Positions 1 to 64,000 of a DNA stretch of 64,000 bases are shown piece after piece (the stretch's first letter is position 1; every line of letters begins with the position of its first letter). The position numbers and the translations under genes were made by a program. The notes beneath the pieces are model-generated. The model made no database searches. It had not been told where the DNA came from and worked only from the letters and a program-made list of their open reading frames with translations. The DNA comes from Stenotrophomonas maltophilia. Its GTDB lineage: Bacteria; Pseudomonadota; Gammaproteobacteria; Xanthomonadales; Xanthomonadaceae. The stretch covers positions 4,482,001 to 4,546,000 of the forward strand of contig NZ_LT906480.1 of NCBI RefSeq assembly GCF_900186865.1. The letters are read 5' to 3'.

Positions 1-422
1 GTTGGCAGGCTGGGACCACCCGGTCCGCGCGCCGCACAATGGCCCAGTTTAACGCACTCGGGCCGGCAAACCGGAATGCCCTGTCTCACCAGCTGGAGAG
101 ACGGCGCGCCTTCATCCAGCCACACGGGACTTGAACGACCCCGCCGGTCCCGCTGGTGTCGCCCGCTGCCATCCCCATCTTCGGGAAGACAGTGAAATCC
201 GACACATACCGGGCTTCGAAGCGATCACGATACGCTGGGTTCCAGCCGGCGCCTGTCCCCGCCCTGCGATAGGGGTACACTGCCGGCCGTGAGCGTCCAG
301 GCATCCCGCCGAACGCACCGCGGCAGTGCGCCGCGAGGCAACGACGAGGGTCGCGCCACCGGGCATGGCCCAGTTCACCCACCTCCGGCATGGCCGGGTG
401 CAATCCAAGACGAGAAACCAAG
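1..422. other. Intergenic leader before trxA
   Basis: No gene is supported here. Reading frames crossing it on either strand lack recognisable domains. In E. coli rhlB diverges from trxA, but no RhlB start or motif is visible, so such a neighbour would lie outside the window. A TACACT hexamer at 277-282, with only a poor -35 match 17 bases upstream, is a possible but weak trxA promoter. Confidence 0.5.
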
Positions 423-752
423 ATGAGCGACAAGGTTGTACATGTCGGCGACGCCGACTTTGATAGCGCAGTGCTGAATTCCAAGGAACCGGTGCTGGTC
501 GATTTCTGGGCCGAATGGTGTGGCCCGTGCAAGATGATCGCCCCGGCGCTGGACGAACTGGCCGATGCCTACCAGGGCCGCGCCAAGATCGCCAAGGTCA
601 ACGTCGACCACAATCGTGCGCTGGCCGCCAAGTACCACGTGCGTTCGATCCCGTACCTGGTCGTGTTCAAGGACGGCGAGAAGGTCGGCGAGCAGATCGG
701 TGCGGTGGGCAAGGCCCAGCTGGCCGGCCTGCTGGACAAGGCCCTGGCCTGA
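423..752 (+). CDS. trxA: Thioredoxin
   Basis: Cytoplasmic thiol-disulfide reductase of 109 residues, the usual length for thioredoxin 1. It is recharged by thioredoxin reductase and donates electrons to ribonucleotide reductase, methionine sulfoxide reductases and other targets. The active site WCGPC places the redox cysteines at residues 33 and 36, and the cis-proline loop (SIPYL) has Pro77. I chose the ATG at 423 (MSDKVVHVG) over an in-frame ATG 33 bases upstream because the thioredoxin fold begins there. It lies 228 bases before rho on the same strand, as in E. coli where trxA precedes rho. Confidence 0.97.
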
Positions 753-764
753 TCCTGCTGTTTT

Positions 765-791
765 CCGGCAGCCGCCACCCGCGGCTGCCGG
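765..791 (+). other. GC-rich hairpin between trxA and rho
   Basis: A perfect 11-bp stem (765-775 with 781-791) with a 5-base loop follows the trxA stop. No T-tract follows, so it is not a standard intrinsic terminator. It could be an mRNA-stabilising hairpin or part of a Rho-dependent attenuation region, since rho commonly regulates itself through its leader. Confidence 0.4.
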
Positions 792-980
792 CGGACGCCC
801 TGCGTCCATGATGAATGCTGTTCCCGGCAGCCCTTGCACGGCGCCGCAGGCCGATGATAGTGTCGGCACATCCGGCCGCGTTCGCGTGCCGCACCCTCTG
901 GACGCAGTTTCTTCCAGACCCATTCCCAACGTTCGCCGCCCCAGCCGGGCGCTCGCACCTTCAAGCGAGGAATAACGCTC

Positions 981-2720
981 TTGTCCGATAACACTTCCGA
1001 AACCGGCAGCGCCGATGCGCCCGCCGAAAAGCGCGTGCGCAAGCCCCGCGTGAGCAAGGCCGCCGCCCCGGCAGCCGCCGAAACCAGCGCCGCTCCGGCG
1101 CAGCCGACCCTGCCGCTGGCCGCCGCGCCCGAGGCACCGGCCCCCGCACCGAGCGCGCCCGCCGCCGAGGCCCCTGCCAGCAGTGGCGGTGGCGAAGGTG
1201 GTGAGGGTCGCGAATCCGGCCAGCCGCGGCAGCAGAACCACCAGGGCGGTGGCCAGAACCAGGGCCAGAACCCGTACAACCAGAACGGCCAGCAGGGCCA
1301 GGGGCAAGGCCAGGGCAACCGCCGTGACCGCTTCCGCAACCGCCGCGACCGTGACCGCAACAACAACCGCTTCCGCGACGACGGCATGCCCAACGACGGC
1401 GGCGAGCAGCAGCCCTTCGTGCCGCGTCCGCACGCCAACGTGCCGGAAGGCTTCCCGGTCTATTCGCTGAGCGACCTCAAGCGCATGCCGGCACAGAAGC
1501 TGCTGGAAATCGCCGAGCAGCTGCAGATCTCCGAAGGCGTGGCACGCGCCCGCAAGCAGGATGTGATCTTCGCCCTGCTGAAGGTACTGACCCGCCACGG
1601 TGACGGCGTCGCCGCCGACGGCGTGCTGGAAATCCTGCCGGACGGCTTCGGCTTCCTGCGCGCGGCCGAAGCCAGCTACCTGGCCGGCCCGGACGACACC
1701 TATATCTCGCCCAGCCAGATCCGCCGCTTCAACCTGCGCACCGGCGACCATATCTCCGGCCGCATCCGCTTCCCGAAGGACGGCGAGCGCTACTTCGCGC
1801 TGAACATCGTCGACACCATCAACGGCGAGCCGATCGAAGCGTCGAAGAACAAGGTGCTGTTCGAGAACCTGACCGCCCTGTTCCCGCGCCGCCGCTTCAC
1901 CCTGGAGCGCGGCAACGGTTCGTCGGAAGACATCACCGGCCGCATCCTCGACCTGATGGCGCCGCAGGGCAAGGGCCAGCGCTCGCTCATCGTGTCGCAG
2001 CCGAAGGCCGGCAAGACCATGATGATGCAGCAGGTCGCCACCGCCATCACCACCAACCACCCGGACGTGCACCTGATCGTGCTGCTGATCGACGAGCGCC
2101 CGGAAGAAGTGACCGAAATGCAGCGCACCGTGCGCGGCGAGGTCATCAGCTCGACCTTCGACGAACCGGCCGCGCGCCACGTGCAGGTGGCCGAAATGGT
2201 CATCGAGCGCGCCAAGCGCCTGGTCGAGCACAAGAAGGACGTGGTGATCCTGCTCGACTCGATCACCCGCCTGGCCCGCGCCTACAACAACGTGGTGCCG
2301 AGCTCGGGCAAGGTGCTGACCGGTGGCGTGGACGCCAACGCCCTGCACCGCCCGAAGCGCTTCTTCGGTGCCGCGCGCAACGTGGAAGAAGGCGGCAGCC
2401 TGACCATCATCGCCACCGCGCTGGTCGACACCGGCTCGAAGATGGACGAGGTGATCTACGAAGAGTTCAAGGGCACCGGCAACAGCGAAGTGCACCTGAG
2501 CCGTCGCATCGCTGAAAAGCGCGTGTTCCCGGCCATCGACATCAACCGTTCCGGCACCCGCCGCGAAGACCTGCTGATCGAACCGGAACTGCTGCAGAAG
2601 ATCTGGATCCTGCGCAAGCTGCTGCATCCGATGGATGAAATGGCCGCGATGGAGTTCCTGCTGGACAAGATGAAGAACACCAAGTCCAACGACGAGTTCT
2701 TCGGTTCGATGAAGCGCTGA
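981..2720 (+). CDS. rho: Transcription termination factor Rho with long disordered N-terminal extension
   Basis: Hexameric RNA-dependent ATPase that terminates transcription. The start is TTG at 981, preceded by a GCGAGG ribosome site. At 579 residues it is about 160 longer than E. coli Rho (419). The extra length is at the N-terminus. Residues 1-70 are Ala/Pro-rich. Residues about 70-140 are Gly/Gln/Asn-rich and then Arg/Asp/Asn-rich, typical of disordered, RNA-binding sequence. The Rho core starts near residue 160 (YSLSDLKRM), followed by the cold-shock-like RNA-binding domain and the RecA-like motor. The Walker A PKAGKT is at 341-346, and the [10 protein letters not shown] and [13 protein letters not shown] motor motifs are intact. 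The core is standard; only the extension is unusual. Confidence 0.97.
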
Positions 2721-2742
2721 TCCACGGCATTGCATCGAAAAG

Positions 2743-2774
2743 AACCTGCCGCTCGCTGCGGCAGGTTTTTTTTT
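2743..2774 (+). terminator. Intrinsic terminator of rho
   Basis: A 10-bp perfect stem (2743-2752 with 2758-2767) with a TCGCT loop runs into a T-tract ending at 2774. It lies 22 bases after the rho stop codon. Confidence 0.93.
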
Positions 2775-2929
2775 GCCTGCAGGGCGACCCACTTCACTTC
2801 ACCGCCGCCCGGTTTTGGCGATAATCCGCCCGATGCCCTGCCCGGCCCCGAGGGCCTGGCCACCGATTCCCGCTGTCGCCCCTTCCGGAGAACCGGTCGG
2901 GTCCAGCCTCCTGCCGGATCCGTCGACGC

Positions 2930-4504
2930 ATGCGAACGCTGTCTCCCCGCCTCAACCTGGGCAAGCTGATCCTCGCCCTGGCCCTGCTCAGCGCCATCAT
3001 CGCGCTGGCCAACACCCTGCTGGCCAGCTACCGGGTGCAGCGCGACCAGCTGGTCGGCAACACCCTGGAGGCCAACCGCGTCTACGCAACCAAACTGGCC
3101 GAAACGACCCAGAACTTCCTGCTGGCTGCCCAGCAGGAACTGGCCTACGCCGCCACGCGGCTCGGCCAGGGCAACCTCGACCCGGCACAGGCCCAGGACG
3201 AAGCCAGCCGCCTGCAGCTGCAGACCAACAGCTTCAACTCTTCGCTGGTGGTGGATGCCGACGGCCTGGTGATCGCCACCTCGCCGCAGACCCTGCAGCT
3301 GCAGGGCGAAGTACTGCACAGCGTCGGCAACAATGCCGCGCTGGCCGCGCGCCAGCCGATGATCAGCGACCCGTACCAGTCGGCCACCGGCAAGCTGCTG
3401 GTCTCGCTGTCGCACCCGATCTTCGATCGCCAGGGCCACTACCGTGGTTACGTCAGCGGCACCCTGTACCTGCGCCAGCGCAGCGCACTGCACACGCTGC
3501 TGGGCAAGCACTACTACCGTGATGGTTCCTACCTGTACGTGGTCGATCGCCATGGCCGCCTGCTGTACCACGCCGATGGCAAGCGGGTGGGCGACTACGT
3601 GGTCGGCAACCCCGCAGTAAAGGCCGTGGTGCGCGGCGAGCGTGGCGCGCAGCAGGTGCGCAACAACCTGGGCGTTTCGATGCTGGCCGGCTATGCGCCG
3701 GTGGCGGCCACCGGCTGGGGCATCATCGCCCAGCGCCCGACCGAGGCCACGCTGCAGCCGCTGTCGCGGTTGATGACTGCGGTAATCTGGAACGCAATCC
3801 CGCTGGGCCTGCTGTCGCTGCTGATCACCTGGTGGTTCGCCCGTCGCATCTCGATGCCGCTGTGGCAGCTCGCACGCAACGTGCAGGGCGGCGAAGACAC
3901 TGGCAATGCGATCAGCCACGTCAGCGGCATCCGCGCGTGGTACTTCGAGGTCGCCCAGCTCAAGCAGGCGGTACTGCACAGCTTCAATGCGCTGCAGGAC
4001 CGCATCGGCACGCTCAACCGCGCCAGCCGCACCGATCCGCTGACCAGTCTTCTCAACCGCCGCGGCCTGCAGCAGGCGCTGGATGCCCTGCAGGTACAGG
4101 GCATCCCGTTCGCGATCCTGGCGCTGGACATCGATCGCTTCAAATCGATCAATGACAACCACGGCCATGACGTCGGCGACGCTGCCATCGTCCACATCGC
4201 CAACCAGATGCGCCGCTACTCGCGCGACAGCGACATCCTCTGCCGCGCCGGTGGCGAGGAGTTCCTGCTGCTGTTGCCGGGCATCAGCGCCGAGTCAGCG
4301 CGACAGGCTGGCGAGCGTCTGCGCCAGCACATTGCCGACCATCCGTTTGAACCGGTCGGCACCATCACCGTCTCGCTGGGCGTGGCCCACTTCCCCAGTT
4401 TCCATGTCGATGCCGAGCAGGCACTGCGGCTGGCCGACAAGGCGCTGTACCTGGCCAAGGAACAGGGCCGCAACCGGGTGGTGGTCTACCCCTACGCCGA
4501 TTGA
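2930..4504 (+). CDS. Membrane-bound diguanylate cyclase with periplasmic Cache-like sensor
   Basis: A 524-residue inner-membrane protein predicted to make cyclic di-GMP from two GTP. A transmembrane segment lies at about 11-32. A periplasmic region of about 250 residues follows and looks like a double-Cache sensor (note SLVVDADGLVIATS and YLYVVDRHGRLLYH). A second membrane segment lies near 283-303, then a HAMP-like linker and a GGDEF domain. The catalytic motif GGEEF is intact at 441-445. RDSD at 432-435 sits exactly five residues upstream and forms the inhibitory I-site (RxxD), so product inhibition is expected. The ligand is unknown. It stands alone between the rho terminator and a convergent gene. 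Confidence 0.9.
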   Translation: MRTLSPRLNLGKLILALALLSAIIALANTLLASYRVQRDQLVGNTLEANRVYATKLAETTQNFLLAAQQELAYAATRLGQGNLDPAQAQDEASRLQLQTNSFNSSLVVDADGLVIATSPQTLQLQGEVLHSVGNNAALAARQPMISDPYQSATGKLLVSLSHPIFDRQGHYRGYVSGTLYLRQRSALHTLLGKHYYRDGSYLYVVDRHGRLLYHADGKRVGDYVVGNPAVKAVVRGERGAQQVRNNLGVSMLAGYAPVAATGWGIIAQRPTEATLQPLSRLMTAVIWNAIPLGLLSLLITWWFARRISMPLWQLARNVQGGEDTGNAISHVSGIRAWYFEVAQLKQAVLHSFNALQDRIGTLNRASRTDPLTSLLNRRGLQQALDALQVQGIPFAILALDIDRFKSINDNHGHDVGDAAIVHIANQMRRYSRDSDILCRAGGEEFLLLLPGISAESARQAGERLRQHIADHPFEPVGTITVSLGVAHFPSFHVDAEQALRLADKALYLAKEQGRNRVVVYPYAD

Positions 4505-4505
4505 C

Positions 4506-4530
4506 GCGGAGCCGGGCGGGCCGGCTCCGC
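4506..4530. terminator. Hairpin between convergent genes
   Basis: A 10-bp perfect stem (4506-4515 with 4521-4530) starts two bases after the cyclase stop and eight bases from the stop of the convergent gene. It has no T-tract on either strand, so it is only a possible weak bidirectional terminator. Confidence 0.45.
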
Positions 4531-4538
4531 AGTGATCG

Positions 4539-5426
4539 TCAGCCCTGCTCCAGCGGCGTCAGCAGGCGCAGGCCGCGCTTGGCGCCGTCCACCATGTAGA
4601 TGCCGCCCTCGGGCAGCAGGTCGCTGCCGGCCTGCTCGATCGCATCTGCCTTCCGCCACGGCACGGCCTGCCGTGGGCCCGGGATGAAGGCACGCCAGCG
4701 GCCATAGCGCTCCGCTCCATTGGGATCATCGTTCAGGCCGAAATTGACCGGTATGCGTACCGTCCAGCTGTCGCGGGTGCTGGCTTCGCCGGTGGTCGGT
4801 GGGTTGAACGTCCACTTGCGGGCACTGCTGACGGCGGCCCTGGCCAGGATTTCGCGCATCTTGGCAAGGGTGCGCTCGCGTCCGACTACGGTCATGTTCA
4901 CCTGCTCGGCAACGACATCGGCCACCGTGCCGTCACGCGCGATCCTGACCACCAGCAGCACTTCGCCTTGGCCGCCACTCCGATAGACCTCTTCCGGATA
5001 ACGCGGGGGCGCCATGCGACCTTGGGTCACCGAATCTGTGGCTTTCTCATCGTACTCGCTGAAGTTGACGCTGGTCATGCTGACTTCGTAGCCACCATCG
5101 GCCATGGCCTTGCCCCGCAGGCGCACCCGCAATGGCGCACGTGCCGCCACCGCCATGCCATCGCGCAGGGTGGGTTCGAAGCGCCAGCCACCGATGGTGC
5201 CCTCCACGAAGGACGCGATGCTCGGAGACAGCATCGACTTCTGGTCCAGTACCAACGAACTGACCGCGCCCTCGGGCGTGACCTCGATATGGCCAGAGAG
5301 CACCATGCTCATCTCCGCGGTGGCACGCACCGCGCGCGTGGTCTGTGCGCTGGCATCGCCGGCGAACAGTGGGGTGCCGGCACCAACGGCCAACGCGAGA
5401 GCGAGAAACAGGGGGGGACGCATCAT
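4539..5426 (-). CDS. Secreted protein with TonB C-terminal-like domain
   Basis: A 295-residue protein with an N-terminal signal peptide (LFLALALAVGAGTPLFAGDASA, split here only by description; cleavage probably near residues 25-30). The region around residues 150-230, with PPRYPEEVYRSGGQGEV, VRIARDGTV and SARKWTFNP, matches the TonB C-terminal fold of energy-transducer-like proteins. There is no N-terminal anchor plus proline spacer as in true TonB, so it is probably a periplasmic or envelope protein that reuses the fold. The start is taken at the first of two adjacent ATGs because the signal peptide begins there; the frame stays open upstream but encodes nothing recognisable. Function unknown. 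It lies 61 bases downstream of aceK and could be co-transcribed with it. Confidence 0.75.
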   Translation of the reverse strand: MMRPPLFLALALAVGAGTPLFAGDASAQTTRAVRATAEMSMVLSGHIEVTPEGAVSSLVLDQKSMLSPSIASFVEGTIGGWRFEPTLRDGMAVAARAPLRVRLRGKAMADGGYEVSMTSVNFSEYDEKATDSVTQGRMAPPRYPEEVYRSGGQGEVLLVVRIARDGTVADVVAEQVNMTVVGRERTLAKMREILARAAVSSARKWTFNPPTTGEASTRDSWTVRIPVNFGLNDDPNGAERYGRWRAFIPGPRQAVPWRKADAIEQAGSDLLPEGGIYMVDGAKRGLRLLTPLEQG

Positions 5427-5487
5427 TGCCGGATCCTTGGTGATGAATGGCGAGAGTACCTCAGTCCCAACACCCATGACAGCTGGC

Positions 5488-7218
5488 TCACGCCAACCGG
5501 TGCCCGCCAGCATAGGGCGGCGTGTCCGGATAGTCACCGCGGGCGAAACGTTCCTGCAGGCCCTGCCACCAGCCCGGGTCGAACAGGTGCCGGTAGTGCT
5601 CGCGCACCGCTGCCAGCTCTGCAGCGGGCAGGCCCATGAACGGGCCGAAGCGCTCGGGAAACACGTCGCGCGGACCCACATGGAACCATGGCTCGTCGGA
5701 CATCGCTTCCTCCGGCGTACGCGGCTGCGGCCAGGCGCGGAACACGCAGTCGCTGACCAGGCACAGCTCGTCGTAGTCGTAGAATACGGCCCGGCCATGC
5801 CGTGATACGCCGAAATTCTTCGGCAGCATGTCACCGGGGAAGATGTTGTTGCGCGCCATGTCGGTGATCGCCTGCGCATAGTCGAGCACCGCCGCCCGCA
5901 CCGCCTCCCCGCCCTGCTCGCGCAGGTAGAGATTCAAGGGACGAAAACGACGCTGCACATAGCACAGTGCGACTTCAACCTCATCGCCATCGATGCGTAC
6001 GCTCTGCGCGCACTGCTGCAGCAGTTCATCCAGCAGGGCCGGCGCAAAGCGCTCGCGCGGGAAGCGCAGATGACGATAGGGCTGCGCATCGAGCAGGCGG
6101 CCGACACGATCGAGGTTGAACACCAGCGCGTACTTCTCTTCCACCTGCTGCCGCGACATCGCCTTGGGCCACGCGAAACGGTCGCGGATCAGCTTGAACA
6201 CCAGCGGGTAACTGGGCAGGGTGAACACCGCCATGACCATGCCCGGCGTGCCCTCGGCATGCACCAGCCGCTCCTGCGGGTGCTCGTTGAAATGACGGAA
6301 GAAGGTGCGGTAGCGCTCGGTCTTGCCCTGCTTGGCGCGGCCCAGCACGGTGTAGATCTCATCGATGGGCTTGCCCGGCAGCAGACTGCGCAGGAACACC
6401 ACCGCATCACCGACCGTGGCCAGGTTGGCCTGGAAATAGCTGCGTGACACGCCGAACAGGTGGGCCACGTCCCGGCGCCGGGTCAGCACCGCATCGGCGC
6501 GCAGGCCACGCTCGTCGTTCACCAGGGCAATCACGCACGGCGAGAACCGGTGCTCGCCGAACACGCGGCCAACCAGGTAAGCGCGGCGCTCGCGGTAGAA
6601 CACCGTGTCGAGCAGCTCGATGCTGCGTACCGGCGTATCGCCCCAGTGGGCCAGGTCATCCTGCAGGCGCACCGCGATGGCCGCGGCGCAGCGCAGCTGG
6701 TGCGCATAGGGGATATCGAAGCGATAGTCGGCCAGCACCCGCTGCAGCGCCTCCACCGGCCGCGTCGGCGAAACCGCGTAGGTATGCCGCGCCACCGGGT
6801 GGGTGATGGCATCGGAGGGTTCGACATCGAAGGCGATGAACTCCAGCGCCGGGTCCACGCCGCGGGTAGCGAACAGGCGTCGCGACAACGTGTTGTAGAA
6901 GGTCTTGTACAGCTCCGCGTCGATCAGGCCCTGCAGCAGCGCGCTGTAGCGGGCGTGCACCCGCAACCACAGCGCGCGCTCGCCGATCGCGTCACCGGCG
7001 AGGCGGCGCAGCGCATCCATCTGCTCGGCGATGCACAGGTCGTACAGGGCGATGCGCTCGACCGCATCCTGCCGGGCGCCGGCCCAGTCGCGCTGCTCGA
7101 AGCGCTGCCGCGCCCGCGCGGTGATCGCCGCAAAGCGGGCGTGGTACTGCTCGAAACCGTCGCGGATGGCTACCGCGATGCGCGGTGCCAGCTCGGCAGC
7201 GATGTCAGGCCTGGACAT
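5488..7218 (-). CDS. aceK: Isocitrate dehydrogenase kinase/phosphatase
   Basis: A 576-residue AceK, close to the 578 of E. coli. This bifunctional enzyme phosphorylates and dephosphorylates isocitrate dehydrogenase, switching carbon between the TCA cycle and the glyoxylate shunt. Family-typical segments include [13 protein letters not shown] (ATP-binding), [14 protein letters not shown] FKLIRDRF, and [28 protein letters not shown] with the kinase-like catalytic and metal-binding residues. The start is ATG at 7218 ([10 protein letters not shown]); the upstream in-frame extension reads through a SMAG palindrome and was excluded. Unlike enterobacteria, aceB and aceA are not adjacent. The isocitrate dehydrogenase gene nearby encodes the monomeric type, which is not the classical AceK substrate. 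Confidence 0.96.
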
Positions 7219-7284
7219 GCATGGCTCACCCGGGAGGACCGGCTTCACCATACGCTGGCGTGTGCGATGCCGTCGAGCGCGAAG

Positions 7285-7360
7285 GTAGTGCCGGCCGCTG
7301 GCCGGCAGCACCTGGACCGTCGATGAATCGATGCAGATGCCGGCCAGCAGCCGGCACTAC
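7285..7360. repeat. SMAG (GTAG-headed REP) inverted pair
   Basis: A GTAG-headed palindrome at 7285-7306 faces a mirror copy at 7339-7360 that ends in CTAC. Both stems are GCCGGCC with complement GGCCGGC. The pair fills the gap between aceK and the roadblock operon. This is the most frequent repeat form in the window. Confidence 0.9.
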
Positions 7361-7364
7361 TGGC

Positions 7365-7724
7365 TCAGATCGCCAGTTCGGCTTCCACGTCCTGCACCTT
7401 GCGCCGCGCCAATGCCAGGTTGGACCTGGTACGGTCCAGCACGATGTAGAAGAACAGGCCCTTCTTCTTCGCCACTGGGCGCATGATGTGGTACGCCTTG
7501 CCCAACGAGATCAGGATGTCCTCGATGCTGTCGTTGAGGTTCAGCGATGCGGCGGTCTTCATCTTGGCACGGATCACTTCGGTGTTGCCGGCGGCGGCCA
7601 CTTCCATGTCCATGCCGGCACCGGCTTCGCCCAGCAGCATGCCGCTTTCATAGTCGACCAGCGCCACTGCCTGCGCGCCGTCGATGCCCATCAATGCGTT
7701 CAACGATTCATTCAGTCCAGCCAC
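7365..7724 (-). CDS. Roadblock/LC7 domain protein (second of two)
   Basis: A 119-residue protein made of a single roadblock/LC7 fold: LNESLNALMGIDGAQAVALVD, then an acidic, Met-rich helix, the conserved SIEDILISLGKAYHIMRP strand-helix, and a C-terminal helix. Proteins of this fold (MglB, CvnB) act as partners or activators of small GTPases. The start is GTG at 7724, with AAGGGG seven bases upstream. It is the last gene of a four-gene minus-strand operon, 53 bases after the neighbouring roadblock gene. The specific cellular role is unknown. Confidence 0.8.
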   Translation of the reverse strand: MAGLNESLNALMGIDGAQAVALVDYESGMLLGEAGAGMDMEVAAAGNTEVIRAKMKTAASLNLNDSIEDILISLGKAYHIMRPVAKKKGLFFYIVLDRTRSNLALARRKVQDVEAELAI

Positions 7725-7777
7725 GTCGCACCCCTTGTCGATGTTGGTTCGAGCCCCTCGTTCCCCTGCGGCCGGGC

Positions 7778-8194
7778 TCACGATCCGCCGAGTTCGGCCA
7801 GGATCGCCTGGCCACATTCCCTGCTCTGCCACAGCACCTGGCCGATCACGCTGCGCTGGTCGCAAGCCGCCATCAGCAGCAGCGGTGCGCGTCCCTCGGC
7901 CTGGATCGCCAGCATCAGCACCTTGCCGCCCGCGGCTTCCAGCATCAGCGTCTGCAGATCCCCAAGCACCAGTTCGCGCCCCACTGCTGCAGCCAGCGCC
8001 AGCATCGCGCTGGTCATCGCTGCCAGGCGTTCACCGCGCCCTTCGGCACCGGCACTGACCAGGGCGAAGCCATCCACACTGGCCAGCACCACCGTGCGTA
8101 TGCCTTCCACCCGCTGCTGCAGGTCTCGCAGCAAGGGCTGCAGGCGCTCACGCTGGCCGGCGTCGGGCAGTAGCGCCACCTGTCCGTCAGCCAT
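7778..8194 (-). CDS. Roadblock/LC7 domain protein (first of two)
   Basis: A 138-residue roadblock/LC7 protein: LLRDLQQRVEGIRTVVLASVDGFALVSAG is the conserved first helix and strands, followed by a long Met/Ala-rich helix and LMLEAAGGKVLMLAI. Its start overlaps the end of the GTPase gene by 8 bases, so the two are probably translationally coupled and the products probably interact. Compared with the other roadblock gene it has a longer N-terminus. By analogy with MglB and conservon CvnB it may control nucleotide exchange or hydrolysis by the adjacent GTPase. Confidence 0.8.
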   Translation of the reverse strand: MADGQVALLPDAGQRERLQPLLRDLQQRVEGIRTVVLASVDGFALVSAGAEGRGERLAAMTSAMLALAAAVGRELVLGDLQTLMLEAAGGKVLMLAIQAEGRAPLLLMAACDQRSVIGQVLWQSRECGQAILAELGGS

Positions 8195-8735
8195 GCGCGG
8201 CCACCAGTGCGTGCGCTTCCATCTCGCCCATCAATACATCCATCAGCAGCAATCCCTGTTCGCGGTCGCGGGCATCCACCGCCAGCAAAGGCAGCGGTTG
8301 ATCATCGAGGCTCGCACGTGCGAGCCACTCATCCAGCGCGGCGTGCGGTGCCTGGTCGAGATGGGTGACGGCCACCACCAGCGCCAATGACGATGCGAAC
8401 GGCCGCAACACCTGCAGATAATCCTCCAGTTCGGCAACCACGCCCGCGCGCCGCGCATCCAGCAGCAGCACGGCGCCGCGGGCGCCCTGCAGCAGGATCG
8501 GCCAGAGGAAATCGAAGCGCTGCTGGCCCGGCGTGCCATACAGGCGCAGCCGCTCGCCATTGGGCAGGTCGATATCCGCATAGTCCAGGGCGACCGTGGT
8601 GGAGGCCTTGTCGGCACCGAGGCGGTCGCTGTTGGCCACGTCGGTGTCGACCACCGCGCCGGCTGCGATGCTGCGCACCAGGGTCGACTTGCCACTGCCC
8701 ATGCCGCCCAGCACCACCACCTTGTGCTCACGCAT
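8187..8735 (-). CDS. Conservon-type small GTPase
   Basis: A 182-residue Ras-like GTPase. The P-loop GGMGSGKST is at residues 10-18, TTVALDY is the switch-I-like segment near 46-52, G3 is GTPGQQRF at 67-74, and the base-recognition loop THLD at 124-127 replaces NKxD. The TTVA(M/L)DY, GTPGQ.RF and GAVLLLDARR pattern is that of the CvnD GTPases of actinobacterial conservons. The start is ATG at 8735 (MREHKVVVLGG), inside the last codons of the upstream gene (8-base overlap). Downstream it overlaps the first roadblock gene by 8 bases. Probably a signalling switch; effector and trigger are unknown. Confidence 0.88.
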   Translation of the reverse strand: MREHKVVVLGGMGSGKSTLVRSIAAGAVVDTDVANSDRLGADKASTTVALDYADIDLPNGERLRLYGTPGQQRFDFLWPILLQGARGAVLLLDARRAGVVAELEDYLQVLRPFASSLALVVAVTHLDQAPHAALDEWLARASLDDQPLPLLAVDARDREQGLLLMDVLMGEMEAHALVAAHG

Positions 8736-9690
8736 TGCGTTCGCTCCCACGCAGGTGACGCCACAGGCGGGCGAGCAGGCCGTTGTCAGCGCCGGCAGCG
8801 CGTTCCGCCAGCGGTACCGCCGGTGCTGCCTGCAGCTGCGCGTAACCGCACAGGTAAGCGGCATGGATGAAATCACGCACGGCCGCAGGCGGCAGATCAA
8901 GCAACATCGCGCACTCGTCCACCGTGCACGCGCGCTTGAGCAGCAGCGAGCACAGGCGGAAGCCATCATGGTCATGGCCCAGCACACGGAAGTCGGGCCA
9001 GCGCAGCAGCTTTACCGAAGCACCGCGCAGGCGTTCGTCCAGTGCCTGCCAATGGCGGCTGCGTTGCGCCCATTGCCACAGCAGCGGCCGCAGTGGCTGG
9101 CGTGGCCGTTCGCCGGCCAGGCCATGCAGGCGTGCGGGTGTCAGCGCATCCAGCTGCAGGCGTTCGAAGGCATCGGCCAAACGCTCCACCAGGGCCGTAG
9201 CCGGTTCCTGCAGCAGCACGGCCTGGTCATGCTCCAGGTCCATCAGCAGCAGAGGCTCGCCCGCATCACTCAACAGGGCCTGGCCCTGTCGCAGCGGCAG
9301 CCGCTCGCGCAGCAGACGGGTGATGGCATGCGCACCATCAGCCAGGCGGATCGGTGCGGGTGCGTGCATGGCCAAGGGCTCCACTGCCAACTGCATGCGA
9401 CGCAGCGCGCGACCGATGGCACTGTCATCAAGCACGTCCTGGTGCCCGTCGCCATCACGCAGCTGGCCGCCGATGTCTTCGATCCAGCACTGCAGTCGCG
9501 GACGCTGCTGGCGCATGCGCTGGGCCGCGTTGCGCAGCGCCGGCGTATCGCGGATGACCAGCAGGTCGCAATCGTCCAGGTCCTGGCTGCGGCGGATCTG
9601 GCCGTCCGGCAGGGCCGATGCCACGCGCAGCCGCTGCAGCAGGGCCTGCTCGCCCTGGATGTCGGTTCCCACTACCAGCACGCGTGCCAT
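8728..9690 (-). CDS. Uncharacterised protein heading the GTPase/roadblock operon
   Basis: A 320-residue soluble protein without a recognised name. The N-terminus (MARVLVVGTDIQGEQALLQRL) looks like the first strand of a Rossmann or receiver-like fold. The C-terminal third contains LCSLLLKRACTVDECAMLL followed by PPAAVRDFIHAAYLCGYAQLQ, which resembles a winged-helix or helix-turn-helix unit and recalls the helical domain of conservon CvnC (DUF742). The middle is Leu/Arg-rich. It overlaps the GTPase start by 8 bases and is the first gene of the operon, with CGGGGA before the ATG. Plausibly the input or DNA/protein-binding part of the module; this is inference. Confidence 0.6.
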   Translation of the reverse strand: MARVLVVGTDIQGEQALLQRLRVASALPDGQIRRSQDLDDCDLLVIRDTPALRNAAQRMRQQRPRLQCWIEDIGGQLRDGDGHQDVLDDSAIGRALRRMQLAVEPLAMHAPAPIRLADGAHAITRLLRERLPLRQGQALLSDAGEPLLLMDLEHDQAVLLQEPATALVERLADAFERLQLDALTPARLHGLAGERPRQPLRPLLWQWAQRSRHWQALDERLRGASVKLLRWPDFRVLGHDHDGFRLCSLLLKRACTVDECAMLLDLPPAAVRDFIHAAYLCGYAQLQAAPAVPLAERAAGADNGLLARLWRHLRGSERNA

Positions 9691-9904
9691 CCGTGTTCCC
9701 CGTGCGGCCACCTCCCCGGTGGCCTCGCGTCGCCAAGGCTAGGGCATCGCCAGCGGCAGCCGTCGTGATCGACTGCTCAGATCGAGGGCGGTTGCAGACG
9801 GTGTCCGATCAGTTCTGCGACGGCCATCGCGGGCAAGTTTCATGCCTCGTTGACGACATTCCGACAGCCGACGGGAATCACGGTTCTGGACGCGGGTCGA
9901 ATGG

Positions 9905-9942
9905 GGTGAGATCCCTTTTGCATGGCAAAAGGGTTCTGACCC
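9905..9942. repeat. GGGT...TCTGACCC hairpin repeat
   Basis: A 9-bp perfect stem (9913-9921 with 9925-9933, CCCTTTTGC and complement) lies inside a longer imperfect palindrome bounded by GGGTGAGA and TCTGACCC. A relative with a different inner stem is at about 41980-42016. This is a repeat type distinct from the GTAG-headed SMAG elements. Confidence 0.6.
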
Positions 9943-9946
9943 GGAG

Positions 9947-9977
9947 CCCAAAAGAAACCCGCGCCGAAGCGCGGGTT
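9947..9977 (-). terminator. Intrinsic terminator of icd
   Basis: A 9-bp stem (9956-9964 with 9969-9977) with a CGAA loop. On the minus strand it is followed by TTTCTTTT. It sits 27 bases past the icd stop. Confidence 0.9.
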
Positions 9978-10003
9978 CCGGTGTCACGACCGAACGGCGA
10001 TGA

Positions 10004-12358
<2,355 letters not shown>

Positions 12359-12418
12359 TCAGCCGCGCGGGGCAAAGCCGCGCCATACGCGGCGGTACTG
12401 CACGGCGGCAACGCTGTG

Positions 12419-12486
12419 ATCCATCCACGCGCGGCGTGGATCTGCGCGAACGCCGCCGTCAGTGGATCCACGCCATGCATGGATGA
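12419..12486. repeat. REP-like pair with ATCCACGC stems
   Basis: Two palindromes built on ATCCACGC and GCGTGGAT lie at about 12420-12441 and 12466-12486. They are degenerate relatives of the GTAGATCCACGC SMAG subtype seen intact at 54055; the GTAG heads are not preserved. Confidence 0.6.
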
Positions 12487-12503
12487 AGCCAGCCACCGGC
12501 CAA

Positions 12504-12534
12504 TAAAAAAGGACGCAGCCTTGCGGCTGCGTCC
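12504..12534 (-). terminator. Intrinsic terminator of the lipoprotein gene
   Basis: A perfect 10-bp stem (12511-12520 with 12525-12534), followed on the minus strand by seven T residues (12504-12510). It lies 34 bases after the stop of the gene at 12569. Confidence 0.93.
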
Positions 12535-12568
12535 ATCGTGAGTCCTGCCGGGAGAGAGTCGGCAGGAC

Positions 12569-13081
12569 TTACTTGACCTCGAACTCCTGCGGCGTTCCAG
12601 CCGCCTTGCCATCGACCGTGACCTCGGCGCGGTACTTGCCGGCCGGCCAGCCCTTTGCATTCTTGAACGTGACGTTGGTGGTCTCCGCGCCGCTGGCATT
12701 CAGGGTCGCGGTCTGTTCGCCGGCCACCTGGCCGTCCTGGAAGGTCAGCTTGGCACCGACATTGACGTTGTTGGCGGCGCCATCGGTCTTGACCGAGACG
12801 ATGACATCATCCTTCGGCGAGAACAGTGCAGCCGGGGCGACCGATTTGTCGGCGGCAGCGGTCTTGCCCACGGTGACGGTGGAAACGCTGACCGCGGCAG
12901 CTTCCGCCATCGGCGGCGGTGCACCGGTCATCGGTGCCGGCGCTGCCGGCTCGGCCGGAGCCGTGGCGGCCGGAGCCGCATTGGTGTCGGTTGACTCTTC
13001 CTTCTTCTTGCAACCGACCAAGGCAACGCTGCCCAGCAGGGCGGCGATCAGGGCGGTCTGGAGCGGGGTGGTCTTGATCAT
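12569..13081 (-). CDS. Putative lipoprotein
   Basis: A 170-residue protein with a lipoprotein signal peptide: a hydrophobic stretch at 8-22 followed by the lipobox ALVGC (Cys24), then a Lys/Glu and Ala/Pro-rich linker to about residue 60. The mature domain of about 110 residues has alternating strands (FSPKDDVIVSVKTDG, GKYRAEVTVDGKAAGTPQEFEV) suggesting an immunoglobulin-like beta sandwich. No enzymatic motif is visible. It has its own terminator and lies 45 bases downstream of the LysM gene on the same strand, so the two may be co-transcribed and may both act in the envelope. Function unknown. Confidence 0.75.
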   Translation of the reverse strand: MIKTTPLQTALIAALLGSVALVGCKKKEESTDTNAAPAATAPAEPAAPAPMTGAPPPMAEAAAVSVSTVTVGKTAAADKSVAPAALFSPKDDVIVSVKTDGAANNVNVGAKLTFQDGQVAGEQTATLNASGAETTNVTFKNAKGWPAGKYRAEVTVDGKAAGTPQEFEVK

Positions 13082-13126
13082 TCGGGGTTCCTCCCAGGGA
13101 TTGTCGGACGGCGTTTGATCGCCGGC

Positions 13127-13420
13127 TTACTTCGGCGGCAGTTTCAGGGTCTGGCCCGGGAAGATCTTGTCCGGGTCGTCAAGCACATCGCGATTGGCTT
13201 CGAAGATCTTCTTCCAGGCGTTGGCGTCGCCCAGATGCTGCTTGGCGATCTTCGACAGCGAGTCACCCTTCTGCACGGTATAGGTGCCGCCGCTGACGAT
13301 CTCGGCGGTGCTGTCCACCGAAGCGCTCACGCCGGAGAAGTCCGCCTTCGGCACCTGCTCGGCGGTACTGTCGACGCTGGCGCTGACGCCGGAGAAATCG
13401 GCTTTCTTCTCGGTACTCAT
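13127..13420 (-). CDS. Small LysM-domain protein with duplicated N-terminal segment
   Basis: A 97-residue protein ending in a complete LysM domain (GTYTVQKGDSLSKIAKQHLGDANAW through PGQTLKLP, quoted in part), a fold that binds peptidoglycan or related glycans. No signal peptide is visible, as in the E. coli potassium-binding protein YgaU/Kbp. The BON domain of that family is missing. In its place the 16-residue segment KADFSGVSASVDSTAE occurs twice. The start is ATG at 13420 (MSTEKK). Probably a cytoplasmic or leaderless LysM protein of unknown role. Confidence 0.8.
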   Translation of the reverse strand: MSTEKKADFSGVSASVDSTAEQVPKADFSGVSASVDSTAEIVSGGTYTVQKGDSLSKIAKQHLGDANAWKKIFEANRDVLDDPDKIFPGQTLKLPPK

Positions 13421-13497
13421 CCACAACTCCCGTCTGCATGACTACGTGGCTCGCACGGTGCCATGGCGGTTGTTAAATGGGGATGGTGCAGATGTGA

Positions 13498-13515
13498 AGC
13501 CGCCCCCGGGGGCGG
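13498..13515. repeat. Perfect GC palindrome
   Basis: An 18-base perfect palindrome of GCCGCCCCC and its complement, upstream of the LysM gene. No T-tract on either side. Role unknown. Confidence 0.35.
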
Positions 13516-13542
13516 CTGAACAATCGGGAGAGACGGTGCCCG

Positions 13543-13660
13543 GTAGTGCCGGCCGCTGGCCGGCTGTGCCAGGGGGATCCGGCCTTGGCCGATTGCCGGC
13601 CAGCGGCCGGCACTACCCGTAACCGCCTGCGAATCATGGTAGTGCCGGCCGCTGGCCGGT
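13543..13660. repeat. SMAG inverted pair plus single SMAG
   Basis: A GTAG-headed SMAG at 13543 faces a mirror copy ending in CTAC at 13616. A third, GTAG-headed copy starts at 13639 and ends near 13660. The group fills the gap between the LysM gene and the 3' end of queF, both on the minus strand. Confidence 0.88.
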
Positions 13661-13705
13661 GTTCGCCGGGCATGGCCCGGCACAACGGGCAACCGCCTGC
13701 GGCGG

Positions 13706-14524
13706 TTACTGGCGCAGTTCGCGGTAGGTCGCGGCCGGGGCGGCAATGCCGGGACTGGCGCGCCACGGGTTGATGTCCAGGCCACCACGGCGGGTATAGC
13801 GCGCCTCCACTTCCAGCCATTGCGGCTGGCAGCGCGCAGACACCTCGCTGAAGATCCGCTCAACGCACTGCTCGTGGAACTCGGCGTGCTCGCGGTAGCT
13901 GACCAGATAGCGCAGCAGGCCGGCACGATCGATCTTCGGCCCGCGGTAACGCAGGCTGACCGTCGCCCAGTCCGGCTGGCCGGTGACCGGGCAGTTGGAC
14001 TTCAGCAGTGCCGAAACCAGGGTCTCCTCCACCACCTCACCGGCATTGGCCGAGAGAAAGTCCGCCTGCGGCGGGCCGTAGCAGTCGATCTCCAGCTCCA
14101 GCCCGTCGATGGATTCACCGAGCGGCGTCTCGCGCAGGCCCGGCAGCCCGAACTCGACCTGGACCGGCGCACCGGCACAATCCGACAGATCCGCCACGAT
14201 GCGCACGCGCAGTGCCTCGGCGCTGTCGATGCGGGTGCTGTTGAGGGAGTTGAGGTACAGCTTGAACGACTTCGATTCGATCAGCCGCGGCGAGGTGCAC
14301 GGCACCTGCACGGTGGCCACGGCCACCTGCGGCTTGCCACGCGGGTCGAGCCAGCTCAGCTCGAAGGCGTGCCAGCGGTCATGGCCGACGAACGGCAGCG
14401 CGGCGTCATCGAGGCCGATCTCGGCGCGGGCGCCGCTGCGGGGGATGGGAAACAGCAGGCCGGGATCGTACTGCGACGGGTAACTGACCTCGCGACCGAG
14501 GCTGGAATCCTGTGGGGTGTTCAT
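13706..14524 (-). CDS. queF: NADPH-dependent 7-cyano-7-deazaguanine reductase
   Basis: Catalyses the four-electron reduction of preQ0 to preQ1 in queuosine biosynthesis. At 272 residues it is the long, two-domain (YqcD-like) form. The QueF motif [11 protein letters not shown] carries the NADPH-binding Lys/Ser and substrate-recognition Glu. The nucleophilic cysteine is in [10 protein letters not shown] near residue 185, and [10 protein letters not shown] holds the second substrate-binding region. The start is ATG at 14524 (MNTPQDSS); an in-frame ATG nine bases upstream (MPPM) is equally possible. Other queuosine genes are not in the window. Confidence 0.95.
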
Positions 14525-14616
14525 GGGGGGCATTGTATCGCGCGGACGGCGGGCCTTCGGCCGGGCCGGCCAACGGCGGAGCCCCTCCGTGGTGGTTCAG
14601 GCACGATCTCGGGGTC

Positions 14617-14720
14617 GGCCGGGAGGGTGGGTTGGCTGGGGGCCGCTGCAAGTACGTCCATGTAAGCTCGGTCGCCGCATCCATGCGGCTCACGCCCCCA
14701 GCCAACCCACCCTCCCGGCC
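14617..14720. repeat. Long hairpin element A, copy 1
   Basis: A perfect 26-bp stem (14617-14642 with 14695-14720) encloses a 52-base core. The core is identical base for base to that of copy 2 at 30882-30933 and contains a small GCCGCAT/ATGCGGC hairpin. The stems of the two copies differ at six positions, and all six are compensated on the other arm. Confidence 0.92.
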
Positions 14721-14869
14721 ATGGACAATTTCCCGCGCCACCACGGGAAAGATCAGAAAAATCAAGATCAAAAGCCGATCCTTCAGACGTTCATGACGTC
14801 CGCCGTGCCGACCAACGGTCGGCACCCACCAACAGCAGCGGGCACCAACAGCCCCGGGAAACTGTCGAA

Positions 14870-14971
14870 GGCGGGGTGGGTCCGGTTGAGGGGGTGTCCG
14901 CGGCATGGATGCCGCGGCCAAGCCCCCATGGACGGGTTTACGGCGTCCCCCTCAACCGGACCCACCCCGCC
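14870..14971. repeat. Long hairpin element B, copy 1
   Basis: A perfect 25-bp stem (14870-14894 with 14947-14971) encloses a 52-base core. The 3' half of the core (GCCCCCATGGACGGGTTTAC and following bases) is nearly the same as in copy 2. The inner hairpin CCGCGGCAT/ATGCCGCGG differs from that of copy 2 but is still fully paired. Confidence 0.9.
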
Positions 14972-15046
14972 ATCCCACGGAATGCCCGCTTTTGACGTTG
15001 ACGTTGATTTAGGCGGGTGCAGGGCTGCAAGCCCTGCCGGAAACCC

Positions 15047-16366
15047 TCACCCCGCAGGCGTGCCGGCACCGTGCAGGTAATCCAGGCTCACCTGCAGCAG
15101 CGCGCGCAGTCCGACATCCAGCGCCTTCTCATCCAGCAGGAACTTCGGCGAATGATTGGCGGGCGCCGTCGCCGGGTCGATGCCCACGCTGGTGGAACCA
15201 ACGAAGAAGAACATCCCCGGCACTTCCTTCGCGTACAGCGAGAAATCCTCCGCGCCCATCTGCAGCGGTGGCTCGTAGACGTTGTCCTTGCCCACCACCG
15301 CCTGCAGGCTCGGCAGCATCTTCGCGGTCAGCGCCGGGTCGTTCACCGTGGCCGGGTTGCCCTCCGATTCGTAGATGTCGGTCACCGCCTTCGCACCGTG
15401 CGCGGCGGCGGTGTGTTCGGCCACGTTGCGCAAGTCGGCGAAGATCTGCTGGCGCATGCCCTCGTCGAAGGTGCGGATGGTGCCGACCATCTCCACCTCG
15501 TCCGGAATGATGTTGTAGCGGATGCCGCCGTTGATCGCACCGAAGGTCAGCACCGCCGGTTGCTTGGAGAGGTTGGCGCGGCGGCTGACGATGGTCTGCG
15601 CGGTACCGACCAGATCGGCCGTGGCCACGATCGGGTCGACACCGTTCCACGGTGCCGAGCCGTGCGTCTGGCGACCGATCACCTTGATGCCGAAGCGGTC
15701 CGAGGCTGCCATCAGCGGACCGCCACGCACGGCGATCTGACCGGCCTGCACGCTGGAGAACACATGCAGGCCAAACACCGCCTCCGGCTTGAAGTCGGCG
15801 AACAGGCCTTCCTTCAGCATCAGCGCGGCACCGCCCTCTTCCGGCGGCGGTGCGCCTTCCTCGGCCGGCTGGAAGATCAGCATCACCTGGCCCGGCAGGT
15901 CCTTCTTCATCGACACCAGCGCTTCGGCCACGCCCAGCAGGGTGGCGGTGTGCGCGTCATGGCCGCAGGCATGCATCACGCCCACGGTCTGGCCGCGGTA
16001 CTGGTCGGTGGCCTTGGAGGCGAACGGCAGCCCGGTCTGTTCGGTTACCGGCAGCGCGTCCATGTCCGCACGCAGCGCGATCTTCGGGCCGGGCTTGCCG
16101 CCTTCGATGATCGCCACCACGCCGTGGTGGGCGATGCCGGTCTTCGGCTTCAAGCCCATCGCACGCAGGCGCTTGGCGACCTCGGCCGAGGTGCGCGCCT
16201 CGCGGTTGGACAGTTCCGGGTGCTGATGGAAGTCGCGGCGCCATTCAACCACCTTGGCCTGCAGGCGCTGGGCAGCGGCGGTCACTTCGGGGCGTTGCCC
16301 GTCCTGGGCGTGGGCAACGGCCGGCAGGGTCAGCAGCAGGGCGGACAGCAGCAGCGAACGGCGCAT
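15047..16366 (-). CDS. Secreted M20-family amidohydrolase (aminoacylase/hippurate hydrolase-like)
   Basis: A 439-residue zinc metallohydrolase of peptidase family M20 subfamily D (HipO, AmhX, IAA-amino acid hydrolases), predicted to split N-acyl amino acids. An N-terminal signal peptide of about 20 residues ends in AVAHAQ, implying a periplasmic location. Metal-ligand motifs are intact: ALRADMDALPV, MHACGHDAHTA (near residues 130-140), PAEEG, and FSLYAKEVPGMFFFVG near the C-terminus. The start is ATG at 16366, preceded by GTGGAGA; an in-frame GTG 12 bases upstream is less likely. It diverges from the efflux operon at 16555 across a 188-base gap. Confidence 0.9.
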   Translation of the reverse strand: MRRSLLLSALLLTLPAVAHAQDGQRPEVTAAAQRLQAKVVEWRRDFHQHPELSNREARTSAEVAKRLRAMGLKPKTGIAHHGVVAIIEGGKPGPKIALRADMDALPVTEQTGLPFASKATDQYRGQTVGVMHACGHDAHTATLLGVAEALVSMKKDLPGQVMLIFQPAEEGAPPPEEGGAALMLKEGLFADFKPEAVFGLHVFSSVQAGQIAVRGGPLMAASDRFGIKVIGRQTHGSAPWNGVDPIVATADLVGTAQTIVSRRANLSKQPAVLTFGAINGGIRYNIIPDEVEMVGTIRTFDEGMRQQIFADLRNVAEHTAAAHGAKAVTDIYESEGNPATVNDPALTAKMLPSLQAVVGKDNVYEPPLQMGAEDFSLYAKEVPGMFFFVGSTSVGIDPATAPANHSPKFLLDEKALDVGLRALLQVSLDYLHGAGTPAG

Positions 16367-16554
16367 CGCAATCTCCACAGCAAGAGGGGTCCAGCTGAAT
16401 GTAGGGCAACACCGCCGCCACGGGAACCTCCGCGGCCGGATCCGGTCTTAGCGCCCGTCCCATCCGTCATGCAGGAAACGTGATGTGGCACAGGTATGCT
16501 TTGCGCATTGCCAACCGGGGCCGCGCCCCGTCCAGCCCTCTTGGAGTCCTCGTA

Positions 16555-17799
16555 ATGTCACGTGTTTGGAAGATCGTGCTGCTGGTCGTGGCGGTTCTGG
16601 TGCTGGCCGTGGTCGGCCTGCGCGTCATCGGCGGGGGCAAGGACAAGGCTGGAAAGCCGGCAGCGGGAGCACGCCAAGGTGGCGAAGACCCGGATGCCGG
16701 CCCGGTGCCGGTGACCGTGGTCGAGGCCACGCACCAGGACGTACCGGTGTATGCCAGCGCACTGGGTACCGTGACGGCAATGAACACCGTCACCGTCAGC
16801 CCGCAGGTCGGTGGCCAGCTGATGAGCCTGAACTTCCGCGAAGGCCAGGAAGTGAAGAAGGGCGACGTGCTGGCAGTGATCGATCCACGCACCGCCCAGG
16901 CCAGCTACGACCAGGCCGCGGCAGCCAAGCGCCAGAACGAGGCGCTGCTGGCCACCGCGCGCTCCAACTACCAGCGCTCCAATGCGCCGGAGTACCGCCA
17001 GTTCGTCGCCAAGGCCGATCTGGATACACAACGAAACCAAGTGGCACAGTACGAAAGCGCAGTCGCGGCGAACGAAGCCAGCATGCGCTCGGCACAGGTG
17101 CAGCTGCAGTACACCAGGGTCACCGCACCGATCACCGGCATCGCCGGCATCCGCGCGGTCGACGCGGGCAACGTGGTCAACGCCGGCACCGCGCTGGTCA
17201 CCCTGACCCAGATCCACCCGATCCACGTCCTGTTCAACCTGCCCGAACGCCAGCTCGGCGACGTGCGCCAGGCGCAGGCCACCGGCGCGGTGCCGGTGGC
17301 GGCACTGGACCGCGCCGACTCGCACGTGCTGTCCGGCGACGGCAAGCTGGACGTGGTCGACAACCTGATCAGTGCCGACAGCGGCACCTTCAAGGCGCGC
17401 GCGCTGTTCGACAACACCGACAACGGCCTGTGGCCGGGCCAGTTCGTCAACGTGCGCATGCAGCTGCGCACGATTGCCGGCGGCGTGGTCATTCCGACCC
17501 AGGCCGTGCTGCGTGGGCCGGATGGCGAGTACGTCTACGTCGTGCAGGGCGACAACACGGTGAAGATGCAGACCGTGCGCAGCGGCGTGGAAGTGGGCGA
17601 CAGCCAGGTGCAGATCGCCGAAGGCCTGAAGGGCGGCGAGCGGGTGGTCAGTGAAGGCCAGTTCCGCCTGAAGCCGGGCAGCAAGGTCACCGCACTGAAG
17701 CCGGGCGAAACCCCGGCCGCACCGACCGAGGCCGAGCTGAAGGCGGCCGAACAGAAGAACGGTGGCGGCGGTGGCCGTCGCGGTGGCGGTCCGCGCTGA
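16555..17799 (+). CDS. smeI: RND efflux membrane-fusion (adaptor) protein, SmeI-like
   Basis: A 414-residue periplasmic adaptor of the HlyD/AcrA family, linking RND pumps to an outer-membrane channel. An N-terminal membrane anchor (residues 6-22) is followed by a barrel-sandwich/lipoyl half-motif (TVTVSPQVGGQLMSLNFREGQEVKKGD), an alpha-helical hairpin (about 105-160), the second lipoyl half (RVTAPITGIAGIRAVDAGN), a beta-barrel and a C-terminal membrane-proximal domain ending in a Gly/Arg-rich tail. The start is ATG at 16555 after TTGGAGT. It is the first gene of a three-gene operon, matching MdtA/MuxA and the SmeI of S. maltophilia; the sme name rests on operon layout. Confidence 0.85.
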   Translation: MSRVWKIVLLVVAVLVLAVVGLRVIGGGKDKAGKPAAGARQGGEDPDAGPVPVTVVEATHQDVPVYASALGTVTAMNTVTVSPQVGGQLMSLNFREGQEVKKGDVLAVIDPRTAQASYDQAAAAKRQNEALLATARSNYQRSNAPEYRQFVAKADLDTQRNQVAQYESAVAANEASMRSAQVQLQYTRVTAPITGIAGIRAVDAGNVVNAGTALVTLTQIHPIHVLFNLPERQLGDVRQAQATGAVPVAALDRADSHVLSGDGKLDVVDNLISADSGTFKARALFDNTDNGLWPGQFVNVRMQLRTIAGGVVIPTQAVLRGPDGEYVYVVQGDNTVKMQTVRSGVEVGDSQVQIAEGLKGGERVVSEGQFRLKPGSKVTALKPGETPAAPTEAELKAAEQKNGGGGGRRGGGPR

Positions 17800-17873
17800 G
17801 CGCAGGCCACGGTTCTCCCTCGCGCCGGCGGACCCGCCGGCGCCGACATTGAAGTGCCAGCAAGGATCAGTCC

Positions 17874-20800
17874 GTGGGCTTTTCGACGATCTTCATCCGC
17901 CGCCCGATCGCTACCTCGCTGTTGATGGCGGGCCTGTTGCTGCTGGGCATCCTCGGTTACCGCAAGCTGCCGGTATCGGCGCTGCCGGAAATCGATGCGC
18001 CCAGCCTGGTGGTCACCACCCAGTACCCCGGCGCAAACGCCACCACCATGGCCTCGCTGGTCACCACGCCACTGGAGCGCCAGTTCGGGCAGATCTCCGG
18101 GCTGGAGCTGATGACCTCCGACTCGTCGGCTGGCTTGTCCACGATCATCCTGCAGTTCTCGATGGACCGCGACATCGACATCGCCGCGCAGGACGTGCAG
18201 GCGGCGATCCGCCAGGCCACCCTGCCCTCGTCGCTGCCCTACCAGCCGGTCTACAACCGGGTGAACCCGGCCGACGCGGCCATCGTCACCCTGAAACTGA
18301 CCTCTGACACGCGCCCGCTGCGCGACGTCAACAATTACGCCGACTCGATCCTGGCCCAGCGCCTGTCGCAGGTGCAGGGCGTCGGCCTGGTCTCGATTGC
18401 CGGCAACGTGCGCCCGGCCGTGCGCATCCAGGTCAATCCGGCGCAGCTGTCGAACATGGGCCTGACCCTGGAACAGCTGCGCAGCGCGCTCACCCAGGCC
18501 AACGTCAATGCGCCCAAGGGCTCGTTGAACGGCAAGACCCAGTCCTACAGCATCGGCACCAACGACCAGCTGGCCAGCGCCGCCGAGTACCGCGACACCA
18601 TCATCAGCTACAAGAACGGCCGCCCGGTGCGGCTGTCCGACGTGGCCGAGGTGGTCGACGGCGTGGAGAACGACCAGCTGGCGGCCTGGGCCGATGGCAA
18701 GCCGGCGGTGCTGCTGGAAGTGCGCCGCCAGCCGGGCGCCAACATCGTGCAGACCGTCGAGCGCATCCGCGCGATCCTGCCGCAGCTGCAGGGCGTGCTG
18801 CCGGCCGACGTGCACCTGGAGATCTTCAACGACCGCACCGAGACCATCCGCGCCTCGGTGCACGAAGTGCAGTTCACCCTGATCCTCACCATCGGCCTGG
18901 TGGTGGCGGTGATCTTCGTATTCCTGCGCCGGCTGTGGGCCACGATCATTCCCTCGGTGGCGGTGCCGCTGTCGCTGGCCGGCACCTTCGCGGTGATGGC
19001 CTTTGCCGGCATGTCGCTGGACAACCTCTCGCTGATGGCGCTGGTGGTGGCCACCGGCTTCGTGGTCGACGATGCGATCGTGATGATCGAGAACATCGTG
19101 CGTTACATCGAGCAGGGCAAGAGTGGCAAGGAAGCGGCCGAGATCGGCGCGCGCCAGATCGGCTTCACCGTGCTGTCGCTGACGGTCTCGCTGGTGGCGG
19201 TGTTCCTGCCGCTGCTGCTGATGCCTGGCGTCACCGGCCGCCTGTTCCACGAGTTCGCCTGGGTGCTGAGCATCGCCGTTGTGCTGTCGATGCTGATCTC
19301 GCTGACGCTGACCCCGATGATGTGCGCCTACCTGCTCAAGCCCGACGCCCTGCCCGAGGGCGAGGATGCGCATGAGCGCGCAGCGGCGGCCGGCAAACAG
19401 AACCTGTGGACGCGCACCGTCGGCCTGTACGAGCACAGCCTGGACTGGGTGCTGGGCCACCAGCGCCTGACCCTGGCCGTGGCCGGTGGCGCGCTGGTAT
19501 TGACCGTGCTGCTGTACGTGCTGATTCCCAAGGGGCTGCTGCCCGAGCAGGACACCGGCCTGATCACCGGCGTGGTGCAGGCCGACCAGAACATCGCTTT
19601 CCCGCAGATGGAACAGCGCACCAGGCAGGTCGCCGAAGCCCTGCGCCAGGATCCGGACGTGACCGGCGTGTCGGCATTCATCGGTGCCGGCAGCATGAAC
19701 CCCACGCTCAACCAGGGCCAGCTGTCGATCGTGCTGAAGGAGCGCAGCCAGCGTGATGGCCTGGATGAGATCCTGCCGCGCCTGCAGAAGGCGGTGGCCG
19801 GAATCCCGGGCGTGGCGCTGTACCTGAAGCCGGTGCAGGACGTGACCCTGGACACCCGCGTGGCCGCCACCGAGTACCAGTACTCGCTGTCGGACGTGGA
19901 TTCGGCAACGGTGGCCACGCAGGCCACGCGCCTGACCGAAGCGCTGCGCAAGCGCCCGGAACTGGCCGACGTGGACAACAACCTGTCCAACCAGGGCCGC
20001 GCGCTTGAACTGAACATCGACCGCGACAAGGCCAGTGTGCTGGGCGTGCCGATGCAGACCATCGACGACACGCTCTACGATGCCTTCGGCCAGCGCCAGA
20101 TCTCGACCATCTTCACCGAACTCAACCAGTATCGGGTTGTGCTGGAAGTGGCGCCGGAGTTCCGTACCAGCACCGCGCTGATGGAACAGCTGGCCGTGGC
20201 TTCCAACGGCGCCGGCGCGCTGACCGGCACCAATGCCACCAGCTTCGGCCAGGTCACATCGTCCAACTCGTCCACCGCCACCGGCATCGGCGCGCAGAAC
20301 ACCGGCATCACCGTCGGCGCCGGCAACATCATCCCGCTGTCGGCGCTGGCTGAAGGCAAGGTCAGCAGTGCGCCGCTGGTGGTCAGCCACCAGCAGCAGC
20401 TGCCGGCGGTAACGGTCTCGTTCAACGTGGCGCCGGGCTATTCGCTGTCCGAAGCGGTGCGTGTGATCCAGGAAACCAAGGACAGCCTGGACATGTCGGC
20501 ACACCTGCATGCCGAGTTCATCGGCAAGGCCGCCGAATTCACCGGCAGCCAGACCGATGTGGTGTGGCTGCTGCTGGCCTCGCTGGTGGTGATCTACATC
20601 GTGCTCGGCGTGCTCTACGAGAGCTACATCCACCCGATCACGATCATCTCCACGCTGCCACCGGCCGGCGTCGGCGCGCTGCTGGCGCTGATGCTGTGCG
20701 GGCTGAGCCTGTCGGTGGACGGCATCGTCGGCATCGTGCTGTTGATCGGCATCGTCAAGAAGAACGGCATCATGATGGTGGACTTCGCGATCGAGGCGCG

Positions 20801-21107
20801 TCGCGCCGGTGCCAACGCGCATGAAGCGATCCGCCGCGCCTGCCTGCTGCGCTTCCGCCCGATCATGATGACCACCGCCGCGGCAATGCTCGGCGCACTG
20901 CCGCTGGCGCTGGGCACCGGCATCGGCTCGGAGCTGCGCCGCCCGCTGGGCATCGCCATCGTCGGCGGCCTGCTGCTGTCGCAGCTGGTCACGCTGTACA
21001 CGACGCCGGTGATCTACCTGTACATGGAACGCTTCTCCGAATGGCTGGCGCGCCGCCGCGAGCAGCGCGCACTGCGCAACGGTTCGCTGCAGGAGCCGCA
21101 GGCATGA
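17874..21107 (+). CDS. smeJ: RND efflux pump subunit, MdtB/SmeJ-like
   Basis: A 1077-residue inner-membrane proton/drug antiporter of the HAE1 RND family. It has 12 predicted membrane helices with two large periplasmic loops after helices 1 and 7. The N-terminus FIRRPIATSLLMAGLLLLG is typical. GFVVDDAIVMIENI (about residues 397-410) carries the essential Asp pair of helix 4, and the C-terminal half repeats the pattern (VDGIVGIVLLIGIVKKNGIMMVDF). The start is GTG at 17874 after AAGGATC. In MdtABC-type systems the B and C pumps form a mixed trimer; the order adaptor-B-C here supports that. Confidence 0.87.
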   Translation: MGFSTIFIRRPIATSLLMAGLLLLGILGYRKLPVSALPEIDAPSLVVTTQYPGANATTMASLVTTPLERQFGQISGLELMTSDSSAGLSTIILQFSMDRDIDIAAQDVQAAIRQATLPSSLPYQPVYNRVNPADAAIVTLKLTSDTRPLRDVNNYADSILAQRLSQVQGVGLVSIAGNVRPAVRIQVNPAQLSNMGLTLEQLRSALTQANVNAPKGSLNGKTQSYSIGTNDQLASAAEYRDTIISYKNGRPVRLSDVAEVVDGVENDQLAAWADGKPAVLLEVRRQPGANIVQTVERIRAILPQLQGVLPADVHLEIFNDRTETIRASVHEVQFTLILTIGLVVAVIFVFLRRLWATIIPSVAVPLSLAGTFAVMAFAGMSLDNLSLMALVVATGFVVDDAIVMIENIVRYIEQGKSGKEAAEIGARQIGFTVLSLTVSLVAVFLPLLLMPGVTGRLFHEFAWVLSIAVVLSMLISLTLTPMMCAYLLKPDALPEGEDAHERAAAAGKQNLWTRTVGLYEHSLDWVLGHQRLTLAVAGGALVLTVLLYVLIPKGLLPEQDTGLITGVVQADQNIAFPQMEQRTRQVAEALRQDPDVTGVSAFIGAGSMNPTLNQGQLSIVLKERSQRDGLDEILPRLQKAVAGIPGVALYLKPVQDVTLDTRVAATEYQYSLSDVDSATVATQATRLTEALRKRPELADVDNNLSNQGRALELNIDRDKASVLGVPMQTIDDTLYDAFGQRQISTIFTELNQYRVVLEVAPEFRTSTALMEQLAVASNGAGALTGTNATSFGQVTSSNSSTATGIGAQNTGITVGAGNIIPLSALAEGKVSSAPLVVSHQQQLPAVTVSFNVAPGYSLSEAVRVIQETKDSLDMSAHLHAEFIGKAAEFTGSQTDVVWLLLASLVVIYIVLGVLYESYIHPITIISTLPPAGVGALLALMLCGLSLSVDGIVGIVLLIGIVKKNGIMMVDFAIEARRAGANAHEAIRRACLLRFRPIMMTTAAAMLGALPLALGTGIGSELRRPLGIAIVGGLLLSQLVTLYTTPVIYLYMERFSEWLARRREQRALRNGSLQEPQA

Positions 21108-21138
21108 TCCACGCCCCGCTGCTGCGGTGGGCCGCACG

Positions 21139-24100
21139 ATGAACCTGTCCGGCCCCTTCATCCGCCGCCCGATCGGCACCGCGCTGCTGGCCATCGGCCT
21201 GTTCATGGTCGGCCTGATCTGCTACCTGCGCCTGGGCGTATCGGCACTGCCGAACATCGAGATCCCGGTGATCTTCGTGCACGCCAGCCAGTCCGGCGCG
21301 GATGCGGCGACCATGGCCTCGACAGTCACCGCGCCGCTGGAGCGCCACCTCGGCCAGCTGCCGGGCATCGACCGCATGCGCTCGTCGAGCTCGGAAGGCA
21401 GCTCGCTGGTGTTCATGATCTTCCAGAGCGGCCACAACATCGATTCGGCCGCGCTGGACGTGCAAACTGCGATCAACTCGGCGCAGGCCGACCTGCCTTC
21501 GGGCATGGGCTCGCCGATGTACCAGAAGGCGAATCCGAACGACGACCCGGTCATCGCCATCGCGCTGACCTCGCAGACGCAGTCGGCCGACGAGCTGTAC
21601 AACGTCGCCGACTCGCTGCTGGCCCAGCGCATCCGCCAGATCAGCGGCGTTGCTTCGGTCGACATCGCTGGCGCTTCGACGCCGGCGGTGCGTGTGGACG
21701 TCAACCTGCGCCTGATGAACGCGCTCGGCCTGACCGCCGACGACCTGCGCAACGCCGTGCGCGCGGCCAACGTGACCTCGCCCACCGGCTTCCTCAGCGA
21801 CGGCAACACCACTACCGCGATCATCGCCAACGACTCGGTGGCGCGTGCCGCCGACTTCGCCGACCTGGTGGTCAAGACCCAGGGCGATGGCCGGGTGATC
21901 CGCCTGAAGGACATCGCCAACGTCTACGACGGCCAGCAGGATGCCTACCAGGCCGCGTGGTTCGACCACAAACCGGCGGTGGTGATGTACGTGTTCACCC
22001 GAGCCGGCGCCAACATCGTGGAGACCGTGGACCGGGTCAAGGCGCAGATCCCGACCCTGCGCGATTACCTGCAGCCCGGCACCACGATGACGCCGTACTT
22101 CGACCGTACGCCGACCATCCGCTCGTCGCTGCATGAAGTGCAGATCACCCTGCTGATCAGCCTGGCGATGGTGGTGCTGACCATGGCGCTGTTCCTGCGC
22201 CGGCTGGCACCCACGCTGATCGCTGCGGTGACCGTGCCGCTGTCGCTGGCCGGTGCCGCGCTGGTGATGTACGTGATGGGCTTCACCCTGAACAACCTGA
22301 GCCTGCTGGCGCTGGTGATCGCGATCGGCTTCGTGGTCGACGATGCGATCGTGGTGATCGAGAACATCATGCGCCACCTCGACGAAGGCATGCCGCGGAT
22401 GCAGGCGGCGCTCACCGGCGCGCGCGAGATCGGCTTTACCATCGTCTCGATCACCGCCTCGCTGGTGGCGGTGTTCATCCCGCTCCTGTTCGCCAGCGGC
22501 ATGATGGGTGCGTTCTTCCGCGAATTCACCGTCACCCTGGTGGCGGCCATCGTGGTCTCGATGATCGTCTCGCTGACGCTGACTCCGGCGCTGTGCAGCC
22601 GCTTCCTCAGCGCACACGACCACAGCGCGCCGCCGTCGCGCTTCGGCCGCTGGCTGGATGCCGGCCATGAGCGCATGCTTCGCGTCTACACCGTGTTCCT
22701 CGACTTCTCGCTGCGCCACGCGCTGCTGCTGTCGCTGACCCCGCTGATCCTGATCGGCGCCACCGTCTTCCTGTTCGGCGCGGTGAAAAAGGGCGCGTTC
22801 CCGCCGCAGGACACCGGCCTGATCTGGGGCCGCGCCAATTCCAGCGCCACGGTGTCCTTCGAGGACATGGTCGCCCGCCAGCGCCGCATCACCGACATGC
22901 TGATGGCCGACCCTGCGGTGAAGACCGTGGGCGTGCGCCTGGGCAGCGGCCGCCAGGGCTCCAGCGCACAGTTCAACATCGAGCTGAAATCGCGCAGCGA
23001 TGGCCGTCGCGAGACCACGGCGCACGCACTCGCACGGCTGAGTGCCAAGGCCGACCGCTACCCCGACCTGCAGCTGCGCCTGCGCGCGATCCAGGATCTG
23101 CCCAGCAACGATGGCGGCGGTTCCAGCCAGGGCGCGCAGTACCGCATCTCGCTGCAGGGCAACGACCTGGCATCGCTGCAGGAATGGCTGCCCAAGCTGC
23201 AGGCGGAGCTGAAGAAGAACCCCAAGCTGCGCGATGTCGGTACCGACGTGGACAACGCCGGCCTGCGCCAGAACATCCAGATCGACCGCGCCAAGGCCGC
23301 ACGCCTGGGCATCACCGTGGGTGCCATCGACGGTGCGCTGTACGGTGCGTTCGGCCAGCGCCAGATCTCCACCATCTATTCGGACATCAACCAGTACAGC
23401 GTGGTGGTCAACGCCCTGCCCTCGCAGACCGCCACCCCCGCCGCGCTGGACGAGGTGTACGTGCGTGCGCGCAACGGCGACATGGTGCCGATCACCGCGG
23501 TGGCCACGCAGATGCCCGGCCTGGCCCCGTCGCAGATCACCCACGAGAACCAGTACACGACGATGGACCTCAGCTACAACCTGGCTCCGAACGTGAGCAT
23601 GGGTGAGGCCAAGGCGATCATCGACGCGACCGTGGCCGGCATGCGCATGCCTGGTGACATCCGCCTGGCCGATGATGCGGGCTTCGGCTTCAACTCCGAC
23701 CCCAGCGACATGCTGATCCTGGTGTTTGCCGCGATCCTGACCGTGTACCTGGTGCTGGGCATGCTGTACGAGAGCCTGATCCATCCGGTCACCATCCTGT
23801 CCACGCTGCCGGCGGCGGGCGTGGGTGCACTGCTCGCGTTGTTCGGCACCAACACCGAGTTGTCGGTGATCTCGATGATCGCGCTGGTGCTGTTGATCGG
23901 CATCGTCAAGAAGAACGCGATCATGATGATCGACTTCGCGCTGGTGGCGCAGCGCGAGCATGGCCTGGCACCGCGCGATGCCGCGCGCGAGGCCAGCATC
24001 GTGCGCTTCCGCCCGATCATGATGACCACGATGGTGGCGATCCTGGCGGCGGTGCCGCTGGCGATCGGCCTGGGCGAAGGCTCCGAACTGCGCCGCCCGC

Positions 24101-24261
24101 TGGGCATCGCGATGATCGGCGGCCTGCTGTTCTCGCAGAGCCTGACCCTGCTCAGCACGCCGGCGCTGTACGTGATCTTCTCGTGCCTGGCCGAACGCTG
24201 GCGGGCACGTCGCGCACGCAAGCGCGAAGCGAAGCTGCTCAAGCGCGCGCAGCGTGCGTAG
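21139..24261 (+). CDS. smeK: RND efflux pump subunit, MdtC/SmeK-like
   Basis: A 1040-residue second RND permease, beginning 31 bases after the end of the first. It shows the same architecture: FIRRPIGTALLAIGLF at helix 1, GFVVDDAIVVIENIM in helix 4 and GIVKKNAIMMIDFAL in helix 10. The start is ATG at 21139 (MNLSGPF), preferred over an in-frame GTG 12 bases upstream. No outer-membrane factor gene follows, so the tripartite pump must borrow a TolC-like channel. In S. maltophilia the two-pump system of this layout is SmeIJK, linked to aminoglycoside and other drug tolerance; activity here is inferred. Confidence 0.87.
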   Translation: MNLSGPFIRRPIGTALLAIGLFMVGLICYLRLGVSALPNIEIPVIFVHASQSGADAATMASTVTAPLERHLGQLPGIDRMRSSSSEGSSLVFMIFQSGHNIDSAALDVQTAINSAQADLPSGMGSPMYQKANPNDDPVIAIALTSQTQSADELYNVADSLLAQRIRQISGVASVDIAGASTPAVRVDVNLRLMNALGLTADDLRNAVRAANVTSPTGFLSDGNTTTAIIANDSVARAADFADLVVKTQGDGRVIRLKDIANVYDGQQDAYQAAWFDHKPAVVMYVFTRAGANIVETVDRVKAQIPTLRDYLQPGTTMTPYFDRTPTIRSSLHEVQITLLISLAMVVLTMALFLRRLAPTLIAAVTVPLSLAGAALVMYVMGFTLNNLSLLALVIAIGFVVDDAIVVIENIMRHLDEGMPRMQAALTGAREIGFTIVSITASLVAVFIPLLFASGMMGAFFREFTVTLVAAIVVSMIVSLTLTPALCSRFLSAHDHSAPPSRFGRWLDAGHERMLRVYTVFLDFSLRHALLLSLTPLILIGATVFLFGAVKKGAFPPQDTGLIWGRANSSATVSFEDMVARQRRITDMLMADPAVKTVGVRLGSGRQGSSAQFNIELKSRSDGRRETTAHALARLSAKADRYPDLQLRLRAIQDLPSNDGGGSSQGAQYRISLQGNDLASLQEWLPKLQAELKKNPKLRDVGTDVDNAGLRQNIQIDRAKAARLGITVGAIDGALYGAFGQRQISTIYSDINQYSVVVNALPSQTATPAALDEVYVRARNGDMVPITAVATQMPGLAPSQITHENQYTTMDLSYNLAPNVSMGEAKAIIDATVAGMRMPGDIRLADDAGFGFNSDPSDMLILVFAAILTVYLVLGMLYESLIHPVTILSTLPAAGVGALLALFGTNTELSVISMIALVLLIGIVKKNAIMMIDFALVAQREHGLAPRDAAREASIVRFRPIMMTTMVAILAAVPLAIGLGEGSELRRPLGIAMIGGLLFSQSLTLLSTPALYVIFSCLAERWRARRARKREAKLLKRAQRA

Positions 24262-24268
24262 AACGGCC

Positions 24269-24358
24269 CATCCACGCATGGCGTGGATCTAAGGGTAGAG
24301 CCGGCCGCTGGCCGGCTTTCTTGGTACGGCAAATCTGCCGGCCAGCGGCCGGCACTAC
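24269..24358. repeat. Degenerate REP plus SMAG inverted pair
   Basis: An ATCCACGC/GCGTGGAT palindrome (about 24271-24288) is followed by a GTAG-headed SMAG at 24295 and a mirror copy ending in CTAC at 24358. The group lies just after the smeK stop. No separate intrinsic terminator is visible, so the hairpins may protect or end the operon transcript. Confidence 0.85.
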
Positions 24359-24429
24359 CGCGGTGGTCCGCCCTCCATATTTCACGCGCACCCCGCAATA
24401 ATGGTGGGAGATCCTTCCGCCGAGCCTGC

Positions 24430-26607
24430 ATGCCCGCCCGCCAATCCCGCCTCAGCCGCCTGTGGGCCCACGAGAAGGCCAGTTACGGCCTGCGCGTGCT
24501 CATCGCCCTGACCGCAGCGCTTGCCGTGTGCTGGCAGCTGGATGCGCTGACCGCCCTGCCCGGCGTTTTCCTCGGCATCATCGCCAGCGCCATCGCCGAG
24601 ACCGACGACAACTGGTGGGGCCGGACCAAGGCGGTGGCGCTGTCGCTGCTGTGTTTCTGCATCGCTGCGGCGTCGGTGATCTGGCTGTTCCCCTGGCCGT
24701 GGATCTTCATCGGCGCGCTGGCACTGTCCACCTTCGGCCTGACCCTGCTGGGCGCGCTCGGCGAGCGCTACGCATCCATCGCCCAGGCCACGGTAACGCT
24801 GGCGATCTACACCATGATCGGGCTGGAGCAGCACGGTGCCAGCGACCTGCACACCGCGCTGCAAGCGGTCAGCCACCTGCTGGCGGGCGCCGTCTGGTAC
24901 GGACTGCTGTCGATCCTGTGGACCGCACTGTTCGCCAACCGACCGGTGCGCGAGCGCGTGGCGCGGCTTTACATCGAGCTGGGCCGCTACCTGCAGCTGA
25001 AGGCCGCCCTGTTCGAACCGGTACGTGAGGCCGACCTGCAACGCCGCCAGCTCGACCTGGCCGAGCAGAACCGGCGCGTGGTCGGCGCGTTGAACGAGGC
25101 CAAGACCGCGATTCTCGCCCGCTTCGGCCGTTCCGGGCGGCCGGGCGTGAACTCCGGCCTGTACCTGCGCCTCTATTACATGGCACAGGATTTCCACGAG
25201 CGCGCCAGTTCCTCGCACTACCCTTACGGCGCCCTGGTCGATGCGTTCTTCCACAGCGACGTGCTGTACCGCTGCCAGCGCCTGCTCGATCTTCAGGGCC
25301 AGGCCTGCGCGCGCCTGGGCGAGGCGATCCGCCTGCGCCGCCCGTTCGTGTATGGCGAAACCAACCAGCAGGCCGGGCGCGACCTGGCCGATGCGCTGGC
25401 CTACCTGCGCGACCAGCAGCGCCCGCAGTGGCAGCGACTGCTGGGTTCGCTGGACCTGCTGGTGCACAACCTGCGCAGCATCGAACGCCGCCTGCTGGAC
25501 GCCGAACGCTCCGAGGCCAGCCTCGACAATGTCGATACGCGCCTGCGCGACAGCAACCCGCATACCCTGCGCGAGATGGGCGTGCGCGTGCGCCAGCAGC
25601 TCACGCCCGGCTCGGTCCTGTTCCGCCACGGCCTGCGCATGGCATTGGCGCTGATCGCCGGTTTCGCCGCGATCCGTCTGTTCAATGCGCAGAACGGCTC
25701 GTGGGTGCTGCTGACCATCGTATTCGTGTGCCGGCCCAACTTCGGCGCCACCCGCCAACGCCTGGCGCAGCGCATCGTCGGCACCGTGGCGGGCCTCGTG
25801 CTCACCTGGGCGCTGCTGCAGTTGTTCCCGCAACTGCACGTGCAACTGCTGATCGCGCTGCTGTCGGCGCTGCTGTTCTTCTTCACCCGCACCGACCGCT
25901 ACCTGGTGGCATCGGCGGCGATCACGGTGATGGCCCTGACCTGCTTCAACCTGATCGGCGATGGCTTCGTGCTGATCGTGCCGCGCATGGTCGACACGCT
26001 GCTGGGCTGCGCGATTGCCGCTGCCGCCGCGTTCCTGATCCTGCCCGACTGGCAGGGCCGCCAGCTGCACCTTGTGCTGGCGCGGGTGCTGGATACCGCC
26101 GCGCGCTACCTGGATTCGGTGCTGGGCCAGTACCGCAGCGGCATGCGCGATGACCTGGCCTACCGCATCGCCCGCCGCGACATGCACAACGCCGACGCCG
26201 CGCTGTCCACCGCGCTGTCGAACATGCTGCGCGAACCCGGTCACGTGCGCCGCAACCTGGATGCCGGCTTCCACTTCCTGGCGCTGTCCAACACGCTGCT
26301 CGGCCATCTGTCGGCGCTGGGCGCGCATCGCGACCAAGTGGACAGCTTTGCTGGCGACCCGCTGGCATTGGCGGCCGGTGAGCGCGTGCGCAAGGCGCTG
26401 CAGCAGCTGGCCTCGGCCCTGACCGCACGGCAGCCGGTCAACGAGGACGACAACGACGCTGATCGCGCGGTGGCGGCCGAACTGGAGCAGATCGACGAGG
26501 CGATGCCGGCGAAGCTGCAGTTGATCCGCACGCAGATGGCGCTGGTGCTGCGGATGCTGCCGAAGGTGCGGGCGGCGGCGAATGAGGCGGTGCGCACGCT
26601 CACCTGA
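24430..26607 (+). CDS. yccS: YccS/FUSC-family inner-membrane protein
   Basis: A 725-residue protein with two clusters of membrane helices (about residues 18-155 and 395-525), each followed by a soluble domain. This is the duplicated FUSC architecture of YccS/YhfK (E. coli YccS is about 720 residues). It is related to the aromatic-acid and fusaric-acid efflux proteins AaeB and FusC, but YccS itself has no settled substrate. Characteristic features are the second-half HGLRMALALIAGFAAIRLF helix and FVCRPNFGATRQRLAQRIVGT. The start is ATG at 24430; longer frames read through SMAG sequence. It follows the efflux operon but its own SMAG-containing gap suggests independent expression. Confidence 0.85.
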   Translation: MPARQSRLSRLWAHEKASYGLRVLIALTAALAVCWQLDALTALPGVFLGIIASAIAETDDNWWGRTKAVALSLLCFCIAAASVIWLFPWPWIFIGALALSTFGLTLLGALGERYASIAQATVTLAIYTMIGLEQHGASDLHTALQAVSHLLAGAVWYGLLSILWTALFANRPVRERVARLYIELGRYLQLKAALFEPVREADLQRRQLDLAEQNRRVVGALNEAKTAILARFGRSGRPGVNSGLYLRLYYMAQDFHERASSSHYPYGALVDAFFHSDVLYRCQRLLDLQGQACARLGEAIRLRRPFVYGETNQQAGRDLADALAYLRDQQRPQWQRLLGSLDLLVHNLRSIERRLLDAERSEASLDNVDTRLRDSNPHTLREMGVRVRQQLTPGSVLFRHGLRMALALIAGFAAIRLFNAQNGSWVLLTIVFVCRPNFGATRQRLAQRIVGTVAGLVLTWALLQLFPQLHVQLLIALLSALLFFFTRTDRYLVASAAITVMALTCFNLIGDGFVLIVPRMVDTLLGCAIAAAAAFLILPDWQGRQLHLVLARVLDTAARYLDSVLGQYRSGMRDDLAYRIARRDMHNADAALSTALSNMLREPGHVRRNLDAGFHFLALSNTLLGHLSALGAHRDQVDSFAGDPLALAAGERVRKALQQLASALTARQPVNEDDNDADRAVAAELEQIDEAMPAKLQLIRTQMALVLRMLPKVRAAANEAVRTLT

Positions 26608-26646
26608 AGGCCGGCGCCGGGCAGGGCCTGGCGCGACCCGCAGTCC

Positions 26647-26669
26647 ATCCACGCATGGCGTGGATCTAC
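26647..26669. repeat. Single SMAG of the ATCCACGC subtype
   Basis: ATCCACGC, ATG, GCGTGGAT, then CTAC (26666-26669): a complete reverse-oriented GTAG element in the gap between yccS and the SDR gene. Confidence 0.8.
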
Positions 26670-26763
26670 TGCACCGTGTGCAACCGTGTGTTGCGCCTGG
26701 CGCTGCATCCCGATCACGGTCCTGCGCGGATACTGGGTGATCCCCTGCTCCTGGACTCCCCCC

Positions 26764-27558
26764 ATGAAGATCGAACTCGCCGGCCGCACCGCGCTCGTTA
26801 CCGCTTCCACCGCCGGCATCGGCCTGGCGATCGCCCAGGGTCTTGCCGCGGCGGGTGCGCGGGTCATTCTCAACGGCCGCAGCACCGACAGTGTCGAACG
26901 CGCCCGCCAGCGCCTGCTCGCCACCGTTCCAGGTGCCGAGGTGATCGGCGTCGCCGCCGACCTTTCCGATGCAGCCGGTGTCGATGTGCTGCTGGCCGGC
27001 CTGCCCAAGGTCGACATCCTGGTCAACAACGCCGGCATCTTCGGCCCCGAGGACTTCTTCGAAACCGAAGACGCCACCTGGGAGCGCTACTGGCAGACCA
27101 ACGTGATGTCCGGCGTGCGCCTGTCGCGGGCACTGCTGCCGGCGATGGTCGACGCCGGCTGGGGCCGCGTGCTGTTCATCTCCTCCGAATCGGCACGCAA
27201 CATTCCCGCCGACATGATCCATTACGGTGTCAGCAAGACCGCGCAGCTGTCGCTGTCGCGCGGCCTGGCCAAGCGCGTGGCCGGCAGTGGCGTCACCGTC
27301 AACGCGGTGCTGCCCGGCCCGACCCTGTCCGACGGTTTCGCGGCGATGTTCGAAGATGAACGCCAGCGCAGCGGCAAGCCGCTGGAGCAGATCGGCCGCG
27401 AGTTCGTGATGGCACACCGGCCGTCTTCGGTGATCCAGCGCACCGCCACGGTCGAGGAAGTGGCCAACATGGTGGTGTACCTGGCCTCGCCGCAGGCTTC
27501 CGCCACCTCCGGTGCAGCACTGCGCGTGGATGGCGGCGTGGTCGACGATATCGTCTGA
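26764..27558 (+). CDS. Short-chain dehydrogenase/reductase
   Basis: A 264-residue NAD(P)-dependent oxidoreductase with the classical SDR fold. TASTAGIG near residues 13-20 is the cofactor-binding TxxxGxG motif, and NGRSTD after strand 2 (an Arg) suggests NADP preference. NNAG is near 85-88, the catalytic Ser is in FISSES, and YGVSK supplies Tyr and Lys. The start is ATG at 26764 (MKIELAGRTALVT). The substrate cannot be told from sequence. It stands alone, 98 bases before the MFS-acyltransferase gene on the same strand. Confidence 0.88.
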   Translation: MKIELAGRTALVTASTAGIGLAIAQGLAAAGARVILNGRSTDSVERARQRLLATVPGAEVIGVAADLSDAAGVDVLLAGLPKVDILVNNAGIFGPEDFFETEDATWERYWQTNVMSGVRLSRALLPAMVDAGWGRVLFISSESARNIPADMIHYGVSKTAQLSLSRGLAKRVAGSGVTVNAVLPGPTLSDGFAAMFEDERQRSGKPLEQIGREFVMAHRPSSVIQRTATVEEVANMVVYLASPQASATSGAALRVDGGVVDDIV

Positions 27559-27573
27559 GACCATCGACAGGTG

Positions 27574-27592
27574 TGCGGACCAACGGTCCGCA
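27574..27592. repeat. Short hairpin repeat (TGCGGACC type)
   Basis: TGCGGACC, AAC, GGTCCGCA, followed by CCCACAGG and a partial second copy of TCCGCACCCACAG. Related hairpins with other stems but the same CCACC-type flank occur at 14805, 31054, 33314 and 46068. Confidence 0.6.
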
Positions 27593-27656
27593 CCCACAGG
27601 TCCGCACCCACAGCGGATAGGCAGGAATGCTAGGCTGCGCCGGTCAAGGAGGTTCC

Positions 27657-29546
27657 ATGTCCGGTCACAACCAGTTCGCCCTGCTGCGCCAGCGCCGTTT
27701 CCTGCCGTTCTTCGTCGTCCAGGCGCTGGGTGCGTTCAACGACAACGTGTACCGGCAGGCGATCATCGGCCTGTTGTTTTATCTGGGCGTTTCGGAGGAG
27801 CAGCGTTCGCTTTACACCACGCTGGCGCCAGCCATCTTCATCCTCCCGTACTTCCTGTTCTCGGCGCTGGCCGGGCAGATCGCCGACAAACTGGAAAAAT
27901 CGCGGCTGATCGTGATCACCACCACCATGGAGATCGTGATCATGTCGATGGCGGCTGTCGGTTTCGTTACCGAGAACCTGCCGTTCCTGCTGGTCGCGCT
28001 GTTCTGTACCGGCATGCAGTCGACCCTGTTCGGCCCGGTGAAGTACTCGGTACTGCCCTCGGTGCTGAAACCCGAGGAACTGACTGGCGGCAACGGCCTG
28101 GTCGAGATGGGTACTTCGATCTCGATCCTGTCCGGCATGATCATCGGCGGCTCGGTGTTCCTGCTTGCGGGGAGCCACGGCCCGATCGTGGCCGCCACAG
28201 CGGTGATCGTTCTAGCCATCTGCGGCAACATCGCCGCGCGCCTGATCCCCAAGGTCGACGCCGGCGATCCGAACCTGAAGATCAACTGGAACCCCCTGCC
28301 GGAGTCGCGGGTCGTGCTGCGCATGGCACGGCAGCAGAAGGCGGTGCGCAACGCCATCCTCGGGGTGTCCTGGTTCTGGTTCGTCGGCACCGTGCTGACC
28401 TCGCAGCTGCCCAACTACGCGTTGGCCAACCTCGGCGGCGAACCCAAACTGTATCTGTTCGCCCTGGCCCTGTTCTCGGTCGGCACCGGCGTTGGCTCGC
28501 TGCTGTGCGAGAAGCTGTCGGCGCGCACGGTGGAAATCGGCCTGGTGCCGCTGGGTGCGTTCGGCATGACCGCGTTCCTGCTCGACCTGTACTTCGCGCG
28601 CAGCGGCGAGGCGACGGTGCACGGGTTGACCATCGGCACCTTCCTGCAGCAGCCCGGCAGCATCCGCATCGTCATCGACCTGATCGGCATCGGCCTGTTC
28701 ACCGGTATCTTCGTGGTGCCATTGTTCGCGCTGATCCAGAGCCGCACGCCGAAGGCGCAGATGTCGCGCGTGTTCGCGGCGCTGAACATCCAGAATTCCG
28801 GCTTCATCGTCGGCGCAGCCCTGTTGTCGCTGGCCGCGCACAAGCTGCTGCACTGGACCATCCCGCAGCAGTTCCTGGCACTGGCCATCGCCAACGCGCT
28901 GGTGGCGATCTACATCTTCACCATCGTCCCCGAATTCCTGATGCGCTTCCTCAGCTGGCTGATGGTGCGCACCCTGTACCGGCTGCGCCCGCACGGCATC
29001 GAAGCCAACGTGCCCGACGAAGGCGCCGCGCTGCTGGTCTGCAACCATGTCAGCTACATGGACGCACTGATCCTGTCGGCGACGATTCCGCGTCCGGTGC
29101 GCTTCGTCATGTACTACAGGATCTTCAACATCCCGGTGATGCGCTGGATCTTCCGTACCGCCAAGGCGATCCCGATCGCCGGTGCGCGCGAAGACCCGGC
29201 GCTGATGCAACGCGCGTTCGATGACATCGACGCCGCGTTGGCCGAAGGCGAGCTGGTCTGCATCTTCCCGGAAGGCGCACTGACCAAGGATGGTGCAATC
29301 GCCCCGTTCAAGTCCGGCGTCGAGAAGATCCTCGAACGGCGGCCGGTGCCGGTGGTGCCGATGGCCCTGCGCGGCATGTGGTCGAGCATGTGGAGCCGGC
29401 GCGACAGCCGCCTCGGCCGCATGCGGGTGCCGCGCCGTTTCCGAGCCACCGTCGAGGTAGTGGCGGCACCGTCCATGGACGGCCACACCACCAACGCCCA
29501 GGCGCTGGAAGCCCAGGTGCGGGCCCTGCGCGGCGATCACGCCTGA
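27657..29546 (+). CDS. MFS transporter fused to PlsC-type 1-acylglycerol-3-phosphate acyltransferase
   Basis: A 629-residue two-domain membrane protein. Residues 1 to about 415 form a 12-helix major-facilitator domain resembling the lysophospholipid flippase LplT (FFVVQALGAFNDNVYRQAI, YSVLPSVLKPEELTGGNGLVEMG in part). Residues about 430-629 are a PlsC acyltransferase with the catalytic HX4D motif NHVSYMD (His464, Asp469) and the glycerol-phosphate-binding motif FPEG (537-540). This is LplT plus the acyltransferase half of Aas, without the acyl-ACP synthetase domain. A likely job is importing lysophospholipids and re-acylating them. The start is ATG at 27657 after a strong AAGGAGG. Confidence 0.88.
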   Translation: MSGHNQFALLRQRRFLPFFVVQALGAFNDNVYRQAIIGLLFYLGVSEEQRSLYTTLAPAIFILPYFLFSALAGQIADKLEKSRLIVITTTMEIVIMSMAAVGFVTENLPFLLVALFCTGMQSTLFGPVKYSVLPSVLKPEELTGGNGLVEMGTSISILSGMIIGGSVFLLAGSHGPIVAATAVIVLAICGNIAARLIPKVDAGDPNLKINWNPLPESRVVLRMARQQKAVRNAILGVSWFWFVGTVLTSQLPNYALANLGGEPKLYLFALALFSVGTGVGSLLCEKLSARTVEIGLVPLGAFGMTAFLLDLYFARSGEATVHGLTIGTFLQQPGSIRIVIDLIGIGLFTGIFVVPLFALIQSRTPKAQMSRVFAALNIQNSGFIVGAALLSLAAHKLLHWTIPQQFLALAIANALVAIYIFTIVPEFLMRFLSWLMVRTLYRLRPHGIEANVPDEGAALLVCNHVSYMDALILSATIPRPVRFVMYYRIFNIPVMRWIFRTAKAIPIAGAREDPALMQRAFDDIDAALAEGELVCIFPEGALTKDGAIAPFKSGVEKILERRPVPVVPMALRGMWSSMWSRRDSRLGRMRVPRRFRATVEVVAAPSMDGHTTNAQALEAQVRALRGDHA

Positions 29547-29728
29547 CAGAATCGGACTGACAGGCAGGCCCGGCAACCTCCCCCGCATACGCCACCGTCC
29601 AGTGGCGAACACGACATGCCGTGCGTGTAAACGCATACATGCAACGCCGGTTGCGGTAGATTACGCACCCACAGGGGGGAGGTTCGGCCGATTCACCAAG
29701 GCCGGCCACCAAGGAATGGAGTCTCGCT

Positions 29729-30016
29729 TTGAATCAACCACCACCGCTCAGCCGTCCGGTCTACATCCCCAACCATCTGGTCTGGGCGATCCTGACGACG
29801 CTGTTCTGCTGCCTGCCGTTGGGCGTGGTGTCGATCGTCTATGCCTCCCAGGTCGATGGCCGCCGCGCGGCTGGCGATCTGCCGGGGGCCTACAGCGCGT
29901 CGCGCAAGGCGGGCTGGTGGGCAGTGGCTTCGGCCGTGGCCCTGCCGGTCCTGTTTCTGTTGTGGCTCGGGCTGTTCGGCGGCTTGGCCGTACTGGGCGC
30001 TCTTTCCGACCAATGA
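29729..30016 (+). CDS. CD225/dispanin-family small membrane protein (first)
   Basis: A 95-residue protein with two hydrophobic helices (about 19-38 and 63-88) and the CD225/dispanin signature NHLVWAILTTLFCCLPLGVVSIVYASQV. A polar loop DGRRAAGDLPGAYSASRKA links the helices. The family includes eukaryotic IFITM proteins; bacterial members are uncharacterised. The start is TTG at 29729, with AAGGAATGGAG upstream. It is followed 34 bases later by a clear paralogue. Confidence 0.8.
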   Translation: MNQPPPLSRPVYIPNHLVWAILTTLFCCLPLGVVSIVYASQVDGRRAAGDLPGAYSASRKAGWWAVASAVALPVLFLLWLGLFGGLAVLGALSDQ

Positions 30017-30050
30017 TTCACCACCACCACCCATCAAGGAGCTTGAACCC

Positions 30051-30329
30051 ATGAATACCGCTACTCCGCAGGTCCCGAACAACCTGGTCTGGGCCATCCT
30101 GACCACCCTGTTCTGCTGCCTGCCGGCCGGCATCGTGTCGATCGTCTACGCCGCACAGGTCAACGGCAAGCTGGCCGCCGGCGACATCGCCGGCGCCCAG
30201 GACTCCGCCGCCAAGGCCAAGAAGTGGGCCATCTGGTCGGCCATTGCCTGGGCCGTGCTGGTCGTGCTGTACGTGCTGTTCTTCGTCGTGCTCGGCGGCA
30301 TGGGCGCGATGAGCAACAGCGGCTACTGA
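30051..30329 (+). CDS. CD225/dispanin-family small membrane protein (second)
   Basis: A 92-residue paralogue of the preceding protein with the same order: NNLVWAILTTLFCCLPAGIVSIVYAAQV, a polar loop NGKLAAGDIAGAQDSAAKAKK, and a second helix. The two differ mainly in the loop charge and the second helix, consistent with an old tandem duplication. AAGGAGC lies 10 bases before the ATG. Predicted inner-membrane location; function unknown. Confidence 0.85.
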   Translation: MNTATPQVPNNLVWAILTTLFCCLPAGIVSIVYAAQVNGKLAAGDIAGAQDSAAKAKKWAIWSAIAWAVLVVLYVLFFVVLGGMGAMSNSGY

Positions 30330-30338
30330 TACGCCTGG

Positions 30339-30366
30339 ACGGATCCGGCGCCTGCGCCGGATCCGT
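30339..30366 (+). terminator. Hairpin between CD225 gene and DUF2752 gene
   Basis: A 13-bp perfect stem (30339-30351 with 30354-30366) with a two-base loop, then GTTGTTG. The T-rich tail is weak and the hairpin ends six bases before the DUF2752 start, so it may be a partial terminator or attenuator, or may hide that gene's ribosome site. Confidence 0.6.
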
Positions 30367-30372
30367 TGTTGC

Positions 30373-30798
30373 ATGTCCGCGCTTCCCGCTCGTTCCCGAC
30401 TCGCCCGCTGGGCACCGCTGCTGGCTTCCGCCGGCCTGGCCGTGGGTGCCACGGTGGTGCTGCGCAACGTCAATCCGTATGTCGCCGGCAATCCACTGCC
30501 GAGCTGCCCGCTGTACGCCCTGACCGGCCTGTACTGCCCGGGCTGTGGCAGCACGCGCTGCCTGTATTCCCTGGTCCACTTCGACCTGCCCGGCGCGATG
30601 GCGATGAACCCGTTGCTGGTCATCAGCCTGCCGTTCCTGTTGTTGATGCTGCTGAACATCGCCGGCATCCGCCCACGCGTGCTCGACCCGCTGATGCGGG
30701 TACTGGCCAATCCCACGTTCTGGCTCTGGGTGCTGCCCGGGTACGCGCTGTTGCGCAACCTGCCGTGGGCACCGTTCACCGCGCTGGCACCGGTCTAG
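30373..30798 (+). CDS. DUF2752 membrane protein
   Basis: A 141-residue protein with three or four predicted helices (about 14-30, 73-96, 110-130). The family signature CPLYALTGLYCPGCGSTR, with its cluster of cysteines near residues 45-60, is complete. Function is unknown in the family, though DUF2752 genes are often found beside CD225/dispanin genes, as here. The start is ATG at 30373, just after the hairpin. No strong ribosome site is visible, which fits coupling to or control by the preceding structure. Confidence 0.8.
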   Translation: MSALPARSRLARWAPLLASAGLAVGATVVLRNVNPYVAGNPLPSCPLYALTGLYCPGCGSTRCLYSLVHFDLPGAMAMNPLLVISLPFLLLMLLNIAGIRPRVLDPLMRVLANPTFWLWVLPGYALLRNLPWAPFTALAPV

Positions 30799-30855
30799 GT
30801 TTCCAGCCAACGGCGCAGCCCCTCGTGGTGGGCGGCGTTCGTCGATCATGGGGTT

Positions 30856-30959
30856 GGCCGGGTGGGTGGGCTGCGCAGGGGCCGCTGCAAGTACGTCCAT
30901 GTAAGCTCGGTCGCCGCATCCATGCGGCTCACGCCCCTGCGCAGCCCACCCACCCGGCC
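30856..30959. repeat. Long hairpin element A, copy 2
   Basis: A perfect 26-bp stem (30856-30881 with 30934-30959) around a 52-base core identical to that of copy 1. Relative to copy 1, stem positions 8, 16 and 19-22 are changed, each with its partner. Confidence 0.92.
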
Positions 30960-31029
30960 ACGGACAGTTTCCGTGTGCGTCCACCACGGAAAAGAAAGAG
31001 AAGATCAAAAGCGGATCGCTTCGCTCTGC

Positions 31030-31052
31030 ATCCACGCATGGCGTGGATCTAC
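31030..31052. repeat. SMAG of the ATCCACGC subtype within the module
   Basis: An ATCCACGC/GCGTGGAT palindrome ending in CTAC (31049-31052). It is absent at the matching position of copy 1, so it looks like an insertion into the module. Confidence 0.75.
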
Positions 31053-31122
31053 CGTGTCGACCAAGGTCGACACCCACCGGCAGTCGCAGTTGACCCACCG
31101 TCACCGGGAAACTGTCGGGGGT

Positions 31123-31220
31123 GGGGCGGTGTGGGGCTGCAGGACCGTTGGCGCCATGGATGGCGCCATCGAGCCCCCACGGACGGGTTTACGGCGTGTC
31201 CTGCAGCCCCACACCGCCCC
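31123..31220. repeat. Long hairpin element B, copy 2
   Basis: A perfect 23-bp stem (31123-31145 with 31198-31220), extendable outward past one T-G pair, around a 52-base core. The stem sequence is almost wholly different from copy 1, yet the core length and the 3' half of the core are kept. The inner hairpin is TGGCGCCAT/ATGGCGCCA. Confidence 0.88.
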
Positions 31221-31238
31221 GCCCAACCCGCAGCAATC

Positions 31239-31281
<43 letters not shown>

Positions 31282-31321
31282 CGCCTCTGCAGGTGCAGGG
31301 CTGCAAGCCCTGCCAAAACAC

Positions 31322-32209
31322 CTACGTCACCCAGCCTGCAATCACCAGCAGGGCGAGGATCGCCAGCCACAGCAGCAGCATCCGCCACACCAGGCTCATC
31401 GCATCACGCAGGTCCGGCAACCGCTGCCACACCGGCAACAGCCCCGCCTCGGTGTAGTCGTGCGCATCCTCGCGCAGTTCGGCGTTGACGCTGGCCCGCG
31501 CCACCGCACCCAGGAACCCGGTGTTGCCGGTCAGGCGCTCGCCATGGGCCTGGCGCCACGCCTTCCACGCCGTATCGAAGTTGCCCACCAGCGCCATCGA
31601 GAACGCCATCAGCTGTGCCACCGGCCACTCAATCCAGCCCAGCAGCCGCTGCGCCAGCGCCAGCGGCTCCACCGGCACGCGGGCACGCATCGGGCTTTCC
31701 GCCATCAGCGCCAGCAACCGGTAACCGAGCGCGCCAGCCGGGCCCAGCAACAGGAACCAGAACAGCACCGCGAACCAGCGCCGCAGTGCGTTGAGCACCG
31801 TCGCCTCGACCAGTGACGGAATGTCCTCGCGCAGGCTGCCGCCGGCAGACTGCAGGTTGCGCACTGCAGCCTGCCGCGTCGCCGCATCATCGGCATCGAT
31901 GATGGCCTCGATATCGCGGTCCAGGTCACGCGGGCCCCAGCACCAGGCCAGCACCGCCACGCCCAGCAGCAGCGACGGCAGGCCGAACAGCACCCCGCGC
32001 AACAGCCACGCCAGCAGCGCCATCAGCAACAGCGGCGGCAGCAGGGCCAAGGCAACGCCGGCCGGTCCCTGCCAGGCCTTGCCACCACGCGCATCCAGCC
32101 AGCCCAGCCAACGCCGGAAACCGTCGAAACGGCGCAGCGAGGCAGCAGCGGCCGGAGCAACATGGCCCAGGGCCAGTGCCACCAGCACGGCGGCCAGAGT
32201 GGTGAACAT
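31322..32209 (-). CDS. ampE: AmpE-like inner-membrane protein
   Basis: A 295-residue protein with four predicted membrane segments (about 1-20, 55-85, 140-165, 272-292) and conserved AmpE-like stretches WGPRDLDRDIEAII and FWFLLLGPAGALGYRLL. AmpE is a membrane protein linked to AmpD and beta-lactamase induction in enterobacteria, of unclear biochemical role. The usual partner ampD is not adjacent, so the link to peptidoglycan recycling is from family only. The start is ATG at 32209 after GGGAGA. The gene is convergent with the DUF2752 gene across the hairpin module. Confidence 0.75.
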   Translation of the reverse strand: MFTTLAAVLVALALGHVAPAAAASLRRFDGFRRWLGWLDARGGKAWQGPAGVALALLPPLLLMALLAWLLRGVLFGLPSLLLGVAVLAWCWGPRDLDRDIEAIIDADDAATRQAAVRNLQSAGGSLREDIPSLVEATVLNALRRWFAVLFWFLLLGPAGALGYRLLALMAESPMRARVPVEPLALAQRLLGWIEWPVAQLMAFSMALVGNFDTAWKAWRQAHGERLTGNTGFLGAVARASVNAELREDAHDYTEAGLLPVWQRLPDLRDAMSLVWRMLLLWLAILALLVIAGWVT

Positions 32210-32343
32210 GGCGGGTCTCCCTACGAAACAGAACGCTCGGCGCCGCTACCTTACCTGTCGCAGCGGCGCCCTCAGCGGTGAACCGGACTGTAACCCGTGC
32301 CGTGTTCAGGTGGCGGCAATGCAATCGCCCCAGCCGGCCCCTC

Positions 32344-33249
32344 TCAGCCCTTCTGCTGCCGGTACCAGTGCTCGATCAGGCCGCGCGAAATCGAGATCGG
32401 CGGCGACAGGCGGATGCCCTGGCCATCGTCCTCCACATCGCGCGCCAGTGCCGCGCCGACCTCGTCGGCACTGAACCAGCGCGCGTCTTCCAGCTCGCCG
32501 TCCACGGTCGGCAGGTCATCCTGCGCCTGCGCCCTGAAGCCGACCATCAGTGCGCCCGGGAACGGCCACGGCTGCGAGCCCAGATACTGGCAAGCGGTCA
32601 CCCGCACCTTGCTCTCTTCGTGGACTTCGCGTACCACGGTCTGCTCGAAGGTCTCGCCCGGTTCGACGAAGCCGGCCAGCACCGAGTAGCGACGTGGCGC
32701 CCAGTTCGACTGGCGGCCGAGCAGCAGGCGGCCCTGGTTTTCAACCGCCACGATCACAGCGGGGTCGACACGCGGATAGTGCTCGGTGGAACACTGCGCG
32801 CAACGCCCCACGAAGCCGCCACGGGCAAACGCCACGGCACCACCGCATACCCCGCAGAAACGGGTGCGCGAGTGCCAGTAGGACATGCCACGTGCGTAGC
32901 TGAAAGCGGTCGCATCAGCCACCGACCACAGCAGGGCGGCCTGGCGCAGGTCGAGGCGACGTGGTGCGGTGACGGTGACGCTGGCGGCTTCAACCGAGAA
33001 CCACGCTTGTTCCCCGCGCAGGCCGAGGAAGATCGCGGAGCCGGGACCGCCGCCGATGTCGGCGCCGGTCAGCGCCAGCGGCTGGTCGTCATCGCCGGTG
33101 AAGGCGCTGCCGTCCTGATCGAGCACCAGAATGTGCGCGCCCGGCCACAGGCGCGCCAGTGCATCGGCATCTTCGCGCAGGGCATCGGCGCGCTCCAGCG
33201 GTTCGCCCACGAAGGCGAAACCGGAAAGCGGCGAAGGAGTATTGGGCAT
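32344..33249 (-). CDS. nudC: NAD+ diphosphatase / NAD-cap RNA decapping Nudix hydrolase
   Basis: A 301-residue NudC-type hydrolase that splits NADH/NAD+ to NMN and AMP, and in E. coli removes NAD caps from RNA. It has an N-terminal domain, a zinc ribbon (CGVCG...CAQC, about residues 130-155), and a Nudix box near 195-217 reading GFVEPGETFEQTVVREVHEE, with the catalytic glutamates intact. The NudC signature SQPWPFP follows. After EE the box reads SKV rather than the usual VGI, a mild variation. The start is ATG at 33249 (MPNTPSPLS). Confidence 0.93.
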   Translation of the reverse strand: MPNTPSPLSGFAFVGEPLERADALREDADALARLWPGAHILVLDQDGSAFTGDDDQPLALTGADIGGGPGSAIFLGLRGEQAWFSVEAASVTVTAPRRLDLRQAALLWSVADATAFSYARGMSYWHSRTRFCGVCGGAVAFARGGFVGRCAQCSTEHYPRVDPAVIVAVENQGRLLLGRQSNWAPRRYSVLAGFVEPGETFEQTVVREVHEESKVRVTACQYLGSQPWPFPGALMVGFRAQAQDDLPTVDGELEDARWFSADEVGAALARDVEDDGQGIRLSPPISISRGLIEHWYRQQKG

Positions 33250-33313
33250 CCTGCAAGCGTGCCGCCAATCGATGCGGGTGGCAAGCCGCGGGCTTTGCCG
33301 AAGCCATCTGTGG

Positions 33314-33335
33314 GTGTGGAGCTTGTGCTCCACAC
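33314..33335. repeat. Short hairpin repeat (GTGTGGAGC type)
   Basis: A 9-bp perfect stem (33314-33322 with 33327-33335) between nudC and erpA. Flanked by GGGT and ACCT like the other short hairpins of the window. Confidence 0.55.
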
Positions 33336-33370
33336 ACCTTGTCGCGCGGGACGCAGGCCCCGCGCCCCGC

Positions 33371-33763
33371 CTACATGCTGAAGCTGCTGCCGCAGCCGCA
33401 GGTGGTCTTTGCGTTCGGGTTGCGGATCACGAACTGTGCACCGGTCAGGCTCTCGGTGTAGTCCACCTCGGCGCCCATCAGGTACTGCAGGCTCAACGGG
33501 TCGACCAGCAGGGTCACCCCGCTGGTCTGTACCGCCAGATCGTCCTCGGCACGGTTCTCGTCGAACTCGAACCCGTACTGGAAGCCCGAACAGCCACCAC
33601 CTTCGATGTACACGCGCAGGGCCAGGTCGGGGTTGCCCTCTTCCTGGATCAGGGATTTGACCTTGGCGGCCGCCGACTCGGTGAAGTTCAGCGGGCGCTC
33701 CAGCGACTGGTAATCGGGCGCGGCGGCCGGGGTGGCGCCGGGCAGGGAGACTAGCGTGCTCAT
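33371..33763 (-). CDS. erpA: A-type iron-sulfur carrier ErpA
   Basis: A 130-residue A-type carrier that delivers Fe-S clusters to target enzymes such as IspG. The three cluster-binding cysteines are present: Cys58 in [11 protein letters not shown], and Cys122 and Cys124 in [10 protein letters not shown] at the C-terminus. The N-terminal 25 residues are longer than in E. coli ErpA (114 residues). The start is ATG at 33763 ([10 protein letters not shown]). It is first of a closely spaced minus-strand set only in the reverse sense: the bactofilin gene lies 31 bases upstream. Confidence 0.93.
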
Positions 33764-33794
33764 GGTGTCAGCATGGGGGTGCCGACGATGGCTT

Positions 33795-34259
33795 TCAAGC
33801 CATCGCCTCGGCCAGCTTGCGGCGCGCGGCGGTGTCACCCTTGCCGCCATTGGCCTCATCAGCTTCCGGGGCCGGCAGGGCGGCCATCGGGGCGCTGGCA
33901 TGGATCAGGCGGCCGTTCAGCTGGGCGCCCGCATTCATCTCCACCACCTGGTAATGGACGTTGCCGTTGACCCGCGCGCTCGGGGTCAGTTCGACTTTCT
34001 CGCTGGCGTGCACGTCGCCGTCCAGGCGGCCACTGATGACCACCACCTGGGCACGGATCTCGCCCTCGATCACGCCATGCTCGGCGACCGTCAGGGTCGC
34101 GCCACTGGCGCCTTCGGCGGCGATCACCTTGCCATGGATGCGGCCTTCCACGTACAGGCCACCACTGAATTCCACATCACCGCGGATCACCACCTGGTTG
34201 CCGATCAGGGCATCCACCACCAGCTGGCCTTCACGGTTGGATTTGCTGCTTCCGAACAT
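33795..34259 (-). CDS. Bactofilin
   Basis: A 154-residue bactofilin (DUF583), a polymer-forming cytoskeletal protein of beta-helix fold. The core of about 100 residues shows regular strand repeats, for example [44 protein letters not shown] and [15 protein letters not shown] (each quoted briefly). A short N-terminal tail and an Ala/Glu-rich C-terminal tail flank it. Bactofilins assemble without nucleotides at the membrane and affect cell shape, stalks or polarity. The start is ATG at 34259 (MFGSSKSN), four bases after the stop of the upstream membrane gene, so the two are probably co-translated and functionally linked. Confidence 0.92.
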
Positions 34260-34263
34260 CTGC

Positions 34264-35007
34264 CTACTCCCCTTTGCTGGCCGGCGCACCGGCCTGTTTC
34301 CAGTCGAATACCTGGGTGGTACCCCCCGTACCACTCCCCAATGTCACCCGCACGCGTTGCGGGGTGAAGTCAGCCGGCAGCATCACGCTGCCGGTGAGCT
34401 GCTGGAAGTACCGGAACGAGTAATCCTGTCCCGGTACCTTGCTGCGCTGGTGCAGATCATCCCAGCTGATCGTGGCCAGCTTGCCGTTCTTGACGCCTTC
34501 CACGGTGAAGCGCATCTGCCCCTGGCTGATGGCGCCGCGGTTGAGGTTCTGGGTCAGCACCGCGGTGTACTGCCAGGTGCCGGCCGCTTCCGGGCTGAAC
34601 TCGATCGAATGGGTGTTCAGGCCCTTGCGCTGGCTGGTCGAACCCACCAGGCGCTCATAGAAGGCAACGTCGGCACGCAGGCCGGCGATTTCCTCATCGC
34701 GCTCGGCCAGCGAGGACTGCACCTCGGTGTTGGCGGCGCGGCTGATGCGGTCGGAGGCTTCCAGCGTGGCCTGCTTCTGGCGCAGTTCGGTCAGCTGCGC
34801 CTGCAGCGTCTCGGCACGCTTCTCGGCGGCCTGCAGGCGCTGGCCCTGCGCATCGCGCGGGGTGGCCATCCAGCAGCCGCCGAGCACCGCCAGCACCAGG
34901 CTGAGCAGCCAGATGCCGCCGATCACCAGCAGGCGGCGGCGGTCGGCCGGCGGTTGCGGCGCGCCGGGCAGGCGGACCTGCACGCGCATGGGAGGACGGT
35001 TGGTCAT
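34264..35007 (-). CDS. Coiled-coil membrane protein (DUF6776-like), bactofilin partner
   Basis: A 247-residue protein: a basic, Pro-rich N-terminus, one membrane helix (about 28-48, WLLSLVLAVLGGCWMA), a coiled coil (about 55-110, with heptads of Leu and Gln/Glu), and a C-terminal beta-rich domain of about 120 residues (WQYTAVLTQNLNRGAISQGQ and following). The layout is bitopic with the C-terminal domain in the periplasm. It ends four bases before the bactofilin start. I infer that it anchors or regulates bactofilin polymers at the inner membrane; this is not shown. The start is ATG at 35007 (MTNRPPMRV). Confidence 0.7.
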   Translation of the reverse strand: MTNRPPMRVQVRLPGAPQPPADRRRLLVIGGIWLLSLVLAVLGGCWMATPRDAQGQRLQAAEKRAETLQAQLTELRQKQATLEASDRISRAANTEVQSSLAERDEEIAGLRADVAFYERLVGSTSQRKGLNTHSIEFSPEAAGTWQYTAVLTQNLNRGAISQGQMRFTVEGVKNGKLATISWDDLHQRSKVPGQDYSFRYFQQLTGSVMLPADFTPQRVRVTLGSGTGGTTQVFDWKQAGAPASKGE

Positions 35008-35186
35008 GGGTGGATTCCGGGGCATCGCGAGGGCGACACCGGTACGGCCCCTGTGGCAAACGACGGGCTAGTGTATGACAGGACGGGTGGGTTTCCTGCG
35101 CAGTGGCGAGCCACGGTCTGTGGCGTTCAGGCATGCCATCGTCGATAGTGTGGTCCCCTGCACAGTTCCGTCGCCGGAGCATCGCC

Positions 35187-35804
35187 ATGACCGAAGCCCA
35201 CCTGTTCGTGATCGGCATCCTGCTGGCCTGGCTGGCCGGGATCCGCGTCTACCTCACCGTATTCGGTGTCGGCCTGGCCGGCCTGCTCGGCTGGGTCGAC
35301 CTGCCACCGGCTCTGCAGGCCACTGAATCGTGGTGGGTGCTGGGCACCTCGGCGGCGCTGGCGGTGACCGAATTCTTCGCCGACAAGATTCCCGGCGTCG
35401 ACTCGGCGTGGGATCTGGTGCAGACCCTGGCACGTGTACCCGCAGGTGCCTTCCTTGCCGCAGCCACGCTGTCGCCGGATGGGCAGCTGGGCACCGGCGC
35501 ACTTGCTGCCGGTGCAGGTGTCGCGCTGGCCAGCCACGGCCTGAAGGCAGGCACCCGCGCCCTGCTCAATACCTCGCCCGAGCCTGCCAGCAACTGGGTG
35601 GCCTCCGCCGCCGAGGACACCGTGGTGGTCGGTGGCCTGGCCCTGGCCCTGGCACACCCGTGGATCGCGCTGATCGTGGTGCTGGCCTGCAGCCTGGCGG
35701 GTGCGCTGCTGGTGTGGCTGGTCTGGCGCACCCTGTGGAAGGGCGTGCGCTGGCTGGCACGCAGTGCGTCGCCCGACAGTCCACGCCAGCCCGGCACCGG
35801 TTGA
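35187..35804 (+). CDS. DUF4126 membrane protein
   Basis: A 205-residue protein with four or five membrane helices and the DUF4126 features GIRVYLTVFGVGLAGLLGW, TEFFADKIPGVDSAWDLVQT and VALASHGLKAGTRALLNTSPEP. Function is unknown. The start is ATG at 35187, with CCGGAGC eight bases upstream. It diverges from the coiled-coil gene and is followed 44 bases later by the FimX-like regulator on the same strand. Confidence 0.85.
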   Translation: MTEAHLFVIGILLAWLAGIRVYLTVFGVGLAGLLGWVDLPPALQATESWWVLGTSAALAVTEFFADKIPGVDSAWDLVQTLARVPAGAFLAAATLSPDGQLGTGALAAGAGVALASHGLKAGTRALLNTSPEPASNWVASAAEDTVVVGGLALALAHPWIALIVVLACSLAGALLVWLVWRTLWKGVRWLARSASPDSPRQPGTG

Positions 35805-35848
35805 TCGCCGGGCTTGTCGCATAATGGACGCGAACACCAGGAGCACCG

Positions 35849-37735
35849 ATGGCCGCAAACGAATCCCCCGCGGGCGCCCGCCCGGGACGCGCTGAAACCC
35901 CTCCGGCCGATCATTGGCAACGCTGGACCGCTGAACCGGCGAGCGCCGTCGCCGCAGCGCCGGCAGCGGTTCCGCCGCTGGCCGCCTCCGACGCACCCGC
36001 ATCGATCGGCAGCGCACCGCCGCCGCTGCCCGGCCCATCCCTGCTGGCCGAGGCCGGCGGCAATGACCCGGCACCGCTGCACTCCGATTCACCCTACCGC
36101 GTGCTGATCGTCGAGGATGATCGCGCCCAGGCACTGTTCGCACAGAGCGTGCTGCATGGCGCCGGCATGCAGGCGATCGTGCACAGCGATGCCGACGGTG
36201 CGCTGCAGGCGATCAAGGAACATCGCCCCGACCTGATCCTGATGGACCTGCACCTGCCCGGTCTGGACGGCATGCGCCTGACCGCGCTGATCCGCCAGCA
36301 GCCCGGCCTGCAGCTGCTGCCCATCGTGTTCCTCAGCGGCGACCCGGACCCGGAACGCCAGTTCGAGGTGCTCGACAGTGGCGCCGACGACTACCTGAGC
36401 AAGCCGATCCGACCGCGCCACCTGATCGCTGCCGTGGCCAACCGCATCCGCCGCGCGCGGGCGCAGGCCGCAACCCTGCCCGGCGTATCCGGCACCCCGG
36501 CCACCAGCAATCCGGAAACCGGGCTGCCGACGCGGCATCACGTGTTGCAGCAGCTCAACGCCGCGCTCGCCCACCGCGACCAGGGCGGCGTGCTGTTCGT
36601 CGAGATATCCAGCGCACTGGGCCTGCGCGAGCGCTATGGCTATGCCGCCTTCGAGCGCCTGATGGTGCAGGCCGGGCAACGCCTGGCAGAAGCCGGCCAC
36701 CCGCACCTGCTGGCGCGCCTGAACGACAACAGCTTCCTGCTGCTTGCGCGCAATGTCAGCGAGGACAGCCTGGAAGGCATTGCCGCTGCGCTGCGCGAGC
36801 AGTTGTCGGCGCGGGCCTTCGTGATCCGCGATGACGAATCGGTGCATCTGCGGGGCGTGGTCGGCTATGCACCGCTGTCGCCGGGCTTCGACGATGCCAA
36901 CAGCGCGCTGGAGGCAGTCGAGCGCACCACCCTGCAGGCACGGTTGCTCAGCGCCGGCGTGGCCGGCCACGTGCACCGCGACGTGACCAGCGAGCAGGAA
37001 CACCTGGCACTGCTGGAAGGCCAGCTTGAGCTGGCCTACCAGCCGATCGCCGCCGTCGCCGGCGGCAACACCGCGCAGTACCAGCTGCTGCTGCGCCTTC
37101 GCCAGGCCGACGGTACGCTGCTGGCGGCAGGCCAGGTGATTCCTGCCGCAGAGGCTGCCGGGCGCATCGCCGATCTCGACCAGCAGGTGATGGACCATGC
37201 ACTGGGCCTTCTCGACCTTTACCGGCACGCGACGCAACCACTGAACCTGTTCGTTTCGCAGTCGCTGCGCACCCTGCAACGCGATGCGTTCGCGGATTGG
37301 CTGCTGGAATCGCTGCAGCAGCGCGACCTGCCCGGCAGCGCGCTGGTGATCGACGTCCGCCTGCCCGACGCGCTGATCCATACCGTGCCGCTACAGCAGT
37401 TCTGCCAGCGCATGGCCGGCGCCGGCGTGCGCTTCTGCCTGAGCCAGTTCGAACCCGGGGGCGAAGCCGATGCGCTGCTGACCCAGCTGCCGTTGTCGTT
37501 CGTGCGCATGGCCGCGCGCTTCTCCAGCAGTCATTCCAATCCGGCCACGCGCGAAGAGCTGCGCCGGGCAATCGAGCGGGCGCACGCCGCCGGGCAGCAG
37601 ATCATCGGCCAGCAGATCGAAGATCCGCAGGCCGCCGCCGCGATGTGGGTGGGCGGTGTCGACTACATCCCGGGCAACATGGTGCAGTCGGCCGGCAGCG
37701 ATCTGAACTTCGACTTCCACAACGCGGTGCTCTGA
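35849..37735 (+). CDS. FimX-like response regulator with degenerate GGDEF and EAL domains
   Basis: A 628-residue cytoplasmic protein: an Ala/Pro-rich disordered N-terminus (1-80), a receiver domain (about 84-200) with acidic pocket EDD and phosphoacceptor Asp133 (LMDLHLPGLDG), a degenerate GGDEF domain (about 225-375, GGDEF replaced by NDNSF) and a degenerate EAL domain (about 385-625). In the EAL domain the EAL triplet reads QLL and the DDFG loop reads SQFE, so neither synthesis nor hydrolysis of c-di-GMP is expected. This layout without catalysis recalls FimX, a c-di-GMP receptor controlling type IV pili. FimX also has a PAS domain, which I do not see. The following kinase, one base away, is the probable phosphodonor. 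Confidence 0.85.
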   Translation: MAANESPAGARPGRAETPPADHWQRWTAEPASAVAAAPAAVPPLAASDAPASIGSAPPPLPGPSLLAEAGGNDPAPLHSDSPYRVLIVEDDRAQALFAQSVLHGAGMQAIVHSDADGALQAIKEHRPDLILMDLHLPGLDGMRLTALIRQQPGLQLLPIVFLSGDPDPERQFEVLDSGADDYLSKPIRPRHLIAAVANRIRRARAQAATLPGVSGTPATSNPETGLPTRHHVLQQLNAALAHRDQGGVLFVEISSALGLRERYGYAAFERLMVQAGQRLAEAGHPHLLARLNDNSFLLLARNVSEDSLEGIAAALREQLSARAFVIRDDESVHLRGVVGYAPLSPGFDDANSALEAVERTTLQARLLSAGVAGHVHRDVTSEQEHLALLEGQLELAYQPIAAVAGGNTAQYQLLLRLRQADGTLLAAGQVIPAAEAAGRIADLDQQVMDHALGLLDLYRHATQPLNLFVSQSLRTLQRDAFADWLLESLQQRDLPGSALVIDVRLPDALIHTVPLQQFCQRMAGAGVRFCLSQFEPGGEADALLTQLPLSFVRMAARFSSSHSNPATREELRRAIERAHAAGQQIIGQQIEDPQAAAAMWVGGVDYIPGNMVQSAGSDLNFDFHNAVL

Positions 37736-37736
37736 C

Positions 37737-39965
37737 GTGCCGATGTGGGTCGCGCTGCTGGTTGCCCTTGCTGCGGCCTCCATCACCGCGCTGCTGTTGG
37801 GCCTGCGGCTGCGCGCGCGCAACCGGGCACTGGCCCAGCTGCAACGCGAGCGCAGCCTGCTGGCCGCCGAACGTGACCAGCTGCGCCGCACCACCGAACG
37901 ACAGGGGCAGCTGGAACAGCAGCTGCTGCAGGCCAAGCAGGCCGCCGAGGCGGCGGTGCTGGCCAAGGGTGAGTTCCTGGCCACGATGAGCCACGAGATC
38001 CGTACGCCGCTCAACGGCATCCTGCCGATGCTGGAGCTGATCGCACGCGGCCCGCTGGGCGAGGACCAGCGGCAGATGCTGGCCACCGCCTCGGCCAGCT
38101 CGCAGCAGCTGCTGCGCATCGTCGACGACATCCTCGACTACTCGCGGCTGGAAGCGCAGGCGCTGGAACTGGAGATCACCAGCTTCAACCTGCGCGACCT
38201 GCTCGATGGCGTGGTGCAGCTGATGCAGCGCGCCGCCGACGCCAAGGGCCTGTCGCTGGGGCTGCAGCTGGACCCGTCGGTGCGCCTGCCGGTGCGTGGC
38301 GATCCGGTACGCCTGCGCCAGGTGTTGAGCAACCTGCTGGCCAACGCGATCAAGTTCACCGCGCGCGGCCAGGTACAGCTGCGCGTGCAGCGCCTGGGCG
38401 AAGGTCCCGCACAGCACCAGCTGCGCTTCGAGATCATCGACACCGGCATCGGCATCGACGAGGCACTGCAGGCGCGCCTGTTCCAGTCCTTCAGCCAGGC
38501 CGATGCCTCAACGACCCGCATCTACGGTGGCACCGGCCTGGGCCTGGCGATCTGCAAGCGCATCATCGACCTGATGCACGGACGCATCGGCGTGCAGTCC
38601 ACGCCCGGCCAGGGCGCCACGTTCTGGTTCGAGATCCCGTTGTTGAAGGTGCCCGGCGACCTGCCGGCCATGGCGCGCACGCCAGACTCGCTGCTGCTGT
38701 TCAGTAGCGATGCCATCCTGCAGGCACGCATCGAGCGCATCGCGGCCCATCATGGACTGCTGGTGCACGCCCTGGCGCAGTTCGATGCCGTGGTCGAGCG
38801 CCTGCGCGCGGTGCCGAGGCCGGGGCAACCGGCACCGGCGTGGCTGCTGGTCGATGCACGTGCGCGCCGCATCGGTGAAGCGACGCTGCAACAGGCGTTG
38901 GCCGAACGTGGCGAAGACGACGGGCTGCAGGTGCTGTGGCTGCAGGACGATGCCCTTCCGCCACGCCCACGCCAGCGGCAGCTACCCTCGCATTTCGACG
39001 ACGCTGGGCTGCATGCACTGCTGGCTGCACCGGTTGCGCATGCGCGCCCTGCCGCGCTGCTGGCCAACGCCGGACAGGGCCAGCCCACGCTGCCGCCGCT
39101 GCACCTGCGCGTGCTGCTGGTGGAGGACAACACGGTCAACCGCATGGTGGCCGAGCAGCTGCTGCGCGTGTTCCAGTGCGAAGTGCGCAACGCCGCCGAT
39201 GGCGAGCAAGCGTTGCTTGCCCTGCGCGAAGGCGACGTGGATGTGGTGCTGATGGATTGCCAGATGCCGGTGCTGGACGGCTATGCCGCCACCCGCCGCT
39301 GGCGCGCCGAGGAAGTGGAAAACGGGCGCCCGCGCCTGCCGATCATCGCGATGACCGCCAATGCCATGGCCGGTGACCGCGAGCGCTGCCTGCAGGCCGG
39401 CATGGACGACTATCTGTCCAAGCCGATTGCACGCGGCACCCTGCATGCGCTGCTGCAGCGCTGGGGCGGCGGCAAAGCCGCATCACCTGTACGGCCTTCG
39501 ATAGAGCCGAGCCATGCCCGGCTGACGGCCGATAGCCGTCGCGCTCCATCAGCCGAGCATGGCTCGGCTCTGCAGGACGATGACAGCCGAGTCGGCTCCA
39601 AGCCGCAGCCGGTGCTGGACCGCGACGTGCTGGACGAACTGCATGCAGTGATCGGGGAGAGCGCCATCCAGATCGTCTCGGTGTTCCTGGAGGATGCGCC
39701 GGCAATGGTGCAGCAGCTGCAGCAGGCCGCGCAGAACGGCGACGAGCCTCGCCTGCAGGCCGTCGCGCACAGCCTCAAGTCATCCAGCGCGAACGTGGGC
39801 GCACTGTCGCTGTCGTCAGTCGCGCAGCGCATCGAGCACGAAGCCCGCAGCGGCAGCCTGCAGCGCCCCGCAGTAGCGGTGGCGCTGCTGGTTGCGGAAT
39901 TCGCCCGAGCGCGCGTAGCGCTGACGGGCTACCTGGCACAGCATCGCGCCGGCCAGGCCGGCTGA
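37737..39965 (+). CDS. Hybrid sensor histidine kinase with receiver and HPt domains
   Basis: A 742-residue membrane kinase: one N-terminal helix (5-22), a coiled coil (about 28-75), HisKA with phospho-His86 ([10 protein letters not shown]), HATPase (N box LLANAIKF, G boxes DTGIGI and GGTGLGLAI), a middle segment (about 310-455) that may be a degenerate receiver, an intact receiver with Asp507 ([11 protein letters not shown]), and a C-terminal HPt with His678 (AHSLKSSS). No periplasmic sensor is visible. The start is GTG at 37737, one base after the preceding stop; ATG at 37743 is an alternative. The receiver-HPt linker, about residues 590-612, is encoded by a REP-like palindrome. The HPt probably passes phosphate to the FimX-like partner. 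Confidence 0.92.
39504..39571. repeat. SMAG-type inverted repeat inside the kinase coding sequence
   Basis: Arms 39504-39524 and 39551-39571 are 21 bases long with one mismatch, built on AGAGCCGAGCCATG. The left end reads ATAG where GTAG is expected. The total length is 68 bases and it translates in frame without a stop. Confidence 0.85.
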
Positions 39966-39966
39966 C

Positions 39967-40437
39967 TCACTCTTCCAGCTTGCTCAGCAGGTACTTCGGT
40001 TCACCGATGCGCTCGATCAGGTCGAGCTGGGTTTCCAGCCAGTCGATGTGCTCTTCTTCCGAATCGAGGATCTTCACGAACAGCTGGCGGCTGACGTAGT
40101 CGCCGACCGAATCGGCATACGCCACGGCCTCGCGCAGGGTGACCACGCCATCGCGTTCCAACGACAGGTCACACTGCAGGATCTCGGTCGGGTTCTCACC
40201 AATGCGCAGCTTGCCCAGCGCCTGGAAGTTCGGCAGGCCTTCGAGGAACAGGATGCGGTCGGCGAGCATGTCGGCATGCTTCATCTCGTCGATCGACTCC
40301 TTGTACTCGTGTTCGGCCAGTTCCTTGATGCCCCAGTTCTTCAGCATCTTGGCATGCAGGAAGTACTGGTTGATCGCGGTCAGCTCGTTGTAGAGGACCT
40401 TGTTGAGGAATTCGATGACCTTGGTGTCGCCCTTCAT
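39967..40437 (-). CDS. bfr: Bacterioferritin
   Basis: A 156-residue haem-containing ferritin forming 24-subunit iron-storage shells. All di-iron ferroxidase ligands are present at canonical positions: Glu18, Glu51, His54, Glu94, Glu127 and His130. The haem ligand Met52 is also present. The start is ATG at 40437 ([10 protein letters not shown]). Its stop lies one base from the end of the convergent kinase gene. The partner ferredoxin gene bfd lies 142 bases upstream on the same strand; iron-dependent control through bfd is plausible. Confidence 0.97.
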
Positions 40438-40579
40438 GGGGATGCTCCTGCACGCTGAAAACGCAGGCACTTTAACGCCTTGCCTGCAGCCGTGAAGGAA
40501 CGCGAATCGTGCGCATTGGCCTGTGCGGCCGCACGTGAAGAATGCGAAAGCGCGCCGTCAACGCGCCGCCAAGAGACGA

Positions 40580-40789
40580 TCAAGCGACCTGGGCCAGACC
40601 CAATACCGGCAGCGGCAGATCGTGGGTGGCACGCGCCTTGGCCAGCAGATCGCCGGCCATGTCCAGGCAGGAACCGCAGGTAGCGCCACAGCCGGTACGC
40701 ATGGTCAGTTCGGCCACCGTACTGACGCCATGGCTGGCGGCTTCGCGGATCTGGTGGTCGGTGACTCCGTTGCAGATGCAGACGTACAC
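40580..40789 (-). CDS. bfd: Bacterioferritin-associated ferredoxin
   Basis: A 69-residue [2Fe-2S] protein that reduces bacterioferritin haem to release stored iron. The four ligands follow the Bfd pattern CxC-x31-CxxC: Cys4, Cys6, Cys38 and Cys41 (MYVCICNGVTD and ATCGSC). The start is GTG at 40789. It lies upstream of bfr on the same strand and is preceded by a candidate Fur operator, as expected for a gene induced by iron starvation. Confidence 0.93.
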   Translation of the reverse strand: MYVCICNGVTDHQIREAASHGVSTVAELTMRTGCGATCGSCLDMAGDLLAKARATHDLPLPVLGLAQVA

Positions 40790-40839
40790 AGGCGTGAACC
40801 GGGCTGGCAGGCCAGAAGCGGCCTGTTGGCTATTCCAAT

Positions 40840-40885
40840 GGAAACGAGAATGGTTGTCAATCAGAGACCTGAACCATTCTCGATA
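40840..40885 (-). promoter_or_regulatory. Candidate Fur operator of bfd
   Basis: The sequence CGAGAATGGTT (40845-40855) is repeated in inverted orientation as AACCATTCTCG (40872-40882). Each half resembles the GATAATGAGAATCATT-type Fur consensus, and the left copy has further A/T-rich flanks. The site lies 50-95 bases upstream of the bfd start. Assignment by motif and context only. Confidence 0.55.
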
Positions 40886-40897
40886 CCGTTCAGCCCG

Positions 40898-41518
40898 TCA
40901 GCTGGCCGGGCCATCGCCCGTGGCCTTCTTCGGCCAGTAGCCGCGGGTCCGAGGGCGCTTGCGTGGGCGGTCGTGCCCGGCGTTATGGCCAGGCATCCAG
41001 GCTTCGGCGGCGCTCTTGGGCATGGCGGTAACCCCCTGCCCGGCCACCCCGCGGGCCAGCGGCGCCAGATGTCGCAACGCACGCGCATAGACGCCACGCT
41101 TGAACATCACCACATGCTCCACCGGGTACCAGAAGTCCACCCAGCGCCAGTGGTCGAACTCGGGCGAGTCGGTGTGGTCCAGCTTCACGTGGGATTCGTC
41201 GCCGGTCAGGCGCAGCAGGAACCAGACCTGCTTCTGGCCGATGCAGACCTGCCGCTCATTGCGGCGGATGGCCCGCGCCGGCAGCTTGTAGCGCAGCCAG
41301 CCGGGCGTCGCCCCGAGCACTTCCACATGCTCGGGCAGCAGGCCGGTCTCTTCCTGCAGTTCACGATACATGGCCTCGACAGGCGTCTCGTCGGTGTTCA
41401 TGCCACCCTGCGGGAACTGCCAGCCGTCCCGGCGCACGCGTCGTGCCCAGAACACCTGGCCGTCCTGCCGCATCAGCACGATGCCGACGTTCGGTCGATA
41501 GCCGTCCGGATCGATCAC
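40898..41518 (-). CDS. rppH: RNA pyrophosphohydrolase
   Basis: A 206-residue Nudix hydrolase that removes pyrophosphate from 5'-triphosphate mRNA ends, starting RNase E-dependent decay. The N-terminus [19 protein letters not shown] and [27 protein letters not shown] (Nudix box about residues 38-60, quoted over two segments) are those of RppH. The C-terminal 40 residues are basic and Pro-rich, longer than in E. coli (176 residues). The start is GTG at 41518 with AGGAGT upstream. Confidence 0.93.
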
Positions 41519-41596
41519 GATGCGGACTCCTAAGAAAATCTACTGGCCGGGACTATCCCATGCCCTCTGTCGGCCCACAAGCACGACACAAAAGTG

Positions 41597-41625
41597 TTGA
41601 CAGGGGCGGTACACATCCGCAGAAT
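41597..41625 (+). promoter_or_regulatory. Sigma-70 promoter of the tRNA pair
   Basis: A perfect -35 TTGACA (41597-41602), a 17-base spacer and -10 CAGAAT (41620-41625), followed by a GC-rich discriminator (AGCGGG). That arrangement is typical of stringently controlled stable-RNA promoters. The tRNA begins about 10 bases after the expected start site. Confidence 0.75.
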
Positions 41626-41639
41626 AGCGGGCTCACCAA

Positions 41640-41716
41640 GGCTATGTAGCTCAGCCGGTTAGAGCACAGCACTCATAATGCTGGGGTCGGTGGTTCGAGT
41701 CCACCCATAGCCACCA
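41640..41716 (+). tRNA. tRNA-Met (CAT), elongator type
   Basis: 77 bases including encoded CCA. The acceptor stem GGCTATG pairs with CATAGCC, the D-arm is AGCTCAGCCGGTTAGAGC, the anticodon is CAT in the loop CTCATAA, and the T-arm is GGTGGTTCGAGTCCACC. The first acceptor pair is G-C, which excludes an initiator tRNA. CAT could also mean tRNA-Ile with lysidine, but the body matches elongator Met. Confidence 0.93.
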
Positions 41717-41771
41717 CACTGAAAATCAAGTTGTTTTTCAGCGTGAAAAGTGAGAAAATAGTTGCACGTTT

Positions 41772-41846
41772 TGCCCCGTCGCCAAGCGGTAAGGCACCTG
41801 ACTCTGACTCAGGCATTCGGTGGTTCGAATCCATCCGGGGCAGCCA
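41772..41846 (+). tRNA. tRNA-Gln (CTG)
   Basis: 75 bases including GCCA at the end. The acceptor TGCCCCG pairs with CGGGGCA. The anticodon arm CCTGA-CTCTGAC-TCAGG gives anticodon CTG. The U-A first acceptor pair is typical of tRNA-Gln. It lies 55 bases after tRNA-Met and shares its promoter and terminator. Confidence 0.93.
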
Positions 41847-41850
41847 AATT

Positions 41851-41895
41851 AAAAGCAAAAGGCCAGATCGAAAGATCTGGCCTTTTGCTTTTAAT
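41851..41895 (+). terminator. Intrinsic terminator of the tRNA pair
   Basis: A perfect 19-bp stem (41851-41869 with 41874-41892) with a GAAA tetraloop; the descending arm itself ends in CTTTTGCTTTT. It begins four bases after tRNA-Gln. Confidence 0.93.
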
Positions 41896-41935
41896 CTGGT
41901 CGCGCATTCCACCTTGTCCCCGCGCCTGTCGGCAC

Positions 41936-42065
41936 ACCCCCTTGAACAACAAGGGGGCTCTTCTCCAGAAAGAACCCCAGGGTCGGATCCTTTTCCGCAG
42001 GGAAAGGCCCTGACCCCACCCTCCCGACACGCGAGACCACGGGTAGTGTCGGCCGCTGGCCGGCA
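41936..42065. repeat. Hairpin cluster: CCCCCTTG stem, GGGTC...GACCC repeat, single SMAG
   Basis: In order: CCCCCTTG and CAAGGGGG separated by AACAA (about 41937-41957); a palindrome bounded by GGGTCGGAT and CCCTGACCC (about 41980-42016), related to the one at 9905; and a single GTAG-headed SMAG (42043-42064). No gene is visible between the tRNA terminator and rpsI. Confidence 0.65.
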
Positions 42066-42093
42066 ACCAGGAAATCCATGACCCCGGAACGAC

Positions 42094-42119
42094 AAAAGCC
42101 CGGCCGAAGCCGGGCTTTT
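42094..42119. terminator. Bidirectional terminator after rpsI
   Basis: An 11-bp stem (42094-42104 with 42109-42119, AAAAGCCCGGC and complement) with a CGAA loop. T-tracts occur on both strands. On the minus strand it ends the rplM-rpsI transcript, 50 bases past the stop. Confidence 0.9.
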
Positions 42120-42168
42120 GCTTTTCCATCCAGCGAACTCCCGAAGGAGCCCAACCAGGCGCGGTAAA

Positions 42169-42561
42169 TCAGCGCTTGGAGAACTGGGTGGCGCGGCGGG
42201 CCTTGTGCAGACCGACCTTCTTACGCTCGACTTCACGGGCGTCACGGGTCATGAAGCCAGCCTTGCGCAGCTCGGACTTCAGGGTTTCGTCGTACTCGAC
42301 CAGAGCACGGGCGATGCCCAGACGGATCGCACCGGCCTGGCCGGTGGTGCCACCGCCAGCGGCGGTGACCAGGATGTCGAAGCTCTCGGTGTTCTTGGTC
42401 AGCTCGAGCGGCTGGCGCACGATCATGCGCGCGGTCTCACGACCGAAGAACTCGTCCAGCGGACGGCCATTGACGGTGATGTTGCCCGAACCCTTGCGCA
42501 GGAACACGCGAGCGGTGGAGGACTTGCGGCGGCCAGTGCCGTAGTTTTGAGTGATAGCCAT
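42169..42561 (-). CDS. rpsI: Ribosomal protein uS9
   Basis: A 130-residue small-subunit protein. [15 protein letters not shown] near the N-terminus and the conserved C-terminal RRATQFSKR, which reaches the ribosomal P site, are intact. It is two bases downstream of rplM, the universal gene order, and ends before a strong terminator. Confidence 0.98.
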
Positions 42562-42563
42562 GA

Positions 42564-42992
42564 TTAGATATCCAGAACCTGCGGCTGCTGTGCGGCGTGC
42601 GGATGCTCAGTGCCAGCGTAGACCTTGAGCTTGCGGTACATCTGGCGACCCAGCGGGCCCTTCGGCAGCATGCCCTTGACGGCGATCTCGATCACGCGCT
42701 CCGGGTGGCGCTCCAGCGCCTGGGCCAGGGACTCGGTCTTCAGGTTGCCGATGTAACCGGTGAAACGGTGATACATCTTGTCCTGCAGCTTCTTGCCGGT
42801 GACGGCAATCTTTTCTGCATTGATGACGACCAGGTAGTCGCCGGTATCAACGTGCGGGGTGTAGACCGGCTTGTGCTTGCCACGCAGACGGCGGGCCAGC
42901 TCGGTGGCGAGACGGCCCAGGGTCTTGCCCTCGGCGTCGACGAGGTACCAGTCGCGCTGGACGGTCTCGTTCTTGGCAGTGAAAGTGCTCAT
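42564..42992 (-). CDS. rplM: Ribosomal protein uL13
   Basis: A 142-residue large-subunit protein with [39 protein letters not shown] and [19 protein letters not shown] motifs. First gene of the rplM-rpsI operon, with a good promoter about 90 bases upstream. In E. coli L13 represses this operon through its mRNA leader. The 90-base leader here could serve similarly, but I saw no defined structure. Confidence 0.98.
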
Positions 42993-43083
42993 GAAGAACT
43001 CTAGGTTAGGTCGGGCTCATTGCGGCGAAAGGCTCGCCGGAACTCTGCCACGCGTTGTGAAAAGGTGAAGCGTAAGAGGCGGG

Positions 43084-43112
43084 ATTGTACTCATCCTGCC
43101 GCGGGAGCGCAA
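43084..43112 (-). promoter_or_regulatory. Sigma-70 promoter of rplM-rpsI
   Basis: On the minus strand: -35 TTGCGC (43112-43107), a 17-base spacer and -10 TACAAT (43089-43084). The leader to the rplM ATG is about 85 bases. Confidence 0.7.
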
Positions 43113-43190
43113 CCCGTCCCCTGGGCCGGGTTGGCAGGGGCGCGGGGCCGGGCGAGAATCGGGGGGTCTTCCGCTCCACCGCGTACTGCC

Positions 43191-43835
43191 ATGACCGTGC
43201 TCCGCCACACCACTCCGCTGGACCACCTGCTGACCGAGGCGCAGCGCGCCCTGGACACAGTGTTCGGCAATCCGCCGGCGGCCCGCCCCTACCCCGCCAC
43301 GGACACCGGCGAGCCCGGCATGGACAGCGCCGAGCGGCGTCATGCCGCAGGCCTGATGCGGATCAACCACGTCGGCGAGGTCTGCGCGCAGGGCCTGTAC
43401 TTCGGCCAGGCCGCCGTGGCGCGCGACCCGGCCACGCGGGAACACCTGCTGGAAGCGGCGCAGGAAGAAACCGACCACCTGGCCTGGTGCGCCACCCGGC
43501 TGGCCGAACTGGACAGCCGTCCGAGCCTGTTCAACCCGCTCTGGTACGCCGGCAGCTACACCATCGGCACCCTGGCCGGGCTGCGCGGCGACGGCTGGAA
43601 CCTGGGCTTCGTGGTCGAGACCGAGCGCCAGGTGGAGGCCCACCTGGACGAGCACCTGGTCGACCTGCCGGCCGGCGACCTGCGCAGCCGCGCGGTCATC
43701 GCGGTGATGAAGGAAGACGAGGCCCGCCATGCGGACCACGCCGAGCAGGCCGGCGCTCGCCGCCTGCCGTTCCCGATCCCGGGCGTGATGGCACTGGCCT
43801 CCAGGGTGATGAAGACCATCGCCTACCGCATTTGA
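43191..43835 (+). CDS. coq7: Demethoxyubiquinone hydroxylase (Coq7)
   Basis: A 214-residue di-iron monooxygenase adding the C6 hydroxyl in ubiquinone synthesis, the role of the flavoprotein UbiF in E. coli. Two ferritin-like repeats carry the iron ligands: [16 protein letters not shown] with EETDHLAWC in the first, and [15 protein letters not shown] with [13 protein letters not shown] in the second. A hydrophobic helix ([10 protein letters not shown]) mediates membrane association. The start is ATG at 43191 ([11 protein letters not shown]); the longer open frame upstream runs through the rplM promoter region and was excluded. Divergent from rplM. Confidence 0.93.
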
Positions 43836-43841
43836 AGGGTC

Positions 43842-43919
43842 GCCCGCACCAACGGTGCGGGCCTACCAGGAGGTGCGGGGGGGGGGGGCCGACGGTGGGG
43901 CCCGACCGTTGGTCGGGCC
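43842..43919. repeat. Two SMAG-like hairpins and a G12 tract
   Basis: A GCCCGCACC/GGTGCGGGC stem (43842-43862) ends in CTAC. A run of 12 G (43877-43888) follows. Then GGCCCGACC/GGTCGGGCC (43899-43919) lies immediately before the sugE stop. The gap separates convergent coq7 and sugE. Confidence 0.75.
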
Positions 43920-43924
43920 ATCAA

Positions 43925-44245
43925 TCAGTTCGGCGAGACCAGCTTCAGGCCGATCACACCAGCCACGATCAGGCCCACGCAGGCCAGGCGGGCCGGCGAT
44001 GCGCTGTCGTTGAACAGGTAGATGCCCAGCACCGCCACGCCCATGGCACCGATACCGGTCCAGATCGCGTAGGCCGTGCCGACCGGGATGCTCTTCATCG
44101 CCTGGCTCATCAGGTACAGGCTGATCAGCGCGGATACCACCGTGGCAGCGGTGGGCAGGGGTTTGCTGAAGCCTTCGGAGTACTTCATTCCGAGGGCGAA
44201 ACCGATCTCGAACAGGCCGGCCAGCAGCAGGTAGATCCAGGGCAT
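43925..44245 (-). CDS. sugE: SMR-family guanidinium exporter (SugE/Gdx)
   Basis: A 106-residue four-helix protein of the small multidrug resistance family. The essential Glu13 is present (WIYLLLAGLFEIGFALGMKY), and the KYSEGF segment after helix 1 matches the SugE/Gdx guanidinium/proton antiporters rather than EmrE-type drug pumps. These work as antiparallel dimers in the inner membrane. The start is ATG at 44245 with AAGGAGCC upstream; the in-frame extension runs into the speD terminator. No guanidine riboswitch is recognisable in the short leader, unlike many gdx genes. Confidence 0.88.
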   Translation of the reverse strand: MPWIYLLLAGLFEIGFALGMKYSEGFSKPLPTAATVVSALISLYLMSQAMKSIPVGTAYAIWTGIGAMGVAVLGIYLFNDSASPARLACVGLIVAGVIGLKLVSPN

Positions 44246-44265
44246 GGGTGGGGGCTCCTTACCTT

Positions 44266-44309
44266 TTTTGAAAAAAACGAAACGGCCCGGTGTTTTCACA
44301 CCGGGCCGT
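44266..44309 (-). terminator. Intrinsic terminator of speD
   Basis: An 11-bp perfect stem (44282-44292 with 44299-44309). The minus strand then reads TTTCGTTTTTTTC. It ends 20 bases upstream of the sugE start, so sugE needs its own promoter or depends on read-through. Confidence 0.9.
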
Positions 44310-44414
44310 GGGTCGGTACATCACCGTGGAACTGTAACGCGTGCGGGGGCACTGGTTCCACGGGGCGGGTCGTCCCGCCTGGGTGGCGATGCCTGCGGGC
44401 ATCGCACATGGTGC

Positions 44415-45209
44415 TTACTCGGACAGGTTGCGGCCGTGGAACAGCTCTTCGATCTCGCGCTTGAGCAGCGCTTCGATCTTCATGCGTTCCTTGAACGACA
44501 GGTTCTTGGCCTTTTCCTCGAACAGGTACTGGTCCAGGTCGAAGTCCTTCAGGTGCATCTTCGTGTGGAAGATGTTTTCCTGGTAGACGTTGACGTCGAA
44601 CATCTCGTAACGCGACTTGATGTTCTTGGCCAGGAAGTTCTGGATCGAGTTGATCTTGTGGTCGATGAAGTGCTTCTTGCCCTTCACATCGCGGGTGAAG
44701 CCACGGACGCGGTAGTCCATGATCACGATGTCCGACTCAAGGCTCTCGATCAGGTAGTTCAGGGCCTTCAGCGGGGAAATGACGCCACAGGTGGCCACGT
44801 CGATGTCCGCGCGGAACGTCGCGATACCTTCCTGCGGATGGGTTTCCGGGTAGGTGTGGACAGTGATGTGGCTCTTGTCCATGTGCGCGACCACGGCGTC
44901 GGAGATCAGCTCCTTGCCGGCCAGCTTCTTGTCGATCACCGGTTCTTCGGAGATCAGGATGGTCACCGAGGCACCCTGCGGGTCGTAGTCCTGGCGGGCC
45001 ACGTTCAGGATGTTGGCGCCGATGATCTCGGCGACATCGGTCAAGATTTGAGTCAGCCTGTCGGCGTTGTACTCTTCATCGATGTATTCAATGTAACGCT
45101 GACGCTCCTCTTCGGTGCGCGCGTAACACACGTCATAGATGTTGAAGCTCAGCGCCTTGGTGAGGTTGTTGAAACCCTGCAGCCTCAGGCGAGGCAACGG
45201 CTTGACCAC
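44415..45209 (-). CDS. speD: S-adenosylmethionine decarboxylase proenzyme
   Basis: A 264-residue pyruvoyl-dependent enzyme (E. coli-type, class 1A) making decarboxylated SAM for spermidine synthesis. Self-cleavage occurs before Ser113 in [13 protein letters not shown], which becomes the pyruvoyl group; [16 protein letters not shown] contains the catalytic Cys. The start is GTG at 45209 ([10 protein letters not shown]). speE is not adjacent. The gene diverges from clp across 149 bases. Confidence 0.96.
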
Positions 45210-45358
45210 GGCGGTCGATTCCTGTGTAAGAAGGGAAAGGGGGAATTATGGGGCAAACTGCCCCCGGGGGGAACGTGAAGACGCAAGAGTTCTGGCACAC
45301 TGTTTGCCCTTAACAATTGCGCTGGTTAAGCTCCGCTATCGACCCCGTGAATCCGTTC

Positions 45359-46048
45359 ATGCGCAGAGGGAGCGCCCCTATCGTGTCAACCGTGCGCCTA
45401 GCTAGCAGTCCACTGGCCTTGGATATCGCCACCATCGATCGTTTCCTGGCGCACAGCCACCGGCGGCGATATCCCACCCGTACCGACGTCTTCCGACCCG
45501 GTGACCCGGCGGGAACCCTGTATTACGTTGTCAGCGGCTCGGTTTCAATCATGGCCGAGGAAGATGACGATCGAGAGCTTGTGCTGGGCTACTTCGGTGC
45601 CGGCGAGTTCGTTGGCGAAATGGGCCTGTTCGTCGAATCGGACCGCCGCGAGGTGATCCTGCGGACCCGTACCGCCTGCGAACTGGCCGAAATCAGCTAC
45701 GAGCGCCTGCACCAGCTGTTCCTCGGCCCGCTGTCGGCCGACGCCCCGCGCCTGCTGTATGCGCTGGGCCAGCAGATCTCCAAGCGCCTGCTCGATACCA
45801 GCCGCAAGGCCAGTCGCCTGGCATTCCTGGATGTTACCGATCGGATCGTGCGCACACTGCACGATCTGGCGCAGGAACCAGAAGCGATGAGCCATCCGCA
45901 GGGCAGCCAGCTGCGCGTGTCACGCCAGGAACTGGCGCGCCTGGTCGGCTGCTCGCGAGAAATGGCCGGCCGCGTGCTGAAGAAGCTGCAGACCGACGGC
46001 CTGCTGCATGCCCGCGGCAAGACCGTGGTGCTGTACGGCACCCGTTGA
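45359..46048 (+). CDS. clp: CRP/FNR-family regulator Clp
   Basis: A 229-residue transcription factor with a cyclic-nucleotide-binding domain (about 20-140) and a C-terminal HTH (RVSRQELARLVGCSREMAGRVLKKL, about 168-200). It matches Xanthomonas Clp closely (SHRRRYPTRTDVFRPGDPAG). That protein activates extracellular enzyme and virulence genes and is released from DNA by c-di-GMP. The HTH keeps the CRP-like RE.A.R recognition pattern. The start is taken at ATG 45359, giving near the Xanthomonas length of 230; a GTG at about 45380 is possible. It links to the c-di-GMP proteins elsewhere in the window. Confidence 0.93.
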   Translation: MRRGSAPIVSTVRLASSPLALDIATIDRFLAHSHRRRYPTRTDVFRPGDPAGTLYYVVSGSVSIMAEEDDDRELVLGYFGAGEFVGEMGLFVESDRREVILRTRTACELAEISYERLHQLFLGPLSADAPRLLYALGQQISKRLLDTSRKASRLAFLDVTDRIVRTLHDLAQEPEAMSHPQGSQLRVSRQELARLVGCSREMAGRVLKKLQTDGLLHARGKTVVLYGTR

Positions 46049-46067
46049 CCGTTGAGCACCCGGTGGG

Positions 46068-46085
46068 TGCGGACCTTGGTCCGCA
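46068..46085. repeat. Short hairpin repeat (TGCGGACC type)
   Basis: TGCGGACC, TT, GGTCCGCA between clp and the TauE/SafE gene. Same stem as the element at 27574, preceded by GGTGGG, the complement of the CCCACC flank. Confidence 0.6.
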
Positions 46086-46110
46086 CTCCTTCGCGCGCTA
46101 GGCTCGGTGC

Positions 46111-46872
46111 ATGGAACTGAGCAGCGAATTCTGGTGGTTCATCCTCATCGGCCTTGGCGCGCAGCTGGTTGACGGCGCACTGGGCATGGCCTTCGGCCTG
46201 GTGTCCTCGTCGGTGATGCTGAGCATGGGCCTGCCACCGGCGCAGGTCAGCGCCAGCATCCACACCGCTGAAGTGTTCACCACCGGTGCCTCGGGCGTGT
46301 CGCACCTCGCCGCCGGGAATGTCGATAAACGCCTGTTCCTGCGGCTGGCCCTGCCCGGTGCGGTGGGCGGCGCCCTGGGCGCGTACGTGCTCACCCAGAT
46401 CCCCGGCGACATCATCCGCCCCCTCATCTATCTGTACCTGCTGGTGCTGGCGATCATCATCCTGGCGCGCGCCGCGGGGCGCTGGATGCCCAAGGGCGAG
46501 ATCCGCCGGGTGCCGGTACTGGGCTTCTTCGCGGGCCTGCTCGACGCCAGCGGCGGTGGCGGCTGGGGACCGATCGCCACGTCCACCCTGCTCGCCCGTG
46601 GCGGCCAGGCGCGCACCACCATCGGTACGGTCAACGCGGCCGAGTTCGTGGTCACGTTGACGGTGTCAGCGACCTTCCTGTTGTCGATGGGCGTGCAGCA
46701 CCTGCAGATCGTCGCCGGCCTGCTGATCGGCGGCATGATGGCCGCGCCGGTGGCGGCGATCCTGGTCAAGCGGGTGAAGGAGCGCTGGGTGCTGGTGGCC
46801 GTTGGCGTGCTGGTGCTGGGGATCAGCCTGTTCCAGATCGGCCATGCGGTGTACGGGTACCTGGGGCATTGA
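46111..46872 (+). CDS. TauE/SafE-family membrane permease
   Basis: A 253-residue protein with seven or eight membrane helices and the family repeats GLGAQLVDGALGMAFGLVSSS (N-half, quoted in part) and FFAGLLDASGGGGWGPIATS (C-half). The family includes exporters of sulfite, sulfoacetate and other small sulfur-containing anions; the substrate here is unknown. The start is ATG at 46111. It lies 62 bases after clp on the same strand but behind a hairpin. Confidence 0.87.
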   Translation: MELSSEFWWFILIGLGAQLVDGALGMAFGLVSSSVMLSMGLPPAQVSASIHTAEVFTTGASGVSHLAAGNVDKRLFLRLALPGAVGGALGAYVLTQIPGDIIRPLIYLYLLVLAIIILARAAGRWMPKGEIRRVPVLGFFAGLLDASGGGGWGPIATSTLLARGGQARTTIGTVNAAEFVVTLTVSATFLLSMGVQHLQIVAGLLIGGMMAAPVAAILVKRVKERWVLVAVGVLVLGISLFQIGHAVYGYLGH

Positions 46873-46878
46873 GCGTTT

Positions 46879-46937
46879 GCCGGCCAGCGGCCGGCACTAC
46901 CGGGACGGAGGAGGGTAGTGCCGGCCGCTGGCCGGCA
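46879..46937. repeat. SMAG pair, heads facing each other
   Basis: A reverse SMAG (46879-46900) ending in CTAC, then a forward SMAG starting with GTAG at 46915. Here the GTAG ends face each other, the opposite of the pairs at 7285 and 13543. Confidence 0.88.
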
Positions 46938-46988
46938 GATCCGTCATCGTGCGATGGGGTCAGGCCCCGGACGGGATCCGGCCCCGGG

Positions 46989-47705
46989 CTACGCCTTGTC
47001 GCCGCCGCGGTCCACGCAGCCCCAGTTGAGGATGCGGGTGCCGGCCGGCAGCACGCGGCGGAAGAAGTCCACCCTGGATCGCTTCGGGTTCACCACCACC
47101 GGCGCCTTGGCGGCCAGCAGCAACGGCAGGTCGGCGGTGCTGTCGGAGTAGGCGATGTCGATATTGCCGTAGCCGCGCTCGCGCAGCATGCGCATCTTTT
47201 CTTCGTTGTGGCAGTGGCGGGTCGGGCCGACGCCGCCCAGTCGCGGGCCGACCTCGGTGCCGATCACGGGCACGTCCTGGTGGGCAACGAACGCCAGGAT
47301 GGCGCGGGCCAGTTCCGGCGGCGCGCCGGTGGCGACCACTACACGGTCGCCCTTGGCACGGTGCGCGGCGAATACCTCCAGCGCCTGCGGCAGCAGCTTG
47401 GCGCGCATCTGCGCCTCGTTGCGCAGCACGTAGGCATCGATCACCTTGTTGAAATCGCGCGCACGGTGCAGGCCGAAGCTGCCGATCCACACGTAGACCG
47501 AAATACCCGTTCGGCGGGTCGGCAGCATCGCCACCAACGGCCCGGCGATCGGCGTGACCAGCAGCGCGGCCAGCATGCGCAGCGGGTTGCGCTTGATCAG
47601 CGAGGCGAACAGATGGGTGCCCGAATCGCCGTCGTAGAGGGTGTGGTCGAAATCGAAGACCACCAGCGGCGCATCGTCGCGCGGCGTCGGATAGTGCGTT
47701 GTCAT
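46989..47705 (-). CDS. HAD-superfamily phosphatase (HAD-IB, SerB-like)
   Basis: A 238-residue hydrolase with HAD motif [16 protein letters not shown] (nucleophile and acid Asp, about residues 17-21), motif [11 protein letters not shown], motif III region with Lys ([10 protein letters not shown]), and motif [14 protein letters not shown] hydrophobic stretch (about 42-65) inside the cap is typical of the IB subfamily with lipid-like or small phosphomonoester substrates. The start overlaps the trpC stop by four bases (ATGA), so it is the last gene of the trp operon. A role in tryptophan synthesis is not implied. Confidence 0.83.
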
Positions 47706-48496
47706 GCCGCGAAGAATAGCTGACGCAGGCCCTCGCCAGGCTCTTCCACGCGCATGAAGGCCTCGCCGACCAGGAATGCATGGATGCCGGCATCGCGCAT
47801 CAGCGCGACGTCCTGCGGGCCGAGGATGCCACTCTCGGTGACCAGCAGGCGGTCACGCGGCACCGCCTGCTGCATGTCCAGCGTGGTCTGCAGCGACACC
47901 TCGAAGGTGCGCAGGTTGCGGTTGTTGATGCCGATCATCGGCGCCGGCACCTGCAGCGCACGCTCCAGTTCGTCGATGTCATGCACTTCCACCAGCACGT
48001 CCATGCCCAGCGACAGCGACAGCTCGGACAACGTGGCCAGCTGGGTATCGTCCAGCGCGGCGACGATCAGCAGGATGCAGTCGGCGCCCAGCACGCGCGC
48101 CTCGTACACCTGGTAGGCGTCGATGACGAAATCCTTGCGCAGCACCGGCAGCGTGCAGGCTTCGCGGGCCTGCTGCAGATAGGCGTCGGCGCCCTGGAAG
48201 AAGTCCACGTCGGTCAGCACCGACAGGCAGCTGGCGCCACCGAACTCGTAGCTGACGGCGATGTCGGCCGGGCGGAAATCCGGGCGGATCACGCCCTTGG
48301 AGGGGCTGGCCTTCTTCACCTCGGCAATCACCGCCGGGTCGCCATTGGCCACCGCCGCCTGCAGCGCGCGCACGAAGCCACGTACCGGCGGGGCGCTGGC
48401 CACGGCGGCCTGCAGCGCCTCAAGCGGGCGCTGGGCGCGGCGCTGGGCCACTTCTTCGGCCTTGCGGGCCAGGATCGTCTGCAGGATGTCGCTCAT
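47702..48496 (-). CDS. trpC: Indole-3-glycerol-phosphate synthase
   Basis: A 264-residue TIM-barrel enzyme closing the indole ring from CdRP, the fourth step of tryptophan synthesis. Catalytic segments are [15 protein letters not shown] (Glu, Lys), [41 protein letters not shown] and VTESGIL. It is monofunctional, not fused to trpF as in E. coli. The start is ATG at 48496 ([12 protein letters not shown]). It lies 75 bases downstream of trpD. Confidence 0.97.
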
Positions 48497-48571
48497 CGTC
48501 TTCGGGTCGGTGCGGGGGGCGGTGAGGACGGCCATTATCGGCCATCGAGAGGGTCAGGCTGAACCGCGCGC

Positions 48572-49603
48572 TCAGGCAACCAGCGCGCGGGTGGTCTCCA
48601 CATACTGCTGCAGGCGCTGGCGGGCGCTGCCATTGGCGATGGCGGCACGGGCGCGGGCCAGGCCGTCTCCGATGTCGCTGGCCACACCAGCCACGTACAG
48701 GGCGGCACCGGCATTCAGCGCAACGATGTCCAGCGCCGGGCCCGGCTCGTTGTCGAGCACGGCGCGCAGCATCTGGATGGACTGTTCCGGGCCGTCCACG
48801 CGCAGGTTGCGGCTGGCCGACATGGCGATGCCGAAGTCCTCCGGGTGGATCTCGTACTCGCGCACCTTGCCGTCGCGCAGTTCGCCGACCAGGGTGCCGG
48901 CGCCCAGCGAGATCTCGTCCATGTTGTCACGGCCCCAGACCACCATCGCGCGCTCGGTACCCAGTTCGCGCAGCACGCGCGCCTGGATGCCGACCAGATC
49001 GGGATGGAACACGCCCATCAGTACCGACGGTGCACTGGCCGGGTTGGTCAGCGGGCCGAGGATGTTGAAGATGGTGCGCACGCCCATCTCGCGGCGCACC
49101 GGCGCGACGACCTTCATCGACGGGTGATGGATCGGCGCGAACATGAAGCCGATGCCGGTCCGGTCGATGGCCGCGGCCACCTGGTCAGGCTGCAGCTCGA
49201 TCACCGCGCCCAGCGCTTCCAGCGCATCGGCACTGCCGGACTTGGACGACACGCTGCGGTTGCCATGCTTGGCCACGCGCGCGCCTGCAGCAGCAGCGAC
49301 GAACATCGCGCAGGTGGAGATGTTGAAGGTGTGCGAGCCATCGCCACCGGTGCCAACGATATCAACCAGGTTGGAGGTATCGGCCACCGGCACTGGCCGG
49401 GCGAATTCACGCATCACGGTGGCCGCCGCGGCGATTTCGTCCACGGTCTCCTTCTTCACGCGCAGCCCGGTGAGGATGGCGGCGGTCATCATCGGCGAGA
49501 CATCGCCGCGCATGATCTGCCGCATCAGGTCGACCATTTCGTCGAAGAAGATTTCGCGGTGTTCGATGGTGCGATGCAGGGCTTCCTGGGGGGAGAAGCT
49601 CAT
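48572..49603 (-). CDS. trpD: Anthranilate phosphoribosyltransferase
   Basis: A 343-residue enzyme transferring phosphoribosyl to anthranilate. PRPP- and anthranilate-binding motifs: [51 protein letters not shown] and ILGPLTNPA. It is separate from trpG, unlike the E. coli TrpGD fusion. The start is ATG at 49603, 16 bases after the trpG stop. Confidence 0.97.
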
Positions 49604-49619
49604 GGGAATGCTCCTTGGA

Positions 49620-50207
49620 TCAGGCCGCCGGGCGCTGCAGGAAATTGCGCAGCAGGGCGTGGCCGTGTTCGGTGAGGATGGACTCGGGGTGGAACTGCAC
49701 GCCTTCCACGGGGAACTGGCGGTGGCGCAGGCCCATGATCTCTTCGATCGAGCCGTCGTCGTTCTCGGTCCAGGCAGTCACTTCCAGGCAGTCCGGCAGA
49801 CTGTTCTTGTCCACCACCAGCGAGTGGTAGCGGGTGGCCTGGTAGCGGTCCGGCAGGCCAGCGAACACGCCCTTGCCTTCATGGCGGATCGGCGAGGTCT
49901 TGCCGTGCATGATGTTGCCGGCACGGATGACCGTGCCGCCGTAGACCTGGCCGATGCCCTGGTGGCCCAGGCACACGCCGAGGATCGGCGTGGTCGGGCC
50001 CAGGCGCTCGATCAGTTCCAGCGACACGCCCGCTTCGTTGGGCGTGCACGGGCCGGGCGAGATGACGATGCGCTCCGGCTTCTGCGCGGCGATCTCGTCC
50101 ACGCTCATTGCATCGTTGCGCACCACCTTCACCTCGGCGCCCAGTGTCTGCAGGTACTGCACGAGGTTGTAGGTGAAGCTGTCGTAGTTGTCGATCATCC
50201 ACAACAT
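49620..50207 (-). CDS. trpG: Anthranilate synthase glutamine amidotransferase component
   Basis: A 195-residue class-I glutamine amidotransferase supplying ammonia to TrpE. The catalytic triad is Cys79 (GVCLGHQG) and His/Glu in VQFHPES near the C-terminus. [13 protein letters not shown] and [11 protein letters not shown] are typical of TrpG/PabA. The start is ATG at 50207, two bases after the stop of the SIMPL gene. It may also serve folate synthesis if no separate pabA exists. Confidence 0.96.
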
Positions 50208-50209
50208 GG

Positions 50210-50989
50210 TCAGGTTCCGTCGCTTATCAGGAAAATGGCGTACACGTTTTCGGTGTAGGTGATGGGGCCGGCTTCCACCGACTCGCGCAGGCGCGAGCCC
50301 GTGGTCTCGATGCTGTTCATCGGTGCCTCGGGCGCGGGCGGCGAGGGCGGCGTCACCAGATCCCCACTGCTGGGCCAATTGCCCGCCTGCACGCCATAGG
50401 CAAAGTTCGGCGCCACATCGGAAATGCTGTACAGCCCGCGCAGCTGGGTGCCGTAGGCCTTGGCCAGGCCCTGCGCGGACTGGCGGGTCTGGGCCGCCGC
50501 CTCGCCCTTGAGTTCGCGGCGCAGCGCCACTTCGCCCGAGTACATCGGCGCCACGCTGCTGACCTGCAGGTTCTCGTTGGCCTTCAGCGCCCCCAGCACG
50601 TCCTGCATCTGCTGGACGCTGGCGAAGCTGGCGCGCAGTTGGCGTGACACGCGGGTGCCGATGAAAACCTGCCGATTCTGCTCATAGCGCGTCGCAGGAC
50701 CGATCCGCAGGTTGTCCGCGCGCACGCTGCCTTCCACCGCCTTGTGCTGCTTGAACAGTGCCAGCACGCGGGCAACGTTGTCCTGCACGCGGCGGCGCGC
50801 GGCGTCGGCGTCCATGTCGGTCTCTTCAATGTTCAACTGCAGGCCGAACCGGTCCGGCATCACCACGCGACGCGCCTCGCCCTTCACCAGCAGGTGCGGC
50901 TGCGACGGAATGGTATTGGCCTGCGCCCACGCAGACGGGGCCATCGTGGCCAGCAGTGACGACCACAGCAATGCGCTCAGCAGCTTCAT
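50210..50989 (-). CDS. SIMPL-domain (DUF541) periplasmic protein in the trp operon
   Basis: A 259-residue secreted protein: signal peptide 1-22 ([18 protein letters not shown]), then a SIMPL/DUF541 domain beginning [26 protein letters not shown], including [17 protein letters not shown] and a long helix-rich centre. The family forms oligomeric rings (BP26) and has no agreed enzymatic function; E. coli YggE is linked to oxidative stress. AAGGAGT precedes the ATG at 50989. It sits between trpE (67 bases upstream) and trpG (two bases downstream), an unusual passenger. Confidence 0.85.
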
Positions 50990-51056
50990 GCGGTACTCCT
51001 TGTCTTGAACGGGAACAGCGGAACGACCACGGCACAGCGGCCGTGGCAAGGCAGGC

Positions 51057-52532
51057 TTACAGGCCCTTGGCGGCCTGGGCGACGGCGCGGAACAACGCGC
51101 GGCCCTTGTTCATCGTCTCGTCCCATTCCTTGTCCGGGTCCGAGTCGTAGACGATGCCGGCGCCGGCCTGCACGTACAGGCGGCCGTCCTTGATCACCGC
51201 GGTGCGGATCGCGATCGCGGTATCGGCATCACCGTGCCAGCCGATGTAGCCGATGCTGCCTGCGTAGACATTGCGCTTGATCGGTTCCAGCTCGCGGATC
51301 ACTTCCAGCGCGCGGATCTTCGGCGCGCCGCTGACGGTACCTGCCGGGAACGTGGCACGCAGCACGTCGGCATAGCTCAGGCCCGGCTGCAGCTGCCCGG
51401 TCACTTCGCTGACGATGTGCATGACGTGGCTGTAGCGCTCGATCACGAACTGCTCGCCCACTTCCACGGTGCCCGCCCTGGACACACGACCGGCATCGTT
51501 GCGGCCGAGGTCGATCAGCATCAGGTGCTCGGCACGTTCCTTCGGATCGGCCAGCAGCTCGGCTTCCAGCGCCAGATCCTGCTCGGGCGTGGCACCACGC
51601 GGGCGGGTGCCGGCGATCGGGCGCACGGTGACTTCGCCATCCTGAAGGCGCACCAGGATTTCCGGCGAGGAGCCGACCACCTGCAGGTCGCCGACGTCCA
51701 GGAAATACATGTACGGCGACGGATTCAGTGCACGCAGCGCGCGGTACACATCCACCGGGCGCGCCTTGAACGGCACGCTCAGGCGCTGGCTGAGCACCAC
51801 CTGGAAGATGTCACCGGCGCGGATGTATTCCTTGCTGCGCTGGACCGCATCGACGAAGCCTTCGCGGGTGAAACCGGAGACGAAATCGGATTCATCCAGC
51901 ACATCGCTGTTGAGCGGTGCCGGATAGCCGGCGCCCGGCGCGCGCAGCTTGGCAGTCAGTGCATCCAGGCGCGCCTGCGCCTGTTCGAAGGCGCCGTCGA
52001 CACGCGGGTCGGCGTGCACGATCAGGTACAGCCGGCCCTTGAGGTTGTCGAACACGGCCAGCTCGTTGGAATCCAGCAGCAGGATGTCCGGCGTGCCCAG
52101 CTCATCGCGGCCGGCCGGCGGGGCCAGGCGTGGTTCGATGTAGCCGATGCACTCGAAGCCGAACCAGCCGACCAGGCCACCTGTGAAGCCCGGCAGGCCT
52201 TCCAGCTTCGGCACCGAGTGGGCGCTGCGCAGCGCCTCGACTTCGGCGAACGGGTCGGCCACCTCGCGGGTGTCCACCACCTGGCCGTCTTCACGCACGG
52301 TCAGCGTGTGGCCGTGGAAGGCGTACACGCGGCGCGCCGGCAGGCCGATGATCGAGTAACGACCAAAGCGCTCGCCGCCTTCGACGGACTCAAACAGGTA
52401 GGTATTGGGGCCGTCGGCGAGCTTCAGATAGACCGAAAGCGGCGTGTCCAGGTCGGACAGCACTTCGCGGACGACGGGAATATGGGTGTGGCCTTCAGCG
52501 GCCTGCTGCTGAAACTGAGCGTGCGAGTTCAA
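51057..52532 (-). CDS. trpE: Anthranilate synthase component I
   Basis: A 491-residue enzyme converting chorismate and ammonia to anthranilate, the first committed step of tryptophan synthesis. The feedback site region reads YLFESVEGGERFGRYSIIG (LLES-like). The catalytic domain has PSPYMYFLDVG, GSSPEILVR, RPIAGTRPRG, ERAEHLMLIDLGRND, HIVSEVTG, FPAGTVSGAPK and QAGAGIVYDSDP. The start is TTG at 52532 (MNSHAQFQQQ), with GGAAGGAAA upstream; the longer open frame lacks support. Confidence 0.96.
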   Translation of the reverse strand: MNSHAQFQQQAAEGHTHIPVVREVLSDLDTPLSVYLKLADGPNTYLFESVEGGERFGRYSIIGLPARRVYAFHGHTLTVREDGQVVDTREVADPFAEVEALRSAHSVPKLEGLPGFTGGLVGWFGFECIGYIEPRLAPPAGRDELGTPDILLLDSNELAVFDNLKGRLYLIVHADPRVDGAFEQAQARLDALTAKLRAPGAGYPAPLNSDVLDESDFVSGFTREGFVDAVQRSKEYIRAGDIFQVVLSQRLSVPFKARPVDVYRALRALNPSPYMYFLDVGDLQVVGSSPEILVRLQDGEVTVRPIAGTRPRGATPEQDLALEAELLADPKERAEHLMLIDLGRNDAGRVSRAGTVEVGEQFVIERYSHVMHIVSEVTGQLQPGLSYADVLRATFPAGTVSGAPKIRALEVIRELEPIKRNVYAGSIGYIGWHGDADTAIAIRTAVIKDGRLYVQAGAGIVYDSDPDKEWDETMNKGRALFRAVAQAAKGL

Positions 52533-52832
52533 GACGACTTTCCTTCCGGGACACAGCGTTATGGGGGCGGACGACGGCAACGGGCCACCATCGCCACCAA
52601 CGGCGTGCGGAAGAAAGGGTATGCGGGGTCGTCAGGCTGGACACCCCTTGACTGTATCGCAGCTTGGACGGCAGGGGAACCCTGGAAAACTGAACCACGG
52701 GACGGGCGGGGCCAGCCACGGGAACCGACGACGCGGACCGATAGAGTCGACTGTTGGTCGACTTGCGCGCGTAGCGCGAGGTTTTACGCCGTCGGAACGA
52801 GAAGCAGTCGACTAACAGTCGACTCTACCTCC
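52533..52832. other. trpE upstream region with possible promoter and SMAG pair
   Basis: No gene is firmly supported. On the minus strand a weak promoter fits: TTCCCC (52679-52674), 17 bases, TACAGT (52656-52651). A frame reading Trp-Trp-Arg-Trp-Trp (codons at 52599-52585) follows but has no stop before trpE. The rest is the SMAG pair at 52741-52828. Confidence 0.45.
52741..52828. repeat. SMAG-like pair with AGTCGACT stems
   Basis: The left unit ATAGAGTCGACTGTTGGTCG begins at 52741 (A in place of G in GTAG). The right unit AGTCGACT...AGTCGACTCTAC ends in CTAC at 52828. The centre carries GCGCG/CGCGC. A different stem sequence on the same GTAG-headed plan. Confidence 0.75.
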
Positions 52833-53762
52833 CTACCCACCCAGCAACGGGCAGCCAGCCGGAAGATGCATCCGCACCCTGCCCGGCACGCACTCGATGC
52901 GGAACTGACGGGCCTGTACCGGCTCGCCATCCAGATTGAGGGTCAGCGGGCGCTCGGATGCGACCTCCAGCCACGGCAGCCGCGCACGCGTGGCCAGCTG
53001 TTCCAGCGCAGCCTGGGTGCCGGACTTCAGCATCTGGCCGAGGGTGGCGGTGACCTCCCCTTCCAGCTCTGGCAGCACGGTGACATCCAGCAGCCCGTCG
53101 TCGATCAGGGCCTGCGGGCACAGCTGCTGGCCACCGCCGGCCTGGCGGCCATTGCCGATGCCGAGCGCGATGAAGTCGCCTTCCCACGCGAAATCCGGGC
53201 CGGACAGGCGCGCGGTGATCGGCTCGATGCGGCCCAGCTTGGCGATGCCGGTGATCACATAGGCCAGCCCGCCCAGCATCTTCTTCAAGCCCGCATCAGT
53301 CTCCACCGTCACCTGCGTGCCGAAGCCACCGCTGGCGAGATTGGCGCACCACCATTGGGTGCCATCGGCGTTCACGCGCAACAGGTCAATGGCGTGCGGC
53401 GTCGCCTGCCCGATCAAGGCGAAGGCCTCCTTCGGTTCGGTCGGTATGCCAGCCGCAGTCGCGAAATCGTTGGCGGTCCCCATCGGGATCAGCGCCAGCG
53501 AGGGCAGCGCATCTTCCAGCTCCTCACGATGCGCCAGTGTCTCGGCCACCGCACTGAGCGTGCCATCGCCACCGGCGGCTACGATCACATCCACGCCATG
53601 GTCGATCGCCTCGGCGACATAGCGCTCGGCGTCACCGTCCTCCCAGGTCACCCGCACTTCCAGCTGCACGCCCTGTCCGCGCCAATGGCCGACGGCGTCG
53701 CGCAACTCATCATTGCCGGCGGATTTGCCGTTGAGGATCAGGCGCCAGCGCGGGGTGGTCAT
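52833..53762 (-). CDS. yegS: YegS-type lipid kinase
   Basis: A 309-residue diacylglycerol-kinase-like enzyme; E. coli YegS phosphorylates phosphatidylglycerol in vitro. The nucleotide-binding motif GGDGT (about residues 63-67) and [17 protein letters not shown] are intact. [11 protein letters not shown] and the closing [14 protein letters not shown] are standard for the fold. The start is ATG at 53762 ([12 protein letters not shown]). The stop is next to a SMAG pair. Confidence 0.92.
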
Positions 53763-53837
53763 GCAGAGCTTCCAGGGATGCGGTGGCACAGGCTAGCAAT
53801 GCGCTGTTTGCCTGCGGTGAATGTCACGCAGATGTCA

Positions 53838-53946
53838 TTCAGCTACCGGAGAATGGGAGTCCATAGCAGGGACGACGGATGGAGGCAGGATCAGCCTCCC
53901 ACGCATGCAGCGAGGCCACGCCAGTGATTGGCGTGGCTTTTTTTTG
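53838..53946 (+). ncRNA. Candidate small RNA ending in an intrinsic terminator
   Basis: A hairpin GGAGGC/GCCTCC (53881-53886 with 53894-53899) is followed by a strong terminator: stem 53915-53922 with 53930-53937 and nine T residues (53938-53946). No plus-strand gene precedes the terminator, so it probably ends an independent transcript. The 5' end is a guess; only weak promoter-like sequence is visible around 53808-53860. Confidence 0.4.
53915..53946 (+). terminator. Orphan intrinsic terminator
   Basis: GCCACGCC, a seven-base loop, GGCGTGGC, then a nine-base T-tract. On the minus strand no T-tract follows the hairpin, so the direction is clear. Confidence 0.9.
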
Positions 53947-53978
53947 GGGTGTGCAGGGAGTGCGAACCAAGGTGCGCA

Positions 53979-54056
53979 CCCACCAGGTTGCGGTTCGCTC
54001 CCCACCAGGTTGCGGTTCGCTCCCCCCGGGTTGCGGTTTGCACCCACCCGGTTGGT
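53979..54056. repeat. Tandem repeat of about 22 bases, four copies
   Basis: Units of CCACCAGGTTGCGGTTCGCT recur three times with drift (the third reads CCGGGTTGCGGTTTGCACCC), plus a partial fourth (ACCCGGTTGG). It runs directly into a GTAG-headed SMAG. Confidence 0.8.
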
Positions 54057-54077
54057 AGATCCACGCCATGCGTGGAT
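54055..54077. repeat. Single SMAG of the ATCCACGC subtype
   Basis: GTAG at 54055-54058, then ATCCACGC, CAT, GCGTGGAT. The cleanest example of this subtype in the window. Confidence 0.85.
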
Positions 54078-54087
54078 GCACTTCGCT

Positions 54088-54570
54088 TCAACCGTTGGCG
54101 AAATCGTGCAGCGCCTGGCCCTGCAGCCGGTACACGGTCCACTCGTCCTGCGGCTTCGCACCGGCAGCGGTGTAGAACTCGATGGCCGGGGTGTTCCAGT
54201 CCAGCACCGACCATTCGAAGCGACCGCAGCCCTCGGCTACGGCCTGGCGTGCGATGTACTTCAGCAGTGCCTTGCCGGCGCCCACGCCGCGCTTTTCCTG
54301 GCTGACGTAGAGGTCTTCCAGGTAGATGCCCTTGCGGCCCAGCCAGGTGGAGTAGTTGTAGAAGTACACCGCATAGCCGATGGCCTCGCCGTCGGCTTCG
54401 CAGATCAACGCGCGCGCCGTGGCATCGGCGCCGAACAGGCTCTCGGCGATGCCGATCTCATCGGTCTGTACCGAATGCTCGGCCTTCTCGTAGATGGCCA
54501 GTTCGCGGATGAAATGCAGGATCAGGCCAGCATCGGCCACGGTGGCCGGACGGATGTTCAACAGTGCCAT
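54088..54570 (-). CDS. GNAT-family N-acetyltransferase (diamine acetyltransferase-like)
   Basis: A 160-residue acetyl-CoA-dependent N-acetyltransferase. The closest family look is spermidine/spermine acetyltransferase-like: IRPATVADAGLILHFIRELAIYEKAEH at the start, the LEDLYVSQEKRGVGAGKALL segment with the RGxGxG/A acetyl-CoA loop (about residues 88-100), and LDWNTPAIEFYTAAGA near the end. The substrate is not known from sequence. The start is ATG at 54570, between two repeat-rich gaps. Confidence 0.87.
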   Translation of the reverse strand: MALLNIRPATVADAGLILHFIRELAIYEKAEHSVQTDEIGIAESLFGADATARALICEADGEAIGYAVYFYNYSTWLGRKGIYLEDLYVSQEKRGVGAGKALLKYIARQAVAEGCGRFEWSVLDWNTPAIEFYTAAGAKPQDEWTVYRLQGQALHDFANG

Positions 54571-54578
54571 GCGCAGAT

Positions 54579-54626
54579 AAAGGGGACGGAGGGAATTAAA
54601 CGAGATTAATCCCCTCCGTCCCCTTT
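54579..54626. repeat. Long hairpin (GGGGACGGAGGG type)
   Basis: A 21-bp stem (54579-54599 with 54606-54626) with one mismatch and a six-base loop. It begins nine bases upstream of the GNAT start and ends four bases past the rpe stop, so it may act as the rpe terminator (followed by TTTATCT on the minus strand) or be an interspersed repeat. Confidence 0.8.
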
Positions 54627-54629
54627 TTG

Positions 54630-55304
54630 TCAGCGTGCCGCAGCGACGTTCGCGCGCATCTGCGCGATCACGTCCTGGTAGCTGGTCTTGGCGTTGAAGA
54701 TGGCCGAGCCGGCGACAAAGGTGTCGGCACCGGCAGCCGCGATCTCGCCGATGTTGTCGGCCTTCACGCCGCCGTCGATCTCCAGGCGGATGTCCTTGCC
54801 GCTGGCATCGATCATCTTGCGCACCACCTTCAGCTTGTCCAGCGCCGAGGGGATGAAGGCCTGACCACCAAAGCCCGGGTTGACCGACATCAGCAGCACC
54901 AGGTCCAGGTCCTCCAGCACCCAGTCGAGGATGTCCACCGGCGTGGCCGGATTGAGCACGATGCCCGGCTTGCAGCCCAGCGAACGGATCAGCTGGATGG
55001 TGCGGTGCACGTGGCGGCTCGCCTCCGGGTGGAAGCTGATGTAGGTGGCACCGGCCTCGGCGAAGTCCGGGATGATGCGGTCCACCGGCTCGACCATCAG
55101 GTGCACGTCGATTGGCGCGGTCACGCCGTGCTTGCGCAGCGCCTGGCAGACCATCGGGCCGATGGTCAGGTTCGGCACGTAGTGGTTGTCCATCACGTCG
55201 AAGTGGACCCAGTCCGCGCCAGCGGCGAGGACGTTGTCGACTTCCTCGCCGAGGCGGGCGAAGTTGGCGGACAGGATGGAGGGGGCGATGAGGCAGTGGG
55301 ACAT
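54630..55304 (-). CDS. rpe: Ribulose-phosphate 3-epimerase
   Basis: A 224-residue TIM-barrel enzyme interconverting ribulose 5-phosphate and xylulose 5-phosphate. Conserved elements: [34 protein letters not shown] (metal ligands), [32 protein letters not shown] and GSAIF. The start is ATG at 55304 ([10 protein letters not shown]). It lies 30 bases downstream of the J-domain gene on the same strand. Confidence 0.97.
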
Positions 55305-55334
55305 GGCCGGGCCTTGCAACGAGGGGAAAGGGGG

Positions 55335-55664
55335 TCAGCGCTTGCGCAGGGTCTTGATGCGGTCGTAGGCGGCGTTGATGCGCCGCGACTTCTGCTCGGC
55401 CTGCTGCTGCAGCTCGGGGGCGGCGCCGCCAAGCTTGTCGGGGTGGTACTGCGAGATCAGCTTGCGGTAGGCGCGCTCGACCTCGGCATCGGTGGCCTCG
55501 GAGGTCAGCCCCAGCTCCCGGTACGGGTTCTCCTTGTTCAGGCGGAACCAGTCCGAATCAAAGGCATGGCCGATCAGCAGGCCGACCACCGCCCCGAACA
55601 GCGGATTGGGCCGGAACAGCAGGGCGCCGGCGATGAATCCGAGCAGTTTTCCGTACCAGCGCAT
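55335..55664 (-). CDS. Membrane-anchored J-domain protein (DjlA-like, short)
   Basis: A 109-residue co-chaperone: an N-terminal membrane segment (about 5-30, LLGFIAGALLFRPNPLFGAVVGLLIGH in part) and a C-terminal J domain (about 48-105) with the DnaK-activating HPD motif in YRKLISQYHPDKLGG. It resembles DjlA with the central TerB-like domain deleted. The start at ATG 55664 gives the DjlA-like MRWYGKLLG N-terminus; an ATG 36 bases upstream is possible. Probably recruits Hsp70 to the inner membrane. Confidence 0.82.
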   Translation of the reverse strand: MRWYGKLLGFIAGALLFRPNPLFGAVVGLLIGHAFDSDWFRLNKENPYRELGLTSEATDAEVERAYRKLISQYHPDKLGGAAPELQQQAEQKSRRINAAYDRIKTLRKR

Positions 55665-55705
55665 GGCGCTCCGGGGTCGACCGACGAAATGGACGCTCAT
55701 TTTAC

Positions 55706-55734
55706 GTCACAGCGGGCCCGGACGGCTTTACACT
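55706..55734 (+). promoter_or_regulatory. Possible promoter of purC
   Basis: GTCACA (55706-55711), a 17-base spacer and TACACT (55729-55734), four of six and four to five of six matches to the sigma-70 boxes. The leader to purC is about 68 bases. No PurR site was recognised. Confidence 0.4.
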
Positions 55735-55808
55735 AGGCCGCCCGCTGGTCAGCGGGCCCGCCGGGTCCGTTGGGCAGCAGCCGTATCGACAACGCCCCAG
55801 GAGTGCCC

Positions 55809-56735
55809 GTGCCAACCACGCTGTTGCAATCCGATCTCCCCGGCCTGCCCTTGCGCCATCGCGGCAAGGTGCGTGATGTGTTCGATATCCCGCGCGAGCG
55901 GCTGCCAGCCGGAACCCCGCCGGGCGAGTACCTGCTGATGGTGGCCACCGATCGCCTGTCGGCGTTCGACGTGGTCCTGCCCGACCCGATCCCGGGCAAG
56001 GGCGAGATGCTCTGCCAGGTCTCCAATTTCTGGTTCGCCAAGACCGCGCACCTGATGCCCAACCACCTGACCGGCATCGACGTGGCCAGCGTGCTGCCCG
56101 AAGGCGTGGACCCGGCCCTGTATGCCAAGCGCGCGGTAGTCACCCGCAAGCTGAAGCCGGTGCCGGTGGAAGCGATCGCCCGCGGCTACCTGATCGGCAG
56201 CGGTTGGAAGGATTACCAGCGCACCGGCAAGGTCAGCGGCATCGACCTGCCCGACGGCCTGCGCCAGGCCGAGCAGCTGCCCGAGCCGATCTTCACCCCG
56301 TCGACCAAGGCCGCTGTCGGCGACCATGACGAGAACATCGATTTCGATGCGATGGTGAAGCAGGTCGGTGCGGAACTGGCCGAGCGCGTGCGCGACGCCA
56401 CCCTGCGCATCTACAAGTTCGCGGCCGATTACGCCCGCGAGCGCGGCATCATCCTGGCCGATACCAAGTTCGAGTTCGGGACCGACGCCGATGGCCGCCT
56501 GTACATCATGGACGAGATGCTGACGCCGGATTCCTCGCGTTACTGGCCGGCCGACGAGTACGAAGTGGGCACCAGCCCGCCGAGCTACGACAAGCAGTTC
56601 GTGCGCGATTACCTGGAGACGCTGGACTGGGGCAAGACCGCCCCGGGCCCGACCATCCCGGCCGAGATCATCGAGCGCACCCGCGCCAAGTATGCCGAGG
56701 CACTGCAGCGCCTGGCCGGGATCAGCGTCGACTGA
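55809..56735 (+). CDS. purC: Phosphoribosylaminoimidazole-succinocarboxamide synthase
   Basis: A 308-residue ATP-dependent ligase joining aspartate to CAIR in purine synthesis. It is the longer, yeast ADE1-like form rather than the 237-residue E. coli form. Motifs: [69 protein letters not shown] and [15 protein letters not shown]. The start is GTG at 55809 after CAGGAG. Downstream lies a SMAG cluster. Confidence 0.96.
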
Positions 56736-56776
56736 TGCGCCTGCGCCCCCGGCCGGAAAGGCGGGGGGCGCGTTCG

Positions 56777-56912
56777 GTAGTGCCGGCCGCTGGCCGGCAA
56801 CCTCGCGAACACCTGCAGCCAGGCATGGCCTGGCTCTGGTAGTGCCGGCCGCTGGCCGGCAACCTCACGAACTCGGCTATGCTCTGGAGTGCCGGCCAGC
56901 GGCCGGCACTAC
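56777..56912. repeat. Three SMAG elements, two in direct repeat
   Basis: Forward copies begin at 56777 and 56839, spaced 62 bases, and share about 35 bases including downstream flank. A reverse copy (56890-56912) ends in CTAC. The flank match implies duplication of the SMAG with its neighbouring sequence. Confidence 0.88.
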
Positions 56913-56936
56913 CGTTGTCCGAGGAAGCAACGCAGC

Positions 56937-57422
56937 ATGCAGACATCCACCGAGCTTGCGCGGCCGATCGACCGCTATTTCGCCAGCTACTCCGACGACC
57001 ACCGCAATGTGATCAACCAGCGCATCCACGTGGTGGCGGTCCCGGCGATCCTGTGGTCGGTGGTGGCCCTGCTCTGGTGCCTGCCGCCGCTGATCACCTG
57101 GTTCCAGTACGGCATCTGGTCGGCGTTCGCGATGTTCAGCGCCTGGTGCTTCTACAACAAACTGTCGCGCCCGCTGGGCATCGGCATGCTCATCCAGTTC
57201 TTCGTGTTCGGCTGCCTGTGCCGCCTGCTGGAGGCCGAAATCGGCCTGCACAACCTGTTCTGGCTGGCGGTGGGCGTGTTCGTGGTGGCTTGGATCGCGC
57301 AGTTCATCGGCCACAAGTTCGAGGGCCGCAAGCCCAGCTTCCTGACCGACCTGACCTACCTGCTGATCGGCCCGGCCTGGGTGATGGCCAAGTTCTACCG
57401 CAAGCTCGACTGGCGCTACTGA
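56937..57422 (+). CDS. Mpo1-like/DUF962 membrane protein
   Basis: A 161-residue protein with four predicted helices and the DUF962 features: YFASYSDDHRNVINQRIHVVAVP, with the conserved His residues (H18-type near 22 and 32), and GHKFEGRKPSFLTDLTYLLIGPAWVMA at the C-terminus (quoted as separate motifs). Yeast Mpo1 of this family is an iron-dependent 2-hydroxy fatty acid dioxygenase; bacterial activity is unproven. The start is ATG at 56937 with GAGGAAG upstream; the upstream in-frame codons are SMAG sequence. Confidence 0.83.
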   Translation: MQTSTELARPIDRYFASYSDDHRNVINQRIHVVAVPAILWSVVALLWCLPPLITWFQYGIWSAFAMFSAWCFYNKLSRPLGIGMLIQFFVFGCLCRLLEAEIGLHNLFWLAVGVFVVAWIAQFIGHKFEGRKPSFLTDLTYLLIGPAWVMAKFYRKLDWRY

Positions 57423-57755
57423 CCTGCCCAGGGTCGACGGCGCCCCTCGTTTCCTGAACGGGCAGATTCCATCACCCGCACTTCACGACGGCCCTGCCAG
57501 CCTGCGCCGGTGATCCGCTCCCCACTTCCCGCCCGTCGACGGCAGCCCCTGTGCGACAGGGCCTGCGGTCTCCCTGCGTGGGCGTAGGGCGTCCCCCGAG
57601 GGCAACCGGGGAGGGACTGCAGGAACGCGATGTTGCGTCGCAGAAAATATGAATCAGCGGACGTTACATGCAATTGATCGCTGTTCGATGGGTTTCAGCG
57701 ACATTTCGCAGCCTGTTATCCTCCCTGACCTGCTCGTGAATCATGGATTCCCTGC
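57423..57755. other. Intergenic gap before the Mrp operon
   Basis: No gene is supported. A minus-strand open frame (57416-57673, TTG start) has no ribosome site or recognised domain. A short stem CCCTGT/ACAGGG is near 57548-57562. The right end must contain the Mrp promoter; TTATCC near 57717 is a possible -10 without a convincing -35. Confidence 0.5.
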
Positions 57756-60584
57756 ATGCTCCCCAGCCTGCCCCTGCTGCTGGCCCTGCCGTTCCTGATG
57801 GCAGCGGCTGTTGCGGCCTTCCCCCGTAGTTCGCGCTCGACTGCTGCCTGGCTGGCGGCGCTGGCGCCGTTGGGCGGACTGGCCATCCTCGGCTGGCTGA
57901 CCCCGTCCGTACTCGACGGCCAGGTGGTGCGGACGATGGTCCCTTGGCTGCCGCAGATCGGCCTGGACTTCACCCTGCGCCTGGACGGGCTGGCGTGGAT
58001 GTTCGCCGGGCTGGTGCTGGGCATCGGCGCGCTGGTGGTGCTGTACGCGCGCTACTACCTGAGCCAGCAGGACAACGCGCACCGCTTCTACTGCTACCTG
58101 CTGCTGTTCATGGGCGCCATGCTGGGCATGGTGCTGTCGGGCAACCTGCTGTTGCTGATGATCTTCTGGGAAATGACCAGCATCAGCTCGTTCCTGCTGA
58201 TCGGTTTCTGGTCGCACCGCCAGGACGCCCGCGAGGGCGCGCGGATGGCGCTGGTGATCACTGGCGGCGGCGGCCTTGCGCTGCTCGGTGGCGTACTGCT
58301 GATCGGGCGCATCGTCGGCAGCTTCGACCTGGACGTGGTGCTGGCCGCCGGCGAGCAGATCCGCGCCAGCGCGCTGTACCCGTACGCGCTGTTCCTGGTG
58401 CTGGCGGGCATCTTCACCAAGAGCGCGCAGTTCCCGTTCCATTTCTGGCTGCCGCACGCGATGGCCGCGCCCACTCCGGTCTCTGCCTACCTGCACTCGG
58501 CCACCATGGTGAAGGCCGGTGTGTTCCTGCTGGCGCGCCTGCATCCAGCGCTGGCCGGCAGCGACCTGTTCTTCTACACGGTCAGCGGCATCGGTGCGAT
58601 CACCCTGTTGATCGGCGCCTGGAACGCGATCTTCCAGCACGATCTGAAAGGCCTGCTGGCTTATTCGACCATTTCCCATCTGGGCCTGATCACCCTGCTG
58701 TTCGGCCTGTCCACGCCGATGGCGGTGGTGGCCGGTGTGTTCCACATCCTCAACCACGCCACCTTCAAGGCCTCGCTGTTCATGGCCGCCGGCATCATCG
58801 ACCATGAGACCGGCACCCGCGACATGCGCAAGCTGGGCGGCCTGCGCAGGCTGATGCCGTTCACCAGCGCGCTGGCGATCATCGCCTCGCTGGCGATGGC
58901 CGGCATCCCGCTGCTCAACGGCTTCCTGTCCAAGGAAATGCTGTTTGCCGAGGCGATCACGGCCGGAGGCCCGGGAATCATGCGCACGGCGGTGTCGATC
59001 GCCGCATTGCTGGCTGGCGTATTCGGGGTGGCCTACAGCCTGCGCTTCGTGCACGACACCTTCTTTGGCCCCGGCCCGCACGACCTGGATCGCGTGCCGC
59101 ATGAGCCGCCGCGCTGGATGAAGGTACCGGTGGAACTGCTGGTGGTGATCTGCGTGGCAGTTGGCATCGCCCCGGCACTGACCGTGGCACCGGTGCTGCA
59201 TGCCGCTGCGGCGTCGATCCTCGGCAGCGCCATGCCCGAGTACAGTCTGGCGGTATGGCACGGCTTCAACCTGCCGCTGGCGATGAGCGCGATCGGCGTG
59301 ATCGGCGGCGTGGCGCTGTACTTCGGCCTGCGCAAGCTGATCAACCTGCATGCCGTGACCAACGTCAGCACTGGCCGCAATGTGTTCCATGCACAGCTGG
59401 ATGCCGTGTCCGCACTGGCCATGCGCCTGACCAACGGCATCGCCAACGGCAGCCTGCAGCGCATGCTGCTGGGCCTGGTGCTGGTGGCGATCGCAGTTGC
59501 CGCCGCGCCATTCGTGGCAGATCCGGCGTCGCCAAACTGGACCGCGCCGCAGCCGATGCCGCTGCTGGGCTGGGCGCTGTGGCTGGTGATGATGGCCTGC
59601 GCGGTGGCCACCCTGCGCATCTACAAGCAGCGCCTGCTGGCGGTGCTGCTGGTCGGCGGCGTCGGCCTGATGGTGGCGCTGACCTTCGTGTTCCTGTCCG
59701 CACCCGACCTGGCCCTGACCCAGCTGCTCGTGGAGATGGTGACCCTGGTGCTGATGCTGCTGGGCATGAACTACCTGCCCGCGCAGTCCGGGCCGGAACG
59801 TCCGCGCTGGCGCAAGCGCCGCGATGCGGTGATCGCGATCATCGCCGGCGCCGGGCTGGGTGCGCTGGCCTATTCGGCGATGACCCTGCCGCCGAACACC
59901 ATGGCCGGCGAACTGCTCGCCCGTGCGTTGCCCGAGGCCTACGGCCAGAACGTGGTCAACGTGATCCTGGTCGACTTCCGCGGCTTCGATACCTTCGGCG
60001 AGATCACCGTGTTCGGCATCGCCGCGCTGGTGGTGCACGCACTGCTGCGGCGCACGCGGATGGCACCGGAACAGATCATGCCCGGCCCGCCGATCAAGCT
60101 GCCGGTGCCGGCCGACCTGGCGCAGATCATGTTCCCGCTGACGCTGACCGTGTCGATCTTCCTGTTCCTGCGCGGCCACAACGCGCCCGGTGGTGGCTTC
60201 ATCGCCGGCCTGGTGCTGGCGGTGCCGCTGCTGATCCAGTACGTGATCCAGGGCACCGCGTCGGTGGAATCGCGCTTCGGCTTCGACTACATCCGCTGCA
60301 TCGGCATGGGCCTGCTGATCGCCCTGCTCAGCGGCAGCGCCTCGATGCTGTTCGGCGTGCCGTTCCTGACCAGTGGCCACCTCGACCTGCATCTGCCATT
60401 GATCGGCGACGTGCCGCTGGCCAGCGCGATCGGTTTTGACATCGGCGTGTATCTGGTGGTGTTCGGCGGCGCCATGCTGATGCTGTCGATGATGGGCACG
60501 ATCAAGCCCTCGCGTACCCGCGCTGCCCGCAAGGGTGAGATCGACCTGCAACGCCGTTCGGCCCGCACCGGGGAGATGCACTGA
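57756..60584 (+). CDS. mrpA: Mrp/Pha cation-proton antiporter subunit A+B (fused)
   Basis: A 942-residue membrane protein. Residues about 1-740 are MrpA, with an NDH-1 subunit-L-like core of about 14 helices (LLLMIFWEMTSISSFLLIGFW, with the key Glu; KSAQFPFHFWLPHAMAAPTPVSAYLHSATMVKAG in parts) and the extra C-terminal MrpA helices. Residues about 770-910 are MrpB-like (FRGFDTFGEITVFGIAALVVH, NAPGGGFIAGLVLAV). This AB fusion defines the six-gene group-2 Mrp/Pha systems, Na+ or K+/H+ antiporters that serve alkaline and salt tolerance. The start is ATG at 57756. Its stop overlaps mrpC. Confidence 0.94.
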   Translation: MLPSLPLLLALPFLMAAAVAAFPRSSRSTAAWLAALAPLGGLAILGWLTPSVLDGQVVRTMVPWLPQIGLDFTLRLDGLAWMFAGLVLGIGALVVLYARYYLSQQDNAHRFYCYLLLFMGAMLGMVLSGNLLLLMIFWEMTSISSFLLIGFWSHRQDAREGARMALVITGGGGLALLGGVLLIGRIVGSFDLDVVLAAGEQIRASALYPYALFLVLAGIFTKSAQFPFHFWLPHAMAAPTPVSAYLHSATMVKAGVFLLARLHPALAGSDLFFYTVSGIGAITLLIGAWNAIFQHDLKGLLAYSTISHLGLITLLFGLSTPMAVVAGVFHILNHATFKASLFMAAGIIDHETGTRDMRKLGGLRRLMPFTSALAIIASLAMAGIPLLNGFLSKEMLFAEAITAGGPGIMRTAVSIAALLAGVFGVAYSLRFVHDTFFGPGPHDLDRVPHEPPRWMKVPVELLVVICVAVGIAPALTVAPVLHAAAASILGSAMPEYSLAVWHGFNLPLAMSAIGVIGGVALYFGLRKLINLHAVTNVSTGRNVFHAQLDAVSALAMRLTNGIANGSLQRMLLGLVLVAIAVAAAPFVADPASPNWTAPQPMPLLGWALWLVMMACAVATLRIYKQRLLAVLLVGGVGLMVALTFVFLSAPDLALTQLLVEMVTLVLMLLGMNYLPAQSGPERPRWRKRRDAVIAIIAGAGLGALAYSAMTLPPNTMAGELLARALPEAYGQNVVNVILVDFRGFDTFGEITVFGIAALVVHALLRRTRMAPEQIMPGPPIKLPVPADLAQIMFPLTLTVSIFLFLRGHNAPGGGFIAGLVLAVPLLIQYVIQGTASVESRFGFDYIRCIGMGLLIALLSGSASMLFGVPFLTSGHLDLHLPLIGDVPLASAIGFDIGVYLVVFGGAMLMLSMMGTIKPSRTRAARKGEIDLQRRSARTGEMH

Positions 60585-60976
60585 TGGAACTGGCCCTGGC
60601 TACCGCGATCGGCGTGCTGACCGCCATCGGCATCTACCTGCTGCTGCGTGCGCGCAGCTTCGACGTGATCCTCGGCATGACCTTCCTGTCCTACGCCACC
60701 AACCTGCTGATCTTCGCCGGTGGCCGCGTGGTGCTGGGCAAGGCGCCGGTGCTGCAGGAGGGCGTGGACAGCCACCTGGGCAACTACACCGACCCGCTGC
60801 CGCAGGCACTGGTGCTGACCGCGATCGTGATCGCCTTCGCGATGACCGCAGTGAGCATCGTGCTGGCCATGCGTAGCCGCAGCGACAACCACAGCGACCA
60901 TGTGGACGCCCACGAGCCCGACGACGACCTGCAGGATGAGAACGCATCGGCGCGCCAGGGCGAGGATCGCGCATGA
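60584..60976 (+). CDS. mrpC: Mrp/Pha antiporter subunit C
   Basis: A 130-residue protein with three helices, homologous to NuoK (GVLTAIGIYLLLRARSFDVILGM, PLPQALVLTAIVIAFAMTAVSI in parts). The conserved PLPQALVLTAIVI proton-path segment is complete. It has a charged Asp/Glu-rich C-terminal tail. The ATG shares one base with the mrpA stop (TGATG), and it overlaps mrpD by four bases. Confidence 0.93.
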   Translation: MELALATAIGVLTAIGIYLLLRARSFDVILGMTFLSYATNLLIFAGGRVVLGKAPVLQEGVDSHLGNYTDPLPQALVLTAIVIAFAMTAVSIVLAMRSRSDNHSDHVDAHEPDDDLQDENASARQGEDRA

Positions 60977-62508
60977 ACCATCTGGTGATCCTGCCGATCC
61001 TGATTCCGCTGCTCGGCGCCGCGCTGTCGCTGTTCGTCGAACACCGCCGCTACGGCCCCAGGGTGCAGCGCGCGGTGGCCTGGACCGCACTGTCGGCGCT
61101 GGCGCTGGCGGTGAGCCTGCTGTTCGCGTCGACCGCGGGCGGTGATATCAACGTCTACCTGCTGGGCGACTGGCCGTCGCGGCTGGGCATCGCGCTGGTG
61201 GCCGACCGGCTGTCGGCATGGATGCTGCTGACCACCCTGCTGCTGGCCATTCCCTGCCTGCTGCACGCCTGCTCGGGTTGGGACCGCCGCGCACCGCACT
61301 TCCACGCGCTGTTCCAGTTCCAGCTGGTCGGCCTCAACGGCGCGTTCCTGACCGGCGACATCTTCAACCTGTTCGTGTTCTTCGAGGTGATGCTGATCGC
61401 CTCCTACGGCCTGCTGCTCAGCGGTGGCCGCGGCCTGCGCATGCGCATCGGCCTGCACTACGTGGTGTTCAACGTCACCGCCTCGACCCTGTTCCTGATC
61501 GCGCTGGGCCTGCTGTACGCCACGCTGGGTTCGCTGAACATGGCCGAGCTGTCGCAGCGCATTGCCGCGGTGCCGCCGACGCAGCTGACCCTGGTGAAGG
61601 CCACGATGGGCCTGTTGCTGCTGGTGTTCTGCGCCAAGGCCGCGCTGATGCCGCTGTACCTGTGGCTGCCGGAAGCCTATTCGCGCGCGCCGGCCGCAGT
61701 GGCGGCGCTGTTCGCGATCATGACCAAGGTCGGCCTGTATTCGGTGCTGCGCATCCAGATGCTGTGGTTCGGCGACGATGCCGGCGCGATGGCCGGCTAT
61801 GGCCGCGACTGGCTGCTGTGGGCCGGCGTGGCGACGCTGGTGCTGGGCGGGCTCGGCGCCCTGGCCGCGACCCGCCTGCGCGTACTGATTTCCTACCTGG
61901 TCATCGTGTCGGCAGCCACGCTGTTCATCGCCTTCTCGGTGGGCACGCCGCAGGTGCTGTCGGCCGGCCTGTACTACCTGCCGCACAGCAGCTTCGTGGC
62001 CGCTGCGCTGTTCCTGGTTGCCGACCTGATCCGCCGCCGCCGTGGTGGCGCCAGCGACCGCAAGGAGGTGGTGGCGCCGATGCCGGGCAAGGAAACGCCG
62101 GCGGTGCTGTTCCTGATCGGGGCAGTGTCGGTGGCCGGCCTGCCGCCTCTGTCCGGCTTCCTGGCCAAGGCCGCGCTGCTGGCCGGCATGCCGGCGCAGT
62201 ACATCGGCCCGGTCTGGACCGCCGTGCTGGTCAGCAGCCTGCTGGTGATCATGGGCCTGACCCGCGGCGGCATCCGCCTGTTCTGGCGCGTGCCGCCGGG
62301 CGATCCCGATGCACCGAAGCCGCGCAAGGCTCCCCTGCGCCGGGTAGAACTCTACGCCGCCTGCCTGCTGCTGGCCTACGGCATCGGCATGACCCTGGCC
62401 GCGGCACCCTTGATGCGCTACACCGACGCCACCGCCGCACAGCTGCTGCAACCCAGCGAGTACGTGCAGCAACTGCGTGCGACCACGCCGGAGATCCGCC
62501 AGCCATGA
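60973..62508 (+). CDS. mrpD: Mrp/Pha antiporter subunit D
   Basis: A 511-residue NuoM/NuoN-like antiporter subunit with about 14 helices. GDIFNLFVFFEVMLIASYGLLL contains the conserved Glu, and FCAKAALMPLYLWLPEAYSRAPAAVAALFAIMTKVGLY (in parts) carries the conserved Lys residues and discontinuous helix. It forms the hydrophobic core with MrpA. ATGA overlaps on both sides (60973-60976 and 62505-62508) indicate tight coupling. Confidence 0.94.
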   Translation: MNHLVILPILIPLLGAALSLFVEHRRYGPRVQRAVAWTALSALALAVSLLFASTAGGDINVYLLGDWPSRLGIALVADRLSAWMLLTTLLLAIPCLLHACSGWDRRAPHFHALFQFQLVGLNGAFLTGDIFNLFVFFEVMLIASYGLLLSGGRGLRMRIGLHYVVFNVTASTLFLIALGLLYATLGSLNMAELSQRIAAVPPTQLTLVKATMGLLLLVFCAKAALMPLYLWLPEAYSRAPAAVAALFAIMTKVGLYSVLRIQMLWFGDDAGAMAGYGRDWLLWAGVATLVLGGLGALAATRLRVLISYLVIVSAATLFIAFSVGTPQVLSAGLYYLPHSSFVAAALFLVADLIRRRRGGASDRKEVVAPMPGKETPAVLFLIGAVSVAGLPPLSGFLAKAALLAGMPAQYIGPVWTAVLVSSLLVIMGLTRGGIRLFWRVPPGDPDAPKPRKAPLRRVELYAACLLLAYGIGMTLAAAPLMRYTDATAAQLLQPSEYVQQLRATTPEIRQP

Positions 62509-63011
62509 CCGCCCAGCGCTCCCTGTTCCGTCGCCTGATTCCCTCGCCGATGCTCAGCATCATGGTGGTGGCGTTCTGGCTGCTGATGTCCGACAGCTTC
62601 ACCCTCGGCCAGATCGTGCTGGGGCTGCTGCTGGGCGTGGTGGTGCCGCTGTTCGCCGCGCGCCTGGACCGCGAGTTCGCCCGCATCGGCACCCTGCGGC
62701 CACTGCCCAGGCTGGTGTGCGTGACCCTGTGGGACATCCTGATGTCCAACATCCGTGTCGCCCTGCAGGTGCTGGGCCCGGAAAAGAACATCCACCCGGG
62801 TTTCATCTGGCTGCCGCTGGACATCGCCAACATCCACGGCATCGCCGCGCTGACCAGCATGATCACCCTGACCCCGGGCACGGTCTCGGCCGCGCTCAGC
62901 GACGACCGCAAGTTCCTGCTGGTGCATGTGCTGCACCTGGAGGACCCACAGGACCTGATCGATACGATCAAGCGCCGTTACGAGGCGCCGTTGATGGAGA
63001 TCTTCCCATGA
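62505..63011 (+). CDS. mrpE: Mrp/Pha antiporter subunit E
   Basis: A 168-residue subunit with two or three N-terminal helices (PMLSIMVVAFWLLMSDSFTLGQ) and a cytoplasmic domain with the MrpE signature LTSMITLTPGTVSAAL followed by LLVHVLHLEDPQDLI. Needed for complex assembly in studied systems. The start overlaps the mrpD stop. Confidence 0.92.
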   Translation: MTAQRSLFRRLIPSPMLSIMVVAFWLLMSDSFTLGQIVLGLLLGVVVPLFAARLDREFARIGTLRPLPRLVCVTLWDILMSNIRVALQVLGPEKNIHPGFIWLPLDIANIHGIAALTSMITLTPGTVSAALSDDRKFLLVHVLHLEDPQDLIDTIKRRYEAPLMEIFP

Positions 63012-63292
63012 CCGGTTTTGAAGTCATCCAGACCACACTGGTGGTGTGCATGCACGTGGTCGGCCTGGCCATGCTGCTGGCCACCTGGCGCCTGCTGCGC
63101 GGGCCGACCGTGCCCGACCGCATCCTTGCGCTGGACACCCTGTCGGTGACCGCGATCGCCGAGCTGATGCTGTTCGGCATGTATCTCAATTCGCCGATCT
63201 ACTTCGAGGCGGCGCTGATCATCGCCATGCTCGGCTTCGGCAGCACCGTGGTGCTGAGCAAGTTCGTGCTGCGCCGGGACATCGTCGAATGA
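63008..63292 (+). CDS. mrpF: Mrp/Pha antiporter subunit F
   Basis: A 94-residue three-helix subunit (LATWRLLRGPTVPDRILALDTLS is the conserved loop; YFEAALIIAMLGFGSTVVLSKF in the third helix). In some bacteria MrpF also exports cholate. ATGA overlaps at both ends. Confidence 0.92.
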   Translation: MTGFEVIQTTLVVCMHVVGLAMLLATWRLLRGPTVPDRILALDTLSVTAIAELMLFGMYLNSPIYFEAALIIAMLGFGSTVVLSKFVLRRDIVE

Positions 63293-63678
63293 TCACCGCG
63301 ATCCAGATCGGCCTGTCGATGCTGCTGCTGTTCGGCTGCTTCTTCATCCTGGTCGGCGCACTGGGCCTGGTGAAGCTGTCGACCTTCTTCAAGCGCCTGC
63401 ACGCGCCGACCAAGGCCAGCACGCTGGGCGTGGGCTGCGTGCTGGTGTGCTCGGTCTGCTACCACATCTTCCTCGGCCAGGACCCGCAGCCGCGCGAGCT
63501 GCTGATCACCGTGTTCCTGTTCATCACCGCACCGATCAGCGCGCACATGATGGCCAAGGCCGCGCTGTCGCTGCTGATGGAGACCCGCCCCACCCTGCCG
63601 GGCAACGAACGTGCCGCCGAGGAGCAGCTGCCACCGCCGGAGCCGGTGCGGGAAGAAGAAACCACGCAGAACCGGTAG
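63289..63678 (+). CDS. mrpG: Mrp/Pha antiporter subunit G
   Basis: A 129-residue three-helix subunit (FGCFFILVGALGLVKLSTFFKRLHAPTKAST, the family signature, in parts; TVFLFITAPISAHMMAKAAL). The polar C-terminal tail is Pro/Glu-rich. Its stop codon TAG (63676-63678) lies inside the GTAG head of a SMAG, so the repeat supplies the end of the gene. Confidence 0.93.
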   Translation: MITAIQIGLSMLLLFGCFFILVGALGLVKLSTFFKRLHAPTKASTLGVGCVLVCSVCYHIFLGQDPQPRELLITVFLFITAPISAHMMAKAALSLLMETRPTLPGNERAAEEQLPPPEPVREEETTQNR

Positions 63679-63751
63679 TGCCGGCCGCTGGCCGGCAGTG
63701 GCAAGGGTTCCGTCAGAGGCAGTGAGGTTGCCGGCCAGCGGCCGGCACTAC
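63675..63751. repeat. SMAG inverted pair overlapping the mrpG stop
   Basis: A forward SMAG begins with GTAG at 63675, and a reverse copy ends in CTAC at 63751. The pair lies between the convergent mrpG and exchanger genes and could serve as an end structure for both. Confidence 0.9.
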
Positions 63752-63752
63752 C

Positions 63753-64000
63753 TCATGCCGCGCCGACCAGCAGCAGCTCCAGCACGAACCAGCCGACAAA
63801 CGCGACCAGCAGGATCCCGCCTTCGCCACGACTGATCTTCAGGTCGCCACGCAGCATCGGGTACAGCACCAGCGCGAACGCCAGCAGCGCCGGCAGTTCC
63901 AGGCGCACGAACGAGGCCGGCAGCGCCAGCGGCTGCAGCACGGCCATCGCACCGATCACCAGCAGCAGGTTGACCACGCTGGAACCCAGCACGTGGCCCA
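63753..64000 (-). CDS. Calcium/sodium antiporter, C-terminal part (CaCA family)
   Basis: The last 82 codons of a gene running off the window. It starts at the edge with GHVLGSSVVNLLLVIGAMAVL, the alpha-2 repeat signature of YrbG-like Ca2+/Na+ exchangers (GNVIGSN-type), followed by two more membrane helices and a stop at 63753. The substrate-binding Asn/Asp/Ser of the alpha repeat looks altered (GSSVVN) but only this repeat is visible. Confidence 0.75.
   Translation of the reverse strand, partial: GHVLGSSVVNLLLVIGAMAVLQPLALPASFVRLELPALLAFALVLYPMLRGDLKISRGEGGILLVAFVGWFVLELLLVGAA

Follow-up and report, generated by a model that had tools for sequence, protein, structure and literature searches.

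Introduction

The stretch of Stenotrophomonas maltophilia DNA analysed here, 64,000 nucleotides long and hereafter called the window, holds at 14569..15037 an ordered series of hairpins that recurs at 30806..31313. The question raised by this locus is what kind of object such a composite is: a structured RNA, a palindromic DNA repeat, or the product of a process that simply keeps long palindromes perfect. The original prediction proposed selection for RNA or DNA structure, named template-switch correction as an equally serviceable explanation, and recognised no described family. The answer developed below is built on computed properties of the element, namely its covarying structure, its preference for one strand, the consensus of its loops, the number of its copies, the orientation of the pairs and the intergenic placement. 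From these, we regard the element as real and widespread, and most probably as an RNA with two predicted CsrA/RsmA sites. Its closest known counterpart, the TwoAYGGAY motif, is already known as a candidate; what is new here is the variant, its copy number, its strict pairing and the evidence for one strand.

Architecture of the two composites

Both composites, to which no strand is assigned as a whole, consist of an outer leader, a hairpin A, a variable interior, an inverted hairpin B and an outer tail. In copy 1, hairpin A lies at 14617..14720, with the core-forward reading on the plus strand and the proposed RNA on the minus strand, and has a perfect 27-bp stem (arms 14617-14643 and 14694-14720). 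It scores 90.3 bits (at 4496631-4496706 of the host's own genome, G000) with R1, a covariance model built from 63 copies. The 52-nt core (14643..14694, minus) carries two small hairpins within the outer stem, and their loops read AUGGAC, an ANGGAX motif, at 14656..14661 and AUGGAU at 14679..14684, both on the minus strand. Hairpin B (14867..14974, proposed RNA strand plus) is the same element inverted, with a 28-bp stem (14867-14894 and 14947-14974), an R1 score of 101.2 bits, loop 2 (AUGGAU) at 14905..14910 and loop 1 (AUGGAC) at 14928..14933, both on the plus strand. In copy 2, hairpin A (30855..30960, minus; 92.8 bits) has a perfect 28-bp stem (30855-30882 and 30933-30960) and its loops at 30895-30900 and 30918-30923 of the minus strand, and hairpin B (31119..31224, plus; 95.1 bits) has a 27-bp stem (31119-31145 and 31198-31224) and the plus-strand loops AUGGAU at 31156-31161 and ACGGAC at 31179-31184. 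Each of the four hairpins folds much more stably than its dinucleotide shuffles, with z values of -8.9 to -10.5 (six folds).

Much of what had been predicted for these stems holds. The A stems are 100% complementary in both copies, the A cores are identical over 52 nt, the six A-stem positions that differ between the copies are compensated in 6/6 cases by reading of the sequence, and the B stems are near-perfect, at 96% complementarity each. Hairpin B had been described as a separate kind, which it is not: once reverse-complemented, its core belongs to the core family of A. The view that the two cores are the functional parts is supported as well. From the predicted series, the two big hairpins, their order and their orientation stand as the constant part, since AAGATCAAAAGC, the small hairpins and the tail were seen by eye to differ between copies over 40 pairs.

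The small interior palindrome at 14805..14825 (GTGCCGACC.../GGTCGGCAC, no strand assigned), which presumably resembles the GTAG-type REPs of Stenotrophomonas, lies outside the conserved element, and interiors differ among copies. By eye, the flanks of many pairs of this genome show a GGAAACTGTC-like box that abuts the 5' side of the outer stem when read on the proposed RNA strand, and the outer flank is of two alternative kinds, CCAACGGCGCAGCCCCTCGTGG or GCAGGGCTTGCAGCCCTGC...AACAGC. A scan for promoters of the sigma-70-like type found 0 in either composite. Terminator-like sites number 0 in copy 1 (0.4 expected by chance) and one in copy 2 (0.5 expected by chance), a weak site of 6 pairs at 31230-31248 that starts 6 nt past hairpin B2; the A hairpin of copy 2 has none.

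A free outer stem around a constant core

Each hairpin is a three-way junction, in which an outer stem, usually of 22-28 bp (62/66 element palindromes, with a full range of 12-31 bp), encloses the 52-nt core with its two small hairpins. The approximate sequence of the core on the core-forward strand is ACGC[C/T]G[T/C]RA[A/G]nnC-RTCCNT-GnnnGCTYG-[hairpin with CATCCATG]-ACR. Hairpin 1 consists of 3+3 bp with a 5-nt bulge and the loop RTCCNT, and hairpin 2 of 8-10 bp with the loop ATCCAT, both loops being given for this same strand. The outer stem is almost free in sequence and the core letters are constant, in loci that range from 37% to 71% G+C.

This fold is supported by covariation. In an alignment of 63 copies (A2; 57 distinct), 95.9% of 1596 cells are paired, both sides have changed in 21/28 pairs, and the covariation score is 0.553 vs 0.163 for shuffled alignments; slid controls leave 33-45% of the cells paired. 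A second alignment of 39 chosen rows (A4), 34 of them from other genomes, has 94.6% of 1106 cells paired, with two-sided changes in 24/29 pairs. Energy folding of the sense strand recovers the outer stem and hairpin 2 in 4/4 window hairpins. Hairpin 1 depends on covariation, as energy folding of that strand places it in a shifted register with an 8-nt loop in the two B hairpins and does not form it in the two A hairpins. G-U pairs are rare in both inner hairpins.

Some small loops in this genome hold longer structured inserts of two recurring kinds, located by short signature strings. They occupy the hairpin-1 loop at L063, L082, L085, L089, L093, L101, L102, L115, L139, L142 and L146, and the hairpin-2 loop at L083, L100, L117 and L125, and both kinds occur in one hairpin of the relative L278; the loop position was read by eye in L093, L125, L139 and L278.

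The probable structured strand

The mismatches in the outer stem are unequal between the two strands. Counted on the core-forward strand over 303 distinct arm pairs, they comprise 116 A-C, 113 C-A, 21 G-T and 14 T-G. An A-C on that strand is a G-U on its complement, so that the asymmetry marks the complement, hereafter the sense strand, as the structured one. Restricted to 261 hairpins with at least 17/20 standard pairs and to distinct contexts, the counts are 114 A-C/C-A vs 24 G-T/T-G, and the resulting p of 3e-15 is too good because the copies are related rather than independent. Both arm polarities agree (59 v 13 and 55 v 11), which discards a G-rich single arm as the cause, and the excess appears in each set of the 303 arm pairs: the own genome (34 v 11), a Marinobacter-like genus (11 v 3) and the rest (184 v 21). 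The five stem pairs nearest the core do not show it (7 v 8).

Wobble-tolerant selection on the fold of the complement strand accounts for this pattern, and a strand-blind process does not. A reading of the element as DNA only, which the near absence of G-U from the consensus counts had suggested, was reversed once the mismatches were split by strand, even though the same strand as single-stranded DNA, with G-T wobble, would give a like pattern. The predicted selection for RNA or DNA structure is therefore upheld and narrowed to one strand, which is the one carrying CsrA-type loops. Template-switch correction may still help to keep the long outer stem perfect, and it leaves the strand asymmetry and the loop sequences unexplained.

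Two predicted CsrA/RsmA sites

The high-affinity Csr/Rsm site is described as an ANGGAX hexaloop placed directly on a stem with a C-G closing pair, the N being looped out (PMC4005645). Among the strong copies of the genome (R1 score of at least 78.7 bits, the next match being at 49 bits), 108/115 have the full 76 nt and could be compared with this site. Loop 1 reads CA.GGA.G, i.e. C[ANGGAX]G, in 108/108; its N takes all four letters (T 47, G 42, A 12, C 7) and its sixth base, X, is C or T in 106/108. Loop 2 is CATGGATG, i.e. C[AUGGAU]G on the sense strand, in 107/108, and both loops fit in 107/108. The most variable position of loop 1 coincides with the N of the ANGGAX site.

The protein itself shows a weak association with the element: CsrA (PF02599) was found in 68/73 genomes with it vs 245/296 without (p 0.028). 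The five element genomes with no CsrA match (G193, G253, G284, G379 and G525) are 75, 88, 67, 98 and 85% complete, respectively.

Relation to TwoAYGGAY and other known systems

At curated Rfam cut-offs, nothing is found at the hairpins, either in the whole window or in 20 element-carrying loci, where two tRNAs are the only matches in each case. The closest described architecture is that of TwoAYGGAY (RF01731), listed as a probable RNA of the human gut, Gammaproteobacteria and Clostridiales (PMC2864571), and for which CsrA binding has been proposed and tandem G-A pairs noted in one stem (PMC4333381). The statement that no described family could be recognised is thus right in that the hairpins reach no curated cut-off, and wrong with respect to the architecture, which is that of TwoAYGGAY.

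The likeness includes the long, weakly conserved outer stem, the two hairpins in a junction and the occurrence in Gammaproteobacteria, as well as two AUGGAU-like loops on the same strand as in the Rfam model. The multistem junction with two hairpins under the outer stem rests on the covariation described above; energy folding supports it only as regards hairpin 2 and the outer stem. Inverted pairing is also shared, given that five of the six close pairs of RF01731 matches inspected are minus-then-plus and the remaining one (G274, below the cut-off) is plus-plus. Direct overlap of RF01731 with the element on the predicted strand occurs in three distant relatives: L447 (55.0 bits), above the gathering score of 43 bits, and L347 (35.3 bits) and L345 (32.3 bits), below it. 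L447, where the R2 model gives 60.1 bits, was fetched by RF01731 itself.

The two differ, however, in several respects. Hairpin 1 has 3+3 bp and a 5-nt bulge in the window element and a stem of ~15 bp in the Rfam model; loop 1 is strictly AYGGAY in part of the copies only, as its N takes all letters; and the window element falls below the family cut-off and exceeds 100 copies in one genome. RF01731 is missing from the 46 Rfam matches obtained at E up to 5 for 14500-15100, around copy 1. Those loose matches are mostly eukaryotic microRNA models, which we took as chance fits to a long hairpin. It is also missing from the host genome at E <= 0.001 (best 7 of 280 candidates scored) and, even at E 10, from L358, L371 and the other hairpin of L345. 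In the class sample, R2 marks 73 genomes and RF01731 marks 23 (15 over the cut-off), with 5 in common. As to tandem G-A pairs, none were seen in the window copies; some distant rows, e.g. L172 and L187, show by eye an internal loop of TC/TC, which reads GA/GA on the sense strand.

With CsrB/RsmZ-type sRNAs the element shares ANGGA hairpin loops that would sequester CsrA/RsmA. Each of those regulators is encoded by a discrete sRNA gene and has several sites, RsmZ having eight GGA motifs (PMC4005645), whereas the element has two sites and is scattered over intergenic regions. A discrete sRNA gene would bring a promoter and an intrinsic terminator, and the composites hold no sigma-70-like promoter and 0 and 1 terminator-like sites.

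REPs are palindromes of 20-40 bp that carry a GTAG or CGTC tag, and Stenotrophomonas has SMAG/GTAG families of them (PMC3733652). The element resembles REPs, BIMEs and REPINs, including the GTAG and SMAG families, in being intergenic, high in copy number, palindromic and arranged in inverted pairs, often mutually close. It differs from them as a three-way junction of ~100 nt without a constant tag: no constant GTAG or CGTC stands at the core or stem end in the element alignments. Literature searches on REPs, MITEs, CsrA-binding repeats and Rsm decoys, with most subscription journals outside their scope, gave no title or abstract describing the element, and six core 12- to 15-mers matched the texts of only four papers, all outside this field.

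Copy number, pairing and genomic placement

The block had been described as present twice. R1 instead gives 127 places in the genome, 115 of them strong, so that neither of the observations named as refuting the original prediction applies: the cores are far from confined to two loci, and their arms pair elsewhere too. Two simpler searches of the same genome returned 31 places for the core pattern and 107 matched pieces for the 469-bp block (best 40 of 214 candidates scored). Close pairs, defined as lying within 700 bp, number 40, including composite copy 1, and all 40/40 are '+-', i.e. inverted in one sense; both members are strong in 35, and one is weak in 5. There are also 40 strong and 7 weak single places, several of which seem by eye to have a partner that R1 missed because a structured insert fills one of its loops.

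The strong copies form 80 clusters, and 0/80 lie inside a called gene (gene calls by a simple script, with 60 nt of tolerance at the ends). They stand between same-direction genes in 43 cases, convergent genes in 28 and divergent genes in 9; the 58 gene gaps of this one window, used as the baseline, are 47, 6 and 5, respectively. Convergent gaps are therefore enriched (28/80 vs 6/58, p 0.001). Gene 3' ends beside pairs lie a median of 93.5 nt from the edge of the model (48 gene ends), and 5/40 pairs lie between divergent genes. The strong singles between same-direction genes are unbiased, 7 being sense and 9 antisense, or 8 and 13 when neighbours with a loop insert are included.

The copies are unevenly spread, with 10, 20, 2, 8, 16, 2, 7, 28, 17 and 6 in ten bins of 0.5 Mb (116 places, including one 49-bit match). 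At G000:669857 and G000:696287 (L078 and L079), the right-hand hairpin is interrupted by what is apparently the same insertion sequence.

Distribution and evolution at fixed sites

The element was found in 37/149 genomes and 16/54 genera of the family sample (best 32 candidates scored per genome), in 73/369 genomes and 64/271 genera of the class sample (R2; best 13 scored per genome), and in 33/398 genomes of the phylum sample (best 12 scored per genome), all 33 in the same class as the host. A 43-base core pattern has, among the matches listed, Xanthomonas, Marinobacter, Shewanella, Alcanivorax, Rheinheimera, Oceanisphaera, Saccharospirillum, Sedimenticola and others. Among plasmids (72,556 records), the core of a relative had no match at E 0.01, and the window hairpin matched only 39-bit pieces in 16 records, none of them convincing. 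Neither query had a match in 50,697 phage records, the relative's core had none in E. coli, and a 28-base pattern found 2 stretches in IMG/VR viral contigs.

Beside the gene next to copy 1, at least one model match is found in 8/9 of the closest relatives (gene identity 90-95%) and in 0/13 more distant ones (74-81%); beside the gene next to copy 2, in 7/9 (86-93%) and 0/12 (70-81%), some of the relatives' loci at both sites being cut by contig ends. At site 1, the stems and core types seen by eye differ among close species, and one distant species has the same neighbours and no element. The rho-ubiD gap of the Marinobacter-like genus (81 genomes, 70 loci compared, gene names read from translated ends) varies likewise, holding one hairpin, a '+-' pair, a remnant, another hairpin or nothing. 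By pattern, which missed some second hairpins visible by eye, 26 of the 70 loci have only a plus core (antisense-oriented), 7 both, 5 only a minus core (sense) and 32 none. The sites thus persist across speciation, with contents that vary. Stem, hairpin 1 and hairpin 2 types are found in many combinations, which, together with the different stems and cores at orthologous sites, makes exchange between copies look common. Inverted target duplication was considered as a possible origin of the free stems; no clean gain was seen at the orthologous sites compared by eye.

Two further arrangements were observed. At L366 (220-1584), six tandem 227-bp units each contain one hairpin and a GTAGGAGCGGCTTCAGCCGCGATAAG repeat, which we take to resemble a Pseudomonas-type REP. 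Gaps of the Marinobacter-like genus (L414, L407-L409, L428, L440 and others) hold a different long hairpin family, with GAACGAGGTG-type stems around CCAAAACAATCAGGGAAACCACGTTTTCCGTTTTGG.

Proposed mechanism and alternative explanations

We consider it probable, judging from sequence, that the element is an amplified TwoAYGGAY-type variant lying below the Rfam cut-offs, and that its copies are predicted CsrA/RsmA-binding RNAs near gene 3' ends. In the RNA of the sense strand, the long and nearly free outer stem would present a three-way junction with two short hairpins, each closed by C-G and capped by an ANGGAX or AUGGAU hexaloop, and a CsrA/RsmA dimer would clamp both loops. Transcripts entering a composite from either side would acquire a dual CsrA site in their 3' region, since the inversion of the pairs means that any transcript crossing the composite has the sense-orientation hairpin last; those starting inside and running outward would likewise carry one dual site. 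We infer from these features that the element is transcribed and bound by RsmA, and likewise in which direction mRNA or RsmA would be affected. The effect could be local, on the 3'-end stability of the host transcript, or global, as a sponge, and we make no choice between both.

Several observations count against parts of this proposal. The absent orientation bias of the singles relative to their neighbour genes is left unexplained by a CsrA-type reading and, with the five pairs between divergent genes and the commoner antisense orientation at rho-ubiD, speaks against a purely 3'-UTR role. The missing asymmetry in the innermost stem, the partial energy fold, the rare inner G-U pairs, the lack of a sigma-70-like promoter, the RF01731 misses at L358, L371 and the other L345 hairpin and the five genomes without a CsrA match weigh against the proposal as well.

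These points have to be set against what other explanations can achieve. Strict inverted pairing, high copy number, patchy spread over genera, few G-T pairs overall, and the interior repeats and 6 x 227-bp tandem array, both with presumably REP-like repeats, would suit a REPIN-like non-autonomous DNA element, whose single-stranded hairpin is recognised by a transposase (e.g. RAYT) and whose inverted pair is the mobile unit. We think this unlikely, as one strand is singled out by the mismatch asymmetry (although that strand, as single-stranded DNA, might also form G-T wobble), the loops match a protein-RNA site, and the plasmid and phage records gave no convincing match and viral contigs only two stretches. 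Moreover, the wide '+-' pairs L094 (2001241/2002249) and L183, the only two examined, enclose genes reading as ordinary host genes, and an autonomous mobile element was rejected on the same two.

The placement admits a plainer role. Long GC-rich hairpins between genes, a median of 93.5 nt past the 3' end and enriched in convergent gaps, might merely block exonucleases or help termination as bidirectional transcript ends, with the loops of minor importance; the rho-ubiD site, which holds another hairpin in several species without the core, and the weak terminator-like site next to hairpin B2 fit such a role. It is nonetheless improbable, because a plain stabiliser needs no fixed loop and junction letters, and here these are fixed in 108 copies and common to many genera around a free stem; nor does copy 1 or the other hairpin of copy 2 have a terminator-like site. 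That the element has no function at all, being a palindromic repeat that template-switch correction keeps perfect and that recombination between its copies has spread, agrees with the different stems and cores at orthologous sites of close species and with the many combinations of stem and hairpin types. We hold it to be very unlikely, since it predicts neither the strand asymmetry, nor fixed GGA loops with a free N, nor a core common to many genera.

Implications for Csr/Rsm regulation

Under the preferred reading as TwoAYGGAY-type RNAs, the ~100 copies would, as a set, tie many transcripts to Csr/Rsm, titrate RsmA, or both. A more ambitious and tentative extension is a distributed RsmA/CsrA network, in which more than 100 strand-symmetric 3'-end modules, each supplying a dual CsrA site to any transcript that passes through, jointly form an RsmA sponge across the genome and link read-through between genes to free RsmA, while spreading and exchanging stems and cores between sites in the manner of a repeat family. 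If this network were true, Xanthomonadaceae would hold a large share of their capacity to antagonise CsrA in a repeat and not in an sRNA gene devoted to it.

A high-copy repeat that lacked an explanation has in this way been given a precise hypothesis, for which a single purified protein suffices as a test. The comparison of mismatches by strand is also a general means to separate RNA-level from DNA-level palindromes. Should the proposed reading be right, Stenotrophomonas, Xanthomonas and many marine Gammaproteobacteria would have in their Csr/Rsm regulon a large layer of targets or sponges that Rfam cut-offs have missed.
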